Of a stretch of 51,223 nucleotides of DNA, positions 1 to 51,223 are shown one piece after another. Position numbers and translations under genes: made by a program. The notes beneath the pieces were generated by a model. The model searched no databases. It saw only the letters and a list, made by a program, of their open reading frames with translations, and was not told the DNA's origin. This stretch comes from Clostridiales bacterium (lineage in GTDB: Bacteria > Bacillota > Clostridia > Christensenellales > Borkfalkiaceae). Each line of letters opens with the position of its first letter. The first letter of the stretch is position 1. The stretch covers positions 1-51,223 of the forward strand of contig JAMPAF010000012.1 of NCBI GenBank assembly GCA_023667345.1. Direction: 5' to 3'.

Positions 1-53
1 CCGCCGACATATGGATTTTCAGTCCACCGCTCTACCGACTGAGCTACCAAGGC
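1..53 (-). tRNA. tRNA-Phe (GAA), 3' part cut by window edge
   Basis: Read on the minus strand, the sequence starts GCCTTGG, followed by a D-arm GCTC...GAGC and an anticodon stem GTGGA/TCCAT enclosing loop CTGAAAA, giving anticodon GAA (phenylalanine). The variable region and the start of the T-stem are present; the rest lies beyond base 1. It is the downstream member of a minus-strand tRNA group with the two tRNAs at 95-171 and 479-555. Confidence 0.93.
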
Positions 54-94
54 GTGTATAAGCGCCGATTAAGGCGCTTAATTCAAAAAAGTTT

Positions 95-171
95 TGGCGA
101 CCCGAAACGGGCTCGAACCGTCGACCTCCAGCGTGACAGGCTGGCGCTCTAACCAACTGAGCTATCGGGCC
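95..171 (-). tRNA. tRNA-Asp (GTC)
   Basis: A complete 77-nt cloverleaf on the minus strand with encoded CCA (tgg at 95-97). The acceptor stem is GGCCCGA/TCGGGTC, the anticodon stem CCAGC/GCTGG, and the loop CTGTCAC gives anticodon GTC. The T-arm contains GGTTCGAGCC. All arms pair. Confidence 0.96.
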
Positions 172-478
172 AAAATGTTATAAATTCAAGATTACTGCAA
201 TTAAGCTGGGGATATGTGCCTCAGTATAAATTTGTGTAATCTTTAAATGGGGCTCCCGAAAAAGTTGCGTAGCAAGTTTTTTGGGAAAAGGAGCGGCAAC
301 GGAGTGAAATTGCGGTTGCCGTTTGCGGTAACCGCTTTAAACGCAGTTTGCCGCGACGTGGTGGGCCTTCACGGACTACTTCGCACTTTCGTGCTCCGTG
401 CCACTGCAAGCAGTGGGGCGAACCTGCGGTTCTCGTCCGAATTCCGCAAAGACCGAACAATAACGCATAAATAATATT
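172..478. other. Gene-free spacer between tRNAs with a tRNA 3'-end copy
   Basis: No credible gene is seen in this 307-base spacer. At 359-377 there is an exact 19-base copy of the 3' end of the CAT-anticodon tRNA (479-497), covering the CCA, acceptor strand and first part of the T-arm. After it comes a short motif (ctccgtgcc..gcaagca..gggcgaa) that recurs in altered form near 48410-48450. The direct repeat of a tRNA 3' end resembles an attachment-site scar, but the 101 bases between the copies hold no integrase. Confidence 0.6.
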
Positions 479-555
479 TGGTGGGCCTTCACGGACTCGA
501 ACCGCGGACCAATCGGTTATGAGCCGACCGCTCTAACCAACTGAGCTAAAGGCCC
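479..555 (-). tRNA. tRNA with CAT anticodon (elongator Met or Ile2)
   Basis: A complete 77-nt cloverleaf on the minus strand with encoded CCA (tgg at 479-481). The acceptor stem is GGGCCTT/AAGGCCC, the anticodon stem GTCGG/CCGAT, and the loop CTCATAA gives anticodon CAT. The stem lacks the three G-C pairs and acceptor mismatch typical of initiator tRNA. It is therefore either elongator tRNA-Met or the lysidine-modified tRNA-Ile that reads AUA; the sequence alone does not settle which. Confidence 0.93.
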
Positions 556-611
556 TTAAACTTATCGTGCCTTTCAGCACAACGCTTGTATATAATAATA
601 TACCGCGTTTT

Positions 612-709
612 TTTTGTCAAGTAATTTTTCGCCTTTTAACTAATTTTTTTAAACATTTCAAAGCCGCCGTTTTCGGCAAATTCCGACCGAAAATTGCAGC
701 CTTTGTCAA
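612..709. promoter_or_regulatory. Two Spo0A-box-like sites upstream of spoIIAA
   Basis: TTTTGTCAA at 612-620 and TTTGTCAA at 702-709 resemble the Spo0A box (core TGTCGAA). They lie upstream of spoIIAA, whose operon is activated by Spo0A and sigma-H in Bacillus and clostridia. Each site differs from the consensus core by one base, and I could not place a convincing sigma-H -35/-10 pair, so this is a suggestion only. Confidence 0.3.
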
Positions 710-774
710 TTTTCTCCCTCGCACGTATAGTAATATTTTTTTAGCAATATAAAAAAACAAAGGAGGGCAGAATA

Positions 775-1086
775 ATGCAAATAAAAGAAGGCAAGGCAAA
801 CGGCGCGTTGTACATAAAGCTTATAGGCGAAATGGACGAATATTCCGCGCAGAGCGTGAGGGAAAGGTGCGATAAGCTTATCGAGGCCAACCTCGGCTGT
901 AAAAAAATTATAATCAATCTTTCCGAAGTGGCGTTTATGGACTCAACCGGCATCGGCTTTTTAATAGGTCGCTACAAAAAGGCGGCGCGGGCGGGCATAC
1001 CGCTCTTTGTTGAAGCGCCCAATTTTGCGGCGGACAAAATACTCAATATGAGCGGCGTGTACACGCTTATCCCCAAGGCGGAATGA
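775..1086 (+). CDS. spoIIAA: Anti-sigma factor antagonist SpoIIAA
   Basis: A 103-residue STAS-domain protein. In the forespore, unphosphorylated SpoIIAA binds SpoIIAB and releases sigma-F; SpoIIAB inactivates it by phosphorylating a conserved serine. That serine is visible as Ser57 in the motif FMDSTGIGFLIGRY (residues 54-67). Length matches the family (about 110). The ATG follows a strong AAAGGAGGG at 759-767. It is the first gene of the classical spoIIA operon, and its stop overlaps the spoIIAB start (ATGA), pointing to translational coupling. Confidence 0.96.
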   Translation: MQIKEGKANGALYIKLIGEMDEYSAQSVRERCDKLIEANLGCKKIIINLSEVAFMDSTGIGFLIGRYKKAARAGIPLFVEAPNFAADKILNMSGVYTLIPKAE

Positions 1087-1526
1087 CAATGACGAGAAAC
1101 TATCTGAAAATGCAATTTTATTCCCACCCGCGCAATCAGGGTTTTGCCCGCGACGCGGTCGCCGCGTTCTGCCTCGAATTAAACCCGACGCTTTCCGATT
1201 TGTCCGACGTGAAAACCGCCGTGTCGGAGGCGGTTACAAACTGCACGGTGCACGCCTACAAGGGCAATTTGGGGCTTATTACCGTCGAGTGCGAAATCGA
1301 GGACAACTCTCTACATATAAAGGTAAGCGACACGGGTAAAGGCATACCCGACGTGGACAAGGCTATGCAGCCCTTTTTCACGACGCTGCCCGACGACGAG
1401 CGCTCCGGTATGGGCTTTACGATTATGCAGACTTTCATGGACGAGTTCCGTGTAAATTCGGTTCAGGGCGAGGGCACCGTAGTCTATATGGTAAAATGCT
1501 TTAAACCGGAAGTGGCTAATGCTTGA
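1083..1526 (+). CDS. spoIIAB: Anti-sigma-F factor / serine kinase SpoIIAB
   Basis: A 147-residue GHKL-type ATPase that holds sigma-F inactive and phosphorylates SpoIIAA. The ATP-binding boxes are visible: N-box SEAVTNC (residues 48-54, Glu49 and Asn53), G1 box DTGKGI (83-88) and G2 box GMGF (109-112). It begins inside the last codons of spoIIAA. A second ATG two codons on (1089) is an equally plausible start. The end overlaps sigF by eight bases. Length agrees with the family (about 146). Confidence 0.96.
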   Translation: MTMTRNYLKMQFYSHPRNQGFARDAVAAFCLELNPTLSDLSDVKTAVSEAVTNCTVHAYKGNLGLITVECEIEDNSLHIKVSDTGKGIPDVDKAMQPFFTTLPDDERSGMGFTIMQTFMDEFRVNSVQGEGTVVYMVKCFKPEVANA

Positions 1527-2244
1527 CCAACAGACGACCAACACATTAATCCGCGCGGCAAAGGCTGGCGACAACTCCGCCAAGGAAACTTTGCTTGCCG
1601 AAAACACAAACCTCATAAAGTCTATCGTCAAAAGATATTTAAACAAGGGCGTGGACTACGACGATTTGTTTCAGCTCGCGGGCATGGGGCTTTTAAAGGC
1701 GATAAACGGCTTCGACGAGGGGTTCGGCGTGCGCTTTTCGACCTATGCCGTGCCTATGATTTCGGGCGAGATTAAACGCTTTATGCGCGACGACGGCAGC
1801 ATAAAAGTGTCGCGGCGGATAAAGGCGACGGCAAAGGAGATAAATAAGTTTGTTGAGGCATATTCCGCAGCCAACGGCGTGCAACCTACCGTAAAAATCA
1901 TATCCGAACAGTTCAATATGCCGCAGTCCGAAGTTGTGTTCACGATGGGTTCGACGCATATGCCCGTGTCCATCTACGCGCAGAGCGATTACAAGGACGA
2001 AAAATCGCAGTTTTTACTCGACCGGCTGCCCGTCGAGGACAAGCAGGAGGATATGCTCGACGTGTTGGAGTTGCGCTCGGCTATTTCCACCTTGCCCGAG
2101 AGGGATAAAAAAATAATAATTTTGCGCTATTTCCGCGATATGACGCAGGCGGAGGTGGCGGCAATGTTGGGCGTCTCGCAAGTGCAGGTATCGCGCATCG
2201 AAAACAAAATAATGCAGAATTTCAGAAACAAACTCACGGGTTAG
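1519..2244 (+). CDS. sigF: RNA polymerase sporulation sigma factor SigF
   Basis: A 241-residue sigma-70-family protein that directs forespore-specific transcription. Region 2 is intact, with DLFQLAGMGLLKAINGFD (residues 49-66) followed by RFSTYAVPMISGEIKRFMRDD. The region 4 helix-turn-helix is MTQAEVAAMLGVSQVQVSRI (about 198-217). Its place directly behind spoIIAA-spoIIAB, with an eight-base overlap, separates it from sigG and sigE. I see no strong U-run terminator after it; the downstream space is filled by repeats. Confidence 0.96.
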   Translation: MLDQQTTNTLIRAAKAGDNSAKETLLAENTNLIKSIVKRYLNKGVDYDDLFQLAGMGLLKAINGFDEGFGVRFSTYAVPMISGEIKRFMRDDGSIKVSRRIKATAKEINKFVEAYSAANGVQPTVKIISEQFNMPQSEVVFTMGSTHMPVSIYAQSDYKDEKSQFLLDRLPVEDKQEDMLDVLELRSAISTLPERDKKIIILRYFRDMTQAEVAAMLGVSQVQVSRIENKIMQNFRNKLTG

Positions 2245-2277
2245 CGGCGTGCCGCCAAACCGATGCTCTGTCATTTC

Positions 2278-2685
2278 GCCCCACGGCAACAGCCGCGGGG
2301 CATAATTATAAAAGTTTATAGGAGTGTGTCATTTCGAGCGATTGAGAACCACATAGTGGTTCGATTGAGTCGAGAGAATCCCCTCGTGGTAATACGTGAA
2401 AAATTGGGAAGCGAACTATTGCTAACTCCGTAATTCTGGATTGCCACGGCTATTACATAGCCTCGCAATGACAGTGTTGGCAGCGCTTGGTTTTCAATGA
2501 TAAAAGCCCCGCGGCAACAGCCGCGGGGCATAATTATAAAAGTAAATAGGAGAATGTCATTTCGAACGCTATGAGACCTGCATTTATGCGGGCGCCCCAC
2601 CGCAAAGCGGTGGCACATAGTATTAAGTGAGAGAATCCCCTCGTGGTAATACGGCGGCAAGTAGGAAGCGAACGCGTCATCCGCC
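2278..2685. repeat. Tandem pair of interspersed repeat units (family M with GC hairpin)
   Basis: This gene-free stretch holds two copies of a composite unit. Each has a hairpin GCCCC(A/G)CGG-CAACAG-CCGCGGGGC (2278-2301 and 2506-2529), then ataattataaaag, then a family-M segment starting GTCATTTCGA and containing AGAGAATCCCCTCGTGGTA. The first unit ends with CTCGCAATGACAG near 2473. The same M segment recurs at 4737, 38490 and 40598. Short open frames crossing this area are repeat translations, not genes. Confidence 0.8.
2501..2529 (-). terminator. Rho-independent terminator for the minus-strand gene at 2690
   Basis: On the minus strand a perfect 9-bp stem GCCCCGCGG/CCGCGGGGC with a 6-base loop is followed by TTTTATC. 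It lies about 160 bases beyond the stop of the 129-residue hypothetical gene. The hairpin also belongs to the repeated unit described here. Confidence 0.6.
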
Positions 2686-2689
2686 CATT

Positions 2690-3079
2690 TTAATTCAAAA
2701 GCTGTCGGAAATCAAAGCCGAAAGGGTTAAGTGTTCTTTTTTGTTCATTCCAAAATTCAAGCATTAAATTCTGTGCGTCAGGATAATTTATTTTCTTTAT
2801 AAACTCGTTTATCCAACCGTCTATTTTCAAAAAGTTTTCGCTTGCGTTTTTCAGCTCTTTCATAAATTCGTCAAAATATTTTTCTGCGTGAGCTACAATT
2901 TTCATAAAAACTTTTTTGTAGCCGAAAACAATAGCTATGCAAGCCAATCTTACGTGTTCGCTTATCTCGCTTTCATTTACATCCGAAATAAGTATGAGAC
3001 CGTCCTCTTTTCCGCAAAGAAACAAAAATTGCGTAAGTTCTTTTTCCAACCCTTTGTTATATTCTTGCATAAAATTCAT
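2690..3079 (-). CDS. Hypothetical protein (129 aa), divergent from XRE regulator
   Basis: I do not recognise this family. The 129-residue product is rich in Lys, Glu, Phe and Asn, looks soluble and mainly helical, and has no signal peptide, membrane span or metal-binding cluster. Composition is clearly more AT-rich than neighbouring core genes, suggesting acquired DNA. The ATG at 3079 is preceded by GAGAGG at a suitable distance. A strong minus-strand promoter (TTGACA, 17 bases, TATAAT at 3113-3141) drives it, and its spacer is almost entirely a perfect palindrome, the probable operator of the divergent repressor. The arrangement is that of a repressor-controlled accessory or toxin/immunity-like gene, but no function can be assigned. 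Confidence 0.7.
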   Translation of the reverse strand: MNFMQEYNKGLEKELTQFLFLCGKEDGLILISDVNESEISEHVRLACIAIVFGYKKVFMKIVAHAEKYFDEFMKELKNASENFLKIDGWINEFIKKINYPDAQNLMLEFWNEQKRTLNPFGFDFRQLLN

Positions 3080-3112
3080 TTAGTGTGCCTCTCAGAGTAT
3101 ATGTTTAATCAA

Positions 3113-3141
3113 ATTATATATCTGTGTGACAGATATGTCAA
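3113..3141 (-). promoter_or_regulatory. Promoter with operator palindrome in its spacer
   Basis: On the minus strand TTGACA (3141-3136) and TATAAT (3118-3113) are 17 bases apart. The spacer is filled by the perfect inverted repeat ATATCTGT-gtg-ACAGATAT (3118-3136). A single half-site ATATCTGT recurs at 3168-3175, touching the XRE start codon. A repressor on the palindrome would block the 2690-3079 gene; binding the half-site would give autoregulation. Confidence 0.75.
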
Positions 3142-3175
3142 GAAAAAAGCGCTCTAATAGGGTTAAAATATCTGT

Positions 3176-3397
3176 ATGAAAGATTTTGACGTGTTAAAAA
3201 CCGGTAAAAGAATAAAAGAACTACGTGTCGAATGTGAAATGTCGCAAAAGGTATTGGCGGAAAAAATCGGCGTCGCGCAGAATACGGTTACGCAATACGA
3301 GAACGGAACGGCTAAACCGAGTTTAGAAGTGCTATTTAAACTGGCGGTTGCGCTCGGAACGACTTCCGATTATCTTTTGGGACTAAGCGATTGGTAA
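3176..3397 (+). CDS. XRE-family helix-turn-helix repressor
   Basis: A 73-residue protein that is essentially one Cro/C1-type HTH: MSQKVLAEKIGVAQNTVTQYENG (about residues 22-44), preceded by GKRIKELRVE and followed by PSLEVLFKLAVALGTTSDYLLG, the classical XRE signature. It probably binds the ATATCTGT palindrome between itself and the divergent 129-residue gene. A TAAAAT box at 3164-3169 ends six bases before the ATG and there is no good Shine-Dalgarno sequence, so the mRNA may be leaderless; no clear -35 box is visible. Confidence 0.9.
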   Translation: MKDFDVLKTGKRIKELRVECEMSQKVLAEKIGVAQNTVTQYENGTAKPSLEVLFKLAVALGTTSDYLLGLSDW

Positions 3398-3405
3398 TTT
3401 ACCGC

Positions 3406-3434
3406 TTTACATTTTAATTACCTTAAAATATAAT
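3406..3434 (+). promoter_or_regulatory. Promoter placing transcription start at the ATG (leaderless)
   Basis: TTTACA (3406-3411) and TATAAT (3429-3434) are 17 bases apart. The ATG at 3441 lies six bases past the -10 box, where transcription would start. No Shine-Dalgarno sequence is present. Confidence 0.7.
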
Positions 3435-3440
3435 TAACGT

Positions 3441-4622
3441 ATGATAAATCAAACCAACGTAAATTATGGCACGACGCGGTCGGCTATACGCGAGCTGTTC
3501 GAGTACGGCAAAAAGCGCAAGGCGGAAATAGGCGAAGAGAACGTTTTCGACTTTTCGCTCGGCAACCCGTCCGTGCCCGCGCCCCGAGAAGTTAAGGACG
3601 AACTTATAAAACTTATCACGGGGACCGACCCCGTGGCTTTGCACGGCTACACCTCGGCGCAGGGCGATTTTTCCGTGCGCAAGGCGATTGCGGACGACTT
3701 GAACTCGCGCTTTAAAACGGGCTTAAACGCCGACTGTATTTATATGACTTGCGGCGCGGCGGCGTCGATTTGCATAACCTTAAACGCCCTCTTGAACGCG
3801 GGCGACGAGGTGATAACTTTTGCGCCCTTTTTCCCCGAGTACGCGGTGTTCACGGCGCACGCGGGCGGCGAATTAAAGGCGGTGGAGTGCGATAAAAATT
3901 TTCAGCCCGATATTAAAAAATTCATAGCCGCGCTTACCGAAAAAACCAAGGCGGTTATTATAAATTCGCCCAACAACCCCAGCGGCGTAGTGTACGGCGA
4001 AGAGGTGATAAAGGCTCTGTGCGCCGCGCTCGAAGAGCACGAAAAAAAGACGGGCAAAAGAGTGTATTTAATTTCGGACGAACCATACCGCGAACTCGTG
4101 TTCGACGGCACATATGTGCCGTTTATTATGAATCATTACAAAAATTCCGTGGTCTGTTATTCCTTTTCGAAGAGCCTTTCTCTCCCCGGCGAAAGGATAG
4201 GCTATATCGCCGTGAACAACGCGGCGGACGACTTTAAAACCGTGTACGCGGGCGTGTGCGGCGCGGGCAGAGCTTTGGGCTACGTTTGCGCCCCTGCGCT
4301 CTTTCAGCAGCTTGTAAAAAGCGTGCTCAAAAAGACGGCGGATATCTCCGTTTACAGGGCTAACCGCGACAGACTCAGCGCGGCTTTGACGGAGTACGGC
4401 TTCGAGGTGGTAAAGCCCGACGGAGCATTCTATCTGTTCGTCAAATCGCCCGAGGCGGACGCGACCGCGTTTGCCGAACGGGCGAAAGCGCACGAGCTTT
4501 TGATAGTCCCCGCCGACAGCTTCGGGGTGAGGGGGTACGTACGCATATCCTATTGCGTAAGCCCCGCGGTAATAGAGAGAGCCTTGCCTGCGTTCAAAGC
4601 CTTAGCGGAAGAGTATAGGTGA
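3441..4622 (+). CDS. PLP-dependent aminotransferase, class I/II
   Basis: A 393-residue fold-type I aminotransferase of the aspartate aminotransferase superfamily, catalysing PLP-dependent amino-group transfer between an amino acid and a 2-oxo acid. Visible landmarks are NSPNNPSG (175-182), the cofactor-binding Asp in ISDEPYREL (211-219), the Schiff-base lysine Lys244 in YSFSKSLSLPGERIGY (240-255), and a C-terminal arginine in GYVRISYC. Substrate cannot be read from the sequence. It stands alone, with its own promoter and a strong terminator at 4676. The start lacks a ribosome binding site but fits a leaderless transcript. Confidence 0.92.
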   Translation: MINQTNVNYGTTRSAIRELFEYGKKRKAEIGEENVFDFSLGNPSVPAPREVKDELIKLITGTDPVALHGYTSAQGDFSVRKAIADDLNSRFKTGLNADCIYMTCGAAASICITLNALLNAGDEVITFAPFFPEYAVFTAHAGGELKAVECDKNFQPDIKKFIAALTEKTKAVIINSPNNPSGVVYGEEVIKALCAALEEHEKKTGKRVYLISDEPYRELVFDGTYVPFIMNHYKNSVVCYSFSKSLSLPGERIGYIAVNNAADDFKTVYAGVCGAGRALGYVCAPALFQQLVKSVLKKTADISVYRANRDRLSAALTEYGFEVVKPDGAFYLFVKSPEADATAFAERAKAHELLIVPADSFGVRGYVRISYCVSPAVIERALPAFKALAEEYR

Positions 4623-4980
4623 ATGAAGAATTAAGAATGCAGAATTAAGAATTAAAATTTTTATTGCAAAGTATTAGCCGCGCGTGGAAAATTTTCCGCG
4701 CGCGGCTATTTATATTATTGCGAGTATATAGGAATGTGTCATTTCGAAGGATATGAGAGTCGTGTAACGGCTCGATTGACTGAGAGAATCCCCTCGTGGT
4801 AATACGTGAAAAATTGGGAAGCGATACGCCTTAAATAGCGTTGTAATGCGGCAGGTTAGTTTTGCGCGAAAAGTATCTCTTTGAGGGCGCGCAAAAAGAT
4901 TATCACGTCATAAACGGCTAATTGTCTTTGCGTTCCAAAATAGTCCGCTATGCCGTTTATTCCTCATAATGACAGTGTGA
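4623..4980. repeat. Heptamer run plus full-length family-M element
   Basis: Bases 4621-4655 are five GAATNNA heptamers in a row (family H, one arm). After the terminator, 4737-4976 is the fullest family-M copy: it opens with GTCATTTCGA, contains AGAGAATCCCCTCGTGGTA and TAATGCGGCAGGTTAGTTTT, and closes with CTCATAATGAC, so the ends GTCATT/AATGAC are inverted repeats. Later parts recur at 17960-18105 and 40780-40970. No gene is present. Confidence 0.75.
4676..4715 (+). terminator. Rho-independent terminator after the aminotransferase
   Basis: A 16-bp stem (AGCCGCGCGTGGAAAA pairing with TTTTCCGCGCGCGGCT, one G-U pair) at 4676-4707 has almost no loop and is followed by atttatatta. Confidence 0.75.
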
Positions 4981-4989
4981 GTGCTTTTT

Positions 4990-5337
4990 TTATTGACCGT
5001 TAATGCGCTTTTCTATTTTATTTAACTTGGCTTTTTCCATAAAATATACAACGAAAGCGGAAGTCAAAAATATCGCAAACGCCATAACTAAGTCGAGAGC
5101 AAGTTTAGCGCCCATAACCAACCGTGAGTTGCTAATCAGAAAAATAGCTAATCCGCCCAACAAAAAAGAAACGAACAATGCCACGGCGCAAAGCAGATAA
5201 AATACTGCGGCGTGCGCCCAATCCGTCAATCGTTTAACGTTTATAATTGCGCACAGAAGCACAATTATTAGTCCGAAAAAAGGTATGAAAGCAAGCCATT
5301 TCTGCAATTTCAAATCAATCAGCTTTTGTTCACTCAT
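4990..5337 (-). CDS. Small integral membrane protein of unknown function
   Basis: A 115-residue protein with about three predicted membrane spans (roughly residues 14-33, 42-67 and 75-98) and a basic, Lys-rich C-terminal tail. No family recognised. Its ATG overlaps the argH stop (ATGA, 5334-5337), so it is translated from the argH mRNA and probably coupled to it. Whether it relates to arginine metabolism is unknown. The reading frame is closed properly and its hydrophobic pattern is genuine. Confidence 0.7.
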   Translation of the reverse strand: MSEQKLIDLKLQKWLAFIPFFGLIIVLLCAIINVKRLTDWAHAAVFYLLCAVALFVSFLLGGLAIFLISNSRLVMGAKLALDLVMAFAIFLTSAFVVYFMEKAKLNKIEKRINGQ

Positions 5338-6710
5338 AAATAATATTTCAACCGCTTTTTCAAACTCTTAATCTCGGCTTTTACGTTCGAAGAAGAGCCG
5401 CCGCCGTAGCTCGTGCGGGCGTCAGCGCACGCCTTGCCCTTGACCACGTCGACAATGTCGTCCTCAAATTCGGGCGCATACGCGCGGTACTCGTCCGCCG
5501 TCATAGTCTGCAAGGTCTTGCCGCTCTCTATGCACCCGCGCACAATCTTTCCCACAACAGCGTGAGCGGTGCGGAAGGGCACTCCGCGCTTTGCCAGATA
5601 GTCCGCAACGTCGGTCGCGCAGCAGAATTCGCCCTCGGCGGCTTCCGTCATATGCTTAACCTTAAACGAAATCGCGCCCAGCATTTCCGCCATAATGTCC
5701 ACGCAGTTGATAACCGTCTTTTCCGCGTCGAAAAAGCCCTCTTTGTCCTCCTGCAAGTCCTTGTTGTACGCAAGGGGTATGCCCTTGATAGTTGTCAATA
5801 TCGCCGTTAAATGCCCGTAAACTCTGCCCGTCTTGCCGCGGATAAGCTCGCAAATGTCGGGGTTTTTCTTTTGCGGCATAATGGAAGAGCCCGTCGAGTA
5901 CGCGTCCGAAATCTCGAAGTATCCGAACTCTTCGGTCGTGTACAAAATTATGTCCTCGCAAAGGCGCGAAAGGTGTGCCATAATAAGTGACGCGTCGAAG
6001 AGGTACTCGGCGACAAAATCGCGGTCGGAAACGCCGTCGAGCGAGTTTTCGCACGGGCGGTCGAATTCAAGCATTTCGCAGGTTATATCGCGGTCGACGG
6101 GGTAGGAAGTGCCCGCCAAAGCGCCGCTGCCGAGCGGCATAACGTTCGCCCTCTCGCGGCTTTCAAAAACGCGGTCCAAATCGCGCATAAACATTTCGGC
6201 GTACGCGTTGAAAAAGTGCCCCGCACAGATGGGTTGCGCCTTTCTTAAATGCGTGTACGCGGGCATAATGTACTTTACGCCCTCGCCCGCCTTTGCGATT
6301 AAGGCGTTCACAAGATTTATAAGGCTTTCGCAGAGGTTGTCGAACGACCCGCGCGCATAGAGGCGGAAGTCGGTTGCAACCTGGTCGTTGCGGCTTCTTG
6401 CCGTGTGCAACTTTTTGCCTGCATCGCCTATGCGGGATACGAGCTCGTTTTCCACAAAGGAATGAATGTCCTCCGCGCCTTTTATTTCAAGCTTGCCCGC
6501 TTCGATATCCGCGGCGATAGCTTCAAGCCCCGCGCATATCTTTTGCGCGTCGTCCAAGGGGATAATGCCTTGACTTCCAAGCATTGCGGCGTGCGCGAGC
6601 GAGGCGGTGATATCCACAGCCCAAAGCTGCTTGTCGAAGGGCAGGGAATCGTTGAATAAATCTGCGCTTTTCGCGGTGGGCGCGTCGAAGCGACCTTCCC
6701 AAAGTTTCAT
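5334..6710 (-). CDS. argH: Argininosuccinate lyase
   Basis: A 458-residue enzyme of the aspartase/fumarase superfamily. It cleaves argininosuccinate to arginine and fumarate, the last step of arginine synthesis. The superfamily signature GSSIMPQKKNPD spans 274-285 and carries the catalytic serine; TARSRNDQV (about 103-111) and the His of AYTHLRKAQP (151-160) are also conserved. Full family length. argG is not adjacent. A TTGCCT-17-TATAAT promoter at 6746-6774 and AAAGGA before the ATG support the start. Confidence 0.97.
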   Translation of the reverse strand: MKLWEGRFDAPTAKSADLFNDSLPFDKQLWAVDITASLAHAAMLGSQGIIPLDDAQKICAGLEAIAADIEAGKLEIKGAEDIHSFVENELVSRIGDAGKKLHTARSRNDQVATDFRLYARGSFDNLCESLINLVNALIAKAGEGVKYIMPAYTHLRKAQPICAGHFFNAYAEMFMRDLDRVFESRERANVMPLGSGALAGTSYPVDRDITCEMLEFDRPCENSLDGVSDRDFVAEYLFDASLIMAHLSRLCEDIILYTTEEFGYFEISDAYSTGSSIMPQKKNPDICELIRGKTGRVYGHLTAILTTIKGIPLAYNKDLQEDKEGFFDAEKTVINCVDIMAEMLGAISFKVKHMTEAAEGEFCCATDVADYLAKRGVPFRTAHAVVGKIVRGCIESGKTLQTMTADEYRAYAPEFEDDIVDVVKGKACADARTSYGGGSSSNVKAEIKSLKKRLKYYL

Positions 6711-6745
6711 AATTGTATAATCCTTTAATTGACTTATTTAACTTA

Positions 6746-6774
6746 ATTATAGTATAATTAAAAAAGTTAGGCAA
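6746..6774 (-). promoter_or_regulatory. argH promoter
   Basis: On the minus strand TTGCCT (6774-6769) and TATAAT (6751-6746) are separated by 17 bases. The predicted start near 6739 leaves a leader of about 29 bases with a Shine-Dalgarno AAAGGA. Confidence 0.7.
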
Positions 6775-6788
6775 GCAATTAGCGGATA

Positions 6789-6893
6789 ATTCAGAATGTA
6801 GAATGAAGAATGTAGAATTACGGTAATTTATTTTAAATTTGATTTTCCATTCATTCTTAATTCTGAATTCTTAATTCTGCATTAAATCAGGGT
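6789..6893. repeat. Family-H element: heptamer arms around an AT-rich core
   Basis: Forward heptamers (GAATGTA, GAATGAA, GAATGTA, GAATTAC) at about 6793-6820 are followed by an AT core (ggtaatttattttaaattt) and reverse-complement heptamers (TTCATTC, TTAATTC, TGAATTC, TTAATTC) at about 6850-6887. Transcribed, it would fold into a long hairpin between argH and ruvC. Confidence 0.7.
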
Positions 6894-6899
6894 TTTCAA

Positions 6900-7397
6900 A
6901 TGATAATTCTCGGCATTGACCCCGGGTTCGGCACAATGGGCTACGGCGTTATAGAAAAAAAGGCAAACGGTGACTGCGTACCCGTCGATTACGGCGTTGT
7001 AACCACGCCCAAAGACGAAAGCTTTCCCGTGCGGCTTGCAATTTTGGAGCAGGGCTTAAATCAGCTTTACGAAAAGTACAAGCCCGCAGAGATTTCGGTT
7101 GAAGAACTGTTTTTCACCAAAAACGTGACGACGGGCATTCAGGTTGCCGAGGCGAGGGGGGTAATACTTTTGTCGGCGATAAAGTATTGCGGCAGACTTT
7201 TCGAGTATACGCCCAACCAGATAAAGCAAGCGCTCACGGGCTACGGCAAGGCGGACAAGGTGCAGATGATGCACGTGGTGCAGTCCATTTTGCGCTTAAA
7301 GTCCGTGCCCCGTCCCGACGACGCGGCGGACGCTTTGGCGGTAGCTCTATGCCACGCGCACACCTCGCGCTTCGGGCAGTTATACGGAATTAAGTGA
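6900..7397 (+). CDS. ruvC: Crossover junction endodeoxyribonuclease RuvC
   Basis: A 165-residue Holliday-junction resolvase that nicks junctions bound by RuvAB. The four acidic catalytic residues are visible: Asp7 in GIDPGFG, a Glu in SVEELFF (66-72), and Asp141 and Asp144 in RPDDAADALAVAL (138-150). AGGG eight bases before the ATG is the binding site. It is first of ruvC-ruvA-ruvB, with repeats inserted in both intergenic gaps. Confidence 0.96.
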   Translation: MIILGIDPGFGTMGYGVIEKKANGDCVPVDYGVVTTPKDESFPVRLAILEQGLNQLYEKYKPAEISVEELFFTKNVTTGIQVAEARGVILLSAIKYCGRLFEYTPNQIKQALTGYGKADKVQMMHVVQSILRLKSVPRPDDAADALAVALCHAHTSRFGQLYGIK

Positions 7398-7591
7398 ATT
7401 CAGAATGCAGAATGCAGAATGTAGAATGTAGAATGAAAAATACCTTAGACTTGGCTTCCACCTTTTGTGGAAGGCTTGGATTGCGCGAAAGCAAAGGCAC
7501 ACCCCTTTTTAAGGGGGGAGCTCCGCATAGCGGTGAGGGGGGTATACAATTCCGCATTCCGCATTATGAATTCCGAATTAAAAAAGGTTAA
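7394..7591. repeat. Nested repeat: heptamer arms enclosing a family-G unit
   Basis: Forward heptamers GAATTCA, GAATGCA (twice), GAATGTA (twice), GAATGAA fill 7397-7438. A family-G segment occupies 7453-7545 (CTTCCACC...GTGGAAGG, then CTTTTTTAAGGGGGG-like and ctccgcatagcggtgagggg). Reverse-type heptamers follow at 7549-7585. The open frame through it is only repeat sequence, although it lies between two essential genes. Confidence 0.75.
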
Positions 7592-7594
7592 ATT

Positions 7595-8188
7595 ATGATA
7601 GGTTATTTAAAAGGAAAAGTTATAAATATCGGCGTCGACAGCGCGATAATTGTTGTCAGCGGAGTGGGCTACGAGGTGTATTGCTCGGGCTCGGCGTTTT
7701 CCAAAATGACGGAAGGCGGCGAGTGCGAGGTGTACACCTACTTGCAGGTTTCCGAGGCGAACGGCGTTCAGCTTTACGGCTTTTCGTCCTTGCAGGAAAA
7801 GGCTATGTTTTTAAAACTGATTTCCGTTTCGGGCGTGGGTCCCAAGGTCGGCATAGCAATTCTCTCGCAGATGAGCGTGAACGACGTCGCGGTTGCCGTC
7901 GCCACGAACGATATAAAGGCGCTATCCCGCGTTAAGGGCATGGGCAAAAAGACGGCGGAAAAGATTATCGTCGAGCTTCGCGACAGAGTTGCCGCGCCGA
8001 TAGGCGGCGGTGGCGGCGCGGACGCATCGCCCGTCGTCAACGTTACAAGCGGCGACGAGGACGCGGTTGTCGCGCTCATATCTTTGGGCTTTACGCGTGC
8101 GGAGAGTGAACGCGCGGTTGCAAAGGCAAAGGCTGGCGGCGCGAAGAGCGTTGAAGATATTATTATGGTAGCCCTCAAAGGAATGTAG
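7595..8188 (+). CDS. ruvA: Holliday junction DNA helicase subunit RuvA
   Basis: A 197-residue protein forming the tetramer that binds four-way junctions and loads RuvB. It starts MIGYLKGKV with the N-terminal OB fold, has helix-hairpin-helix elements (SGVGPKVGIAIL and KGMGKKTAEKIIVEL) at about 73-121, and a C-terminal RuvB-binding domain (ISLGFTRAESERAV) after a Gly/Ala linker. AAAAAGG precedes the ATG. Length matches the family. Confidence 0.96.
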   Translation: MIGYLKGKVINIGVDSAIIVVSGVGYEVYCSGSAFSKMTEGGECEVYTYLQVSEANGVQLYGFSSLQEKAMFLKLISVSGVGPKVGIAILSQMSVNDVAVAVATNDIKALSRVKGMGKKTAEKIIVELRDRVAAPIGGGGGADASPVVNVTSGDEDAVVALISLGFTRAESERAVAKAKAGGAKSVEDIIMVALKGM

Positions 8189-8287
8189 AATGAAGAATGC
8201 AGAATGTAGAATTATGGTAGTTTTAAATAATATTCCTTAATTTTCATTCTTAATTCTTAATTCTTAATTCTTAATTCTGAATTTCAC
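8184..8287. repeat. Family-H element between ruvA and ruvB
   Basis: Forward heptamers GAATGTA, GAATGAA, GAATGCA, GAATGTA, GAATTAT start right after the ruvA stop (8184). An AT core (ttttaaataat) is followed by reverse heptamers (TTAATTC repeated four times, then TGAATTT) to about 8285. The two arms can pair over roughly 35 bases. Confidence 0.75.
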
Positions 8288-8298
8288 AAGGTAGAACT

Positions 8299-9363
8299 AT
8301 GTTTGACGAAGAAGAATACGGTGAAGAAGAAAACAGATTAGTGCAAAGCACTAAGGGCGAGTACGACGCGGAAGAAAACGCGCTCCGCCCCAAAACTTTG
8401 GACGCGTACGTCGGTCAGAGCAAGGTTAAGGAAAATCTGACCGTCTATATGAGCGCGGCGAAAAAGCGCGGCGAAACGCTCGAACACGTGCTCTTGTACG
8501 GCGCGCCCGGTTTGGGTAAAACCACGCTCGCGCACATTATCGCCAACGAAATGGGCGGTCAGCTCAAAATGACATCAGCGCCCGCGATAGAGCGCAGCGG
8601 CGATTTGGCTGCGATACTCACCAACCTAAACGACGGCGACGTGCTGTTTATCGACGAAATTCACCGTTTAAACCATAGCGTGGAGGAGATTTTATATTCC
8701 GCGATGGAGGACTACGCCCTCGACATAATAGTGGGCAAGGGACCGAGCGCGAGGAATATCCGCTTTTCGCTCAAAAAATTCACGCTTATCGGCGCGACCA
8801 CCCGCGCAGGCATGATAGCCAACCCTTTGCGCGACAGGTTCGGCATAATCTGTCGTCTGGAAATGTATACGCCGACAGAGCTCGAAGAGATAGTTTCCCG
8901 CAGTGCGAAGACGCTCGACATTGCAATCGAGCCCGCCGCCGCGCGCGAGATATCTATGCGCTCCCGCGGCACCCCGCGAATTGCCAACCGCCTTTTAAAG
9001 CGCGTGCGCGACTTTTCGACGGTGAACGACAGCGCAAGGGTAACCTTAGCCGACGCCAAATTCGCGTTGAACAGAATGGAGATAGACGACCTCGGTTTAG
9101 ACGAAACCGACCGCAATCTTCTCCGCGCAATGGCTGAAAAGTTCGACGGCAAGCCCGTCGGGCTCGAAACGCTCGCGGCAACCGTCAACGAGGACGCGGG
9201 CACGATAGAGGACGTGTACGAGCCGTACTTACTTCAACTCGGCTTTATCGCGCGCACGCCCCGCGGCAGAATTATAACCCGCGGCGGGTACGAGCACCTC
9301 GGCTACAAAATTACCGAAAAACAGCTTCGGCAACTCTCTATGTTCGGCAAGGACGGCGAATAA
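8299..9363 (+). CDS. ruvB: Holliday junction branch-migration ATPase RuvB
   Basis: A 354-residue AAA+ motor that drives branch migration with RuvA. Walker [10 protein letters not shown] is at 68-76 and Walker [11 protein letters not shown] at 115-124. Sensor motif GATTRAGM and the arginine-finger region NPLRDRFG follow, with the C-terminal winged helix at about 275-345. It has an acidic N-terminal extension ([13 protein letters not shown]). AAGGTAG lies upstream of the ATG. The stop shares one base with the queA start. Confidence 0.97.
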
Positions 9364-10397
9364 TGGCGCAAGTTCAGTACAAAAAGAGTGATTTTTACTA
9401 CGATTTGCCGCCCGAGCTCATCGCCCAAACGCCCGCCGAACCGAGGGACAGCTCGCGCTTGCTTGTGTATGACAGGCAAAAAGACCGCGTCGAACACCGC
9501 GTGTTCCGCGACGTTTGCGACTATTTGAAAGAGGGCGACGTGCTGGTTATAAACAACACCAAGGTGCTTCCCGCAAGGCTGTACGCGCATACGCAAAACG
9601 GCGGCGCGGTGGAAATACTTCTTTTAAAACGGCTCGAAAAGGATAAGTGGGAAGTATTATGCAAGCCGGGTAAAAAGTGCACGGTCGGCAAGTCGTTTGC
9701 AATTAACGAAAACCTTTCGTTCACCGTCGAGGGCGTAACCGACAGCGGCGAGCGCATAATAAATTTTTCCTACGACGGCGTTTTCGAAAATATTTTGGAA
9801 GAAGTCGGTTCGATGCCGCTCCCGCCGTACATAAAGGAAAAATTAAAGGACAAAAACCGCTATCAGACGGTGTACGCAAAGACGGACGGTTCCGCCGCCG
9901 CACCCACCGCGGGCTTGCACTTTACGCCCGCATTGCTTGAAAAAATACGCGCAACGGGCGTTGAGATTGTCGAAGTCCTTCTTCACGTGGGGTTGGGTAC
10001 CTTCCGCCCCGTAAAGGAAGAGATTGTTACCGACCACAAAATGCACGGCGAGCACTACGAGGTGACGGAAGATGCCGCCGCCGCGATAAACAGGGCAAAG
10101 TCGGAGGGCAGGCGGATAATAGCCGTAGGCACGACCTCGGTGCGAACCTTAGAGAGCGCGACGACAGACGACGGAATTTTAAGGGCGGGAAGCGGCGAAA
10201 CGCATATCTTTATCTATCCGCCGTATAAATTCAAGTGCGTCGACGCGCTTATAACCAACTTTCACTTGCCCGAAAGCACTTTGGTAATGCTTGTAGCCGC
10301 CCTTGTCGGCAGAGAAAAAATTTTGGAATTATACAATACGGCGGTGGAAAAAAATTACCGTTTCTTCTCATTCGGCGACGCCATGATGATTGTGTAA
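9363..10397 (+). CDS. queA: S-adenosylmethionine:tRNA ribosyltransferase-isomerase QueA
   Basis: A 344-residue enzyme that transfers the ribosyl part of SAM to 7-aminomethyl-7-deazaguanine in tRNA to make epoxyqueuosine. Family blocks are YDLPPELIAQTPAEPRD near the N-terminus, VLVINNTKVLPARLY, AAPTAGLHFTP, HVGLGTFRPV, and TSVRTLES towards the C-terminus. Length is standard. It pairs functionally with tgt at 11065, as in many Firmicutes, but here a toxin-antitoxin pair separates them. Confidence 0.96.
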   Translation: MAQVQYKKSDFYYDLPPELIAQTPAEPRDSSRLLVYDRQKDRVEHRVFRDVCDYLKEGDVLVINNTKVLPARLYAHTQNGGAVEILLLKRLEKDKWEVLCKPGKKCTVGKSFAINENLSFTVEGVTDSGERIINFSYDGVFENILEEVGSMPLPPYIKEKLKDKNRYQTVYAKTDGSAAAPTAGLHFTPALLEKIRATGVEIVEVLLHVGLGTFRPVKEEIVTDHKMHGEHYEVTEDAAAAINRAKSEGRRIIAVGTTSVRTLESATTDDGILRAGSGETHIFIYPPYKFKCVDALITNFHLPESTLVMLVAALVGREKILELYNTAVEKNYRFFSFGDAMMIV

Positions 10398-10435
10398 AAT
10401 TTTCAACATAATAACGCATTATTTGCGCATAACTG

Positions 10436-10474
10436 TTGACTTTTTGCGTATAATAGAGTATAATTGCAATGCAA
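10436..10474 (+). promoter_or_regulatory. Promoter and probable operator of the toxin-antitoxin pair
   Basis: TTGACT (10436-10441) and TATAAT (10459-10464) are 17 bases apart. A perfect palindrome TTGCA-a-TGCAA (10464-10474) covers the predicted start site, the expected position for autorepression by the antitoxin-toxin complex. Confidence 0.65.
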
Positions 10475-10496
10475 ATAGCTTAACGGAGGTAATATT

Positions 10497-10772
10497 ATGG
10501 CTACTGCTAAAATTAATGTATGCGTAGATGAAGAAACAAAGAAAGAGGTCGAAGCTCTTCTTGACAGAATGGGGCTTAACATGACTGCGGCAATAAATAT
10601 GTATCTTAAGCGTATCATTTTGGAGGAAGCTATACCTTTTGAAATTACTGCATATGTTCCGAATGCGGAAACGCTTGCGGCGTTTAAAGAAGCCGAAGAA
10701 ATGAGAAAACACCCCGAAAAATATCCTTCTTACAGTAGTATTGACGAATTGAGAAAGGCGCTTGAAGAATGA
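10497..10772 (+). CDS. RelB/DinJ-family antitoxin
   Basis: A 91-residue antitoxin: the N-terminal ribbon-helix-helix segment KINVCVDEETKKEVEALLDRMGLNMTAAINMYLKRII (residues 5-41) is typical of RelB/DinJ, and the acidic C-terminus would wrap the toxin. It neutralises the YafQ-like toxin encoded next and represses the operon. ACGGAGG precedes the ATG. It overlaps the toxin gene by four bases. The pair interrupts the usual queA-tgt adjacency and is more AT-rich than its neighbours, indicating insertion by horizontal transfer. Confidence 0.93.
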   Translation: MATAKINVCVDEETKKEVEALLDRMGLNMTAAINMYLKRIILEEAIPFEITAYVPNAETLAAFKEAEEMRKHPEKYPSYSSIDELRKALEE

Positions 10773-11044
10773 TGTACAATATAAGGGCAACTACCAAATT
10801 TAAAAAAGACTATAAGCTGATTCAAAAGCAGGGAAAAAATCTTAAAAAGCTTTTTGACGTAATTGAAAAAATTGCAAACGACGAACATCTTGATAAAAAA
10901 TATCAAGACCATTTTTTAAGCGGCGATTACGAAGGATACAGAGAGTGCCATATCGAACCCGACTGGCTATTGATTTATCAGATTAACGAGGACGATATTG
11001 TATTGATTCTTTCGCGCACAGGCTCGCATTCCGATTTGTTTTAA
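10769..11044 (+). CDS. YafQ/RelE-family mRNA interferase toxin
   Basis: A 91-residue type II toxin of the RelE superfamily, YafQ branch: TTKFKKDYKLIQKQGKNLKKL at 8-28, then HFLSGDYEGYRECHIEPDWLLIYQ (48-71) and a C-terminal RTGSHSDLF containing the catalytic-type histidine. YafQ toxins cut mRNA in the ribosomal A site. Its ATG overlaps the antitoxin stop. The gene ends 20 bases before tgt, so tgt may also be read from the toxin-antitoxin promoter. Confidence 0.92.
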   Translation: MMYNIRATTKFKKDYKLIQKQGKNLKKLFDVIEKIANDEHLDKKYQDHFLSGDYEGYRECHIEPDWLLIYQINEDDIVLILSRTGSHSDLF

Positions 11045-11052
11045 AAGTTTAA

Positions 11053-12186
<1,134 letters not shown>

Positions 12187-12228
12187 AAATGAAAAGTTTG
12201 TGTAAAATTAATTGAGCGCGTAAAACGC

Positions 12229-12257
12229 TTGCAAAAAGAGCGGGTTTGATATATACT
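12229..12257 (+). promoter_or_regulatory. yajC promoter
   Basis: TTGCAA (12229-12234) and TATACT (12252-12257) are 17 bases apart in the tgt-yajC gap. The predicted start near 12264 leaves a leader of about 35 bases carrying the ACGGAGATAGG binding site. Confidence 0.75.
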
Positions 12258-12298
12258 ACGAAAGATAGCAAATTCAAAAATTTAAACGGAGATAGGTA

Positions 12299-12733
12299 AT
12301 GCTTAATATTTTAGCGGTAAATTCCAGTCAGATTTTGTCGTACGTGCTGATAGGCGTAATGGTGGTAATTTTAATCGTGTCGATGGTGCTTATGAACCGC
12401 CGTTCCAAAAAGCGTCAGCAGGAAGCGCAGGACTTAATCGACGCGGTTAAGCCCGGCAATAAGGTTAAAACGATAGGCGGCATCTGCGGCATCGTCGTAG
12501 AGGTCGACCCCGAAGAGGATACGTTCGTGCTCGAAACAGGTACCGAAACGAGCGGCAAGTGCTATATAAAGTTTGTCCGTCAGGCGATATACGAGAGCGA
12601 CGCGGTTGTCGATAAGGACGCCAAGGCGGATAAGAAAGCCGAAGAGGAAACCGCAGCCGAGGAACCCGAAAAGGAATTGCCCGTGGCGGAAGAGACGGAA
12701 GCGGCGGAAGAAAAAGGCGCGGACAAAGAGTAA
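12299..12733 (+). CDS. yajC: Preprotein translocase subunit YajC
   Basis: A 144-residue accessory component of the Sec translocase. A single membrane span covers about residues 14-34, followed by the basic MNRRSKKRQQEAQDLIDAVKPG and the conserved GNKVKTIGGICGIVVEVDPEEDTFVLETG. The last 45 residues are a highly acidic Glu/Ala/Lys tail longer than in Bacillus or E. coli YajC (about 90-110 residues). It sits between tgt and the SCIFF/secDF genes, a conserved clostridial order. Confidence 0.93.
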   Translation: MLNILAVNSSQILSYVLIGVMVVILIVSMVLMNRRSKKRQQEAQDLIDAVKPGNKVKTIGGICGIVVEVDPEEDTFVLETGTETSGKCYIKFVRQAIYESDAVVDKDAKADKKAEEETAAEEPEKELPVAEETEAAEEKGADKE

Positions 12734-12752
12734 ATAATGTTCTTAAAATATA

Positions 12753-12784
12753 ACCCTTCGCATATTTTATGGTATGCGGAGGGT
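12753..12784 (+). promoter_or_regulatory. Hairpin hiding the Shine-Dalgarno of the TIGR04086 gene
   Basis: ACCCTTCGCATA (12753-12764) pairs over 12 positions (one G-U) with TATGCGGAGGGT (12773-12784), loop ttttatgg. The 3' strand contains the GGAGGG binding site (12778-12783), seven bases before the ATG at 12791. No U-run follows, so it looks like a translational control element rather than a terminator. Confidence 0.65.
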
Positions 12785-12790
12785 ATTTTA

Positions 12791-13159
12791 ATGCGTAAAG
12801 ACGGAGTTTTGCAGGTGGTAAAGGCAACGCTTGCCACGCTTATTTTTTCATTGGTTTTCGTAATCGCGTTCACGCTGATAATTCAGCTTGCGTCGGTAAA
12901 GTCGGAGGTAATAAAGCCGGTAAATCAGGTGTTCAAAATTATCGCGATAGCGTTCGGCGGACTTTTATTTATCCGCGGCGAAAAGGGCTTTTTAAAGGGG
13001 GCGGTCGCGGGGCTCTTGTCCGTGCTGTTATCCTACGTGCTCTTTTCGATAATCGGCGGCTCGTTCGCGGTAAGCTGGACATTTATTTTCGAGATACTTT
13101 TAGGGCTTGCGGCGGGCGTTATCGTCGGAATAATCGCCGTCAATATAAAAAAGTCGTAA
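12791..13159 (+). CDS. TIGR04086 family membrane protein
   Basis: A 122-residue hydrophobic protein with about four predicted spans (roughly residues 11-33, 43-60, 64-88 and 95-118). It matches in topology and position the TIGR04086 proteins found next to yajC and the SCIFF genes in Clostridia; the function is unknown. The frame is open upstream to 12737, but I chose ATG 12791 because GGAGGG lies seven bases before it, and the upstream residues look like leader. Its ribosome binding site is buried in a 12-bp hairpin. Confidence 0.8.
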   Translation: MRKDGVLQVVKATLATLIFSLVFVIAFTLIIQLASVKSEVIKPVNQVFKIIAIAFGGLLFIRGEKGFLKGAVAGLLSVLLSYVLFSIIGGSFAVSWTFIFEILLGLAAGVIVGIIAVNIKKS

Positions 13160-13165
13160 AAATAC

Positions 13166-13194
13166 TTGATTTTTGCGTGCGCATATCTTATAAT
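13166..13194 (+). promoter_or_regulatory. SCIFF gene promoter
   Basis: TTGATT (13166-13171) and TATAAT (13189-13194) are 17 bases apart, just after the TIGR04086 stop. The predicted start near 13201 leaves a 27-base leader with AAGGAG. Confidence 0.78.
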
Positions 13195-13227
13195 AATCGC
13201 ATAGCAAAGTTTCTAAGGAGAATGATT

Positions 13228-13386
13228 ATGATTAAGACTATCGCTAAACCCGCAGAAAAGAAGGTTACTGCTTGCGGAGAGTGCAGAAGTACTTGCCAGT
13301 CTGCTTGCAAAACGAGCTGCACGGTAGGCAACCAGAGCTGTGAGAGAATTACGAGAGAAGAAAACCCCGAAAAGAGTGCGAAGTAA
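13228..13386 (+). CDS. scfA: SCIFF ranthipeptide precursor (six cysteines in forty-five residues)
   Basis: A 52-residue peptide with cysteines at 16, 19, 23, 27, 31 and 38 in the pattern CGECRSTCQSACKTSCT...QSC, which I recognise as the near-universal clostridial SCIFF peptide. Its cysteines are joined to backbone carbons by thioether bonds made by the radical-SAM enzyme at 13734. ATG 13228 was chosen because AAGGAG (13215-13220) is seven bases upstream; earlier in-frame ATGs overlap or precede the binding site. The gene has its own promoter and terminator, so it can be made in excess of the maturase. The natural role of mature SCIFF is not established. Confidence 0.95.
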   Translation: MIKTIAKPAEKKVTACGECRSTCQSACKTSCTVGNQSCERITREENPEKSAK

Positions 13387-13410
13387 TTTAATCAATAAAA
13401 ATCAACTTAA

Positions 13411-13446
13411 AAGGGCGGAAACCAACTCCGCCCTTATAAACTTTTA
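13411..13446 (+). terminator. Terminator after the SCIFF precursor gene
   Basis: AAGGGCGGA (13411-13419) and TCCGCCCTT (13427-13435) form a 9-bp stem with loop aaccaac, followed by the T-rich ataaacttttattt. It probably uncouples precursor from maturase levels. Confidence 0.75.
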
Positions 13447-13733
13447 TTTAATTAAGAATTAGAAATTCGTAATTCAGAATTAAGCTAAGGAATAATTATT
13501 TAAAATAATCCGACCTAATTTACTTGGTGTCTTCTTTCAATGCGCAGCATTTAAAGAGGAAACTCCCGCGGGACGCGGGTAAAGGTAATTACCTTCCGTC
13601 TGCTAACGCAGACACCTTCCTCTTTGATAATTGCTGGCGCAATTCTAAAAGAAGACGGCAAGATTAAGGAATAATTATTTTAAATAATTTACCGCAATTC
13701 TTAATTCTGCATTCTACATTCTGCATTTAAACT
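13446..13733. repeat. Nested palindromic element between SCIFF precursor and maturase
   Basis: Heptamer-like arms (13449-13490 forward; 13695-13730 reverse) enclose taaggaataattattt motifs. Inside these, 13523-13662 is a long imperfect inverted repeat (cttcttt..atgcgcagcat..aaagagga against its complement), with inner hairpins CCCGC/GCGGG, GGTAATTACC and GTCTGC-taac-GCAGAC. No coding potential. Several recombination or insertion events seem stacked here. Confidence 0.65.
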
Positions 13734-15068
13734 ATGGTACACATTTTCAAATACAAAAGTTACAATTACATATACGACTCGGGCAGCGGCAGTCTGCACG
13801 AGTGCGACGACAAGACCTACGACTACCTTGCAAATATGCTCGGTCAGCCTGTAGATATTTCGCATATAACCGCCGAAGAAATCAAGGAGATAGAGGGCGA
13901 TATCGCCGCGTTAAAGGCGCAAGGGCTACTTTTTAAGGAAGAAACGGCGGCGCGCCCCGCGAAATCGAACGAGGTCAAGGCTCTTTGCATACACATCTGC
14001 CACGACTGCAACCTTCGCTGCCGCTACTGCTTTGCCGACGAGGGCGCGTACCACTCCGAACGCGAGTTTATGAGCGAGCAAACGGCTAAAAAGGCGATTG
14101 ATTTTCTGATAGAAAAGAGCGGTAACCGCAAGGTTTTAGAGGTAGACTTTTTCGGCGGCGAACCGTTAATGTGCCTGCAAACCATAAAAAACGTTGTGTA
14201 TTACGCCAAGGAAAAGGCGGCGGCAAAGGGTAAAAAATTCCTCTTCACCACGACGACGAACGCCCTCTTATTAAACGACGTCGCGATAAAATTTTTCAAC
14301 GAGGAAATGGAAAACGTGGTTCTTTCCCTCGACGGCAGAAAAGAGGTTCACGACGCCATAAGAAAGACGGTAAACGGCAAAGGAAGCTACGATTTAGTCA
14401 TAAATAACATCAAAAAGTTCGTCGTGTCGCGCGGGGACAGGCACTATTATGTGCGCGGCACATATACGGCGAAAAATCTGGACTTCGCGTCCGACGTTCT
14501 CTTCCTTGCGGACAACGGCTTCGACAGCATTTCCATGGAACCGGTCGTCACCGATATCGACGATTTGGCGATAAAGGAAGAGCACCTTCCCGCAATACTT
14601 TCCGAGTACGAGCGTCTGTGCGACGAGTACCTTGCCCGCTACGAGCGGGGCGAGGGCTTCAATTTCTTCCACTTCAACGTCGATTTGGAGGGCGGACCGT
14701 GTCTTTCTAAGCGTGTATCCGCATGCGGCGCGGGCAACGAGTATTTCTCGGTTGCGCCCAACGGCGACTTGTATCCCTGCCACCAGTTCGTGGGCGACGA
14801 AAAGTTTAAGATGGGCAACGTGTACGAGGGCAAGTTAAACGGCGGCATACGCGAAACGTTCGCGACAAACTGCCTTTTCACCCGCAACAAATGCGGCGAC
14901 TGTTTTGCAAAGTACATTTGCAGCGGCGGTTGCAGTGCAAACAACTATCATTTCTGCGGCGATTTGAACGAGCCCTACGGTATCACGTGCGAGATGATGA
15001 AAAAGCGCATCGAGTGCGGTATGCACGTGCTCGCGCGCAAAAGAGAGCTTAAAAATAAAAAAGATTGA
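13734..15068 (+). CDS. scfB: SCIFF maturase, radical SAM thioether-forming enzyme
   Basis: A 444-residue radical-SAM/SPASM protein that installs thioether crosslinks in the SCIFF peptide. The N-terminal part (about 1-75) resembles a peptide-recognition (RRE-like) domain. The SAM [4Fe-4S] motif CNLRCRYC supplies Cys92, Cys96 and Cys99. The C-terminal SPASM region is Cys-rich (CGAGNEYFSVAPNGDLYPCH, then NKCGDCFAKYICSGGCSANN and later cysteines) and should bind two further clusters. Family length is about 450. No strong Shine-Dalgarno is visible before ATG 13734; the preceding heptamer repeat runs to the start. Confidence 0.95.
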   Translation: MVHIFKYKSYNYIYDSGSGSLHECDDKTYDYLANMLGQPVDISHITAEEIKEIEGDIAALKAQGLLFKEETAARPAKSNEVKALCIHICHDCNLRCRYCFADEGAYHSEREFMSEQTAKKAIDFLIEKSGNRKVLEVDFFGGEPLMCLQTIKNVVYYAKEKAAAKGKKFLFTTTTNALLLNDVAIKFFNEEMENVVLSLDGRKEVHDAIRKTVNGKGSYDLVINNIKKFVVSRGDRHYYVRGTYTAKNLDFASDVLFLADNGFDSISMEPVVTDIDDLAIKEEHLPAILSEYERLCDEYLARYERGEGFNFFHFNVDLEGGPCLSKRVSACGAGNEYFSVAPNGDLYPCHQFVGDEKFKMGNVYEGKLNGGIRETFATNCLFTRNKCGDCFAKYICSGGCSANNYHFCGDLNEPYGITCEMMKKRIECGMHVLARKRELKNKKD

Positions 15069-15119
15069 GAAAATTTAAAGATAAGCGGAGTAAAAACGGT
15101 TTTCTTTCGGCAAAATTGT

Positions 15120-15148
15120 TTGACTACTTCGCTATTTTTCTATATAAT
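15120..15148 (+). promoter_or_regulatory. secDF promoter
   Basis: TTGACT (15120-15125) and TATAAT (15143-15148) are 17 bases apart. The 66-base leader contains a hairpin GCCGCA-gtgcttt-TGCGGC and the strong AAAGGAGGG site. Confidence 0.78.
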
Positions 15149-15220
15149 TATAAAGGTTATAGAAAAATATTTTGCCGCAGTGCTTTTTGCGGCGCGAAAA
15201 GAATGAAAGGAGGGTTATAG

Positions 15221-16768
15221 ATGAGCAAAGTCAAATCGGCGATTATCACAGCTATACTTGTGCTTGCGATTGCCGTTGCGGCGTTTTTTGCCGTCATCTC
15301 GTTCCCTGTTGAAAATAATTTTAAGAGATTAAATTCGATAGCAAGCAATATCCACCTCGGCGCGGACCTTTCGGGCTACGCGTACACTACCGTATATCCC
15401 GAGGGCGTAATTTCCGCCGAGGAATTCGAAAATAGAAAATACGAAGAAAAAGAGGAAGAGGACGACGCGGATTACCAGCCCGTCGGCGGCTTCTATTACG
15501 ACGCAAACAAATACGAAAATTTAGCGGAGCTTAAAGCGAAGGTTGCTTCCGACGCTGAAAGCTTAAATAAAAGGTTCGGTCAGAAGGGCTATTCCTCGTA
15601 CACGGTTGCGGTCGAGGACGGCGTTTCCATTAAAATTTCCGTTCCCACCAACTACACCTATGCGGAATACAAGGGCTATGATTCCGATTCGCTCAGCAGC
15701 GCTTTCAGCACGGCAAACTCGGCGTTATCCAGCCTCACAGCCTACGGCGAACTCACTTTAAGGACGACCGAAACCTCGCTCTCTTTGAGCAACGGAACCT
15801 ACGACCCCACCGAAAGGGGCAACGACGAGTGGGTGGATATCGCCAAGGTTGACGGCGCAAAGACCTATTCGCTTGCGGACAAGTACAAGTATAAAGACGA
15901 AACCGAAGCCGACTATTTCAAGAGCATAACCTCGAGCACAATCGGCGGCGTTTCGCGCATAACCTTCAACTTCACCGATTTGGGCAGAACGAGGTTCAAG
16001 GAAATTACTACCCGCGCCTACGAAAAGACCATATATTTCTGCGTGGGCGACAGAGTTCTGATAAATTTCTCGTGCACGGGCGTCGTGAACGAAAAGAGCC
16101 TTGTATTGCAGGCGAGTGACGCGTCGTTTGCCGAAAACGCGGCTATTACAATGAATTCCGCTGTAAACGGCGGCGCGCTCCAACTGCATTACCGCGACTA
16201 CCAAAACGCCCTCACGACAAAGGCGGCGGGCGGCGAAAACGCGGCTTTGCTTCTCTTTATCGCTTCGATAGTCGTGCTTGCGGGTCTTTGCGTGTTTATG
16301 ATTGTTAAATACAGAAGGCTCGGCGGGGTCGTATCCATGATTGCGGTGGCGTTCGCGCTCGTAATTATCTACGCGCTTAACCTTCTCAACATACAGGTAA
16401 CCTTCGCCGTAATATTCACGGCAATAATGCTTTTGGGCTTGTTTATGGTAAGCAACGCGATAGTGTTCACCGAGACAAAGCGCATGACGGAGAGCGGGCG
16501 CACAATGCAGGCTTCCGTAAAGGACGCGTACAAGAAAGTGCTTATGACGGTTACGGATATGCACATAGTGCTCCTTGTCGTCTCGATTCTTCTTGCGGCG
16601 GTAGGCGTTGGCGAGGTCGCGGCGTGCGGATTTATTTCGGTTGTCGGCGTAATCGCAAGCTACGTTTTGTATTGGTTTACGAGATTTATGTGGTACGCGC
16701 TGAGCTCGCCCGTCAAGGACAAGTTCCGTTTCGCGGGCTTAAAGAGGGTGGTGTACGAAGATGACTAA
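15221..16768 (+). CDS. secD: Protein translocase subunit SecD (divergent)
   Basis: A 515-residue membrane protein of the RND-like SecDF complex that uses the proton gradient to help pull exported proteins across the membrane. An N-terminal span (about 9-29) is followed by a large outer domain and five C-terminal spans (about 340-500). Hallmarks are altered: the usual LGLDLxGG is HLGADLSGYAYTTV (46-59), and the TM4 motif is VSNAIVFTETKRMTE rather than the common NANxxIxERIxEE. A charged insert (KYEEKEEEDDADY, about 74-86) is unusual. AAAGGAGGG precedes ATG. It overlaps secF by eight bases. Confidence 0.88.
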   Translation: MSKVKSAIITAILVLAIAVAAFFAVISFPVENNFKRLNSIASNIHLGADLSGYAYTTVYPEGVISAEEFENRKYEEKEEEDDADYQPVGGFYYDANKYENLAELKAKVASDAESLNKRFGQKGYSSYTVAVEDGVSIKISVPTNYTYAEYKGYDSDSLSSAFSTANSALSSLTAYGELTLRTTETSLSLSNGTYDPTERGNDEWVDIAKVDGAKTYSLADKYKYKDETEADYFKSITSSTIGGVSRITFNFTDLGRTRFKEITTRAYEKTIYFCVGDRVLINFSCTGVVNEKSLVLQASDASFAENAAITMNSAVNGGALQLHYRDYQNALTTKAAGGENAALLLFIASIVVLAGLCVFMIVKYRRLGGVVSMIAVAFALVIIYALNLLNIQVTFAVIFTAIMLLGLFMVSNAIVFTETKRMTESGRTMQASVKDAYKKVLMTVTDMHIVLLVVSILLAAVGVGEVAACGFISVVGVIASYVLYWFTRFMWYALSSPVKDKFRFAGLKRVVYEDD

Positions 16769-17771
16769 GTTTAAGGTTTGTGCAAAAATCCATCTTTTTA
16801 TAATAATAAGCGCAATCGTAATCGCAATCGGGCTTGCGGTCGGCACGATATGCCATTTCTGCGCGGGCGGCTTTTTCAACTACGGCGGCGAGTTCACCGA
16901 CTATAAAAGCGTAACGGTCAGATACTATATGCCCGTCACCGAGGACGAAGCTCTGTCCGTCTGCGGCGACGCGCTCGGCAGTACGAAAGCTTTCGAGTCC
17001 GCAAGTTCGGTAACGAGCGACGGCGGCGAAATAATTTACAAATTCGTAACCTCGACAGATACCGCAAAGTTGAACGCGGCGGTCGACAAAATTAACGAAA
17101 TACTCGGCGCGCGCGGCGAATTGAACACATATTGCGCCGCATATCACGAGGGCACGGTAAAAGAGGGCGGCTCCAAGGCGATAACCTTTGCGTCCATCGC
17201 CCTTGCGTCCGCGGCGGCGTTCCAGTTTATATATTTCGTTATCCGCTACAAACTGCGCGCGGCTTACTCGGCGCTGCTTGCCTGCGTGCATAACCTCGGC
17301 ATATTCGTTGCCCTTGCGGCGATAACGCGCATACCCGTCGGCGCGGAAATGATAGCGTTCGGCGCGGCTGTGGTGTTTGTAACCATGGTATTCTCCGCGA
17401 TATTCTTCGATAAGGTGCGCAAAAACTTTGCCGATGAAAGATACGCAAAGAGCGAAAGGCTCGACGTTATCGACACGTCCGCTTGCGAGGTGCGCGTATT
17501 AACGCTTACCTCCGTGTGCGCTCTTTCCGCGGCGGCGGTAATACTCGGCGTGTTTGCGGCAATCGCGCAGATGTTCGCGGGTCCTTTGTCGCTGTGCGCG
17601 CTGTTGATATTTGCAATGGCGGCGGCAGGCTACGGCGCAATGTTCTTTACGCCCGCCGTACACGGTGCAATCGACGAAACGTGCGAAAAGGTTAAAAAGT
17701 CCTTAAAGACGCGCAAAAAGAGCAAGGCGGCTAAAACGGAAAAGCCCGCCGAAATGGCAAAAGAAGGTTAA
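16761..17771 (+). CDS. secF: Protein translocase subunit SecF (divergent)
   Basis: A 336-residue partner of SecD. Spans are predicted at about 10-32 and as a cluster of five from 135 to 300, and the C-terminal tail is Lys/Ala-rich and cytoplasmic. The conserved GxDFxGG is replaced by NYGGEFTDYKSV (39-50), and the TM4 DDTIVVFDRI-type motif by FVTMVFSAIFFDKVRKNF. The call rests on position behind secD, topology and residual similarity. A strong terminator follows at 17785. Confidence 0.85.
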   Translation: MTKFKVCAKIHLFIIISAIVIAIGLAVGTICHFCAGGFFNYGGEFTDYKSVTVRYYMPVTEDEALSVCGDALGSTKAFESASSVTSDGGEIIYKFVTSTDTAKLNAAVDKINEILGARGELNTYCAAYHEGTVKEGGSKAITFASIALASAAAFQFIYFVIRYKLRAAYSALLACVHNLGIFVALAAITRIPVGAEMIAFGAAVVFVTMVFSAIFFDKVRKNFADERYAKSERLDVIDTSACEVRVLTLTSVCALSAAAVILGVFAAIAQMFAGPLSLCALLIFAMAAAGYGAMFFTPAVHGAIDETCEKVKKSLKTRKKSKAAKTEKPAEMAKEG

Positions 17772-17784
17772 GATAAAAACTTTC

Positions 17785-17812
17785 GGGCGGGATAAATTCC
17801 CGCCCTTTTAAT
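17785..17812 (+). terminator. Terminator of the secDF operon
   Basis: GGGCGGGA (17785-17792) pairs perfectly with TCCCGCCC (17798-17805), loop taaat, followed by TTTTAATT. Confidence 0.9.
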
Positions 17813-17844
17813 TGTATAAAGTAAACCCCACGCAAAGCGTGGGG
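17807..17844. repeat. Family-C hairpin repeat abutting a terminator
   Basis: tttaattgtataaagtaaa is followed by CCCCACGC-aaa-GCGTGGGG. Nearly the same 36 bases recur at 48904-48941, with one base changed in the hairpin. In both places the copy starts inside the T-tract of a rho-independent terminator. Confidence 0.75.
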
Positions 17845-17909
17845 TCAAAAAGTTGTAGCACATTGAGGTTGTTATTTCGCCCCGCCCGCGTAGTGGCTGT
17901 CTGGTTACC

Positions 17910-18105
17910 GTCATTGCGAGGGCACTTGTGCCCGTGGCAATCCAGAATTACGGAGTTTGCGGGAGTATCACCTTAATTAGCGTTGTAATGCGGCAATGTT
18001 AGTTTTGCGCGAGAAAGAACGCGCAAAAAGATTATCACGGTTTTTACGGCTAAATGCTATAACTTTTCAAACAAATCAATAGTGCCGCAAAAACCTCATA
18101 ATGAC
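17910..18105. repeat. Family-M element (GTCATTGCGA...TCATAATGAC)
   Basis: A 196-base copy with inverted ends GTCATT/AATGAC. Its middle (TAATGCGGCAATGTTAGTTT, GCGCAAAAAGATTATCACGG) matches the copies at 4825-4976 and 40780-40970. The surrounding 17845-18170 has no gene. Confidence 0.75.
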
Positions 18106-18170
18106 GGTTGGCGATAGCTACACCTGAGGTGCGCGTTTTTACGCATAGTCAGGCAAAATTTAGCTTATTT

Positions 18171-18321
18171 AAAATAAGGAGAGGGCAATGAAAAAGATTA
18201 TTGTTCCTCCTAATGTCACCCTGAGCGGAGCGCAGCGCAGTCGAAGGGTCTGGTGTGCACTGGCAAAGGCTCATAATAAACTACTTAAAAAATAAGGAGA
18301 GGGCAATGAAAAAGATTATTG
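18171..18321 (+). repeat. 33-bp direct repeat duplicating the recJ translation start, with a 35-codon upstream ORF
   Basis: The same 33 bases (ribosome binding site, ATG and first codons of recJ) occur at 18171-18203 and 18289-18321. Between them are 85 bases resembling the interspersed motif CACCCTGAGCGGAGCGCAG. The first copy opens a 35-codon frame from ATG 18188 with its own AAGGAGAGGG, ending TAA 18293-18295, ten bases before the recJ ATG. This looks like insertion or duplication at the start of recJ. Confidence 0.85.
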
Positions 18322-20612
18322 CCGAAGCGGAGTTTTCCGACGGACAACTGAATAAAATATCAGAGCTCTCGAAAATAACGGGACTTTGCGAGCAGACGGT
18401 CCGCATACTGTACGGAAGGGGTATAGATACCGCCGACAAGATAGACGGCTTTATTCACGCGGGCAAGGAGCGGTTTTTAAGCCCCTTTTTAATGAGCGGT
18501 ATTAAGGAGGCGGTCGAGCTTATCACCCGCGCCCGCGACGAGGAGTGGTCGGTTGCTATCTACGGCGACTATGACGCGGACGGCGTCTGCGCATCGACTG
18601 TCCTGTGCCGCGCGCTCGCGGAATTCGGCATAAACGCCGTCGTGTACGTGCCCGAACGCCGCAACGGCTACGGGCTGAACGAGGGCTCGATAGACGAAAT
18701 TTTCGAAGAATTCTTCCCGCAGCTTTTTATCACGGTCGACTGCGGCATATCCAACGCGCGCGAGGTGGAATATATAAAGGAGCAGGGCGCGGAAGTGATT
18801 GTTACCGACCATCACGAACTGCCCGAAATTCTGCCCGACTGTATATGCGTAAACCCCAAAATCGCCGACGATTACCCCTACGATAATCTGTGCGGCGCGG
18901 GCGTCGCGTTCAAGCTCGCGTGCGCGTTAAACGGTAGGAGCGCGTATAAATATCTCGATTTTACGGCAATCGCCACTGTCGCCGACAGCGTGCCTTTGAC
19001 GGGCGAAAACCGTGACATTGTAGCCGAGGGCTTAAAGCTAATAAACGTCTCTCCGCGCAAAAATTACGTCAACTTTTTAAAGCGGGACGAGAGAGTGAGT
19101 TCTCAGTCGCTCGCCTTTTCGGTCGCGCCCAAAATAAACGCGGCGGGGCGCATGGGCGACGCGCAGGCGGCAGTTTCGCTGTTTTTATCCGACGACGAAA
19201 AGGAAATTTACGACTACACCGTCAAGCTTACGGCATACAATTTAGAGCGGCAGAAGTACTGCGACGAAATGTACTCGTCGGCAAAGCGGCTGTTAAAGCA
19301 AAAGGGCGCTTTCGGCAGAATTATAGTTTTGTGCGGCGAGGACTGGAACGCGGGCTTTGTGGGCATTGTCGCCGCCCGCCTTGCCGAGGAATATTGCCGC
19401 CCCGCATTACTTTTTGTTAAAAACGGCAATAAGTGTAAGGGCAGCGCGCGCAGTATAGACAGCGTGAATATTTTCGAGGCGTTAAGGGCGTGCTCGGAGC
19501 ATATCGAGGAATTCGGCGGTCACTCGCAGGCGGCGGGCGTCAACGTCGATTTCGACAAGTTGGACGCGCTCGAAAATGCGCTCAACGAGTATTTAAAGGC
19601 AAATTATACGGCGGACGCGTTCACGCCGTCGCACTGCATAAACGGCGTTTTCGCCTCGTCGGTGCCGCTTGAATTTATGCGCGAGCTGTCGCTTTTAGAG
19701 CCGTTCGGCGTGGGTAACCGCAAGCCGCAGTTCGTTCTCGATACGGCTGTTTGCCGCACGCGTCCCCTAAAAGAGGGGTCGCCGCACCTTTCGATTAAAG
19801 GCGACGGGCTCGATTTGATTTTCTTTTCGGGCGCGCGCTATGCAAAAATTTTAAGAAGCGGCATGCCCAAGCGCATAGTTTTCGAGTATTCGCTAAGCTG
19901 TTTCAAGGGCAAGGAGCAAGTGCAGGGCTACGTGCGCGACGTGGTGTACATGCCCGAAGCGTGCGCGTTTGCCGAAAAGGATATAAATTTAAACGGCGTG
20001 TTGTCCGCCGTCGGCGAAGAAACCGATTGCGAAAGGATAGCAATAACGGCGGCGCAGGCGCAGGCGGAACTGGACGGCGCGGGAGAGTACGGCACGGTAT
20101 TCATTGCCGAAGCCCTATCTACGCTCAGAAAATATTCTCTCGGAGATACCGAGGTAAACGTTTTCACTCTTTCCGCGGGCAATCTTTCCAAGGTCGTGCT
20201 CTTATCGCCGCTTTCCGACTGCGACTTGTCGGGGTATGAAAACGTAGTGTTTTTAGATAAGCCCGCCCGCATAACCTTGCCGTCGCTCGCGGGCAAAAAG
20301 GTCAGAATTTGCACTCAGATAGACGGCGCGGCGGCGCTTTCGGGGCTGGACGGCGACAGAGAAAAGCTTTTATCAGTATTCAAAGCTCTGAGCGCAAACA
20401 GCTTTAACGTTTTCGGCGAGAGCGCGGAAGAGGTTGCGGCAAGCAACGATTTCGGCGTCTCGGGCGAGCAGTTGCTCTTTGCCTTAAAAGTGTTCGAAGA
20501 GCTCGGGCTCGTCAATTTCGCGGGCGGAAAGATAAACGTTGTGCGCGGCATTAAAACGCAGCTTACCAATTCGCGGATATACAACTTTGTAAATTCACTT
20601 CGAGAGGGTTAA
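18306..20612 (+). CDS. recJ: Single-stranded-DNA-specific exonuclease RecJ
   Basis: A 768-residue DHH-family 5'-3' ssDNA exonuclease used in recombination and base-excision repair. Counting from ATG 18306, metal-binding motifs are DYDADG (88-93), VDCGISN (144-150), DHH (168-170), the linker SQSLAFSVAPKINAAGRMG, and GGHSQAAG in the DHHA1 region. The long C-terminal part includes the OB domain. The frame is open further upstream, but GGAGAGGG before 18306 decides the start. The next gene follows after two bases. A duplicated copy of the start region lies 118 bases upstream. Confidence 0.94.
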   Translation: MKKIIAEAEFSDGQLNKISELSKITGLCEQTVRILYGRGIDTADKIDGFIHAGKERFLSPFLMSGIKEAVELITRARDEEWSVAIYGDYDADGVCASTVLCRALAEFGINAVVYVPERRNGYGLNEGSIDEIFEEFFPQLFITVDCGISNAREVEYIKEQGAEVIVTDHHELPEILPDCICVNPKIADDYPYDNLCGAGVAFKLACALNGRSAYKYLDFTAIATVADSVPLTGENRDIVAEGLKLINVSPRKNYVNFLKRDERVSSQSLAFSVAPKINAAGRMGDAQAAVSLFLSDDEKEIYDYTVKLTAYNLERQKYCDEMYSSAKRLLKQKGAFGRIIVLCGEDWNAGFVGIVAARLAEEYCRPALLFVKNGNKCKGSARSIDSVNIFEALRACSEHIEEFGGHSQAAGVNVDFDKLDALENALNEYLKANYTADAFTPSHCINGVFASSVPLEFMRELSLLEPFGVGNRKPQFVLDTAVCRTRPLKEGSPHLSIKGDGLDLIFFSGARYAKILRSGMPKRIVFEYSLSCFKGKEQVQGYVRDVVYMPEACAFAEKDINLNGVLSAVGEETDCERIAITAAQAQAELDGAGEYGTVFIAEALSTLRKYSLGDTEVNVFTLSAGNLSKVVLLSPLSDCDLSGYENVVFLDKPARITLPSLAGKKVRICTQIDGAAALSGLDGDREKLLSVFKALSANSFNVFGESAEEVAASNDFGVSGEQLLFALKVFEELGLVNFAGGKINVVRGIKTQLTNSRIYNFVNSLREG

Positions 20613-20614
20613 AT

Positions 20615-22750
20615 ATGAAATCCGTAATCGATAAAATAAACGAAAATTACGGCGAGGCGGACAGACAGCTTTTAATACGCGCGTACCGCTACGCCGAAAA
20701 AATGCACGAAAATCAGAAGCGTGCCTCGGGCGAGCCCTATTTTACGCACCCTTGCGCCGTGGCGGAAATACTTATTGATTTGGGGCTCGACACGCCCACC
20801 GTCGCGGCGGCTTTTCTGCACGACGTTATAGAGGACACGGCGGCAACCGCCGACGATATAAAGCGGGAGTTCGGCGGCGAAATTTATACGCTTGTCGAGG
20901 GCGTGACCAAACTTGAACAGATTAAATTTCACACGCACGAGGAAGAGGACGCCGAAAATTTCCGCAAAATTTTTGTGGCAATGGCAAAGGATGTGCGCGT
21001 AATAATCATAAAGCTTGCCGACAGACTGCACAATATGCGCTCTTTAAACTACCTTTCCAACGAGCGTCAGCAGCGTATAGCCAAGGAAACTTTGGGCATA
21101 TTCACCCCGCTTGCCGACAGGTTGGGCATTTCGCAGGTGAAGTGCGAGCTCGAAGATTTGTGCCTCAAATACCTCGAACCCGAAGCGTACGAATACCTTG
21201 TCACAAACATAAACCAAAAGCTCGACGAGCGGCAGAAGTTCGTCGACACGGTCGTGGCACAGCTTAGAAAAATGCTCGATGATAACGGCATAAAAGGCGA
21301 CGTTGTGGGCAGACCCAAACACTTCTATTCAATCTACAAAAAAATGAAGAACAAGGGGCTCACATTAGACCAGATTTACGATTTGACCGCCGTGCGCGTA
21401 ATCGTCGATAAGATAGAAACGTGCTACGAGGTTTTGGGCATTATCCACAAGCAGTGGCGCCCCGTCCCCGGCAGAATAAAGGACTATATCGCAACGCCCA
21501 AGCGCAATCTCTATCAGTCGTTGCACACGACCGTCGTAACCGACTTCGGGCAGTTTTTCGAGATTCAGATACGCACCGCCGAAATGCACAAAATGGCGGA
21601 GTACGGCATCGCCGCGCACTGGAAATACAAGGAACAGCGCACGGGTGCGGAGACCTCTTTCGACCAGCGTTTAAGCTGGATACGCGACGTCATGGACTGG
21701 CAGGGGAGCTTAGAGACCTCGAAGGAATTCGTCGACTCCTTAAAGAACGATTTGTACGCCTCCGAGCTCTTGGTGTTCACCCCGCAGGGGAAAGTCATAT
21801 CTTTGCCTTTGGAAGCGACGCCCGTCGACTTTGCATACGCTATCCATTCCGAGGTGGGCAACAAGTGCGTGGGCGCAAAGGTCAACGGCAAAATCGTGCC
21901 CCTAAACGGCACTTTGAAAACGGGCGACGTGGTTGAAATTTTAACCTCTTCCAACTCGAAGGGACCTTCGTGGGACTGGCTTAAATTCGTAAAATCGGGC
22001 TCGGCAAAGGCGAAGATTAAGCAGTTCTTCAAGCACGCAATGAAGGAGGAGAACGTAAGGACGGGCAAGTCCATGCTCGAGGCGGAGGCAAAGCGCCGCG
22101 GCTATTCGCTCGCCGACCTTTTAACCGACGAAAGCTTTGCAAAGCTCTCCGAAAAACTCGTGTTCGCCTCGGTCGACGAAATGATGGCGTCGGTGGGCTA
22201 CGGTGCGGTCGGCGTAAACCAGATTATCTATAAATTAATTGATTTTTACCGCCGGGGTCAGCCGCTTCAACTGCCCAAAACCGAGGTCGAAAAATTAAAG
22301 CACACCCCCGCGGGCAGCGTATCCGTCAAGGGAATGGAGGGGCTGCTGGTGCGGTTTGCGCACTGCTGCAACCCCGTGCCGGGCGACTCGATTGTCGGCT
22401 TCGTCTCGCGCGGGCGCGGCGTCATCGTGCACCGCAAGGACTGCCCCAACCTCGTCGACTACGATGCCGACAGAATACAGCCCGCCAACTGGACGGGCGA
22501 CGCGGAGCAAGGCTTCCTTGCGGGCATAAAAATTCTCGCCGACGACGACGCGGGTTTAACCGCCTTCATAACGTCCGAAATTTCGGCAATGCAGCTTTAT
22601 ATGACGCAGATAAACGGCAGGGTCGGCAAGGACGGCAAGGCGGTTTTCCAAATCTCAGTAAAGCTCAACAAGCTTTCGGATTTAGACCTTTTAATCAAGC
22701 ATTTAAAGCGCGACAGGCACATAATCGACGTGTTCAGGACAACAAACTGA
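20615..22750 (+). CDS. relA: Bifunctional (p)ppGpp synthetase/hydrolase RelA/SpoT
   Basis: A 711-residue stringent-response enzyme. The N-terminal HD hydrolase has His45 (YFTHPCAVAEI) and His69-Asp70 (FLHDVIEDT); the synthetase domain includes KRNLYQSLHTTV; the TGS domain spans about 385-450 (VFTPQGKVISLPLEATPVDF); a conserved-cysteine/helical region contains FAHCCNPVPGDSIVG; and a C-terminal ACT domain ends the protein. Both active sites look intact. AGAGGG precedes ATG; it is coupled to recJ upstream and the hydrolase gene downstream (1 base). Confidence 0.97.
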   Translation: MKSVIDKINENYGEADRQLLIRAYRYAEKMHENQKRASGEPYFTHPCAVAEILIDLGLDTPTVAAAFLHDVIEDTAATADDIKREFGGEIYTLVEGVTKLEQIKFHTHEEEDAENFRKIFVAMAKDVRVIIIKLADRLHNMRSLNYLSNERQQRIAKETLGIFTPLADRLGISQVKCELEDLCLKYLEPEAYEYLVTNINQKLDERQKFVDTVVAQLRKMLDDNGIKGDVVGRPKHFYSIYKKMKNKGLTLDQIYDLTAVRVIVDKIETCYEVLGIIHKQWRPVPGRIKDYIATPKRNLYQSLHTTVVTDFGQFFEIQIRTAEMHKMAEYGIAAHWKYKEQRTGAETSFDQRLSWIRDVMDWQGSLETSKEFVDSLKNDLYASELLVFTPQGKVISLPLEATPVDFAYAIHSEVGNKCVGAKVNGKIVPLNGTLKTGDVVEILTSSNSKGPSWDWLKFVKSGSAKAKIKQFFKHAMKEENVRTGKSMLEAEAKRRGYSLADLLTDESFAKLSEKLVFASVDEMMASVGYGAVGVNQIIYKLIDFYRRGQPLQLPKTEVEKLKHTPAGSVSVKGMEGLLVRFAHCCNPVPGDSIVGFVSRGRGVIVHRKDCPNLVDYDADRIQPANWTGDAEQGFLAGIKILADDDAGLTAFITSEISAMQLYMTQINGRVGKDGKAVFQISVKLNKLSDLDLLIKHLKRDRHIIDVFRTTN

Positions 22751-22751
22751 T

Positions 22752-23354
22752 ATGAATGTAATAAGCATAATGGGCGCACAGCTCGAAAGCAACGTGCACG
22801 CGGTTTCGGCTGACGGCAAAAACTGCGTTTTGATAGACTGCTCTTATCCCGACGCATACGACAGATGTTTGCGCTACGGCTTAACTCCGCGCGCGGTACT
22901 TCTCACGCACGGGCACCTCGACCATATTTCGGGTTGCCCCGCGCTTAAAAAGTCGGGCGCAAAAATCTACTGCGGCGAGGGCGAGGACGGGTTTATTTTT
23001 TCGGAAGAAAATAATTCGATTTTCGGCGTGGGCATTCCCAAATTCAAAATAGATAAAACGCTGAAAGACGGCGAGGAGCTGGAAATTTTCGGCTTGAAAA
23101 TAAAGGTGATATCGACGTCGGGGCACACCCCGCACGGTGTGTGCTATCTTATAGGCGACTGCCTATTTACGGGCGACACGCTCTTTAAAGGGAGCATAGG
23201 CAGAAGCGATTTCCCTGGCGGCGACTACAATACGCTCGTAAATTCGGTTAAAAAACTGTACGCTTTGCAGGGCGACTACACCGTATACACGGGGCACGGT
23301 TTTGAAACTACGCTCGATTGCGAGCGCAAAAATAACGCGTTCGTCAGGGCATAG
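22752..23354 (+). CDS. MBL-fold metallo-hydrolase (glyoxalase II-like)
   Basis: A 200-residue metallo-beta-lactamase-fold protein. The metal motif THGHLDH is at 52-58, further ligands are in SGHTPHG and FTGDTLF, and TGHGFETT lies near the end. It groups with the small glyoxalase II-like hydrolases found between relA and hemZ in Clostridia; the physiological thioester substrate is unknown. It begins one base after the relA stop, with no evident binding site, so translation is likely coupled. Confidence 0.92.
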   Translation: MNVISIMGAQLESNVHAVSADGKNCVLIDCSYPDAYDRCLRYGLTPRAVLLTHGHLDHISGCPALKKSGAKIYCGEGEDGFIFSEENNSIFGVGIPKFKIDKTLKDGEELEIFGLKIKVISTSGHTPHGVCYLIGDCLFTGDTLFKGSIGRSDFPGGDYNTLVNSVKKLYALQGDYTVYTGHGFETTLDCERKNNAFVRA

Positions 23355-23369
23355 TACGGGGGCAATCGT

Positions 23370-24749
23370 ATGCTTAACACCAATTCGGAGTATCTGCGCA
23401 CCGAAATTTATGACGTTATCCGCCTGTTCGGCGCGGAGGACGAGGATATAACCCACTATTTTTCGTATTCCGCAAACGAGTACTTCAACTGCATAGAGTA
23501 CGGCGGCAGGTTCTACGATTTCCGCAACGAAATCAAGACGGAAAACGACTTGCAGTTCAAACGCTTTGCAAAGCGTTTTGCCAAAATTGCGGTGTACAGG
23601 GTGCTGTCCGAGGTTAAGGGAGTGCGCTTTCCGTACGGCGCACTTACGGGAATTCGCCCCACAAAGCTTGCCTACAACGAGATTGCCGCGGGCGAAAACT
23701 TCGAAGATTTGTTTAAAGAGTGCGGCGTAAGCGACGCTAATATCCGCCACGTCTCGGAAATAATCAGGGTACAATCGCCCCTATACGCAAACAAGGGCGG
23801 GCAGGATTTGTTCGTTTCCATACCCTTTTGCCCCACAAAGTGCGAGTACTGTTCGTTCATCACCGCGCCCATCGGCAAGACGGAAAAGTACGTTGAAAAT
23901 TATGTTTCGTGCGTTGAAAAAGAGCTTGCAAGCGTAAAGCCGGTTTTAACAAATATCAAGAGCATTTACATAGGCGGCGGCACCCCGTTTTCAATCGATG
24001 AAAGGCAGTTGGGGCGCATATATGCCGCAATTAACGCGCTAAACCTTAAAAATTGCGAGTACACGGTAGAGGCGGGCAGACCCGACACCTTCACCGAAGA
24101 AAAGCTTAAACTCACAAAAGATTCCGGCGCGACGAGGATATGTATTAACCCGCAGTCTTTCAGCGATAAAACGCTTGAAAAGATAGGGAGAAGGCACACC
24201 TGCGCTGACGTGTACAAGGCGTTCGAAATGAGCGCAAAATATAATTTCGATATCAATATAGATTTGATAGCGGGGCTTGCGGACGAAAAACTTTCCGACT
24301 TCGAAAACTCGCTTAAAAGGGCAATCGGATTAAAGCCCGCGAACATAACCGTGCATACGCTGTCATTAAAGGCTGGCGCGAAATTAAAGGAAAGCTGCAA
24401 CCGCCTCGTCATAGACGATATCGGCGCAATGCTCGCCCTGTCGCGGCAAATGCTCTCGTCGGCGGGGTACGAGCCGTACTATATGTACCGCCAGAAGTAT
24501 CAGGCGGGCGGGCACGAAAACTGCGGCTGGACGCTCGCGGGCAAGGCGTGCGTTTACAATGTGGACGTCATGGAAGAGATTGCCGACAATGTGGCGGTGG
24601 GCGCGAACGCGATATCCAAGCGCGTTGTAATCGGCGACGAGCGGAAAATCCGCCGCTGCGCCTCGCCCAAAGACATACCGACCTATATCGAAAAGCTCGA
24701 CAAAATAATCGAAGAAAGAAACAGGTTGTTCAATTCGGAGATTAATTAA
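23370..24749 (+). CDS. hemZ: HemZ-type coproporphyrinogen dehydrogenase-like radical SAM protein
   Basis: A 459-residue radical-SAM protein of the HemN/HemZ group. The cluster motif PFCPTKCEYCSF supplies Cys154, Cys158 and Cys161, with IYIGGGTPF (SAM-binding GGGTP) shortly after. An N-terminal region of about 140 residues precedes the radical-SAM domain, as in HemZ. HemN-type enzymes decarboxylate coproporphyrinogen III, but many relatives, including clostridial HemZ in genomes without haem synthesis, are functionally uncertain. GGGGGCA precedes ATG. It ends the recJ-relA operon. Confidence 0.9.
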   Translation: MLNTNSEYLRTEIYDVIRLFGAEDEDITHYFSYSANEYFNCIEYGGRFYDFRNEIKTENDLQFKRFAKRFAKIAVYRVLSEVKGVRFPYGALTGIRPTKLAYNEIAAGENFEDLFKECGVSDANIRHVSEIIRVQSPLYANKGGQDLFVSIPFCPTKCEYCSFITAPIGKTEKYVENYVSCVEKELASVKPVLTNIKSIYIGGGTPFSIDERQLGRIYAAINALNLKNCEYTVEAGRPDTFTEEKLKLTKDSGATRICINPQSFSDKTLEKIGRRHTCADVYKAFEMSAKYNFDINIDLIAGLADEKLSDFENSLKRAIGLKPANITVHTLSLKAGAKLKESCNRLVIDDIGAMLALSRQMLSSAGYEPYYMYRQKYQAGGHENCGWTLAGKACVYNVDVMEEIADNVAVGANAISKRVVIGDERKIRRCASPKDIPTYIEKLDKIIEERNRLFNSEIN

Positions 24750-24840
24750 ATTCAAACCGCAATAAAGCCTTCCCCTCAACGTACAGAGGGGAAGGCGGCG
24801 CTTTCGCGGCAAAGCAAGAAAGCGACGGAAGAGGTTGCGG

Positions 24841-25191
24841 CTAATCGTCACCTAATTTACTTAAAATATCCTCGCAAACGCTTTTAAATTTTTGGTTAAT
24901 CTCAATATTAGTATATCGTAGCACCGTAATTCCGGATTTGTTTAACGTTTCGTCGCGTTCCTTGTCTTTTTCTTCACCCTCGTCAGTATAGTGTTGCGAA
25001 CCGTCGAGTTCTATTGCAATTTTCTTTTTCTGACAGTAAAAATCAAGTATGTAATTTTTAAAAACATACTGTCGGTGGAATTTGACGTTCAGTTTGTTTA
25101 AAAATTCATACCATAGTTGTTTTTCTTCTTTTGTCATATTCACTCGCAAATTTTGCGAACATTTTGTCAGTTTATCGTTTCGTGTTATCAT
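24841..25191 (-). CDS. DUF559 / VSR-like endonuclease domain protein
   Basis: A 116-residue PD-(D/E)xK nuclease-fold protein. It shows the family N-terminus (ARNLR-like SQNLRVNMTKEEKQLWYEFL, about 12-31), the acidic core Asp50 in NYILDFYC and ELDGSQH (61-67), and the C-terminal strand GITVLRYTNIEI. DUF559 proteins are widespread and related to very-short-patch repair endonucleases; their biological role is mostly unproven. It is AT-rich against its neighbours. Start: the long form keeps the family N-terminus and its ATG lies six bases from a -10 box, so the mRNA would be leaderless. Inverted repeats flank it on both sides. Confidence 0.9.
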   Translation of the reverse strand: MITRNDKLTKCSQNLRVNMTKEEKQLWYEFLNKLNVKFHRQYVFKNYILDFYCQKKKIAIELDGSQHYTDEGEEKDKERDETLNKSGITVLRYTNIEINQKFKSVCEDILSKLGDD

Positions 25192-25197
25192 AATACA

Positions 25198-25226
25198 AGT
25201 TTATTTTAATTTGAAAATTATGTCAA
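25198..25226 (-). promoter_or_regulatory. Promoter of the DUF559 gene, start site at the ATG
   Basis: On the minus strand TTGACA (25226-25221) and TAAACT (25203-25198) are 17 bases apart. The ATG begins at 25191, seven bases from the end of the -10 box, with no Shine-Dalgarno between. Confidence 0.7.
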
Positions 25227-25329
25227 TAATGCGGAAGTGATTTTCCGCAACCTCTATCGTCACCGCCTTATCAGTCGGCGACACTTTCCCCTTTGTACGT
25301 TAAGGGGAAAGCCATATTAAGGTGAAAAA

Positions 25330-25362
25330 GCGGCGGGCAAATTGCCCGCCGCAAATTTTTTT
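25330..25362 (+). terminator. Terminator of the recJ-relA-hemZ operon
   Basis: GCGGCGGGC-aaatt-GCCCGCCGC (25330-25352) is followed by AAATTTTTTTT. It is the first plus-strand terminator after hemZ but lies 580 bases beyond its stop, past the DUF559 cassette. Confidence 0.88.
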
Positions 25363-25574
25363 TCAATACTCTTTTCTGCCGTTGCAAGCAGTCAGACAAT
25401 TAAACTTTCGGCGAAAGAAATAATCGAAAAATAATTAAAATCTTTTAGGCAAAACGTTTGCTATTTATAAATAGTTATGGTAAACTTATATTCGTTACGG
25501 CTACAAGGCGGCGCGATTACTCTACGCCCGACTTTGTTGTCCGCGAAAAAGAGCCATATGGAGGATAAATTAAA
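25363..25574 (+). promoter_or_regulatory. rpsO upstream region, possible leader
   Basis: A weak promoter can be placed at 25453-25481 (TTTATA-17-TATATT), giving a leader of about 90 bases with GGCG-cgattactcta-CGCC and a short GAC/GTC hairpin before GGAGG. Many bacteria repress rpsO by S15 binding its own leader, but I cannot match this one to a known S15-binding class. Otherwise nothing is seen here. Confidence 0.35.
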
Positions 25575-25829
25575 ATGGACAAGCAGGAAATTATCGCAAA
25601 GTACGCAACCAAAGAAGGCGACACGGGTTCGCCCGAAGTGCAGATTGCACTTTTAACCGAGCGCATCAATCATCTCAACGAGCATTTGAAGGAGCACATT
25701 CACGACAATCATTCCCGTCGCGGTCTTCTTAAAATGGTAGGTCGCCGCCGCGGTCTTTTGGACTATTTAAAGAGCAAGGACATCGAAAGATACCGTGCCA
25801 TTATCGCGGCTTTGGGTTTAAGAAAGTAA
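25575..25829 (+). CDS. rpsO: 30S ribosomal protein S15
   Basis: An 84-residue S15 (family about 88-89): it begins [31 protein letters not shown] and continues with the signature [32 protein letters not shown], which binds the 16S rRNA three-way junction at the centre of the small subunit. The N-terminus is a few residues shorter than usual, but TGGAGGAT just upstream supports this ATG. It is followed by a terminator and then pnp, the ancient rpsO-pnp pairing. Confidence 0.97.
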
Positions 25830-25839
25830 AAAAGAAAGG

Positions 25840-25870
25840 GAGCGGGCAGTGTTTTTCTGCGCGCTCTTTT
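25840..25870 (+). terminator. Terminator between rpsO and pnp
   Basis: GAGCGGGCAG pairs with CTGCGCGCTC (one mismatch), loop tgttttt, followed by TTTT (25867-25870). Confidence 0.75.
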
Positions 25871-26095
25871 ATCAGTATACAAGATTAAAAATAATAAACG
25901 TAGCAAGCAAAACCACGCTTTTGCGCAGCGCGCCTCAATTTGCGAAAACTTTCGCCTCAGCGGATTGAATGCCCGCGATTATATAATCACGAGGGCACCT
26001 AACTATCGCGGGCAGAAAGGCAGCGCCTTTCAAATTCGCAAATAATATTTCGCGCCCCAAGCGGAAGATTTTTGCGAGAGATGTGTAGAATTAAG
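25871..26095 (+). promoter_or_regulatory. Structured leader of pnp
   Basis: No gene. A perfect 10-bp stem TGCCCGCGAT/ATCGCGGGCA (25970-25979 with 26005-26014, 25-base loop) is followed directly by GAAAGGC-agc-GCCTTTC (26015-26031). Upstream is a TTGCGAAAACTTTCGC hairpin. pnp leaders in E. coli carry hairpins processed for autoregulation; these may be an analogue. Confidence 0.5.
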
Positions 26096-26107
26096 GAGAG
26101 TTAAAAA

Positions 26108-28204
26108 ATGGCAAATTACAAAGAGTTTTCCTTTACCGTAGGCGGTAGGGAAGTGACAGTCGAAACGGGCAAGTATGCCGAGCAGACCAACGGCGCGTGC
26201 GTAGTGCGCTGCGGCGAAACGGCGGTTATGGTATCGGTATGTATGTCGGCAACCCCGAGGGAGGGCATGGATTTCTTCCCCCTGCAAGTAGACTACGAAG
26301 AGAAAATGTACTCGGTCGGAAAAATCCCCGGCGGCTTTAAAAAGCGCGAGGGTAGGGCAAGCGACAAGGCAATCTTAACTGCAAGGCTTATCGACCGCCC
26401 CCTGCGCCCTCTGTTCCCCAAGGGACTTTTCAACGACGTAGTGGTTATCGCGCAGGCGCTGTCGGTTGAACCCGATATTCAGCCCGAGCCTCTCGCAATG
26501 CTTGGCTCGTCAATCGCAATCGCAATTTCCGATATCCCTTGGGCGGGTCCCACGGGTTCGGTCGTCGTCGGTATGGTAGACGGCAAGTACGTTATCAACC
26601 CCGACGCGGCGCAGAGAGCGAAGAGCGCGATACACCTCAATCTTGCGGGTACGAAGGACGCGATTTTGATGATTGAGGCGGGCGCGAACGAGGTTTCCAA
26701 CGAGGAAATGGTCGGCGCGATTATGTACGGTCACAACGAAATCAAAAAGATTTGCGCGTATATCGAGGATACAATCGTTCCCGCGGTCGGCAAGAAAAAG
26801 CTTGAGATAGAGCTTTATCACGTGCCCGAAGAACTTGACAAAGAGGTTCGCGCATATGCGGGCGCAAAGGTCGACTGGGCAATCGAAACGTTCGACAGAC
26901 AGGAAAGGGAGGCAAGGCAGGCGCAGGTCGAGGCGGAAACGCTTGAACACTTCGCCGATATCTATCCCGAAAACAAGCGCGAGATAAAGGACAGCCTTTA
27001 TTACCTCACAAAGGAAAAGGTGCGCGCAAAGATTTTCGACAAGGGTATCCGCCCCGACGGCAGAGGTTTGAAGGACGTCCGCCCCATCTGGTGCGAAAGG
27101 CACGTTCTGCCCCGTGCTCACGGTTCCGCCGTGTTCACGAGAGGTCAGACCCAAACTTTGACGAGTTGCACGCTCGGCATGATGAGCGACGTGCAGAAGT
27201 TAGAGGGGCTCGACGAGGAAACTTACAAGAGATATATGCACCACTACAACTTCCCCGGCTACTGCACGGGCGAGGCTAAGGCGCTCCGCTCTCCGGGCAG
27301 GCGCGAGATAGGTCACGGCGCACTTGCAGAGCGCGCTTTGGTTCCCGTGCTTCCCTCCGAGGACGAATTCCCCTACGCTATAAGGGTGGTAAACGACATT
27401 ATGTCGTCCAACGGCTCGTCGTCGATGGCTTCCGTCTGCGGCTCCACAATGGCGCTTATGGACGCGGGCGTTCCCATAAAAGCACCCGTAGCGGGCGTTG
27501 CAATGGGTCTTATCAAAAATCAGGAAACGGGCGAATTCCGCGTAATGACGGATATTCAGGGCTTAGAGGACTTCCTCGGCGATATGGACTTCAAGGTTGC
27601 GGGCACGGTCAAGGGTATCACCGCAATTCAGATGGATATCAAGATTAAGGGCATATCCGAAGAGATTATGCACACGGCAATCAATCAGGCGAACGAGGGC
27701 AGACAGCTCATTTTGGCGAAAATGCTCGAATGCGTGCCCGAGGTTGCGCCCCAACTCTCCGTATACGCACCCAAGATTATCAGCTTCGAGATTAACCCCG
27801 ACAAAATCGGCGACGTTATCGGCAAGCAGGGCTGCGTGATAAAGAAGATTATGGAAGAGACGGGCACCGAGATTGAGTTCAACGACGACGATTCGGGCAG
27901 AGGCTACATTTCGGCGGTAGGTCCCATCGAGAACGCGGAGAGGGCAAAGGCGATTATCCTTTCGATTGCGCACGACCCCGAGGTCGGCGATATGTTCGTG
28001 GGCACGGTTGTAAGAGTTATCCCCATCGGCGCGTTCGTAGAGTTTGCCCCCGGCAAGGACGGCATGATTCACATTTCCAAGCTTTCGAACAAGCGCGTTG
28101 AAAAGGTAGAGGATGTCGTAAACATCGGCGACACCGTAAAGGTCGAGATAATCAAGATTTCCGACAAGGGCGTCGATTTCAGATTGCTTGAAAAATTGAA
28201 CTAA
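26108..28204 (+). CDS. pnp: Polyribonucleotide nucleotidyltransferase (PNPase)
   Basis: A 698-residue 3'-5' phosphorolytic exoribonuclease that works in mRNA decay. It has two RNase PH-like domains (about 1-215 and 310-540, with TRGQTQTLTSCTLG and SSNGSSSMASVCGSTMALMDAG), an all-alpha linker, a KH domain (ISFEINPDKIGDVIGKQG, about 555-620) and a C-terminal S1 domain (GDMFVGTVVRVIPIGAFVEF). Full length. AAGGAGAG precedes ATG. Strong terminator at 28281. Confidence 0.98.
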   Translation: MANYKEFSFTVGGREVTVETGKYAEQTNGACVVRCGETAVMVSVCMSATPREGMDFFPLQVDYEEKMYSVGKIPGGFKKREGRASDKAILTARLIDRPLRPLFPKGLFNDVVVIAQALSVEPDIQPEPLAMLGSSIAIAISDIPWAGPTGSVVVGMVDGKYVINPDAAQRAKSAIHLNLAGTKDAILMIEAGANEVSNEEMVGAIMYGHNEIKKICAYIEDTIVPAVGKKKLEIELYHVPEELDKEVRAYAGAKVDWAIETFDRQEREARQAQVEAETLEHFADIYPENKREIKDSLYYLTKEKVRAKIFDKGIRPDGRGLKDVRPIWCERHVLPRAHGSAVFTRGQTQTLTSCTLGMMSDVQKLEGLDEETYKRYMHHYNFPGYCTGEAKALRSPGRREIGHGALAERALVPVLPSEDEFPYAIRVVNDIMSSNGSSSMASVCGSTMALMDAGVPIKAPVAGVAMGLIKNQETGEFRVMTDIQGLEDFLGDMDFKVAGTVKGITAIQMDIKIKGISEEIMHTAINQANEGRQLILAKMLECVPEVAPQLSVYAPKIISFEINPDKIGDVIGKQGCVIKKIMEETGTEIEFNDDDSGRGYISAVGPIENAERAKAIILSIAHDPEVGDMFVGTVVRVIPIGAFVEFAPGKDGMIHISKLSNKRVEKVEDVVNIGDTVKVEIIKISDKGVDFRLLEKLN

Positions 28205-28206
28205 CT

Positions 28207-28280
28207 TTCCCTTGCTTTCCCCTTTGAAGGGGAAAGTGTCACGTAGTGACGATAGAGGTTGATATAAATACAAAACATAA
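28207..28280. repeat. Family-G unit between pnp and its terminator
   Basis: GCTTTCCCCTT-tga-AGGGGAAAG, then GTGTCACG-ta-GTGAC, then GATAGAGGTTG (28214-28261). This is the compact consensus form of the arms that flank the DUF559 gene. A partial relative (ACCTTCACCCTAAGGGGAAGGT) lies at 28328-28352. Confidence 0.75.
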
Positions 28281-28318
28281 AAGCGCCGCGGCAAAATTGC
28301 CGCGGCGCTTATAATTTT
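28281..28318. terminator. Terminator between pnp and cwlD
   Basis: AAGCGCCGCGGC-aaaatt-GCCGCGGCGCTT (28281-28310) is a perfect 12-bp stem followed by ataatttt; on the other strand TTTTATG follows the stem, so it may serve both converging genes. Confidence 0.85.
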
Positions 28319-28367
28319 ACCGCAATAAGACCTTCACCCTAAGGGGAAGGTTACAATAAGGTTTAAA

Positions 28368-29069
28368 TCATTTCCCCGCAAAGTAACTTACCGCGCCCTT
28401 GAAAATTGCGTAGGCAACCGCGCGCTGGTAACTTTCGTCGTTTAAAAGTTTATCCTCTTCGGCGTTCGATAAAAACCCGCACTCCACAATCACCGACGGG
28501 CTCTCGGTGCATTTCAGCATATAATAGTCGCCGTACATCGCCCCGCTCGGCTTGGTGCACTGCGGCAGTGCGTTCAGCTCTTCCTGAATTGCCGCCGCAA
28601 GCTCGCAGCTTTCTGCGCTCGCCTTTTCGGAAAAGACTATCCCGCCGCGCTTGGAAGGCAGGGGGCAAAAATTCTGGTGCACGGATATCACCATGTCGGC
28701 GTTGCTGTTTTCGATAATTTCCCTGCGCTTTTTCATATCGCGCATTTTAAAGCCCTTCGAGGTGTCGCCGTACAGCCCCGCCTCGTTTGTCCTCGTCATA
28801 ACGCAGTTAAAGCCCGCGGCGGTAAACTGCCCCTTCAAAAAGCGCGCAATGGCGAGGTTAATATCCGCCTCGTCCGTCTTGGAATTTATCCCCTGCACGC
28901 CGTTGTCAATGCCGCCGTGCCCCGCGTCTATAACCACCGTGGGCATATTCGGGTTGATAGCCGACGCCTGTTTTACGGCAAATCCCGCGCCCACGCCGAG
29001 GCAAATTCCGAGGGATAGAACCACCGCGAGCGCAATCAAAAAACTTTTTTTAATAAACAAGGTTTTCAC
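28368..29069 (-). CDS. cwlD: N-acetylmuramoyl-L-alanine amidase CwlD (spore cortex)
   Basis: A 233-residue amidase_3 protein with an N-terminal signal-anchor (about 9-33). Zinc site residues are His51 (VVIDAGHGG), a Glu in the DEADINLAI segment, and His131 (ISVHQN); the catalytic Glu196 is in VIVECGFLSN. CwlD removes stem peptides from muramic acid so that muramic-delta-lactam can form in the spore cortex. The start is GTG with AGGA a few bases upstream. It stands alone, convergent with pnp. Confidence 0.9.
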   Translation of the reverse strand: MKTLFIKKSFLIALAVVLSLGICLGVGAGFAVKQASAINPNMPTVVIDAGHGGIDNGVQGINSKTDEADINLAIARFLKGQFTAAGFNCVMTRTNEAGLYGDTSKGFKMRDMKKRREIIENSNADMVISVHQNFCPLPSKRGGIVFSEKASAESCELAAAIQEELNALPQCTKPSGAMYGDYYMLKCTESPSVIVECGFLSNAEEDKLLNDESYQRAVAYAIFKGAVSYFAGK

Positions 29070-29122
29070 GCTATATCCTATTGAAAAGTTGATTTTTTTA
29101 TACCTTGGTGTTATAATAATGC

Positions 29123-29360
29123 GTAATTAAGAATTAAGAATTCAGAATTAGAAATCTGACCGAAGTCGAGGCTTCCCCTTGGTGGGGAGGCTCCGCGTAG
29201 CGGTGGTGAGGGGAATTCTTTTAATTATACCCCTCATCCGTCACAACCTTTATGGTTGTGCCATCCTTCTCAACGTAGGGGGAAGGCTTAATTGCAGAAT
29301 AATTATTTAAATAATCCGACCTTCATTCTTAATTCTACATTCTACATTCTGCATTAACCC
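29123..29360. repeat. Nested element: heptamer arms enclosing an inverted pair of family-G units
   Basis: Forward heptamers at 29123-29148 and reverse ones at 29325-29357 enclose 29170-29289. The inner part is two facing G units (GGCTTCCCCTT...ggtgaggggaatt, and its inverse ending AGGGGGAAGGC) separated by about 16 AT-rich bases. It resembles the DUF559 cassette with no gene inside. The core aataattatttaaataatccgacc also occurs at 13491-13516. Confidence 0.7.
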
Positions 29361-29372
29361 GTGGTGAGATAA

Positions 29373-29768
29373 GTGTTTGACCTTTTAACGAAAATAAGCG
29401 ACGAGAGAGCGCGGCAGATAAGTCCCGTAACGCTCGCCTTTGTGGGCGATGCTGTGTACTCGCTGTACGTTCGAGAGCGCGAAGTATTAAGGTGCGACGG
29501 CAAACTCGTCGACCTGCAAAAGCACACCGCCGCTTGCGTTTCGGCAAAGGGGCAGAGCGAGCTCTTGTTCAGGATAGAGAGTATGTTCACCGAAGAGGAA
29601 GAGGAAATTTTTCACCGCGGCAGAAACGCCAAAAAGAGCACTAAGGCAAAGAGCGCGTCGGTGGCGGAATACAACCGCTCGACGGGGTTCGAGGCGGTGC
29701 TCGGCTTTCTGTATCTGACGGGTCGGTACGAGCGCATTGCGCAGCTAATCGAGGGTGGTAACTTATGA
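29373..29768 (+). CDS. mrnC: Mini-ribonuclease III
   Basis: A 131-residue protein with only the RNase III catalytic domain, no dsRNA-binding domain. Mini-III trims the ends of 23S rRNA precursor in Firmicutes. The signature PVTLAFVGDAVYSLYVRE (18-35) and the second acidic patch YNRSTGFEAVLGFLYLTG (100-117) are present. Start GTG with GGTGAG upstream. It overlaps rlmB by four bases; mrnC-rlmB-sigH is a conserved clostridial order, although cysS is not in the window. Confidence 0.94.
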   Translation: MFDLLTKISDERARQISPVTLAFVGDAVYSLYVREREVLRCDGKLVDLQKHTAACVSAKGQSELLFRIESMFTEEEEEIFHRGRNAKKSTKAKSASVAEYNRSTGFEAVLGFLYLTGRYERIAQLIEGGNL

Positions 29769-30484
29769 AAACCGAGGGCAGAAACGCCGTTTTGGAACTT
29801 TTGAAAACGGACAGAACAATCGAAAAAATACTGCTCGAAAAGAACGCGCAGGGCTCCTTTGGCAGAATTTTTGCACAGGCGCGCGAAAAGGGCGTGCGCG
29901 TGCAGTTCGTGGACAAACGCGTTTTGGACAAGGAGAGCGAGAGCGGCAGACATCAGGGTTGCATAGCCTATTCTTCCGACTATAAATACTGTTCGTTGCA
30001 GGATATTATGGGGTCTAAGGGCGAAAAGGGCGGATTTATTATCCTTTGCGACTGCATAGAGGACGTGCACAATCTGGGCTCGATTATAAGGGTTGCGGAG
30101 TGCGCGGGCGCGGACGGCGTCGTCATTCAGTCGACAAATTCGGCAAGCGTTACCGAGGCGGTCGTGCGCATTTCGGCGGGCGCGGCAAACCACGTCAAGG
30201 TGGCAAAGGTAAATTCCTTAAACCGCGCGGTCGACGAGCTCAAAAAGAACGGCTACTGGCTGTACGCGTTGGAAGCGGACGGCACGGACATATACAAGGC
30301 GGACTTTAAGGGCAACGTCGCGTTGGTTATCGGTGGCGAGGACAGCGGCGTTAAAAAACTCACGCGCGAAAAGTGTGATTTCGTCGTGTCGCTTCCTATG
30401 TGCGGCAAGGTCAACTCGCTCAACGCGTCGGTCGCCTTAGGCGTTGCCGCCTATGAAGTGTTGAGGTGCAGGCGTGGAGAATGA
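29765..30484 (+). CDS. rlmB: 23S rRNA (guanosine-2'-O-)-methyltransferase RlmB (TrmH family)
   Basis: A 239-residue SPOUT methyltransferase with an N-terminal substrate-binding domain (about 1-75). The SAM-binding trefoil knot contains DCIEDVHNLGSIIRVAECAG (95-114), LVIGGEDSGVKKL and LPMCGKVNSLNASVALGVA. It is expected to methylate the ribose of a conserved guanosine in 23S rRNA, though family members vary in target. It starts ATGA on the mrnC stop and overlaps sigH by 11 bases. Confidence 0.94.
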   Translation: MKTEGRNAVLELLKTDRTIEKILLEKNAQGSFGRIFAQAREKGVRVQFVDKRVLDKESESGRHQGCIAYSSDYKYCSLQDIMGSKGEKGGFIILCDCIEDVHNLGSIIRVAECAGADGVVIQSTNSASVTEAVVRISAGAANHVKVAKVNSLNRAVDELKKNGYWLYALEADGTDIYKADFKGNVALVIGGEDSGVKKLTREKCDFVVSLPMCGKVNSLNASVALGVAAYEVLRCRRGE

Positions 30485-31028
30485 GCTGTGCGACGAGCAA
30501 CTGATTGCTCTGTTCCGTTCGGGCGATAACAAGGCGTGCGAGAAGCTGCTTGTCCGCTATAAAAACAGCGTGCTTTCCGTCGCGCGGAGATTTTTTCTCG
30601 CGGGCGGCGCAACCGAGGACTTGGTGCAGGAAGGCATGTGCGGGCTGTATTCGGCAATAATTACCTTCGACGGCGTTGCGGGGTTTGCCCCCTACGCGCA
30701 CGCGTGCATACGCAACCGCATACTCGACGCGGTGAAAAAATCGCGCGGCGGCAAAAATTCCGCGCTCAATTCCAGTTCGTCTTTCAACGAGGACGACGGC
30801 GGCGCGGAGAGCGCGTTCAGTCCCGAAGAACTGCTTTTGGGAAGCGAAGAGGAGAGCGAATTTTTCACCAAAATCAAGGACGTTTTGTCCCCGCTCGAAT
30901 ATAAGGCGATATGTATGTATATCGACGGCGCGACGATGGCGGAAATCTGCGCCGCGCTGAATAAAACCTATAAACAGACGGACAACGCGCTCGCCCGCGC
31001 AAAGCATAAATTGCAGAAAATTTTTTAA
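30474..31028 (+). CDS. sigH: RNA polymerase sigma factor SigH (Spo0H)
   Basis: A 184-residue sigma-70-family protein: region 2 is NKACEKLLVRYKNSVLSVARRFFLAGGATEDLVQEG...GFAPYAHACIRNRILDAVKK, and region 4 is LEYKAICMYIDGATMAEICAALNKTYKQTDNALARAKHKL. Position behind rlmB and length support SigH, which with Spo0A starts sporulation (including spoIIA, at 775). Bacillus SigH is somewhat longer (218 residues). Start GTG, coupled by overlap to rlmB; yacP, usually between rlmB and sigH, is absent. Confidence 0.9.
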   Translation: MENELCDEQLIALFRSGDNKACEKLLVRYKNSVLSVARRFFLAGGATEDLVQEGMCGLYSAIITFDGVAGFAPYAHACIRNRILDAVKKSRGGKNSALNSSSSFNEDDGGAESAFSPEELLLGSEEESEFFTKIKDVLSPLEYKAICMYIDGATMAEICAALNKTYKQTDNALARAKHKLQKIF

Positions 31029-31240
31029 ATAATACGCATAATACGCCGCAGAAATTTCAGCAAGACGGCTCTTGCGTTAAAAAATTTCAAGGCACGCTAT
31101 AACCAAAGCAAAGTTTAAAATAATTATGCCGAAAAAAGGCAAGGTTGAATTCATTTCAACCGTTAAGCCTTTTTACGACCAAAGCAATCTCGCTACAAAG
31201 ATTTTTGCGCAAGCAAAAAGATTTGAGCGAAAGGAGTTAT
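31029..31240 (+). terminator. sigH-dnaX gap with two hairpins, the second a terminator
   Basis: First, GAAATTT..GCAAGA-cggc-TCTTGC..AAATTTC (31051-31095). Second, AAAAAGGC (31133-31140), GGTTGAA-ttcat-TTCAACC and GCCTTTTT (31167-31174) form a nested stem that ends in a T-run on both strands. Nothing else is seen; in particular no SRP RNA. Confidence 0.7.
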
Positions 31241-32986
31241 ATGGCTTATTTAGCATTTTACCGCACCTTCCGCCCGACGACCTTTGACAGCGTCGTAAGG
31301 CAGGAGCATATAGTAAAAATACTGACCAACCAGATAGAGACGGGCAAGATAGGTCACGCCTATCTTTTCTGCGGACCGCGCGGCACGGGCAAGACGACGC
31401 TCGCCAAAATTTTTGCGAAAGCCATTAACTGCGAAAACCCGCAAAACGGTTCGCCGTGCGGCAAGTGCGCAACGTGCAGAGCCCTCGCAAGCGGTGCGGC
31501 TCTCGATATATCCGAGATTGACGCGGCTTCGAACAACGGCGTCGACGAAATGCGCGATATCCGCGAAAAGGTGCAGTATCCCCCCGTAAACGGCAAGTAC
31601 AAGGTTTACATTATCGACGAGGTGCATATGCTCACCCAGTCGGCGTTCAACGCGGTTTTAAAGACGCTCGAAGAGCCGCCCGCGCACGCCGTGTTCATAT
31701 TAGCCACCACCGAGCCGCAGAAAATTCCCGCAACTATTCTTTCGCGCTGTATGCGCTTCGACTTTAAACTCATTCCCCAGTCCGACCTCGAAAAGCTTGT
31801 AAAGAGCGTTTACGACAAGACGGGAAAGGAATACGAGGACGAAGCGGTAGCGGCGATAGCCCGCGCGGGCAACGGAAGTGCGCGCGACAGTCTTTCGATT
31901 GCCGATATGTGCGCCTCTTACTCGCAAGGCAAGCTCACGTACGACGACGTGAACAAGGTTTTGGGCAAAGCCGATTTTTTTGCGGTTGCAGAAATAATTG
32001 CGGCGGTTTTAAGCCAAAACGGCGGCGAAACGCTCACCGCAACCGAAAGCGTGCTTGCAACGGGCAAGGGCGTGGGCGTGCTTCTTCGCGATATGCTGTC
32101 CTTTTTGAACAACCTCGCGGTCGTCAAAATGTGCGGTAACGCTGCGGAGATTGTCAATCTTCCAAAGGATAAATACGAAAAACTTAAAGAGCTTGCGGCG
32201 GAGGCGGACGGTCACACGGTACTTCGCGCAACCGAAATTTTAGCTAAAACCGAGGGCGATTTGCGCTATGCGGTAGACGGCAGAATAACTTTGGAAGCGG
32301 CGCTCATAAGGGCGGCTATGCCGAGTGCAGATTACGATATCGAGGCGCTTTTATCCCGCATTGAAAAGCTGGAACGCGAGGTTGCCGAGGGGGTAAAGGT
32401 GAAAATCGAAAGCCGCCCCGCGCCTACGCCCGCGCCCGAAGCTCCCGCACCGAAGCCCGATTACGGCAGCAAAAGACCGCCCGTCGAAGCTCTTCCCGCG
32501 GCGGACGAAACGCCGACGCGCCCCGCAAAAAGCGCGGTTGTCGAGGAAGAGGGCTTTTCGCCGTTCGACGAACCCGCGCCCTTCAATGCGGCTAAGGCGA
32601 CGGAAGAACAGAGCACGCTGTTCGAACAACCCGCGGCGTCCGCACCCATTAAGGTGGGTTCGCTTTCGGACAAGGATAAGGCGACGATGTTCGGCAGGTT
32701 TATAAAGCTTTTCCGCACGACGCGGCGCAATGCGGTACTCTTTACGCTGTGTATGGATTTGGAAAGCGAGTTCGAGGGCGATACCTTCGTGCTCTTGACC
32801 ACGGTCGAGGCGGTGTACCGCTCATTAAACCGCGAGGACAACAGACAGTTTATCGCCGAAGCATTGCAGTCACTGGGCGTTTTCTCGTTCGATATCCGCT
32901 TAAAGCCCAAGGGCGAGGATAAGTACGAAAAGGCAATCGGCGAACTTCGCGACAACTTCAAAGGCACGGACGTGCAGATTAAGTAG
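31241..32986 (+). CDS. dnaX: DNA polymerase III subunit gamma/tau
   Basis: A 581-residue clamp-loader ATPase. Walker A GPRGTGKTT is at 45-53, the zinc module has Cys64, Cys73, Cys76 and Cys79 (CENPQNGSPCGKCATC), Walker B IIDEVHML, and sensor ATTEPQKIPATILSRC follow. A Pro/Ala/Glu-rich linker (about 405-500) leads to the C-terminal tau part. The start was placed at ATG 31241, with AAAGGAG eight bases upstream and the canonical MAYLAFYRTFRP; upstream in-frame codons belong to the terminator region. I see no obvious slippery A-run. Confidence 0.96.
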   Translation: MAYLAFYRTFRPTTFDSVVRQEHIVKILTNQIETGKIGHAYLFCGPRGTGKTTLAKIFAKAINCENPQNGSPCGKCATCRALASGAALDISEIDAASNNGVDEMRDIREKVQYPPVNGKYKVYIIDEVHMLTQSAFNAVLKTLEEPPAHAVFILATTEPQKIPATILSRCMRFDFKLIPQSDLEKLVKSVYDKTGKEYEDEAVAAIARAGNGSARDSLSIADMCASYSQGKLTYDDVNKVLGKADFFAVAEIIAAVLSQNGGETLTATESVLATGKGVGVLLRDMLSFLNNLAVVKMCGNAAEIVNLPKDKYEKLKELAAEADGHTVLRATEILAKTEGDLRYAVDGRITLEAALIRAAMPSADYDIEALLSRIEKLEREVAEGVKVKIESRPAPTPAPEAPAPKPDYGSKRPPVEALPAADETPTRPAKSAVVEEEGFSPFDEPAPFNAAKATEEQSTLFEQPAASAPIKVGSLSDKDKATMFGRFIKLFRTTRRNAVLFTLCMDLESEFEGDTFVLLTTVEAVYRSLNREDNRQFIAEALQSLGVFSFDIRLKPKGEDKYEKAIGELRDNFKGTDVQIK

Positions 32987-33017
32987 ATAATTTTCTGCGT
33001 TAAATAATTAGGGTGGT

Positions 33018-34424
33018 ATGGCAAAAGGCGGTTTAGATATAAAAGGTACGGTGATTACGCACTGTTACGGTAACTTGACGAAAATTATTATTCCCGACGG
33101 AATAACCGAGATTGCGGACGGCGCGTTTGCGTGCAACGATTACGTTAAACAGGTAATTATTCCGGACTCGGTGAAAAGGATAGGCAACAGGGCGTTCGGC
33201 TGGTGCGGAAATTTATCAAAAATAAATATTCCCGACAGCGTAACGGAAATAGGCGAGCGGGCTTTCATCGATTGCGGTTTTTTGCGGGAAATAAAGCTCG
33301 GCGAAAACGTTGAAGAGCTTGGAAATTATGCGTTTTGGCTGTGTTCTAATCTGAAAAAAGCCGAACTTTCCCGGAAATTGAAACGTATCCGTAGAGGCGC
33401 TTTTTGCGACTGTATAAGATTGCGCTACGTTGAAATGGGCGACGGCGTTACCGTAATCGAAAACGAAGCGTTTATGAATACGAAAACCGGCAATATGTTT
33501 TTGGGCGGCAAGCTTGAAGAGATAGGCGATTACGCTTTTAAAAACAGCGACGCGCATATTATAGAAATTCCCGCAAGCGTTAAAAAGGTAGGCAAAAAAA
33601 TAGCCGACGGCTGCGAATGGTTTTTAAGGTTTGAATGTTATCCGATTGCAAAACCCGACGGGTGGGACGGTGAATGGAACGTCGTCAACGGTGAAAGACC
33701 GTTTACGGTATGGGATTTTGCAAACACCAACGGCGTTGTGGGCAAATACGATAAGTCTCAGCTATATATAGACGGAAGCGTGTTAAAGCGGTGCGACAAA
33801 GGCGCAAGGGAAGTTTACGTTCCCGACGGCGTAACTACGATAGACGACGGAGCATTTTCGGGTTGCGAAAAACTTGAAAAATTATCTCTGCCCGGCTCGT
33901 TGAACCGTATCTGCGACGACGTGTTCGATTTGCGCTTAGCTATAAAGGTTTTCGAATTCAGGGGAACTATACTGCAGTGGTGCGGCATTGCTTTTTATGA
34001 TTTTTCCGCAAATCCTATGCGATATGCCGAAAAAATTCTGTTCGGCGATAAAGAGCTTTCGGACGCCGATATACCCGAAGGGGTAACCGAAATAAATAAC
34101 TATGTGTTCGGTAATTGTTACTTAAATAAAATTACTTTGCCGCACGGATTGATTAGAATAGGTATGGATGCCTTCACGTTCGCGTCGGTCACGGAGATAA
34201 CCTTCCCCGAGAGTATCGAAGAGATAGACGATTATGCGTTTGCTTATTGCGACAATTTACGCAAAGTCGTTTTCCCGCGCGGTCTTAAAGTTATCGGCAG
34301 TTGCGCGTTTGCGTACTGTGATAATCTGACGGAAGTAACGCTTTCCCGCAAAACGCAAGTGAAAGACGACGCGTTCGAGCTTTCCGGCGGGGTAGATAAG
34401 TTAATAATAAATTATTTGGATTAA
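33018..34424 (+). CDS. BspA-type leucine-rich repeat (LRR_5) protein
   Basis: A 468-residue repeat protein built of about 23-residue units of the form IPDxVxxIGxxAFxxCxxLxxI. There are roughly eight units in residues 15-195, an irregular middle (195-270), then about six more to the end. No signal peptide or anchor is visible, so unlike surface BspA proteins it is probably cytoplasmic, or exported by an unrecognised route. It lies inside the dnaX-ybaB-recR cluster, 12 bases before ybaB, and is more AT-rich than its neighbours, suggesting acquisition. AGGGTGG precedes ATG. Function unknown; LRRs generally bind proteins. Confidence 0.88.
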   Translation: MAKGGLDIKGTVITHCYGNLTKIIIPDGITEIADGAFACNDYVKQVIIPDSVKRIGNRAFGWCGNLSKINIPDSVTEIGERAFIDCGFLREIKLGENVEELGNYAFWLCSNLKKAELSRKLKRIRRGAFCDCIRLRYVEMGDGVTVIENEAFMNTKTGNMFLGGKLEEIGDYAFKNSDAHIIEIPASVKKVGKKIADGCEWFLRFECYPIAKPDGWDGEWNVVNGERPFTVWDFANTNGVVGKYDKSQLYIDGSVLKRCDKGAREVYVPDGVTTIDDGAFSGCEKLEKLSLPGSLNRICDDVFDLRLAIKVFEFRGTILQWCGIAFYDFSANPMRYAEKILFGDKELSDADIPEGVTEINNYVFGNCYLNKITLPHGLIRIGMDAFTFASVTEITFPESIEEIDDYAFAYCDNLRKVVFPRGLKVIGSCAFAYCDNLTEVTLSRKTQVKDDAFELSGGVDKLIINYLD

Positions 34425-34435
34425 AGGAGACTATT

Positions 34436-34798
34436 ATGGCATATCATGGCGGCAACGGCGGCATGCAGAATATGATGAAGCAGGCTCAGAAAATTCAGGA
34501 GCAGATGCAAAAGGCGGAAGCCGAGCTCGACGAGATGGAAGTGCTCGGATTTTCGGGCGGCGGCGAAGAGGGCGACGAAACGGTCGTCGTATATATGAAC
34601 GGCAAAAAGGTGATAAACGGCATCGAGTTCGGCAGTAAAATCTCCGAAATGGTCGACCTGTCCGACGAGGACGACGTTGAAATGCTCGAAGATTTGATTA
34701 TGGCGGCAATCAACGACGGCTACAAAAAGGCGGACGCGGCATACGAAGAGAAGATGGGACCTCTCGGCGGCATGAGCGGACTTAACGGACTTTTATAA
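34436..34798 (+). CDS. YbaB/EbfC family nucleoid-associated protein
   Basis: A 120-residue DNA-binding protein. The core MQNMMKQAQKIQEQMQKAEAELDEMEVLGFSGGG at about 11-44 and the C-terminal ALGGMSGLNGLL-like tail are diagnostic. YbaB is encoded between dnaX and recR in most bacteria and binds DNA as a dimer; the exact role is unclear. AAAGGAG precedes ATG. Slightly longer and more acidic than E. coli YbaB (109 residues). Confidence 0.94.
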   Translation: MAYHGGNGGMQNMMKQAQKIQEQMQKAEAELDEMEVLGFSGGGEEGDETVVVYMNGKKVINGIEFGSKISEMVDLSDEDDVEMLEDLIMAAINDGYKKADAAYEEKMGPLGGMSGLNGLL

Positions 34799-34876
34799 TT
34801 CAGAATTATGAATTAAGAATGCAGAATGAACGGTATAGTTAATTTTTAATTCTGCATTCTGCATTCTGCATTAAAG
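34796..34876. repeat. Family-H element between ybaB and recR
   Basis: Forward heptamers (GAATTAT, GAATTAA, GAATGCA, GAATGAA) after the ybaB stop, a core ggtatagttaattttt, then reverse heptamers (TTAATTC, TGCATTC three times) up to the recR binding site. The arms can form a hairpin of about 30 base pairs. Confidence 0.75.
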
Positions 34877-34882
34877 GAAAAT

Positions 34883-35473
34883 ATGGATACTTTCATCGAG
34901 CCTATCGGCAGACTTATAAATCAGTTTACAAAACTTCCCGGGGTCGGCAAAAAGACGGCGCAAAGGTACGCATACAAAATTATAGATATGTCGCCGGAGG
35001 ATGCAAAGCAGTTCGCCGAAAGCATTTTGGACTGCAAAAAAAAGGTGCGCTATTGCTCGGTTTGCGGCAACTTTTCCGAAGAGGAAACATGCGATATCTG
35101 CAAGAGGCGCGACCACGGCGTAATCTGCGTGGTTAAAGAGCCAAAAGACGTAATCGCGCTTGAAAAACTCCGCGAGTTCAAGGGCGTATACCACGTTTTA
35201 CACGGCGTAATTTCGCCCATGGACGGAATAGGTCCCAACGATATCCGCATTAAAGAGCTTTTGGCGCGCGTCGGCGGGGGCGTGAGCGAGGTTATAATCG
35301 CCACCAACCCCGACGTAGAGGGCGACGCGACGGCAATGTATATCGCCAAACTTTTAAAGCCTTTGGGCGTAACGGTCACGCGCATTGCGCACGGCATACC
35401 TATCGGCGGCGAGATAGAGTACACCGACGAGGTAACCTTATCCCGCGCATTTATCGAGAGAAAACAAATTTAG
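34883..35473 (+). CDS. recR: Recombination protein RecR
   Basis: A 196-residue RecFOR-pathway protein. It has the N-terminal HhH ([17 protein letters not shown], 14-30), a four-cysteine zinc finger ([16 protein letters not shown], 56-71), a Toprim domain ([15 protein letters not shown] ... [22 protein letters not shown]) and the C-terminal [23 protein letters not shown]. Full length. AAAGGAAA precedes ATG. Confidence 0.97.
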
Positions 35474-35479
35474 CTACAT

Positions 35480-35551
35480 TGTCATTCTGAGCTTTCAGCG
35501 AAGAATCTAGCGGCTATGCCGCGCAAGACTATTCACAAAAACAGGTGTGTT
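35480..35551. repeat. Short interspersed motif before gpsA
   Basis: GTCATTCTGAGCTTTCAGCGAAGAATCT at 35481-35508 is a variant of the CACCCTGAGCGGAGCGCAG-like motif found before recJ (18214-18247). It fills the recR-gpsA gap; no promoter is evident. Confidence 0.5.
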
Positions 35552-36541
35552 ATGAAAATTTCCGTTTTAGGTTGCGGCAGATGGGGGTCGTTTATCGCTT
35601 GGTATCAGGCGACAGTCCTTAGAAATCAAGTCATTTTATACGGCGAAGAGGGCAGGGAAGCCTACGACATATTAAAGCGCGACGGCAAAAACGAGTACGT
35701 CGCCCTCGATAAGTCGATAACGCTCACGTCCGACCTTTCGTACGCCTTAGCGGCAAGCAATATAATAATAATCTCTATCTCGTCGCAGGCTCTCCGCGAG
35801 TTTATGCAAAAGGTGATAAAACACCCCGTCGCGGACAAGTACTTCGTGCTCTGTATGAAGGGCATAGAGGAAGCCACGGGCAAACGCCTTTCAGAAGTTT
35901 TATGCGACAGCGGCATTGCAAGCGACAAAATTGCCGTGTGGGTAGGTCCGGGTCACATCCAGTCGTTCACGGCGGGCATACCCAACTGCATGATAATTGA
36001 CAGCCAAAACGCCGACTTAAAGAAATATCTTGCGGAAAATTTCAAATCGAATTTAATCCGCTTTTACTACGGCAACGACCTTTTGGGTACCGAGGTCGGC
36101 GCGGCGGCAAAGAACGTTTTGGGAATCGCCGCGGGCGTTTTGGACGGTTGCGGGTACACGAGCTTAAAGGGTCCTTTAATGGCGCGCGGCGCGTTCGAGG
36201 TGGCAAAGCTCATAAAGGCTATGGGCGGCGACCCCATGACGGCGTACGGCTTGGCGCATTTGGGCGACTATGAAACGACCCTCTTTTCGCCCTATTCGCA
36301 CAACAGAATGTACGGCGAAATGATGGCTAAGGGCGAGCACTTCGGCAAACTTGCCGAGGGCGTTATGACGGCAAAGGCAATGAAGGAGCTGGGCGATAAA
36401 TATAAGATAGACTTGCCGCTCACAAACGCGGTGTACGAGGCGTGCTTTTTATCCGACGAGTTCGGCAAGGGCGAAAACGACTGTATGCACGTAATTTTAA
36501 AGCTCTTCGACAGACAGATTAAAAGCGAATTCAATTTTTAA
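35552..36541 (+). CDS. gpsA: Glycerol-3-phosphate dehydrogenase, NAD(P)+ (GpsA)
   Basis: A 329-residue enzyme that reduces dihydroxyacetone phosphate to sn-glycerol-3-phosphate for phospholipid synthesis. The Rossmann motif is GCGRWGSF (7-14; canonical GxGxWGT). The conserved lysine region is AAKNVLGIAAGVLDG and the glycerol-phosphate site GLAHLGDYETT...SHNRMYG. Divergence is moderate: the usual GLAGLGDL is GLAHLGDY. The start was set at ATG 35552 (AGGTG upstream, motif at the usual distance); an open frame further upstream is repeat sequence. Confidence 0.88.
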   Translation: MKISVLGCGRWGSFIAWYQATVLRNQVILYGEEGREAYDILKRDGKNEYVALDKSITLTSDLSYALAASNIIIISISSQALREFMQKVIKHPVADKYFVLCMKGIEEATGKRLSEVLCDSGIASDKIAVWVGPGHIQSFTAGIPNCMIIDSQNADLKKYLAENFKSNLIRFYYGNDLLGTEVGAAAKNVLGIAAGVLDGCGYTSLKGPLMARGAFEVAKLIKAMGGDPMTAYGLAHLGDYETTLFSPYSHNRMYGEMMAKGEHFGKLAEGVMTAKAMKELGDKYKIDLPLTNAVYEACFLSDEFGKGENDCMHVILKLFDRQIKSEFNF

Positions 36542-36574
36542 CTACAAAATTTTTTATATATACGAGGCAATATT

Positions 36575-38407
36575 TTGATAAGAGAAGATTTAAGAAACGT
36601 GGCAATAATTGCCCACGTAGACCACGGCAAGACAACGCTTGTCGACGCAATGTTAAAGCAAAGTCACACCTTCCGCGACAATCAGGCGGTTGAAGAGCGC
36701 GTTATGGACAGCGGCGATATCGAAAGGGAAAGGGGCATAACCATTCTCGCAAAAAACACGTCGCTCCACTTTGGCGGCGTTAAAATTAACGTTGTCGACA
36801 CACCGGGGCACGCCGATTTTTCGGGCGAGGTAGAGCGCGTAATGATGATGGTAAACGGCGTTTTGGTGCTCGTCGACGCGGCTGAAGGACCCATGCCGCA
36901 GACCCGCTTCGTCATGCAAAAGGCGCTCGAAATGGGGCACAGACTGATAATCGTCGTCAACAAAATCGACCGTCCCGACGCCCGCTTAAACGAAGTTCAG
37001 GACGAAATTTTAGAGCTTTTACTCGAACTCGACGCGTCTGACGACCAGTTAATGTCGCCCGTCGTGTGGTGCTCGGGGCGCGACGGCACGGCGACGCTCG
37101 ACTTAAATACCCCCGGCAAGGACTTAACGCCCCTCTTCGAAACTATCCTTTCGCACATCAAGCCCATGGAAGTGGACGCGGAGGGCGAAACGCAGATTCT
37201 CTGCTCGTCTATCGACTACAACGACTACGTGGGAAGGATAGGCATAGGCAGAATAGAGCGCGGTGTAGCCAAGGCGGGACAAGCCGTCGTTTTAACCAAC
37301 TACAACAACCCCGCGCTGCGCGTGCAGGGCAAGATAGTCAACCTCTATCAGATAGAAGGACTTGCGCGCGAGCCCGTCGAAGAGGCAAAGGCGGGCGATA
37401 TCGTCTGCTTCTCGGGGCTTGAAAAAATAAATATCGGCGACACCGTGTGCTCTTTAACTTGCCCCGAACCGCACAAATTCGTTAAAATTACCGAACCCAC
37501 CGTCGAAATGACCTTCTCGGTCAACGACTCGCCGTTCGCGGGCAAAGACGGCAAGTTCGTCACAACCCGCCACCTTCGCGACAGACTTTTCCGCGAACTT
37601 CTTCGCGACGTATCCTTAAAAGTCGAGGAGACGGGCTCGGCGGACAGTTACAGAGTCTGCGGCAGAGGTGAAATGCACCTTTCGATTTTGATAGAGGAAA
37701 TGCGCCGCGACGGCTATGAGTTTCAGGTTTCCACGCCCCGCGTAATGTACAGGGAGATTGACGGCGTCAAGTGCGAGCCCGTCGAAAGGCTGATTGTCGA
37801 CGTTCCCGACGAAGCCACGGGCGCGATTTTCCAGAGTATGGGCAACCGCAAGGGCGAGCTTCTGCATATGTCGGCAATCGGCACGCGCACGCGCCTCGAA
37901 TTTTTAATTCCCGCCCGCGGACTGTTTGGCTACAAGTCGGAATTTCTGACCTCGACGAAGGGCGAGGGCATAATGAGCAGCGTGTTCTTCGAATACCAGC
38001 CGTATAAGGGCGATTTAAGCCGCCGCAACACGGGCTCACTCGTCGCGTTCGAAACGGGCGAGGCGGTAACCTACGGGCTCTTCAACGCGCAGGGCAGAGG
38101 CGCTCTGTTTATCGGCGCGGGCACGCCCGTGTACGAGGGCATGGTCGTCGGCGAAAGCCCCAAAAACGAGGATATCAACGTAAACGTGTGCAAGACAAAG
38201 CACCTCACAAACACCCGTTCCTCGGCGTCCGACGACGCGTTGCGTCTTATAACGCCTAAGAAAATGAGTTTGGAGGAGTGCCTCGAATTTATCGGCGACG
38301 ACGAACTTTTGGAAATCACGCCCAAAAATATCCGCATAAGAAAGCGCATTTTAGACAGCGAACTGCGCGCCAAAGCCAACGCCAAAGCAAAGAAAGGGAT
38401 AGAGTAA
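36575..38407 (+). CDS. typA: Translational GTPase TypA/BipA
   Basis: A 610-residue ribosome-binding GTPase needed under stress and in ribosome assembly. G1 AHVDHGKTT (13-21), switch I RGITI, G3 DTPGHADF and G4 VNKIDRP are intact. EF-G-like domains II, III and V and the TypA-specific C-terminus ([30 protein letters not shown]) follow. The start codon is TTG (36575) with GAGG seven bases upstream. Monocistronic by position; a long repeat tract follows. Confidence 0.97.
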
Positions 38408-38640
38408 TTCAGAATTAAGAATTAAGAATTAAGAATTAAGAATTGCAGTAAATTATTATTTAAAAATAATTCGCAAGCCCATAGGAGCGTGTCATTTCGA
38501 GTGGAGGAAGAAGCCCTGCAAGGGGTTCGACCGACCGAGAGAATCCCCTCGCGGTAATACGGCGGCAAGTAGGAAGCGAACATACGCAGACTGCGTAAGA
38601 CCGGATTGCCGCGGCTTCGCCAGCGCAATGACATATTGAC
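38408..38640. repeat. Family H + family M composite, left copy of a 156-bp direct repeat
   Basis: Four AATTAAG heptamers, a palindromic core (taaattattatttaaaaataatt), then a family-M segment GTCATTTCGAGTGGAGG...AGAGAATCCCCTCGCGG to GCGCAATGACA near 38631. Bases 38413-38568 recur at 40521-40676 with about five differences by eye. Confidence 0.85.
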
Positions 38641-38674
38641 TGGCAAGTAGAGTTAATATTTTCCTTTCATAATC

Positions 38675-38708
38675 AACACCCCGCTTAAATATATTAAAGC
38701 GAGGTGTT
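38675..38708 (+). promoter_or_regulatory. Hairpin covering the yabP ribosome binding site
   Basis: AACACC-c-CGCTT (38675-38686) pairs with AAGCG-a-GGTGTT (38697-38708), 11 pairs around one mismatch. The GAGGTG binding site (38701-38706) lies in the 3' strand, seven bases before the ATG. It could hold translation off, or be a weak terminator for read-through. Confidence 0.5.
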
Positions 38709-38713
38709 TTATT

Positions 38714-38971
38714 ATGGAACAGACGGAAGGGCATATAATATCTATCGAAAACCGCAAACGCTTCACCGCAACAAAGATAGAAGCGGTAGAGGCGTTCTCG
38801 TCCACGCAACTTATATTAAGTTACGCGGGAGGCAGAATAATAGTCACGGGCTCGGAAATGAAAATCGCGTCCTTTTCCAAGTCCACGGGCGCGTTTTCGG
38901 CAAGCGGCTTGTTCACAGCCGTAAAGTACGCGCAAAAGGGCGGCAGCTTAAAACAAAAACTCTTTAAATAA
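38714..38971 (+). CDS. yabP: Sporulation protein YabP (YabP/YqfC family)
   Basis: An 85-residue protein of the YabP/YqfC family, required for normal spore morphogenesis and made in the mother cell under sigma-E in Bacillus. The beta-rich pattern (HIISIENRKRFTATKIEAVEAFSSTQLILSYAGGRIIVTGSEMKIASFSKSTG) fits. Its stop shares one base with the yabQ start. The usual upstream yabO is absent. I could not place a convincing sigma-E promoter. Confidence 0.88.
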   Translation: MEQTEGHIISIENRKRFTATKIEAVEAFSSTQLILSYAGGRIIVTGSEMKIASFSKSTGAFSASGLFTAVKYAQKGGSLKQKLFK

Positions 38972-39369
38972 TGCAGATTTTCATATTTTTAACCTGCGCT
39001 CTGTGCGGAATTTGCAGCGGCGTCGTGTATGACATTTTATATATCGCCCGCGCGTTCGTCTGCGGCATAGACAAGTCGAAGTTTACGGTAAAAGACATAA
39101 TTTTCACGTGCCTTTGCGATATTATTTATTTTGCCGTGTTTGCCGCGATGTTCGTCTTTATATCGGTTACTTTCGAGTTTTACTCGATACGGCTGTATAT
39201 GTTGGCGGGCAGTGCGCTCGGCGCAATAATTTATTTAAAAAGTATACATTTAATTATTGCATTTTGCATTAAAAAAGTGTATAATAACATTGCGAAAGTG
39301 AAAATTAGCAGAGGAAAGAGGCATGGGCGAGGAAAAACGCAACAAAATAGTGGCGGCAATCACTGTTAA
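38971..39369 (+). CDS. yabQ: Spore cortex biosynthesis protein YabQ
   Basis: A 132-residue membrane protein with about three spans (roughly 1-20, 42-66 and 70-92). YabQ localises to the forespore membranes and is needed for cortex formation. The call depends on position between yabP and divIC and on topology. The basic tail (VKISRGKRHGRGK) is encoded by DNA that also carries the divIC ribosome binding site and start: the two genes overlap by 47 bases. Confidence 0.85.
   Translation: MQIFIFLTCALCGICSGVVYDILYIARAFVCGIDKSKFTVKDIIFTCLCDIIYFAVFAAMFVFISVTFEFYSIRLYMLAGSALGAIIYLKSIHLIIAFCIKKVYNNIAKVKISRGKRHGRGKTQQNSGGNHC
39257..39285 (+). promoter_or_regulatory. Internal promoter for divIC within yabQ
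   Basis: TTGCAT (39257-39262) and TATAAT (39280-39285) are 17 bases apart, both inside yabQ. The start near 39292 would give a 31-base leader with AGAGGAAAGAGG before the divIC ATG. Confidence 0.72.
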
Positions 39370-39667
39370 TGCAATCCTGCTTATCTTTATAATTCTTGCG
39401 GTGCTGATTGCGCAGATTGTGCAAATCAGCGTTTTAAAGCGCCGCCGCGACCAGCTTAAATCCGAATTGCGGGCGCTCGTCGCCAAGTACGAAACCACGG
39501 AGGACATTCTCGAAGATTTGGAAGTCCGCGGCGAAATTTATCAGAATATTTTAAAATGGCAGCAGCAAGGGCTCTATACGAGGGCGGAAATTTTTGCGAT
39601 GCTCGGTGTTCCCGACCCCGAGCTCACGCCCGACGCCGACCCCGTGCTTGCGATAGTAGTCGGGTAA
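39323..39667 (+). CDS. divIC: Septum formation initiator DivIC (FtsB family)
   Basis: A 114-residue bitopic protein with a short cytoplasmic N-terminus, one span (about 10-33), a coiled coil (LKRRRDQLKSELRALVAKYETTEDILEDLE, about 37-66) and a small outer domain. DivIC works with FtsL and DivIB in the divisome. Gene order yabP-yabQ-divIC matches Bacillus. It overlaps yabQ by 47 bases and has its own ribosome binding site and probable promoter. Confidence 0.88.
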   Translation: MGEEKRNKIVAAITVNAILLIFIILAVLIAQIVQISVLKRRRDQLKSELRALVAKYETTEDILEDLEVRGEIYQNILKWQQQGLYTRAEIFAMLGVPDPELTPDADPVLAIVVG

Positions 39668-39670
39668 TTT

Positions 39671-40540
39671 ATGAAAATAGCGGCAATAGATATCGGTTCG
39701 AATTCCGTTCGCCTTTTAATGTGGGCGGACGGAAAAACTTTATATAAGAAAATGAAAACCACCCGTTTGGGCGAGGGGCTCAACTTTGCACCCGTGCTTT
39801 TGAACGACGCGTGTTTGCGCACTGCGCAAGCCGTGGCGGAGTTTGTGCAGGCGGCAAAAGAGGACGGTGCGGAAAAGGTGTACGCGTTTGCAACCGCGGC
39901 GGTGCGCTCCGCCGAAAATCCCGAACTGTTCACTGATAAGGTAAAGGAACTTTGCGGGGTTAAGGTCGACGTTTTAAGCGGCAAAAAAGAGGCGGAAATA
40001 GGTCTTGCGGGCGCTTTGGGCGGCTGTGACGGTGGCGGGATTATAGACGTGGGCGGTGCAAGCACCGAGGTGACCGTTCGCGCGTGCGGAAAGGTACGCT
40101 ATACAAAGAGCGTCAATATAGGCACGGTGCGCATTCTGGACGCGGCGGGCAGAGATTTGAACAAAATAAACGCGTTTATATCCGAAAAAATCAAGGACTT
40201 TGAAAGGAAAGATTTTTCGGAGTACGCAATGTATGCGGTGGGCGGCACGGCGTCAAGGCTTGCGGCGATAAAGCTCGGAATACGCGAGTACGACGCGCAA
40301 AAACTGCACGGCACAGTGCTCACCGTGCGCGAGGTTGAAAACTTTTCGAAGCTTCTAACCAAAATGTCGGTGGACGAGATACGGCAGACGACCATCTGTG
40401 CAAAGTCCGCCGATTTAATAGGCGGCGGCGCGGCATTGCTTGCGGCGGTCATGCAAAATTTCAATGTCAAAAGAATCACCGTCTCCGAAAGCGACAACTT
40501 AGAGGGCTACGTTATATCTAAATTAAGAATTAAGAATTAA
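39671..40540 (+). CDS. Ppx/GppA family phosphatase (exopolyphosphatase-like)
   Basis: A 289-residue member of the ASKHA superfamily. Phosphate-1 motif AIDIGSNSVRLLMW (5-18), the STATAAVRSAENP-like FATAAVRSAENPE, Gly-rich GIIDVGGASTEV (122-133) and the C-terminal GGTASRLAAI are visible. Relatives hydrolyse polyphosphate or pppGpp; which one is unclear, since this is the short single-domain form. The last six residues (KLRIKN) and the stop are encoded by the adjacent heptamer repeat, so the repeat landed at or remade the 3' end of the gene. Confidence 0.9.
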   Translation: MKIAAIDIGSNSVRLLMWADGKTLYKKMKTTRLGEGLNFAPVLLNDACLRTAQAVAEFVQAAKEDGAEKVYAFATAAVRSAENPELFTDKVKELCGVKVDVLSGKKEAEIGLAGALGGCDGGGIIDVGGASTEVTVRACGKVRYTKSVNIGTVRILDAAGRDLNKINAFISEKIKDFERKDFSEYAMYAVGGTASRLAAIKLGIREYDAQKLHGTVLTVREVENFSKLLTKMSVDEIRQTTICAKSADLIGGGAALLAAVMQNFNVKRITVSESDNLEGYVISKLRIKN

Positions 40541-40990
40541 GAATTAAGAATTGCGGTAAATTATTATTTAAAAATAATTCGCAAGCCCATAGGAGTGTGT
40601 CATTTCGAGTGGAGGAAGAAGCCCCGTAAGGGGTTCGACCGACCGAGAGAATCCCCTCGTGGTAATACGGCGGCAATTGGGAAGCGTCATTTCGAACGCC
40701 CGCGTAGCGTTTGCCCGAATACCGTCATTGCGAGGTTGCAAGGCAACCGTGGCAATCCAGAATTACGGAGTTTATGTAAGTTCACCTTAAACAGCGTTGT
40801 AATGCGGTAAGGTTAGTTTTGCGCGAGAATACCTCTTCGAGGCACGCAAAAAGATTCTTCGACTGCGCACGGCGAAAACTTGCGAGTTTCAATGTTTTGC
40901 CGCTTTGCCGTGCTACGCTCATAATGACGGTTTGTTAAGTCCGCAATGCCGCAAAAACCTCATAATGACGCGGCGGCGGGGTGGATATAT
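40521..40990. repeat. Right copy of the 156-bp direct repeat plus further family-M elements
   Basis: 40521-40676 repeats 38413-38568. A second M element starts at GTCATTGCGAGG (40724) and ends at CTCATAATGAC (40928), or at a further CCTCATAATGAC (40969). Its middle matches 4825-4976 and 17960-18105. No gene in 40541-41046. Confidence 0.8.
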
Positions 40991-40991
40991 A

Positions 40992-41026
40992 AAACCCGCG
41001 CGGCGCACTTAAAAGTGCGCCGCTTT
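40992..41026. terminator. Terminator below the ilvE/PP-loop/ferredoxin operon
   Basis: GCGGCGCACTT (41000-41010) and AAGTGCGCCGC (41013-41023) form an 11-bp stem. On the minus strand it is followed by gcgggTTTTATATA. It lies 23 bases beyond the last minus-strand stop. Confidence 0.75.
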
Positions 41027-41046
41027 GTAAACGTAAGTGAATTATG

Positions 41047-41724
41047 CTAATTTATATACAAAATCGTTTCGTCTTGCTTGGCCTTTTCAAGATAGCGGCA
41101 AAGTACGCGTGTCTTTTTAATTTCAAGCGCGCCGCGCGGGCAACTTGCCACGCACTTTAAACACCGCACGCATTTTAAATTCGTTTTTCCGTTTATAATT
41201 CCGCCCGTCGGGCAACCGTCTCCGCATTTATTGCACCTGACGCATTTGCCGTTTCGCAAAATTTTAATAACCGCTCGGCTGCGTAACGAAGGTAAAAACG
41301 CGGCAAAAGGCGTTTTTTTGCGCCTCGGGATATAGACGGGAGATGGGTCGCAAATCTTTGCGATAAACGCTTCGGGCAGTTTGTCGGGTACAAAACCGTC
41401 GTTTAAATAACTGTGCCCAGAGGGTAAGTACGCCGCGGCAATTACGGGCGCTTTTATAAGTTTTTTCGCTTCGTAAACGGCGTTGCCCGCCCGCGCGCCG
41501 CCGTAAATTGCAATCAATGCCGCGCATTCGGCTTTGACATTCTGAAAAAAGCTTTTCAAAAACGGCGGGAAGCTTTGACAGTGAACGGGGAAAACTATAA
41601 CGGCGGCGGAATAGTTGTCCGTCGCCTCGGTATAATCTGTAAGCGTATATCCTAACCGTGCGGATAATTTTTGAGCAACCGCTTTACAATGCCCCGTGTA
41701 CGAGCAGTAAATCACCGCGTTCAT
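41047..41724 (-). CDS. EFR1-type flavodoxin-ferredoxin fusion protein
   Basis: A 225-residue electron-transfer protein. The N-terminal flavodoxin-like half has the FMN phosphate loop YCSYTGHCKAVA (7-18) and a mid segment YGGARAGNAVYEAKKL. The C-terminal half holds two [4Fe-4S] motifs, CVRCNKCGDGCP and CVRCLKCVASCP (about 162-200). Such EFRODO proteins carry low-potential electrons, but partners are unknown. It overlaps the upstream PP-loop gene by four bases (ATGA), so it probably supplies electrons to that enzyme or to a pathway it serves. Confidence 0.9.
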   Translation of the reverse strand: MNAVIYCSYTGHCKAVAQKLSARLGYTLTDYTEATDNYSAAVIVFPVHCQSFPPFLKSFFQNVKAECAALIAIYGGARAGNAVYEAKKLIKAPVIAAAYLPSGHSYLNDGFVPDKLPEAFIAKICDPSPVYIPRRKKTPFAAFLPSLRSRAVIKILRNGKCVRCNKCGDGCPTGGIINGKTNLKCVRCLKCVASCPRGALEIKKTRVLCRYLEKAKQDETILYIN

Positions 41725-43115
41725 TCGTCTTTAAAATATCCTTTCATAATTTCGCACTCGGGTATTTCTTCGAGCGAAAAGCCCATAGTGTTTTCAATCT
41801 CGTAAACCGCCTGTTCGCGCGTAATGTTTTTGTTTCTTCCCGCAAGCGAAATTTCGAGCGCGCTGAACGGAATCATCGTGCTTTCCATATTGTAAAATCT
41901 TATAAATTGGCTGTATTCCTTGCACCGCTCTATTTTACAGCTCGTGTGCAAGCCCTTGCCGCTGTCCTCGGGCGCAACCCAGCCGCACTTGTCCGCAATC
42001 AAGTCCTTTATCTTCGTCCAATCGTACTTTCCGCCGCTGATTTCGTCAAAGTCGACTTGCACAAAGGCGGGAATATTTCCCGAACGCGACGAGCGGCGTA
42101 TGCTCTTTTTAAGCGGCTTAACCATGTTCGGCACGGAGTGAATCGCTTCCGTCACGTTTTCCACAAGCTCGTTGCGGTATCCCGATTTTTTAACGAAAAA
42201 GCTTGTGCCGAAAGCGAGCTGTTTCATAGTGGTAAGCGTATGGAATTGACCGCGCTTTAAAGGCGGGCGGAAGGTGAGCACTCTGCCGAGGTTTACCAGA
42301 AAATTCAGCCCCTTGCTGTCGGCGAAGCGGTAGGCAATTTCGGGCGCCATCCGGTTATAGTAAAGCCCCAAAAGCTGCGCGGGCTCGTTCCCCGCGACAA
42401 AGTACGGCACTTTCTCTTCAACCAAAAGGGGATAGAACATAACGTACGCAAGAGAGGGGCAGGCGCACGTATTGCCGTTAAGCTCATATAGCTTTTTATA
42501 AATCGTCCGCATATCTTCCGCACCGATTTTTCTCGTTACGAACTCGACCTTGTCAAGCTTCTTCTTCGCGTTTTCTATGCTTTTAAGCGCGCTGTCGGAA
42601 GCGTAGGGGATTTCCCAGGTGAGCGCAAGCACGCGCAGATTTTTCACCTCCGAAAGGTAGTAGAGAAGATAAGTGGAGTCCTTGCCGCCCGTATAAAAAA
42701 CGGCTACGTCGAAGCGCGATTTCTTGCTTCGCTCAAACTCGTTTTTAACCGGTACGACGCTCTTTAAGTTTTTCGTTTTGTCCGCGCTTTCGCACATCGC
42801 GCAAAGCCCGTCCCCGCCGAATTCCAGCCCCGCAATTATAAAGTCGTTGCCGCAACAGTTTTTGCAGAATTTCGCTTCTTTAAGGCTCTTAGGCGTTATT
42901 TTCGGCTCACTGTTTAAAACGGCGCGGCTTTCAATTGGTCCGCGCAAAATTTTAAGCTCTTTTTGCGTAAGTTCGCAGGGGAGCGCGGCAATCAGTTTTC
43001 TCTGCTTGCCGCTAAGCTTAATAACGTTTTTATTGAGTTTTTCTCCGTAGCGGATACCGTAATAGACGAGTTTGCCGTCTTTAAGCTTCCATCTGTTCTG
43101 TAAGTAGTACGTCAT
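41721..43115 (-). CDS. PP-loop ATP-pyrophosphatase with N-terminal zinc ribbon, function unknown
   Basis: A 464-residue protein of the adenine-nucleotide alpha-hydrolase (PP-loop) superfamily. It has an N-terminal region of about 80 residues, a four-cysteine ribbon (CKNCC..., 84-88; CAMC, 105-108), the PP-loop FYTGGKDSTYLLYYL (140-154), CACPS (218-222), AGNEPAQLLGLYYN and a Cys-containing segment HTSCKIERCKEY. PP-loop enzymes adenylate a carbonyl and then attach nitrogen or sulphur (WbpG/PseA amidotransferases, tRNA thiolases). Resemblance is closest to the N-acetyl sugar amidotransferase group, but no sugar genes are nearby. Four-base overlaps tie it to ilvE upstream and the ferredoxin downstream. 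Confidence 0.78.
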   Translation of the reverse strand: MTYYLQNRWKLKDGKLVYYGIRYGEKLNKNVIKLSGKQRKLIAALPCELTQKELKILRGPIESRAVLNSEPKITPKSLKEAKFCKNCCGNDFIIAGLEFGGDGLCAMCESADKTKNLKSVVPVKNEFERSKKSRFDVAVFYTGGKDSTYLLYYLSEVKNLRVLALTWEIPYASDSALKSIENAKKKLDKVEFVTRKIGAEDMRTIYKKLYELNGNTCACPSLAYVMFYPLLVEEKVPYFVAGNEPAQLLGLYYNRMAPEIAYRFADSKGLNFLVNLGRVLTFRPPLKRGQFHTLTTMKQLAFGTSFFVKKSGYRNELVENVTEAIHSVPNMVKPLKKSIRRSSRSGNIPAFVQVDFDEISGGKYDWTKIKDLIADKCGWVAPEDSGKGLHTSCKIERCKEYSQFIRFYNMESTMIPFSALEISLAGRNKNITREQAVYEIENTMGFSLEEIPECEIMKGYFKDE

Positions 43116-44134
43116 TTTATTTCGTGCAGCCAGCCGGCGGGGGCTTCTATTCTGCCCATCTGTATGCCGGTAAGTGTTTCATAGAGCTTTTTGGTCACCT
43201 CGCCCATCTCGTCCATGCCCGAGGGCAGGCAAATCTCTTTGCCGTGGTCAACTATCTTGCCGACGGGCGAAATTACCGCCGCCGTGCCGCACAAGCCGCA
43301 CTCCGCAAAGTCCGAAAGCTCGGTAAGCTTTACGGGGCGGTGCTCAACCGTCAGCCCCAGATATTTTTCGGCGACGTAGCAGAGCGAGCGGCGGGTAATG
43401 GATGGCAGTATGCTGTCTGACTTGGGCGTAACGATTTTGCCGTCCTTTGTCACGAACAGAAAATTCGCGCCGCCCGTCTCCTCTATGTACGTGCGCGTGC
43501 CCGCATCCAAATACATATTCTCGTCAAAGCCCTGTCTATGCGCGTCAACTATGGCGTGCAGGCTCATGGCGTAGTTCAAGCCCGCCTTGATGTGCCCCGT
43601 GCCGTGGGGCGCGGCTCTGTCGAAATCCGAGACGCGTATGGTTATGGGCTTAACGCCCCCCTTAAAGTAGGGACCGACGGGTGTTGCAAACAGCCTGAAC
43701 TGATACTCTTCCGCGGGCTTTACGCCGATAACGGGGGAAGAGCCGAACATATAGGGGCGAAGGTAGAGCGTCGCGCCGCTGCCGTAAGGGGGCACGAAGT
43801 CGCGGTTTGCCGCAACGACCTCTTCAACCGCCCGCAAAAACATACCCTCGGGCAGTGTGGGCATTTCCAGCCGTGCCGCGGAACTGTCCATGCGCTCGGC
43901 GTTCAAATCGGGGCGGAAGGTGACTATGCGCCCGTCCTCGGTGGTGTAAGCTTTCAGTCCCTCGAACGCCGTCTGCGCGTATTGCAACACGCCCGCGCAC
44001 TCCGAAATGACGATTTTATCGTCCGTAACAAGTCCGCCTTTATCCCAGTTGCCCCCGACATATTGCGCAACGAAGCGGTAGGGAGTTTTGATATAGCCGA
44101 AGCCGAGTTCGCCCCAGTTTATGTTCGCCGACAT
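43112..44134 (-). CDS. ilvE: Branched-chain amino acid aminotransferase
   Basis: A 340-residue fold-type IV PLP enzyme that interconverts Val/Leu/Ile and their 2-oxo acids. It shows INWGELGFGY near the start, the Schiff-base lysine region GTGHIKAGLNYAMS, and YIEETGGANFLFV followed by SITRRS (phosphate-binding). The frame opens five codons earlier at 44149, but GAGG sits ten bases before the second ATG (44134) and the first has no binding site, so 44134 is preferred. The TTGACT-17-TATAAT promoter at 44167-44195 drives it together with two downstream overlapping genes. Confidence 0.94.
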   Translation of the reverse strand: MSANINWGELGFGYIKTPYRFVAQYVGGNWDKGGLVTDDKIVISECAGVLQYAQTAFEGLKAYTTEDGRIVTFRPDLNAERMDSSAARLEMPTLPEGMFLRAVEEVVAANRDFVPPYGSGATLYLRPYMFGSSPVIGVKPAEEYQFRLFATPVGPYFKGGVKPITIRVSDFDRAAPHGTGHIKAGLNYAMSLHAIVDAHRQGFDENMYLDAGTRTYIEETGGANFLFVTKDGKIVTPKSDSILPSITRRSLCYVAEKYLGLTVEHRPVKLTELSDFAECGLCGTAAVISPVGKIVDHGKEICLPSGMDEMGEVTKKLYETLTGIQMGRIEAPAGWLHEIK

Positions 44135-44166
44135 AGTTTTCAACCTCATAAAAATACTTTTTTTAC

Positions 44167-44228
44167 ATTATATAACCGCCGTTCGATAAAGTCAAATAAT
44201 TGACAAACACCGTTAAAAATGATAGAAT
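44167..44228. promoter_or_regulatory. Back-to-back promoters for ilvE (-) and recX (+)
   Basis: Minus strand: TTGACT (44195-44190), 17 bases, TATAAT (44172-44167). Plus strand: TTGACA (44200-44205), 17 bases, TAGAAT (44223-44228). The two -35 boxes are only four bases apart (AGTCAA-taat-TTGACA). The recX ATG at 44238 is nine bases past its -10, so its leader would be 0-3 bases. Confidence 0.8.
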
Positions 44229-44237
44229 ATCCGTACT

Positions 44238-44852
44238 ATGTCGCAAATAACTTCGATTGAACCGCAGATAAAGGACAAGACGCGTTGCAGTATTTTTGTC
44301 GACGGCAGGTTTTACTGCGGTATCAAACTCGAAGTCGCGGTTAAGTACCGCTTAAAGGCGGGAATGGAGATAGACAGGGCGGAGCTCGACAAAATTCAGC
44401 TCGAAACCGAAAAGGTGCAAGCCACCGAAAAGGCGTTGACGCACCTGTCCGCAAGCTTAAAGACCGAAAAGCAGATGCGCGATTTTCTCGTTAAAAAAGG
44501 TTACGTAGAGGCGGTCGTCGACTACGTTATGGAAAAGATGCACTACTACGGCTATGTGAACGACGCGGAGTACTGCAAGGCGTATATAGGCGGCATATCG
44601 GGAAAGAGCAGACGCGCAATCGAGGTCGAGCTTTTAAAACGGGGCGTAGATAAAGAGACCGTGCGCGGGGCGCTAAACGATTACGAGGACGACGACGAAC
44701 TTATTCTGTCGGCGCTTAAAAAATATCTGAGAGGAAAGGAACTCACCAAAGAAAACGTGTATAAGGCTTGCCGCTACCTTGTATCAAAGGGCTATGAATA
44801 CGACGCGGTTAAGAGAGTGAGCGAGAGACTGGGAGACGATGAAGATTATTGA
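44238..44852 (+). CDS. recX: Regulatory protein RecX
   Basis: A 204-residue all-helical modulator of RecA filaments. It begins ITSIEPQIKDKTRCSIFVDG, typical of Firmicute RecX, then shows three-helix repeats (RDFLVKKGY..VDYVMEKMHYYGYVNDAEYCKAYI; KSRRAIEVELLKRGVDKETV; CRYLVSKGYEYDAVKRV). The ATG has no Shine-Dalgarno and lies almost at the predicted transcription start. It overlaps birA by 14 bases. Confidence 0.92.
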   Translation: MSQITSIEPQIKDKTRCSIFVDGRFYCGIKLEVAVKYRLKAGMEIDRAELDKIQLETEKVQATEKALTHLSASLKTEKQMRDFLVKKGYVEAVVDYVMEKMHYYGYVNDAEYCKAYIGGISGKSRRAIEVELLKRGVDKETVRGALNDYEDDDELILSALKKYLRGKELTKENVYKACRYLVSKGYEYDAVKRVSERLGDDEDY

Positions 44853-45534
44853 ACTTGAAGAGATTGACAGTACGAACGAGTACTGTAAAAGATTCGATTT
44901 CGGCGAGGACGTTGCAGTCGTTGCCGAAAGGCAGTTGAAGGGCAAGGGCACCAACGGCAGAAGCTTTGTGTCGGACGAGGGCGGACTTTACATATCGCTC
45001 TATAAAAGGTACGAAAATTTTGACTTTTCTAACACCTTTTCGATAATGATAAACGCGTGCGTCGCCGTGTGCAAGACGGTGGAAAGCTTCGGCGTTAAAC
45101 CCACCGTAAAGTGGGCGAACGACGTACTTGTAAACGGCAGAAAAATCTGCGGCACGCTGATTGAAAACCGACTGGGCGCGGACGGCGTGTGCACGTCGAT
45201 TGTGGGTATCGGGCTCAACGTGAACAACGAGCTTCCCGACGAGCTTTCCGAAATCGCCACCACGCTCAAAGAGCAGAAGGGCAAAAAGGTGAGTCTTAAC
45301 GCGGTGCGTAGCCGTCTTATCAAAAATCTTAAAAAAGAGTACTCGGTAGAGGACTACAAGGCGTACGTCGACTGGTTCGGCAAAAACGTGTATCTCGACC
45401 GCGGCGACGAGCGTATCACGGCAGTCGCGCTCGACGTGGACGCGGAGGGCAACCTTGTGTGCGAAATTGAGGGGCAAATAAAAAAAATCAGCAGCGCTGA
45501 AATGAAATTGAGGTTGACATGCAAATCTATCTGA
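44839..45534 (+). CDS. birA: Biotin--[acetyl-CoA-carboxylase] ligase (short, class I)
   Basis: A 231-residue biotin protein ligase without the DNA-binding domain, so an enzyme but not a repressor. Visible: EEIDSTNEYCKRF (6-18), the biotinoyl-AMP loop QLKGKGTNGRSF (canonical GRGRxGRxW, here with Lys and Thr), KWANDVLVNGRKICGTLIE and a C-terminal SH3-like part. It is translated from overlapping frames with recX and nnrD (16 bases). Confidence 0.93.
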   Translation: MKIIELEEIDSTNEYCKRFDFGEDVAVVAERQLKGKGTNGRSFVSDEGGLYISLYKRYENFDFSNTFSIMINACVAVCKTVESFGVKPTVKWANDVLVNGRKICGTLIENRLGADGVCTSIVGIGLNVNNELPDELSEIATTLKEQKGKKVSLNAVRSRLIKNLKKEYSVEDYKAYVDWFGKNVYLDRGDERITAVALDVDAEGNLVCEIEGQIKKISSAEMKLRLTCKSI

Positions 45535-46952
45535 CAAGCGAGCAGGAACGCGAGGCGGACAAAAACGCCATAAACTTCGGACTTCCCTCCGAGGTGTTGA
45601 TGAAGAGGGCGGGCAGAGCTCTCGCCGACGAGGTGCAGGCGGCGGCGCGCAGACTGAATACCAACAAGGTGCTCATAGTCTGCGGCACGGGCAACAACGG
45701 CGGCGACGGCTACGTAGCCGCGCGCGAGCTTTTAACCCGCGGTTTCACCGTATCGGTGTACAGCTTCGACGAGGATTTGTCGGCAAGCTGTAAGCGCGAA
45801 AAAAAGCGTTACACCGGCAAATATACCCGCACTATCGCGGGCGAGATAATCGTCGACTGCATTTTTGGCACGGGCTTGAACCGCAAATTGCAAGGCGACT
45901 TTGCGAGCGTCGTCAAAAAGATTAACGCAAGCGGCGCATACGTCATTTCCGCCGATATCCCCAGCGGTCTGCACGGCGACAACGGCGAGGTCATGGGCGT
46001 TGCGGTAAAGGCGGATTTGACCGTCGCCCTCGGTCACCCCAAGCTCGGCTGTGTGTTCGGCGAGGGCTTCGACTACTGCGGCAAGCTTGTCATAAAGGAT
46101 ATAGGCATAGCGGCGGAGGGCAACCTTGCAAAGGCGGCGGAGGACGAGGATATCGCCGCATATTACAAGCCGAGAAAGCGCAACTCGCACAAGGGCGACT
46201 ACGGTTCGGCGTGCATAATCGCGGGCGCGGACGAGTACCCCGGCGCGGCGGCGCTTGCAATCTCCACGGCGTTAAAGTCGGGTTGCGGCTACGTTTATGC
46301 GGTCGTTCCCGAAAAATTCAGGTACGGCATGGCGGCGGTCGAGCCGCAGTGCATTTACCCCGACAAGCCCGTTATGGACGCGTCGGCAATAGCCGTCGGA
46401 ATGGGTATGGGCTGCACCGAGCAGACGTACGAAACGGTGTGCGCGCTGCTGAAATCGTACAAGGGTAAGCTGATAATCGACGCGGACGGCTTGAACGCGC
46501 TCGCCAAATTCGGCAAAGAGCCGCTGTTGCAGACCAAGGCAAAGGTGCTTTTAACGCCGCATATCGGCGAAATGTCCCGCCTTTGCGGACTTTCGCGGGA
46601 AGAAATTTTAAAAAATCAGGTGCAAGTGGCGCAGGACTTCGCCACCGAATATAATGTAACAGTACACCTCAAAAACGCCGTATCGGTAACGGGCGACGGC
46701 AAGTCGGCAACCCTTTCGGTGCGCGGCACGACGGCGCTTGCCAAGGCGGGAAGCGGCGATTTGCTTTCGGGCTTGATTTGCGGCAACGCGGCAAGGGGAC
46801 TTTCGGTATACGACGCGGCGGTATGCTCGCAGTACGTTTTGGGTTACGCCGCCGAGGTTTGCTCCGAAACGCTTTTCGACGGCGCGGTGGTGTATAAAGA
46901 CCTTGTAGAAAATCTTCATACCGCGTTAAAACGCTTGACTAAGCACAACTGA
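45519..46952 (+). CDS. nnrD: Bifunctional NAD(P)H-hydrate epimerase / ADP-dependent dehydratase
   Basis: A 477-residue metabolite-repair enzyme that restores hydrated NAD(P)H. The N-terminal epimerase domain (1-205) contains CGTGNNGGDGYVAARELL and ADIPSGLHGD. The C-terminal dehydratase domain (about 220-477) has NSHKGDYGSACIIAG, AVGMGMG, IDADGLNALA, LTPHIGEMSRL and KAGSGDLLSGLI. Full-length fusion as usual in bacteria. Its 3' end carries the promoter of the following riboswitch. Confidence 0.95.
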   Translation: MQIYLTSEQEREADKNAINFGLPSEVLMKRAGRALADEVQAAARRLNTNKVLIVCGTGNNGGDGYVAARELLTRGFTVSVYSFDEDLSASCKREKKRYTGKYTRTIAGEIIVDCIFGTGLNRKLQGDFASVVKKINASGAYVISADIPSGLHGDNGEVMGVAVKADLTVALGHPKLGCVFGEGFDYCGKLVIKDIGIAAEGNLAKAAEDEDIAAYYKPRKRNSHKGDYGSACIIAGADEYPGAAALAISTALKSGCGYVYAVVPEKFRYGMAAVEPQCIYPDKPVMDASAIAVGMGMGCTEQTYETVCALLKSYKGKLIIDADGLNALAKFGKEPLLQTKAKVLLTPHIGEMSRLCGLSREEILKNQVQVAQDFATEYNVTVHLKNAVSVTGDGKSATLSVRGTTALAKAGSGDLLSGLICGNAARGLSVYDAAVCSQYVLGYAAEVCSETLFDGAVVYKDLVENLHTALKRLTKHN

Positions 46953-46963
46953 CGTGATATATT
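46935..46963 (+). promoter_or_regulatory. Promoter of the riboswitch-antiporter unit
   Basis: TTGACT (46935-46940) and TATATT (46958-46963) are 17 bases apart, overlapping the end of nnrD. The predicted start near 46970 coincides with the first helix of the riboswitch. Confidence 0.75.
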
Positions 46964-46966
46964 AAT

Positions 46967-47060
46967 ACTTGTTGAAAGGGAGTAGTTGAAGGCAAACTTC
47001 GTCATCACGGCGCGATGCGCGCTCGGAGTTTGACACCGCTATTTAATTAGGGTAACAAGA
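46967..47060 (+). ncRNA. yybP-ykoY family (Mn2+) riboswitch
   Basis: AAGGGAGTAG (46976-46985) matches the conserved L1 segment of the yybP-ykoY motif and TCATCACGG (47002-47010) the L3 segment. Between and after are short helices (GGCGCG-atg-CGCGC). CTTGTT (46968-46973) pairs with AACAAG (47054-47059) to close P1. The 3' strand of P1 overlaps the first bases of the terminator that follows, so ligand-stabilised P1 would prevent termination and switch the gene on. Known members sense Mn2+ and control export proteins. Confidence 0.8.
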
Positions 47061-47100
47061 CTTTTAACTTAAAGAAATTTAAGTTAGAGGTCTTTTTTCT
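47057..47100 (+). terminator. Riboswitch expression-platform terminator
   Basis: A 17-bp stem (left strand 47057-47073, right strand 47078-47094, two G-U pairs) capped by GAAA and followed by TTTTTTCTTTT. Its 5' strand begins with AAG shared with riboswitch helix P1. Confidence 0.88.
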
Positions 47101-47134
47101 TTTAATTTTTAACAAACTATATAGGGGTAACCGT

Positions 47135-48268
47135 ATGCAAGTGTTTTGGGGTATATTCTGGGTCGTAATGCTGCTCGTCGGCTTTGTTCTGCTCGTAAAG
47201 GGCGCGGACTTTTTCGTTGACGGCGCGGCGGGCATAGCGTCGAAGCTCAAAGTTTCCACGTTCATAATAGGTTTAACCGTAGTCGCGCTCGGCACAAGCG
47301 CGCCCGAAGCGGCGGTGTCGGTAATCGGCGGCATCAAAACGGCAATGGGCGACCCCTCTGGCGCCGAAGTTATCATGGGCAACGTGCTCGGCAGCAATAT
47401 GATGAATATTCTGCTCATACTCGGCATATCCGCGCTCGTCTGCAAACTGCCCGTCGAAAAGAGTTCCCGCTATATCGAAATACCCTTTCTTATAATAATC
47501 AGTCTTGTATTCCTTCTGTTGGGTGACTGGGGCGGCGGCTTTCAGTGGTACGACGGCTTGATTTTGCTCGCGCTCTACGCGGGGTTTATGACCTATACGA
47601 TAATTATGGCAAAGAAAAGCAAACAGCCCGAACTTTTGAACGAAAGCGCGGCTTCGGCGACCGCGACGGCAGTCGGCGCGCCCGTCGGCGAGAGCTTTAT
47701 CGCAAGAGCCAAGGCAAAGTACGAAGAACTCAAAGATAAGGTCTGGTTTTTGATAATTTTAACGGTAGTGGGGCTGGGAATGGTAGTCGGCGGCGCACAG
47801 CTCGTAGTCGAGGGCGCAACCTACATCGCGCAGGACCTAATCGGCATACCCGCAAACATAGTCGCGCTCACCGTCGTTGCGTTCGGCACGTCTTTGCCCG
47901 AGCTCGTAACTTCCGTCTCGGCGGCAAGAAAGGGCGATACGGGGCTCGCAATCGGCAATATAATAGGCAGCAATATAGCGAATATTCTGCTCGTTGCGGG
48001 TCTCGGATTCGTCTCGACGGGCGGCGCGGGCGCGATATTCACCAAACCCGAAATATGGTACGGAAACCTTTTGGACGGCTACGTCTCGATTATCGCCGCG
48101 CTCCTTCTTTTCGGCTTCTCGTTTTTCAAGGGCAACAAGCTCGGCAGGGCGGCGGGCATAACCTTTTTGATAGTGCTCGTCGGCTATTTCACCTATCGCA
48201 TACTCGCCTCGTGCGGAGTCGTGCCCATGCTGCAAATCCCCGCAATATTTACAAACTTCCCGCAATAA
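47135..48268 (+). CDS. CaCA-family cation antiporter (Ca2+/Na+ exchanger type), probable Mn2+/Ca2+ exporter
   Basis: A 377-residue protein with ten or so membrane spans in two inverted halves. The paired alpha-repeats are GLTVVALGTSAPEAAVSVIG...GNVLGSNMMNILLILG (about 49-100) and ALTVVAFGTSLPELVTSVSA...GNIIGSNIANILLVAG (about 245-292), the YrbG/CaCA signature. A hydrophilic loop lies at about 155-200. AGGGG precedes ATG. Control by a Mn2+-type riboswitch implies that Mn2+, perhaps besides Ca2+, is exported; that is inference from context. Confidence 0.92.
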   Translation: MQVFWGIFWVVMLLVGFVLLVKGADFFVDGAAGIASKLKVSTFIIGLTVVALGTSAPEAAVSVIGGIKTAMGDPSGAEVIMGNVLGSNMMNILLILGISALVCKLPVEKSSRYIEIPFLIIISLVFLLLGDWGGGFQWYDGLILLALYAGFMTYTIIMAKKSKQPELLNESAASATATAVGAPVGESFIARAKAKYEELKDKVWFLIILTVVGLGMVVGGAQLVVEGATYIAQDLIGIPANIVALTVVAFGTSLPELVTSVSAARKGDTGLAIGNIIGSNIANILLVAGLGFVSTGGAGAIFTKPEIWYGNLLDGYVSIIAALLLFGFSFFKGNKLGRAAGITFLIVLVGYFTYRILASCGVVPMLQIPAIFTNFPQ

Positions 48269-48506
48269 AAGCGGTATAAAAAGCGCGTCCGCCGTCAACA
48301 ATTTATATGGCGGCAGGCGTATAATGTAATAAGTCGTTTCCTCTGAACGTCGCATAACGGCGTTGAACTGCGCTTTTCTCGGGTCATTTACGCTTAGTAA
48401 ACTCCCCGTACTCCGTGCCGTGCAAGCACGGGGCGAAAATGCTCGTTCGCCTTGTTCTGCTCGTTTATAGGAAACGATGAAAACTTTAAATAGTATGACT
48501 GCCCCA
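48269..48506. other. Antiporter-mazF gap with repeat-like hairpins
   Basis: No gene is seen. GTCCGCCGTC..GGCGGCAGGCG can form a weak stem (48287-48318), and CCGTGC-cgtgcaa-GCACGG (48415-48434) a short hairpin. The segment ctccgtgcc..gcaagca..gggcgaa resembles 391-425 near the tRNAs. TATAAT at 48321-48327 could be a -10 for mazF, but no -35 is clear. Confidence 0.4.
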
Positions 48507-48520
48507 GAGAGGTGCTTAAA

Positions 48521-48871
48521 ATGACAATCAAACGCGGTGAACTCTATTATGCCGATTTGTCACCGGTCGTGGGCAGTGAACAGGGAGGAGTGCGCCCCGT
48601 GCTCGTCGTGCAGAACGACGTCGGCAACAAGTATTCCCCCACAATCATTGCGGCGGCGGTCACAAGCAAAATAAATAAGGCAAAGCTGCCCACGCATATC
48701 GAACTGCCCTTGGGCGATTTCGGACTGCAAAAGGACTCGGTAATTTTGTTGGAGCAGATACGCACGCTCGATAAGCGGCGTTTAAAGGAGCGTATAGGCG
48801 AACTGCCCGAAGGCACGATGAGCAGGGTAGACAAAGCGATATTAATAAGCTTAGGCTTTGTAAAACAGTAA
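48521..48871 (+). CDS. MazF/PemK-family mRNA interferase (EndoA/NdoA type)
   Basis: A 116-residue toxin-fold endoribonuclease. It starts [33 protein letters not shown], the hallmark of Firmicute EndoA, which cuts at UACAU in Bacillus, and keeps the core [24 protein letters not shown] 48521 is chosen with GAGAGGTG seven bases upstream. In Bacillus the antitoxin gene ndoAI lies just before; here no antitoxin-like frame is visible upstream, so this looks like an orphan or uses an unlinked antitoxin. Confidence 0.92.
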
Positions 48872-48874
48872 ATC

Positions 48875-48910
48875 AAGCGTAGCAACTAACCTTGCTACGC
48901 TTCTTTAATT
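48875..48910 (+). terminator. mazF terminator
   Basis: AAGCGTAGCAA (48875-48885) pairs perfectly with TTGCTACGCTT (48892-48902), loop ctaacc, followed by CTTTAATT. Confidence 0.85.
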
Positions 48911-49086
48911 GTATAAAGTAAACCCCGCGCAAAGCGTGGGGGAAAAGGAGTGGAAGAGTTACATTCTCATCGTCATTGCGAACGTAGTGAAGCAATCCAG
49001 AAAAAATATAAAGGTAAGCCCGTTTAATACGCATAAATAATGCTTAACTTCTGGATTGCCACGTCGCTGCGCTCCTCGCAATGACG
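48904..49086. repeat. Family-C hairpin followed by a short family-M-like MITE
   Basis: 48904-48941 repeats 17807-17844 (tttaattgtataaagtaaa plus CCCC(G)CGC-aaa-GCGTGGGG). 48971-49086 is a 116-base element with long inverted ends: CGTCATTGCGA and GCAATCCAGAA on the left, TTCTGGATTGC and TCGCAATGACG on the right. Confidence 0.8.
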
Positions 49087-49180
49087 GCGCGGGAACAGGC
49101 GCAATGACGTACATTCGAATAGTATTCTCTGATGTTGTTTTAATAATAAATTTATTTTTGTTTGTAATATTGCAATTTAA

Positions 49181-49332
49181 TTTACTTTTGAAGCAAATTT
49201 TTTTATAATAAAAGCGGAAAAACTTGCTTGCAAGGGTTTTTGAGCGCCTTATTCAAACAAAAAACGCTTTTTCGCGATGAAAAAGCAAAAGGCGATAGCC
49301 TTCTGCAAAATTTTGATTTTGCAAGTTTTTAA
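49181..49332 (+). ncRNA. Possible structured RNA or lepA leader with own promoter
   Basis: Promoter TTTACT (49181-49186), 17 bases, TATAAT (49204-49209), start near 49216. The next 115 bases can fold into: outer stem AAAAACTTGC (49218-49227) with GCAAGTTTTT (49321-49330), perfect; CGCCTT (49245-49250) with AAGGCG (49289-49294); hairpin GCTTTTT-cgcgatg-AAAAAGC (49266-49286); and hairpin TGCAAAAT-tttg-ATTTTGCA (49304-49323), which competes with the outer stem and precedes a T-run. I know no RNA family it matches. It could be an attenuator or a small RNA. Confidence 0.45.
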
Positions 49333-49341
49333 TGTTATAAT
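49313..49341 (+). promoter_or_regulatory. Proximal lepA promoter, near-leaderless
   Basis: TTGATT (49313-49318) and TATAAT (49336-49341) are 17 bases apart. The ATG at 49351 is nine bases past the -10, leaving a leader of about 0-3 bases. There is no Shine-Dalgarno sequence. Confidence 0.65.
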
Positions 49342-49350
49342 AAAGTCAAT

Positions 49351-51159
49351 ATGAAAGCACCAAATCGGTTTATACGTAATTTTTGCATAATAGCGCATAT
49401 CGACCACGGCAAATCTACGCTCGCCGACCGCCTTATGGAACAGACGGGGCAGGTTTCCAAACGGGATATGGAAGAACAGCTCCTTGACAGTATGGACATA
49501 GAGCGCGAGCGCGGCATAACCATAAAGCTTACGCCCGTAAGAATGTTTTACGACGCGGACGACGGCAACGAGTATGTGTTCAATCTAATAGACACGCCGG
49601 GGCACGTCGACTTTACCTACGAGGTTTCGCGTTCGCTCGCCGCGTGCGAGGGCGCAATTTTAATCGTCGACGCGTCGCAAGGCATAGAGGCGCAGACGCT
49701 TGCAAACGTGTACTTAGCGCTCGAAAACAATCTCGAAATTCTGCCCGTCATAAACAAAATCGACCTGCCGTCCGCCCGCCCCGACGAGGCGAAGAAAGAA
49801 ATAGAGGACGTAATAGGGCTTGACGCTTCCTACGCGCCCCTCGTTTCCGCCAAGGACGGCACCAACATAAAAGAGGTTTTGGAGGACGCGGTCAAGTATT
49901 TCCCGCCCCCCGACGGTGACGAGGACGCGCCCTTAAAGGCGCTCATTTTCGACAGCTATTACGACAACTACAAAGGCGTAATTTTATTCGTCCGCTTAAA
50001 GGACGGCTCGGTTAAAGTGGGCGACAAAATAACCACCTTCCGCTCGGATAAGGTCTACGAGGTAACCGAGGTCGGCGTTTTCGCCCCGCATATGTTGCCC
50101 AAAGACGGATTAAAGGCGGGCGAGGTCGGCTATATCGCGGCGTCTATAAAGTCAATTCAGGACGTGGCGGTGGGCGATACCGTAATAAATTCCGAAAACC
50201 GCGCCGCCGAGCCGTTGCCCGGTTACAAAAAGGTGCAGTCGGTGGTGTTCTGCGGAATTTACCCCTTAGACGGTTCAAAATTCGGCGACTTGAAGGACGC
50301 ACTTTTGAAATTACAGCTAAACGACGCGTCACTCGTATTCGAGCCCGACACCTCGCAGGCTTTGGGCTTCGGCTTCCGCTGCGGCTTTTTGGGGCTTCTG
50401 CATATGGAAATCATGCAGGAGCGGTTGGAGAGGGAGTTCAACCTCGACATAATAACCACCGCGCCGTCGGTAAGTTACAAGGTTATCAAGACGGACGGCG
50501 AAACGGTGTTCGTCGACAACCCCTCGCACTTGCCGCCCGTATCCGAGATAGAGAGTATGGAAGAGCCCATTGTGCACGCGGACATATACTCGCCGCCCGA
50601 CTATTTGGGGCAGATTATGGATTTGTGCCGCGACAAGCGGGGCATTTTCGAGCAGATGACCTATCTGGACGCAAACCGCGTAAAGCTTGAATACAGACTG
50701 CCTTTAAACGAGATTATTTTCGACTTTTTCGATAAAATAAAGTCGCGCACGCGCGGTTACGCGAGCTTTGATTACGAGATTATAGGCTACGAAAAGAGCA
50801 AGCTCGTAAAGTTAGACATACTTTTAAACGGCGACGTCTGCGACGCGCTCTCGATTATCGTGCACGAAAGCTCGGCTTACGCAAGGGGCAGAACGCTGTG
50901 CGAAAACTTAAAAGAGGCTATCCCCCGTCAATTATTCGAAATACCCGTACAGGCGGCAGTCGGCGGCAAGATTATCGCCCGCGAGACGGTCAAGGCGATG
51001 AGAAAAGACGTTCTGGCGAAGTGCTACGGCGGCGACATAACCCGCAAGAAGAAGCTTTTGGAAAAGCAGAAAGAGGGCAAAAAGCGCATGCGCACCATAG
51101 GCAGCGTAGAGGTGCCGAGCGAAGTGTTTATGCAGATTTTAAAAACCAACGACGACTGA
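49351..51159 (+). CDS. lepA: Elongation factor 4 (LepA)
   Basis: A 602-residue ribosomal GTPase of the EF-G family that acts in initiation and back-translocation. G1 AHIDHGKST (14-22), RGITIK, G3 DTPGHVDF and G4 INKIDLP are intact. The LepA-specific domains follow ([45 protein letters not shown]-terminal [37 protein letters not shown]). Full family length. In clostridia it often precedes hrcA-grpE-dnaK, beyond this window. Confidence 0.97.
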
Positions 51160-51164
51160 GGGGA

Positions 51165-51223
51165 ATGCAGAATTAAGAATTAAGAATTAAGAATTAAGAA
51201 TTAAGAATTAAGAATTAAGAATT
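51165..51223. repeat. Pure tandem heptamer array (AATTAAG)n at window end
   Basis: After GAATGCA the heptamer AATTAAG repeats about seven and a half times up to the last base, the longest and most uniform family-H arm seen here. It starts nine bases after the lepA stop and continues beyond the window. Confidence 0.9.

Follow-up and report, generated by a model that had tools for sequence, protein, structure and literature searches.

A nuclease gene between palindromic repeats that occur in hundreds of copies, often as inverted pairs, is the architecture of the REPtron (tnpAREP/RAYT with its REP, BIME and REPIN repeats). In the passages of PMC8266576 that treat this system, the type of repeat and the type of enzyme seem to evolve together, and tnpAREP is mostly single-copy, with no evidence of mobility. 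The BoxC, PIT and TM_ECO triplex repeats combine a C-rich hairpin with a G-rich third strand and form inverted A/B pairs (excerpts of PMC4666352); these repeats have so far been described without a known spreader. DUF559 (YcjD) is a nuclease family that occurs widely and whose function is not settled; an excerpt of PMC1189080 places it in the PD-(D/E)XK superfamily, near Vsr. A Caulobacter DUF559 protein was responsible for an SOS response without a methylase (abridged text of PMC12907096), which fits DUF559 as a DNA-damaging nuclease. In evolved Legionella populations, one of two groups of mutation and recombination hotspots was a repeated segment that carries a transposase as well as a DUF559 gene; hairpin repeats are unmentioned in the passages concerned (PMC12308824). 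A link between DUF559 or ycjD and hairpin repeats was not found among the top matches for broad topics in the open-licence literature, represented by partial texts (including PMC12907096, PMC12308824, PMC9845703, PMC8861277 and PMC3943268).

The DNA analysed here is a 51,223-nt stretch of a Clostridiales bacterium (contig JAMPAF010000012.1), referred to as the window. The window contains a block (24767-25312) in which a DUF559 (PF04480) nuclease gene is placed between two inverted hairpin units. The nuclease gene (24841..25191, minus strand) encodes 116 aa and has a GC content of 33%, compared with 50% for hemZ and for the window. Each repeat unit is built from a C-rich hairpin (hairpin 1; CTTCCCC...GGGGAAG), a second hairpin (hairpin 2) and a GAGG tail ending in GAGGTTGCGG. 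In the left unit (plus strand), hairpin 1 (GCCTTCCCC...GGGGAAGGC; 24767..24796), which is also terminator-like on the minus strand, is followed by hairpin 2 (24799..24824), whose stem letters are unlike those of the right unit with the pairing kept, and by the GAGGTTGCGG tail (24831..24840), which abuts the stop codon of the nuclease gene. In the right unit (minus strand), the GAGGTTGCGG tail (25245..25254) faces the nuclease gene and is followed outward by hairpin 2 (25259..25282), located by DNA folding, and hairpin 1 (25283..25312), located by pattern and DNA folding. Between the gene and the right unit, a promoter-like site (TTGACA-17-TAAACT; 25198..25226, minus strand) matches the consensus at 10 of 12 positions, and sites of that kind occur six times in the stretch against 2.4 expected.

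The units stand in inverse orientation, with both tails directed toward the DUF559 gene. In an inverse alignment from hairpin 1 through GAGGTTGCGG, the left and right units reach a local score of 31, against a best score of 17 in 2000 single-base shuffles of the left unit. Each flanking unit folds as two adjacent DNA hairpins (z of -5.1 and -5.4), and none of 200 shuffles was as stable. The sequence-only reading of this DNA had described such an arrangement of paired, inward-facing two-hairpin units, and the alignment and folding bear it out.

The window protein is DUF559 from end to end (PF04480, E 1.9e-30, residues 7-113 of 116), and the only profiles that match it are DUF559, MTES_1575 and DUF2726. 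Its conserved residues are E23, D50, E61, D63, H67 and D76. In the numbering of the compared loci, which is lower by four, E19, D46, E57 and D59 are present in 140 of 140 loci, and H63 and D72 in 99%. On the basis of these acidic residues of catalytic type, the window protein is predicted to be a PD-(D/E)XK/Vsr-like nuclease. The nuclease is under purifying selection, with a median dN/dS of 0.063 over 43 pairs at 75-97% identity. The DUF559 profile also matches PDB entry 3r3p, 'Mobile intron protein' (E 7.8e-5), which we take to be I-Bth0305I, and the relatives of the profile include homing endonuclease families in PADLOC and PHROGs. The window protein shares this sequence-profile similarity with EDxHD homing endonucleases such as I-Bth0305I and with Vsr. 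It differs from the EDxHD enzymes in that it is a compact 116-aa domain with hairpin-repeat borders and no intron or intein seen.

The repeat is abundant beyond the block. The pattern TTCCCC-N3-13-GGGGAA occurs three times in the window against 0.01 expected, and TTCCCC-N3-13-GGGGAR gives 242 forward and 244 reverse matches, mostly at the same sites, in the 1.59-Mb assembly, compared with 4 and 5 for the reversed control pattern. The gene-less copies that the sequence-only reading had listed in the window are in place. They comprise a single unit downstream of pnp (28214..28261, plus strand; folding z -6.5), an inverted pair whose tails face each other (29170..29289), a lone hairpin 1 remnant (28330..28351, listed at about 28328), and one or more degenerate units with hairpins and a GAGGGGGG tail (7453..7542, plus strand), recognised by eye. 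The 29170..29289 pair, a proposed non-autonomous form, folds weakly better than shuffles (z -2.4 for each unit). Among 52 tabulated sites of the assembly, which are part of the matches listed, 16 successive spacings measure 46-128 nt and one more 264 nt. Three pairs read in sequence (L253, L255 and L257) consist of inverted units whose tails meet in the middle of the pair, span 130-136 nt and hold no gene, which is the layout of a non-autonomous copy.

Pairing in hairpin 2 is conserved: the 10 distinct second hairpins of this genome have a mean stem of 6.2 bp against 2.1 bp in shuffles, of which the anchor letters of the search can give about two pairs. The aligner left the second hairpin unaligned across units. 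GTAG or CTAC was present in 1 of 23 units. The assembly, which is 83% complete, contains two full DUF559 genes, and both have units on both sides. The second gene (contig C11) has an inverted pair and a partial hairpin on its left and two units with tails pointing at the gene on its right, a less neat layout than that of the window. No intact Y1/RAYT gene (PF01797) was detected in this 83%-complete assembly. Its sole Y1 match is a 44-aa fragment (G000:C27:479-604); on that side the contig runs on past the fragment, which is therefore not truncated by a contig end.

Two other kinds of repeat were observed in the window. A separate interspersed family (GAGAGAATCCCCTCGTGG...GGGAAGCGAAC) is located at 2372-2416, 2629-2673, 4782-4826, 38537-38581 and 40645-40689, and is associated with a 184-nt duplicate, 92% identical, at 38395 and 40503. 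Arrays of a 7-nt word (AAGAATT/GAATTCAGAATGCAGAATG) occur in at least 18 places between 4610 and 51216, some of them adjoining hairpin units.

The DUF559 gene is patchily distributed among relatives. Any match, weak partial ones included, was found in 21 of 61 congeners, 16 of which have strong matches, and across the family in 58 of 201 genomes. Some genomes have several copies, one of them five, and in other bacteria the gene is also carried on plasmids. The flanks of DUF559 genes were analysed in a family set of 65 loci (one duplicate and eight places without a strong match were left out, and a few strong or fragmentary places are not included) and in a named-contig set of 75 loci with mostly Clostridia titles. 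The latter set comprises the best 80 of 566 relatives minus five duplicates, a selection biased towards near relatives of the window protein. The density of C-rich hairpins is 4-9 per kb in the 100 nt next to DUF559 and 0.1-0.5 per kb more than 500 nt away. Within about 260 nt, they are present on at least one side in 112 of 131 scorable DUF559 loci and on both sides in 66. By comparison, among 29 scorable control loci of the ParE toxin from the same family of genomes, the corresponding counts are one and zero. In relatives, where the lack of such a link would have told against the sequence-only reading, the association of DUF559 genes with repeats is thus far beyond chance. The detector found no hairpin at 19 of the 131 DUF559 loci. 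In a separate case (L345), a compact DUF559 gene lies near an apparent CRISPR array; the repeat there (AGAGAGGCTAGGTGAG) is of another kind and escaped the detector.

The association is specific to a compact DUF559 clade. In a phylum-wide draw of 398 genomes, 29 new loci were scored, which are part of the matches listed. A hairpin on any side was observed for five of seven strong single-domain matches; one locus of the two that lack it offers only 47 nt of upstream sequence. Among proteins with weak DUF559-like domains, the corresponding figures are 3 of 17 for small and none of 5 for large ones, and the association is assigned to the compact clade because of this difference. Among 50 de-duplicated, more distant relatives on viral contigs, three have hairpins on both sides. 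An inward orientation of the units is common but not universal: in a hand count, the nearest full unit, in some cases more than 400 nt off, points towards the gene in 19 of 29 upstream and 21 of 34 downstream flanks. Alignment of left against right flanks gave scores of at least 22 in 35 of 59 loci for the inverted and 32 of 59 for the direct comparison, against 33 of 472 in a cross-locus control. Since each side can carry units of either orientation, this alignment is a poor statistic, and it was replaced by the hairpin counts with the ParE control. Across the 61 congeners, an excess of one hairpin type was found in 7 of 16 genomes with DUF559 and 8 of 45 without (one-sided p 0.048); this correlation between repeat load and DUF559 presence is weak and carries little weight because the pattern covers only some repeat types.

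The same pairing of gene and hairpins is observed in other phyla. A tblastn search of plasmid records yielded 29 records, of which 17 were scored; two Neisseria, a second E. coli, five additional Azospirillum, two additional Sinorhizobium, a second Picosynechococcus and one partial match were left out. C-rich hairpins accompany all 17 loci, which come from Deinococcota, Cyanobacteriota and Proteobacteria and include E. coli ycjD: they lie no more than 265 nt away on one side or both, and on both in 11 loci, compared with 4 of 68 control windows. On the 132-kb plasmid of Deinococcus proteolyticus, one hairpin pattern marks an empty pair, another that encloses DUF559, and a single chance-like match, and its reversed control gives two matches. 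On a 215-kb Pseudanabaena plasmid, all six matches (five sites) fall within 6.4 kb around DUF559, and the control gives none.

In E. coli, the DUF559 gene ycjD (1351407-1351760) is located between sapF and fabI. The triplex motif TM_ECO no. 9 (1351204-1351239), one of 23 in MG1655 according to the accessible part of PMC4666352, is located 168 nt from ycjD. Beside the gene, a C-rich hairpin 1 precedes a purine third strand that matches the hairpin's arm. In the same part of PMC4666352, Holder et al. (2015) state that mobility activities were never found near triplex motifs, and 'ycjD' is absent from the main text of that paper. In strain KE47, 2 of 15 matches to a BoxC-like pattern lie within 260 nt of ycjD in opposite orientations, a soft count because the reversed control pattern gave 12 matches at the same looseness. 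Of 5426 E. coli genomes, 3330 match a sapF-ycjD-fabI query over at least 80% of its length, and ycjD looks settled in E. coli, like a resident gene. In E. coli 5283, which lacks ycjD, the eef efflux operon is located between sapF and fabI, a site at which many E. coli carry an efflux operon (passages of PMC12817139). The alternation of ycjD, with its BoxC units, and the eef operon at one E. coli site is reported in PMC12817139, whose passages contain no mention of the repeats.

Presence and absence of the cassette are observed at several sites, which were matched by protein alignment rather than base by base, with proteins roughly 50-75% identical. The hemZ-rpsO gap of the window measures 825 nt. 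At the 29 other hemZ-rpsO loci, DUF559 is absent; 22 of these have hemZ in place, and one starts at rpsO. The gap at the 22 loci is 133-195 nt in 13 and longer, with other content, in nine. Among congeners with hemZ before rpsO, none of the 22 has DUF559 at this place, and conservation of the hemZ-DUF559 arrangement, which would have spoken against a mobile block, is not seen. The sequence-only reading had also proposed that the block separates hemZ from its terminator. A terminator-like hairpin indeed lies beyond the right unit (25330-25352), but its origin with hemZ is not established: a scan for terminator-like hairpins found none in the 195-nt hemZ-rpsO gap of the nearest relative found, whose hemZ is 78% identical.

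In the hpa operon of Deinococcus, DUF559 is inserted between the oxidoreductase gene and hpaE in strain NW-56 and between hpaB and the oxidoreductase gene in D. proteolyticus. A shortened remnant (L334:648-809) occupies the latter junction in D. wulumuqiensis, DUF559 adjoins a VOC gene in D. aetherius, and D. deserti has no DUF559 in the operon. A DUF559 gene separates paaD from paaZ in D. psychrotolerans and is absent from this place in strain QL22. In Nostoc a DUF1156 gene is open, and its Synechocystis B12 counterpart is interrupted by a cassette; this B12 gene is also frameshifted, and 37 Nostoc residues are without a counterpart at the split. Another cassette of Synechocystis B12, a repeat pair with a nuclease gene, is located inside pglX. 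The same pglX site contains neither repeat pair nor nuclease in Planktothrix and only an in-frame repeat pair in Pseudanabaena galeata, where it encodes the peptide SPHPLAPSPKGRG...RPLGEGLGVRE. The site is therefore found in three states in three cyanobacteria: empty, with the pair alone, and with the pair and the nuclease. From these comparisons, the nuclease gene itself looks mobile.

Repeat type and nuclease type travel together. Over 140 loci, nuclease identity correlates with the words common to the flanks (0.33; none of 500 permutations as high), and without pairs of similar outer neighbourhoods the correlation is 0.32, a value that none of 300 permutations reached. Flank repeats are common to 88% of the 33 non-syntenic pairs whose nucleases are at least 80% identical, although these pairs are not independent events because they come from about five groups of related nucleases. 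The mean fraction of flank words in common is 0.035 in 29 pairs of same-genome paralogues, slightly above the 0.021 of other pairs of like identity, and 0.29 in pairs above 80% identity. In one group (L115, L117, L122, L140, L146 and L042, with the left-truncated L152), the common block has a sharp left border at the hairpin. Other groups have less sharp borders: the end of the common block lies 15 nt or less from the edge of a hairpin in only 9 of 19 comparisons on the left and 12 of 35 on the right. The block common to L115, L117, L122, L140, L146 and L152 runs about 140 nt past the right hairpin. This extension is itself another inverted repeat (AAAATACGGCATA...TATACCGTATTTT). Because repeat type follows nuclease lineage more than host genome, and because cassettes occupy sites that are repeat-free in relatives (hemZ-rpsO and the D. 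deserti hpa operon), the repeats and the gene seem to arrive together.

These observations are best explained if the block is a minimal mobile cassette in which the nuclease acts on its own hairpin repeats and of which the gene-less pairs are non-autonomous copies, a reading that we consider probable. We infer that this action is exerted by cutting or nicking. The DUF559 nuclease would recognise the hairpin repeat of its own type, either folded or as a duplex, and would cut or nick the DNA at this cognate hairpin. Repair or strand transfer would then copy the cassette, or a gene-less unit pair alone, to a new site, and the scattered pairs and single units would represent non-autonomous or decayed copies.

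Part of the evidence could also be read as homing alone, with the repeats spreading by other means and DUF559 acting as a free-standing homing endonuclease that cuts gene-less pairs and places a copy of itself between the two halves. The pglX site, where Pseudanabaena has a bare pair and Synechocystis a pair with the gene, the Deinococcus MRP plasmid with one empty and one gene-holding pair, and the profile similarity to the mobile intron protein and homing endonuclease families all agree with such a process. The dependence of repeat type on nuclease lineage rather than host genome, and the filled sites that are repeat-free in relatives, argue against it, and homing alone is an unlikely account. 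A role in host repair, in which a Vsr-like DUF559 enzyme resolves hairpins or mismatches at the repeats and adjoins them owing to that job or to regulation, appears still less probable. Such a role would suit the place of the family next to Vsr in the superfamily (excerpt of PMC1189080) and the strong purifying selection on the nuclease, but a trans-acting enzyme need not adjoin its substrate, and the gene is patchy, multi-copy in some genomes, carried on plasmids and inserted inside other genes.

DUF559 might instead be cargo of an element whose repeats are moved by another transposase, for example a RAYT. The absence of an intact Y1 transposase from the 83%-complete assembly and the recurrence of the DUF559-repeat pairing in four phyla, set against the single ParE locus in 29, make this very improbable, even though the repeats far outnumber the nuclease genes, as expected if another factor moves them, and a transposase and a DUF559 gene share the Legionella segment (passages of PMC12308824). 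Membership of the nuclease in the RAYTs was rejected: it matches no HUH/Y1 profile, the assembly has no intact Y1 gene and GTAG is confined to 1 of 23 units. Finally, the hairpins could be ordinary terminators, or G+C-rich intergenic hairpins in a meaningless arrangement; left hairpin 1 is terminator-like behind the nuclease gene, and the units lie mostly between genes. The control counts (window, assembly, ParE and other-phyla windows), the conserved second hairpin (6.2 against 2.1, with about two pairs attributable to the anchors) and the insertions inside genes leave this explanation with almost no probability, and chance was rejected on the pattern count in the window (3 against 0.01 expected) and the locus counts (112 of 131 against 1 of 29 for ParE).

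As a nuclease-bearing cassette, the block appears by analogy to work like the REPtron, with an unrelated enzyme and a mobile-looking gene. The analogy with RAYTs drawn in the sequence-only reading is upheld for the architecture, in which repeats surround a nuclease gene and form inverted pairs elsewhere, but does not extend to the enzyme, which is of PD-(D/E)XK type rather than HUH, or to a GTAG tag. The clostridial-type unit differs further in having two hairpins. In contrast to tnpAREP, the DUF559 gene is patchy, multi-copy and found at varied sites. The BoxC/PIT/TM build was seen by eye in the DUF559 flanks of Deinococcus, cyanobacteria and several proteobacteria, whereas the window units contain a variable second hairpin between hairpin 1 and a short GAGG tail. 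IS200/IS605 elements and MITEs are likewise small, with hairpin ends and gene-less derivatives; the DUF559 cassette differs from them in lacking a Y1 transposase and in having ends inverted to each other, and from the Legionella segment in that the latter has a transposase.

More tentatively, and with somewhat less than even confidence, compact DUF559 proteins may be pan-bacterial transposition enzymes with a single PD-(D/E)XK/EDxHD-type nuclease and hairpin or triplex ends, and may be the agent behind BoxC/PIT and many unnamed G+C-rich repeats, including those that form proline-rich peptides in proteins. If DUF559 and the BoxC/PIT/triplex repeats prove to be linked, each would gain a testable function, and a second, unrelated enzyme class would join the repeat-plus-nuclease lifestyle so far described for RAYTs. 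The family would provide a compact nuclease, possibly one that recognises DNA hairpins or triplexes, and its activity would account for some of the insertions that split genes and for the proline-rich peptide read in frame within one annotated protein.
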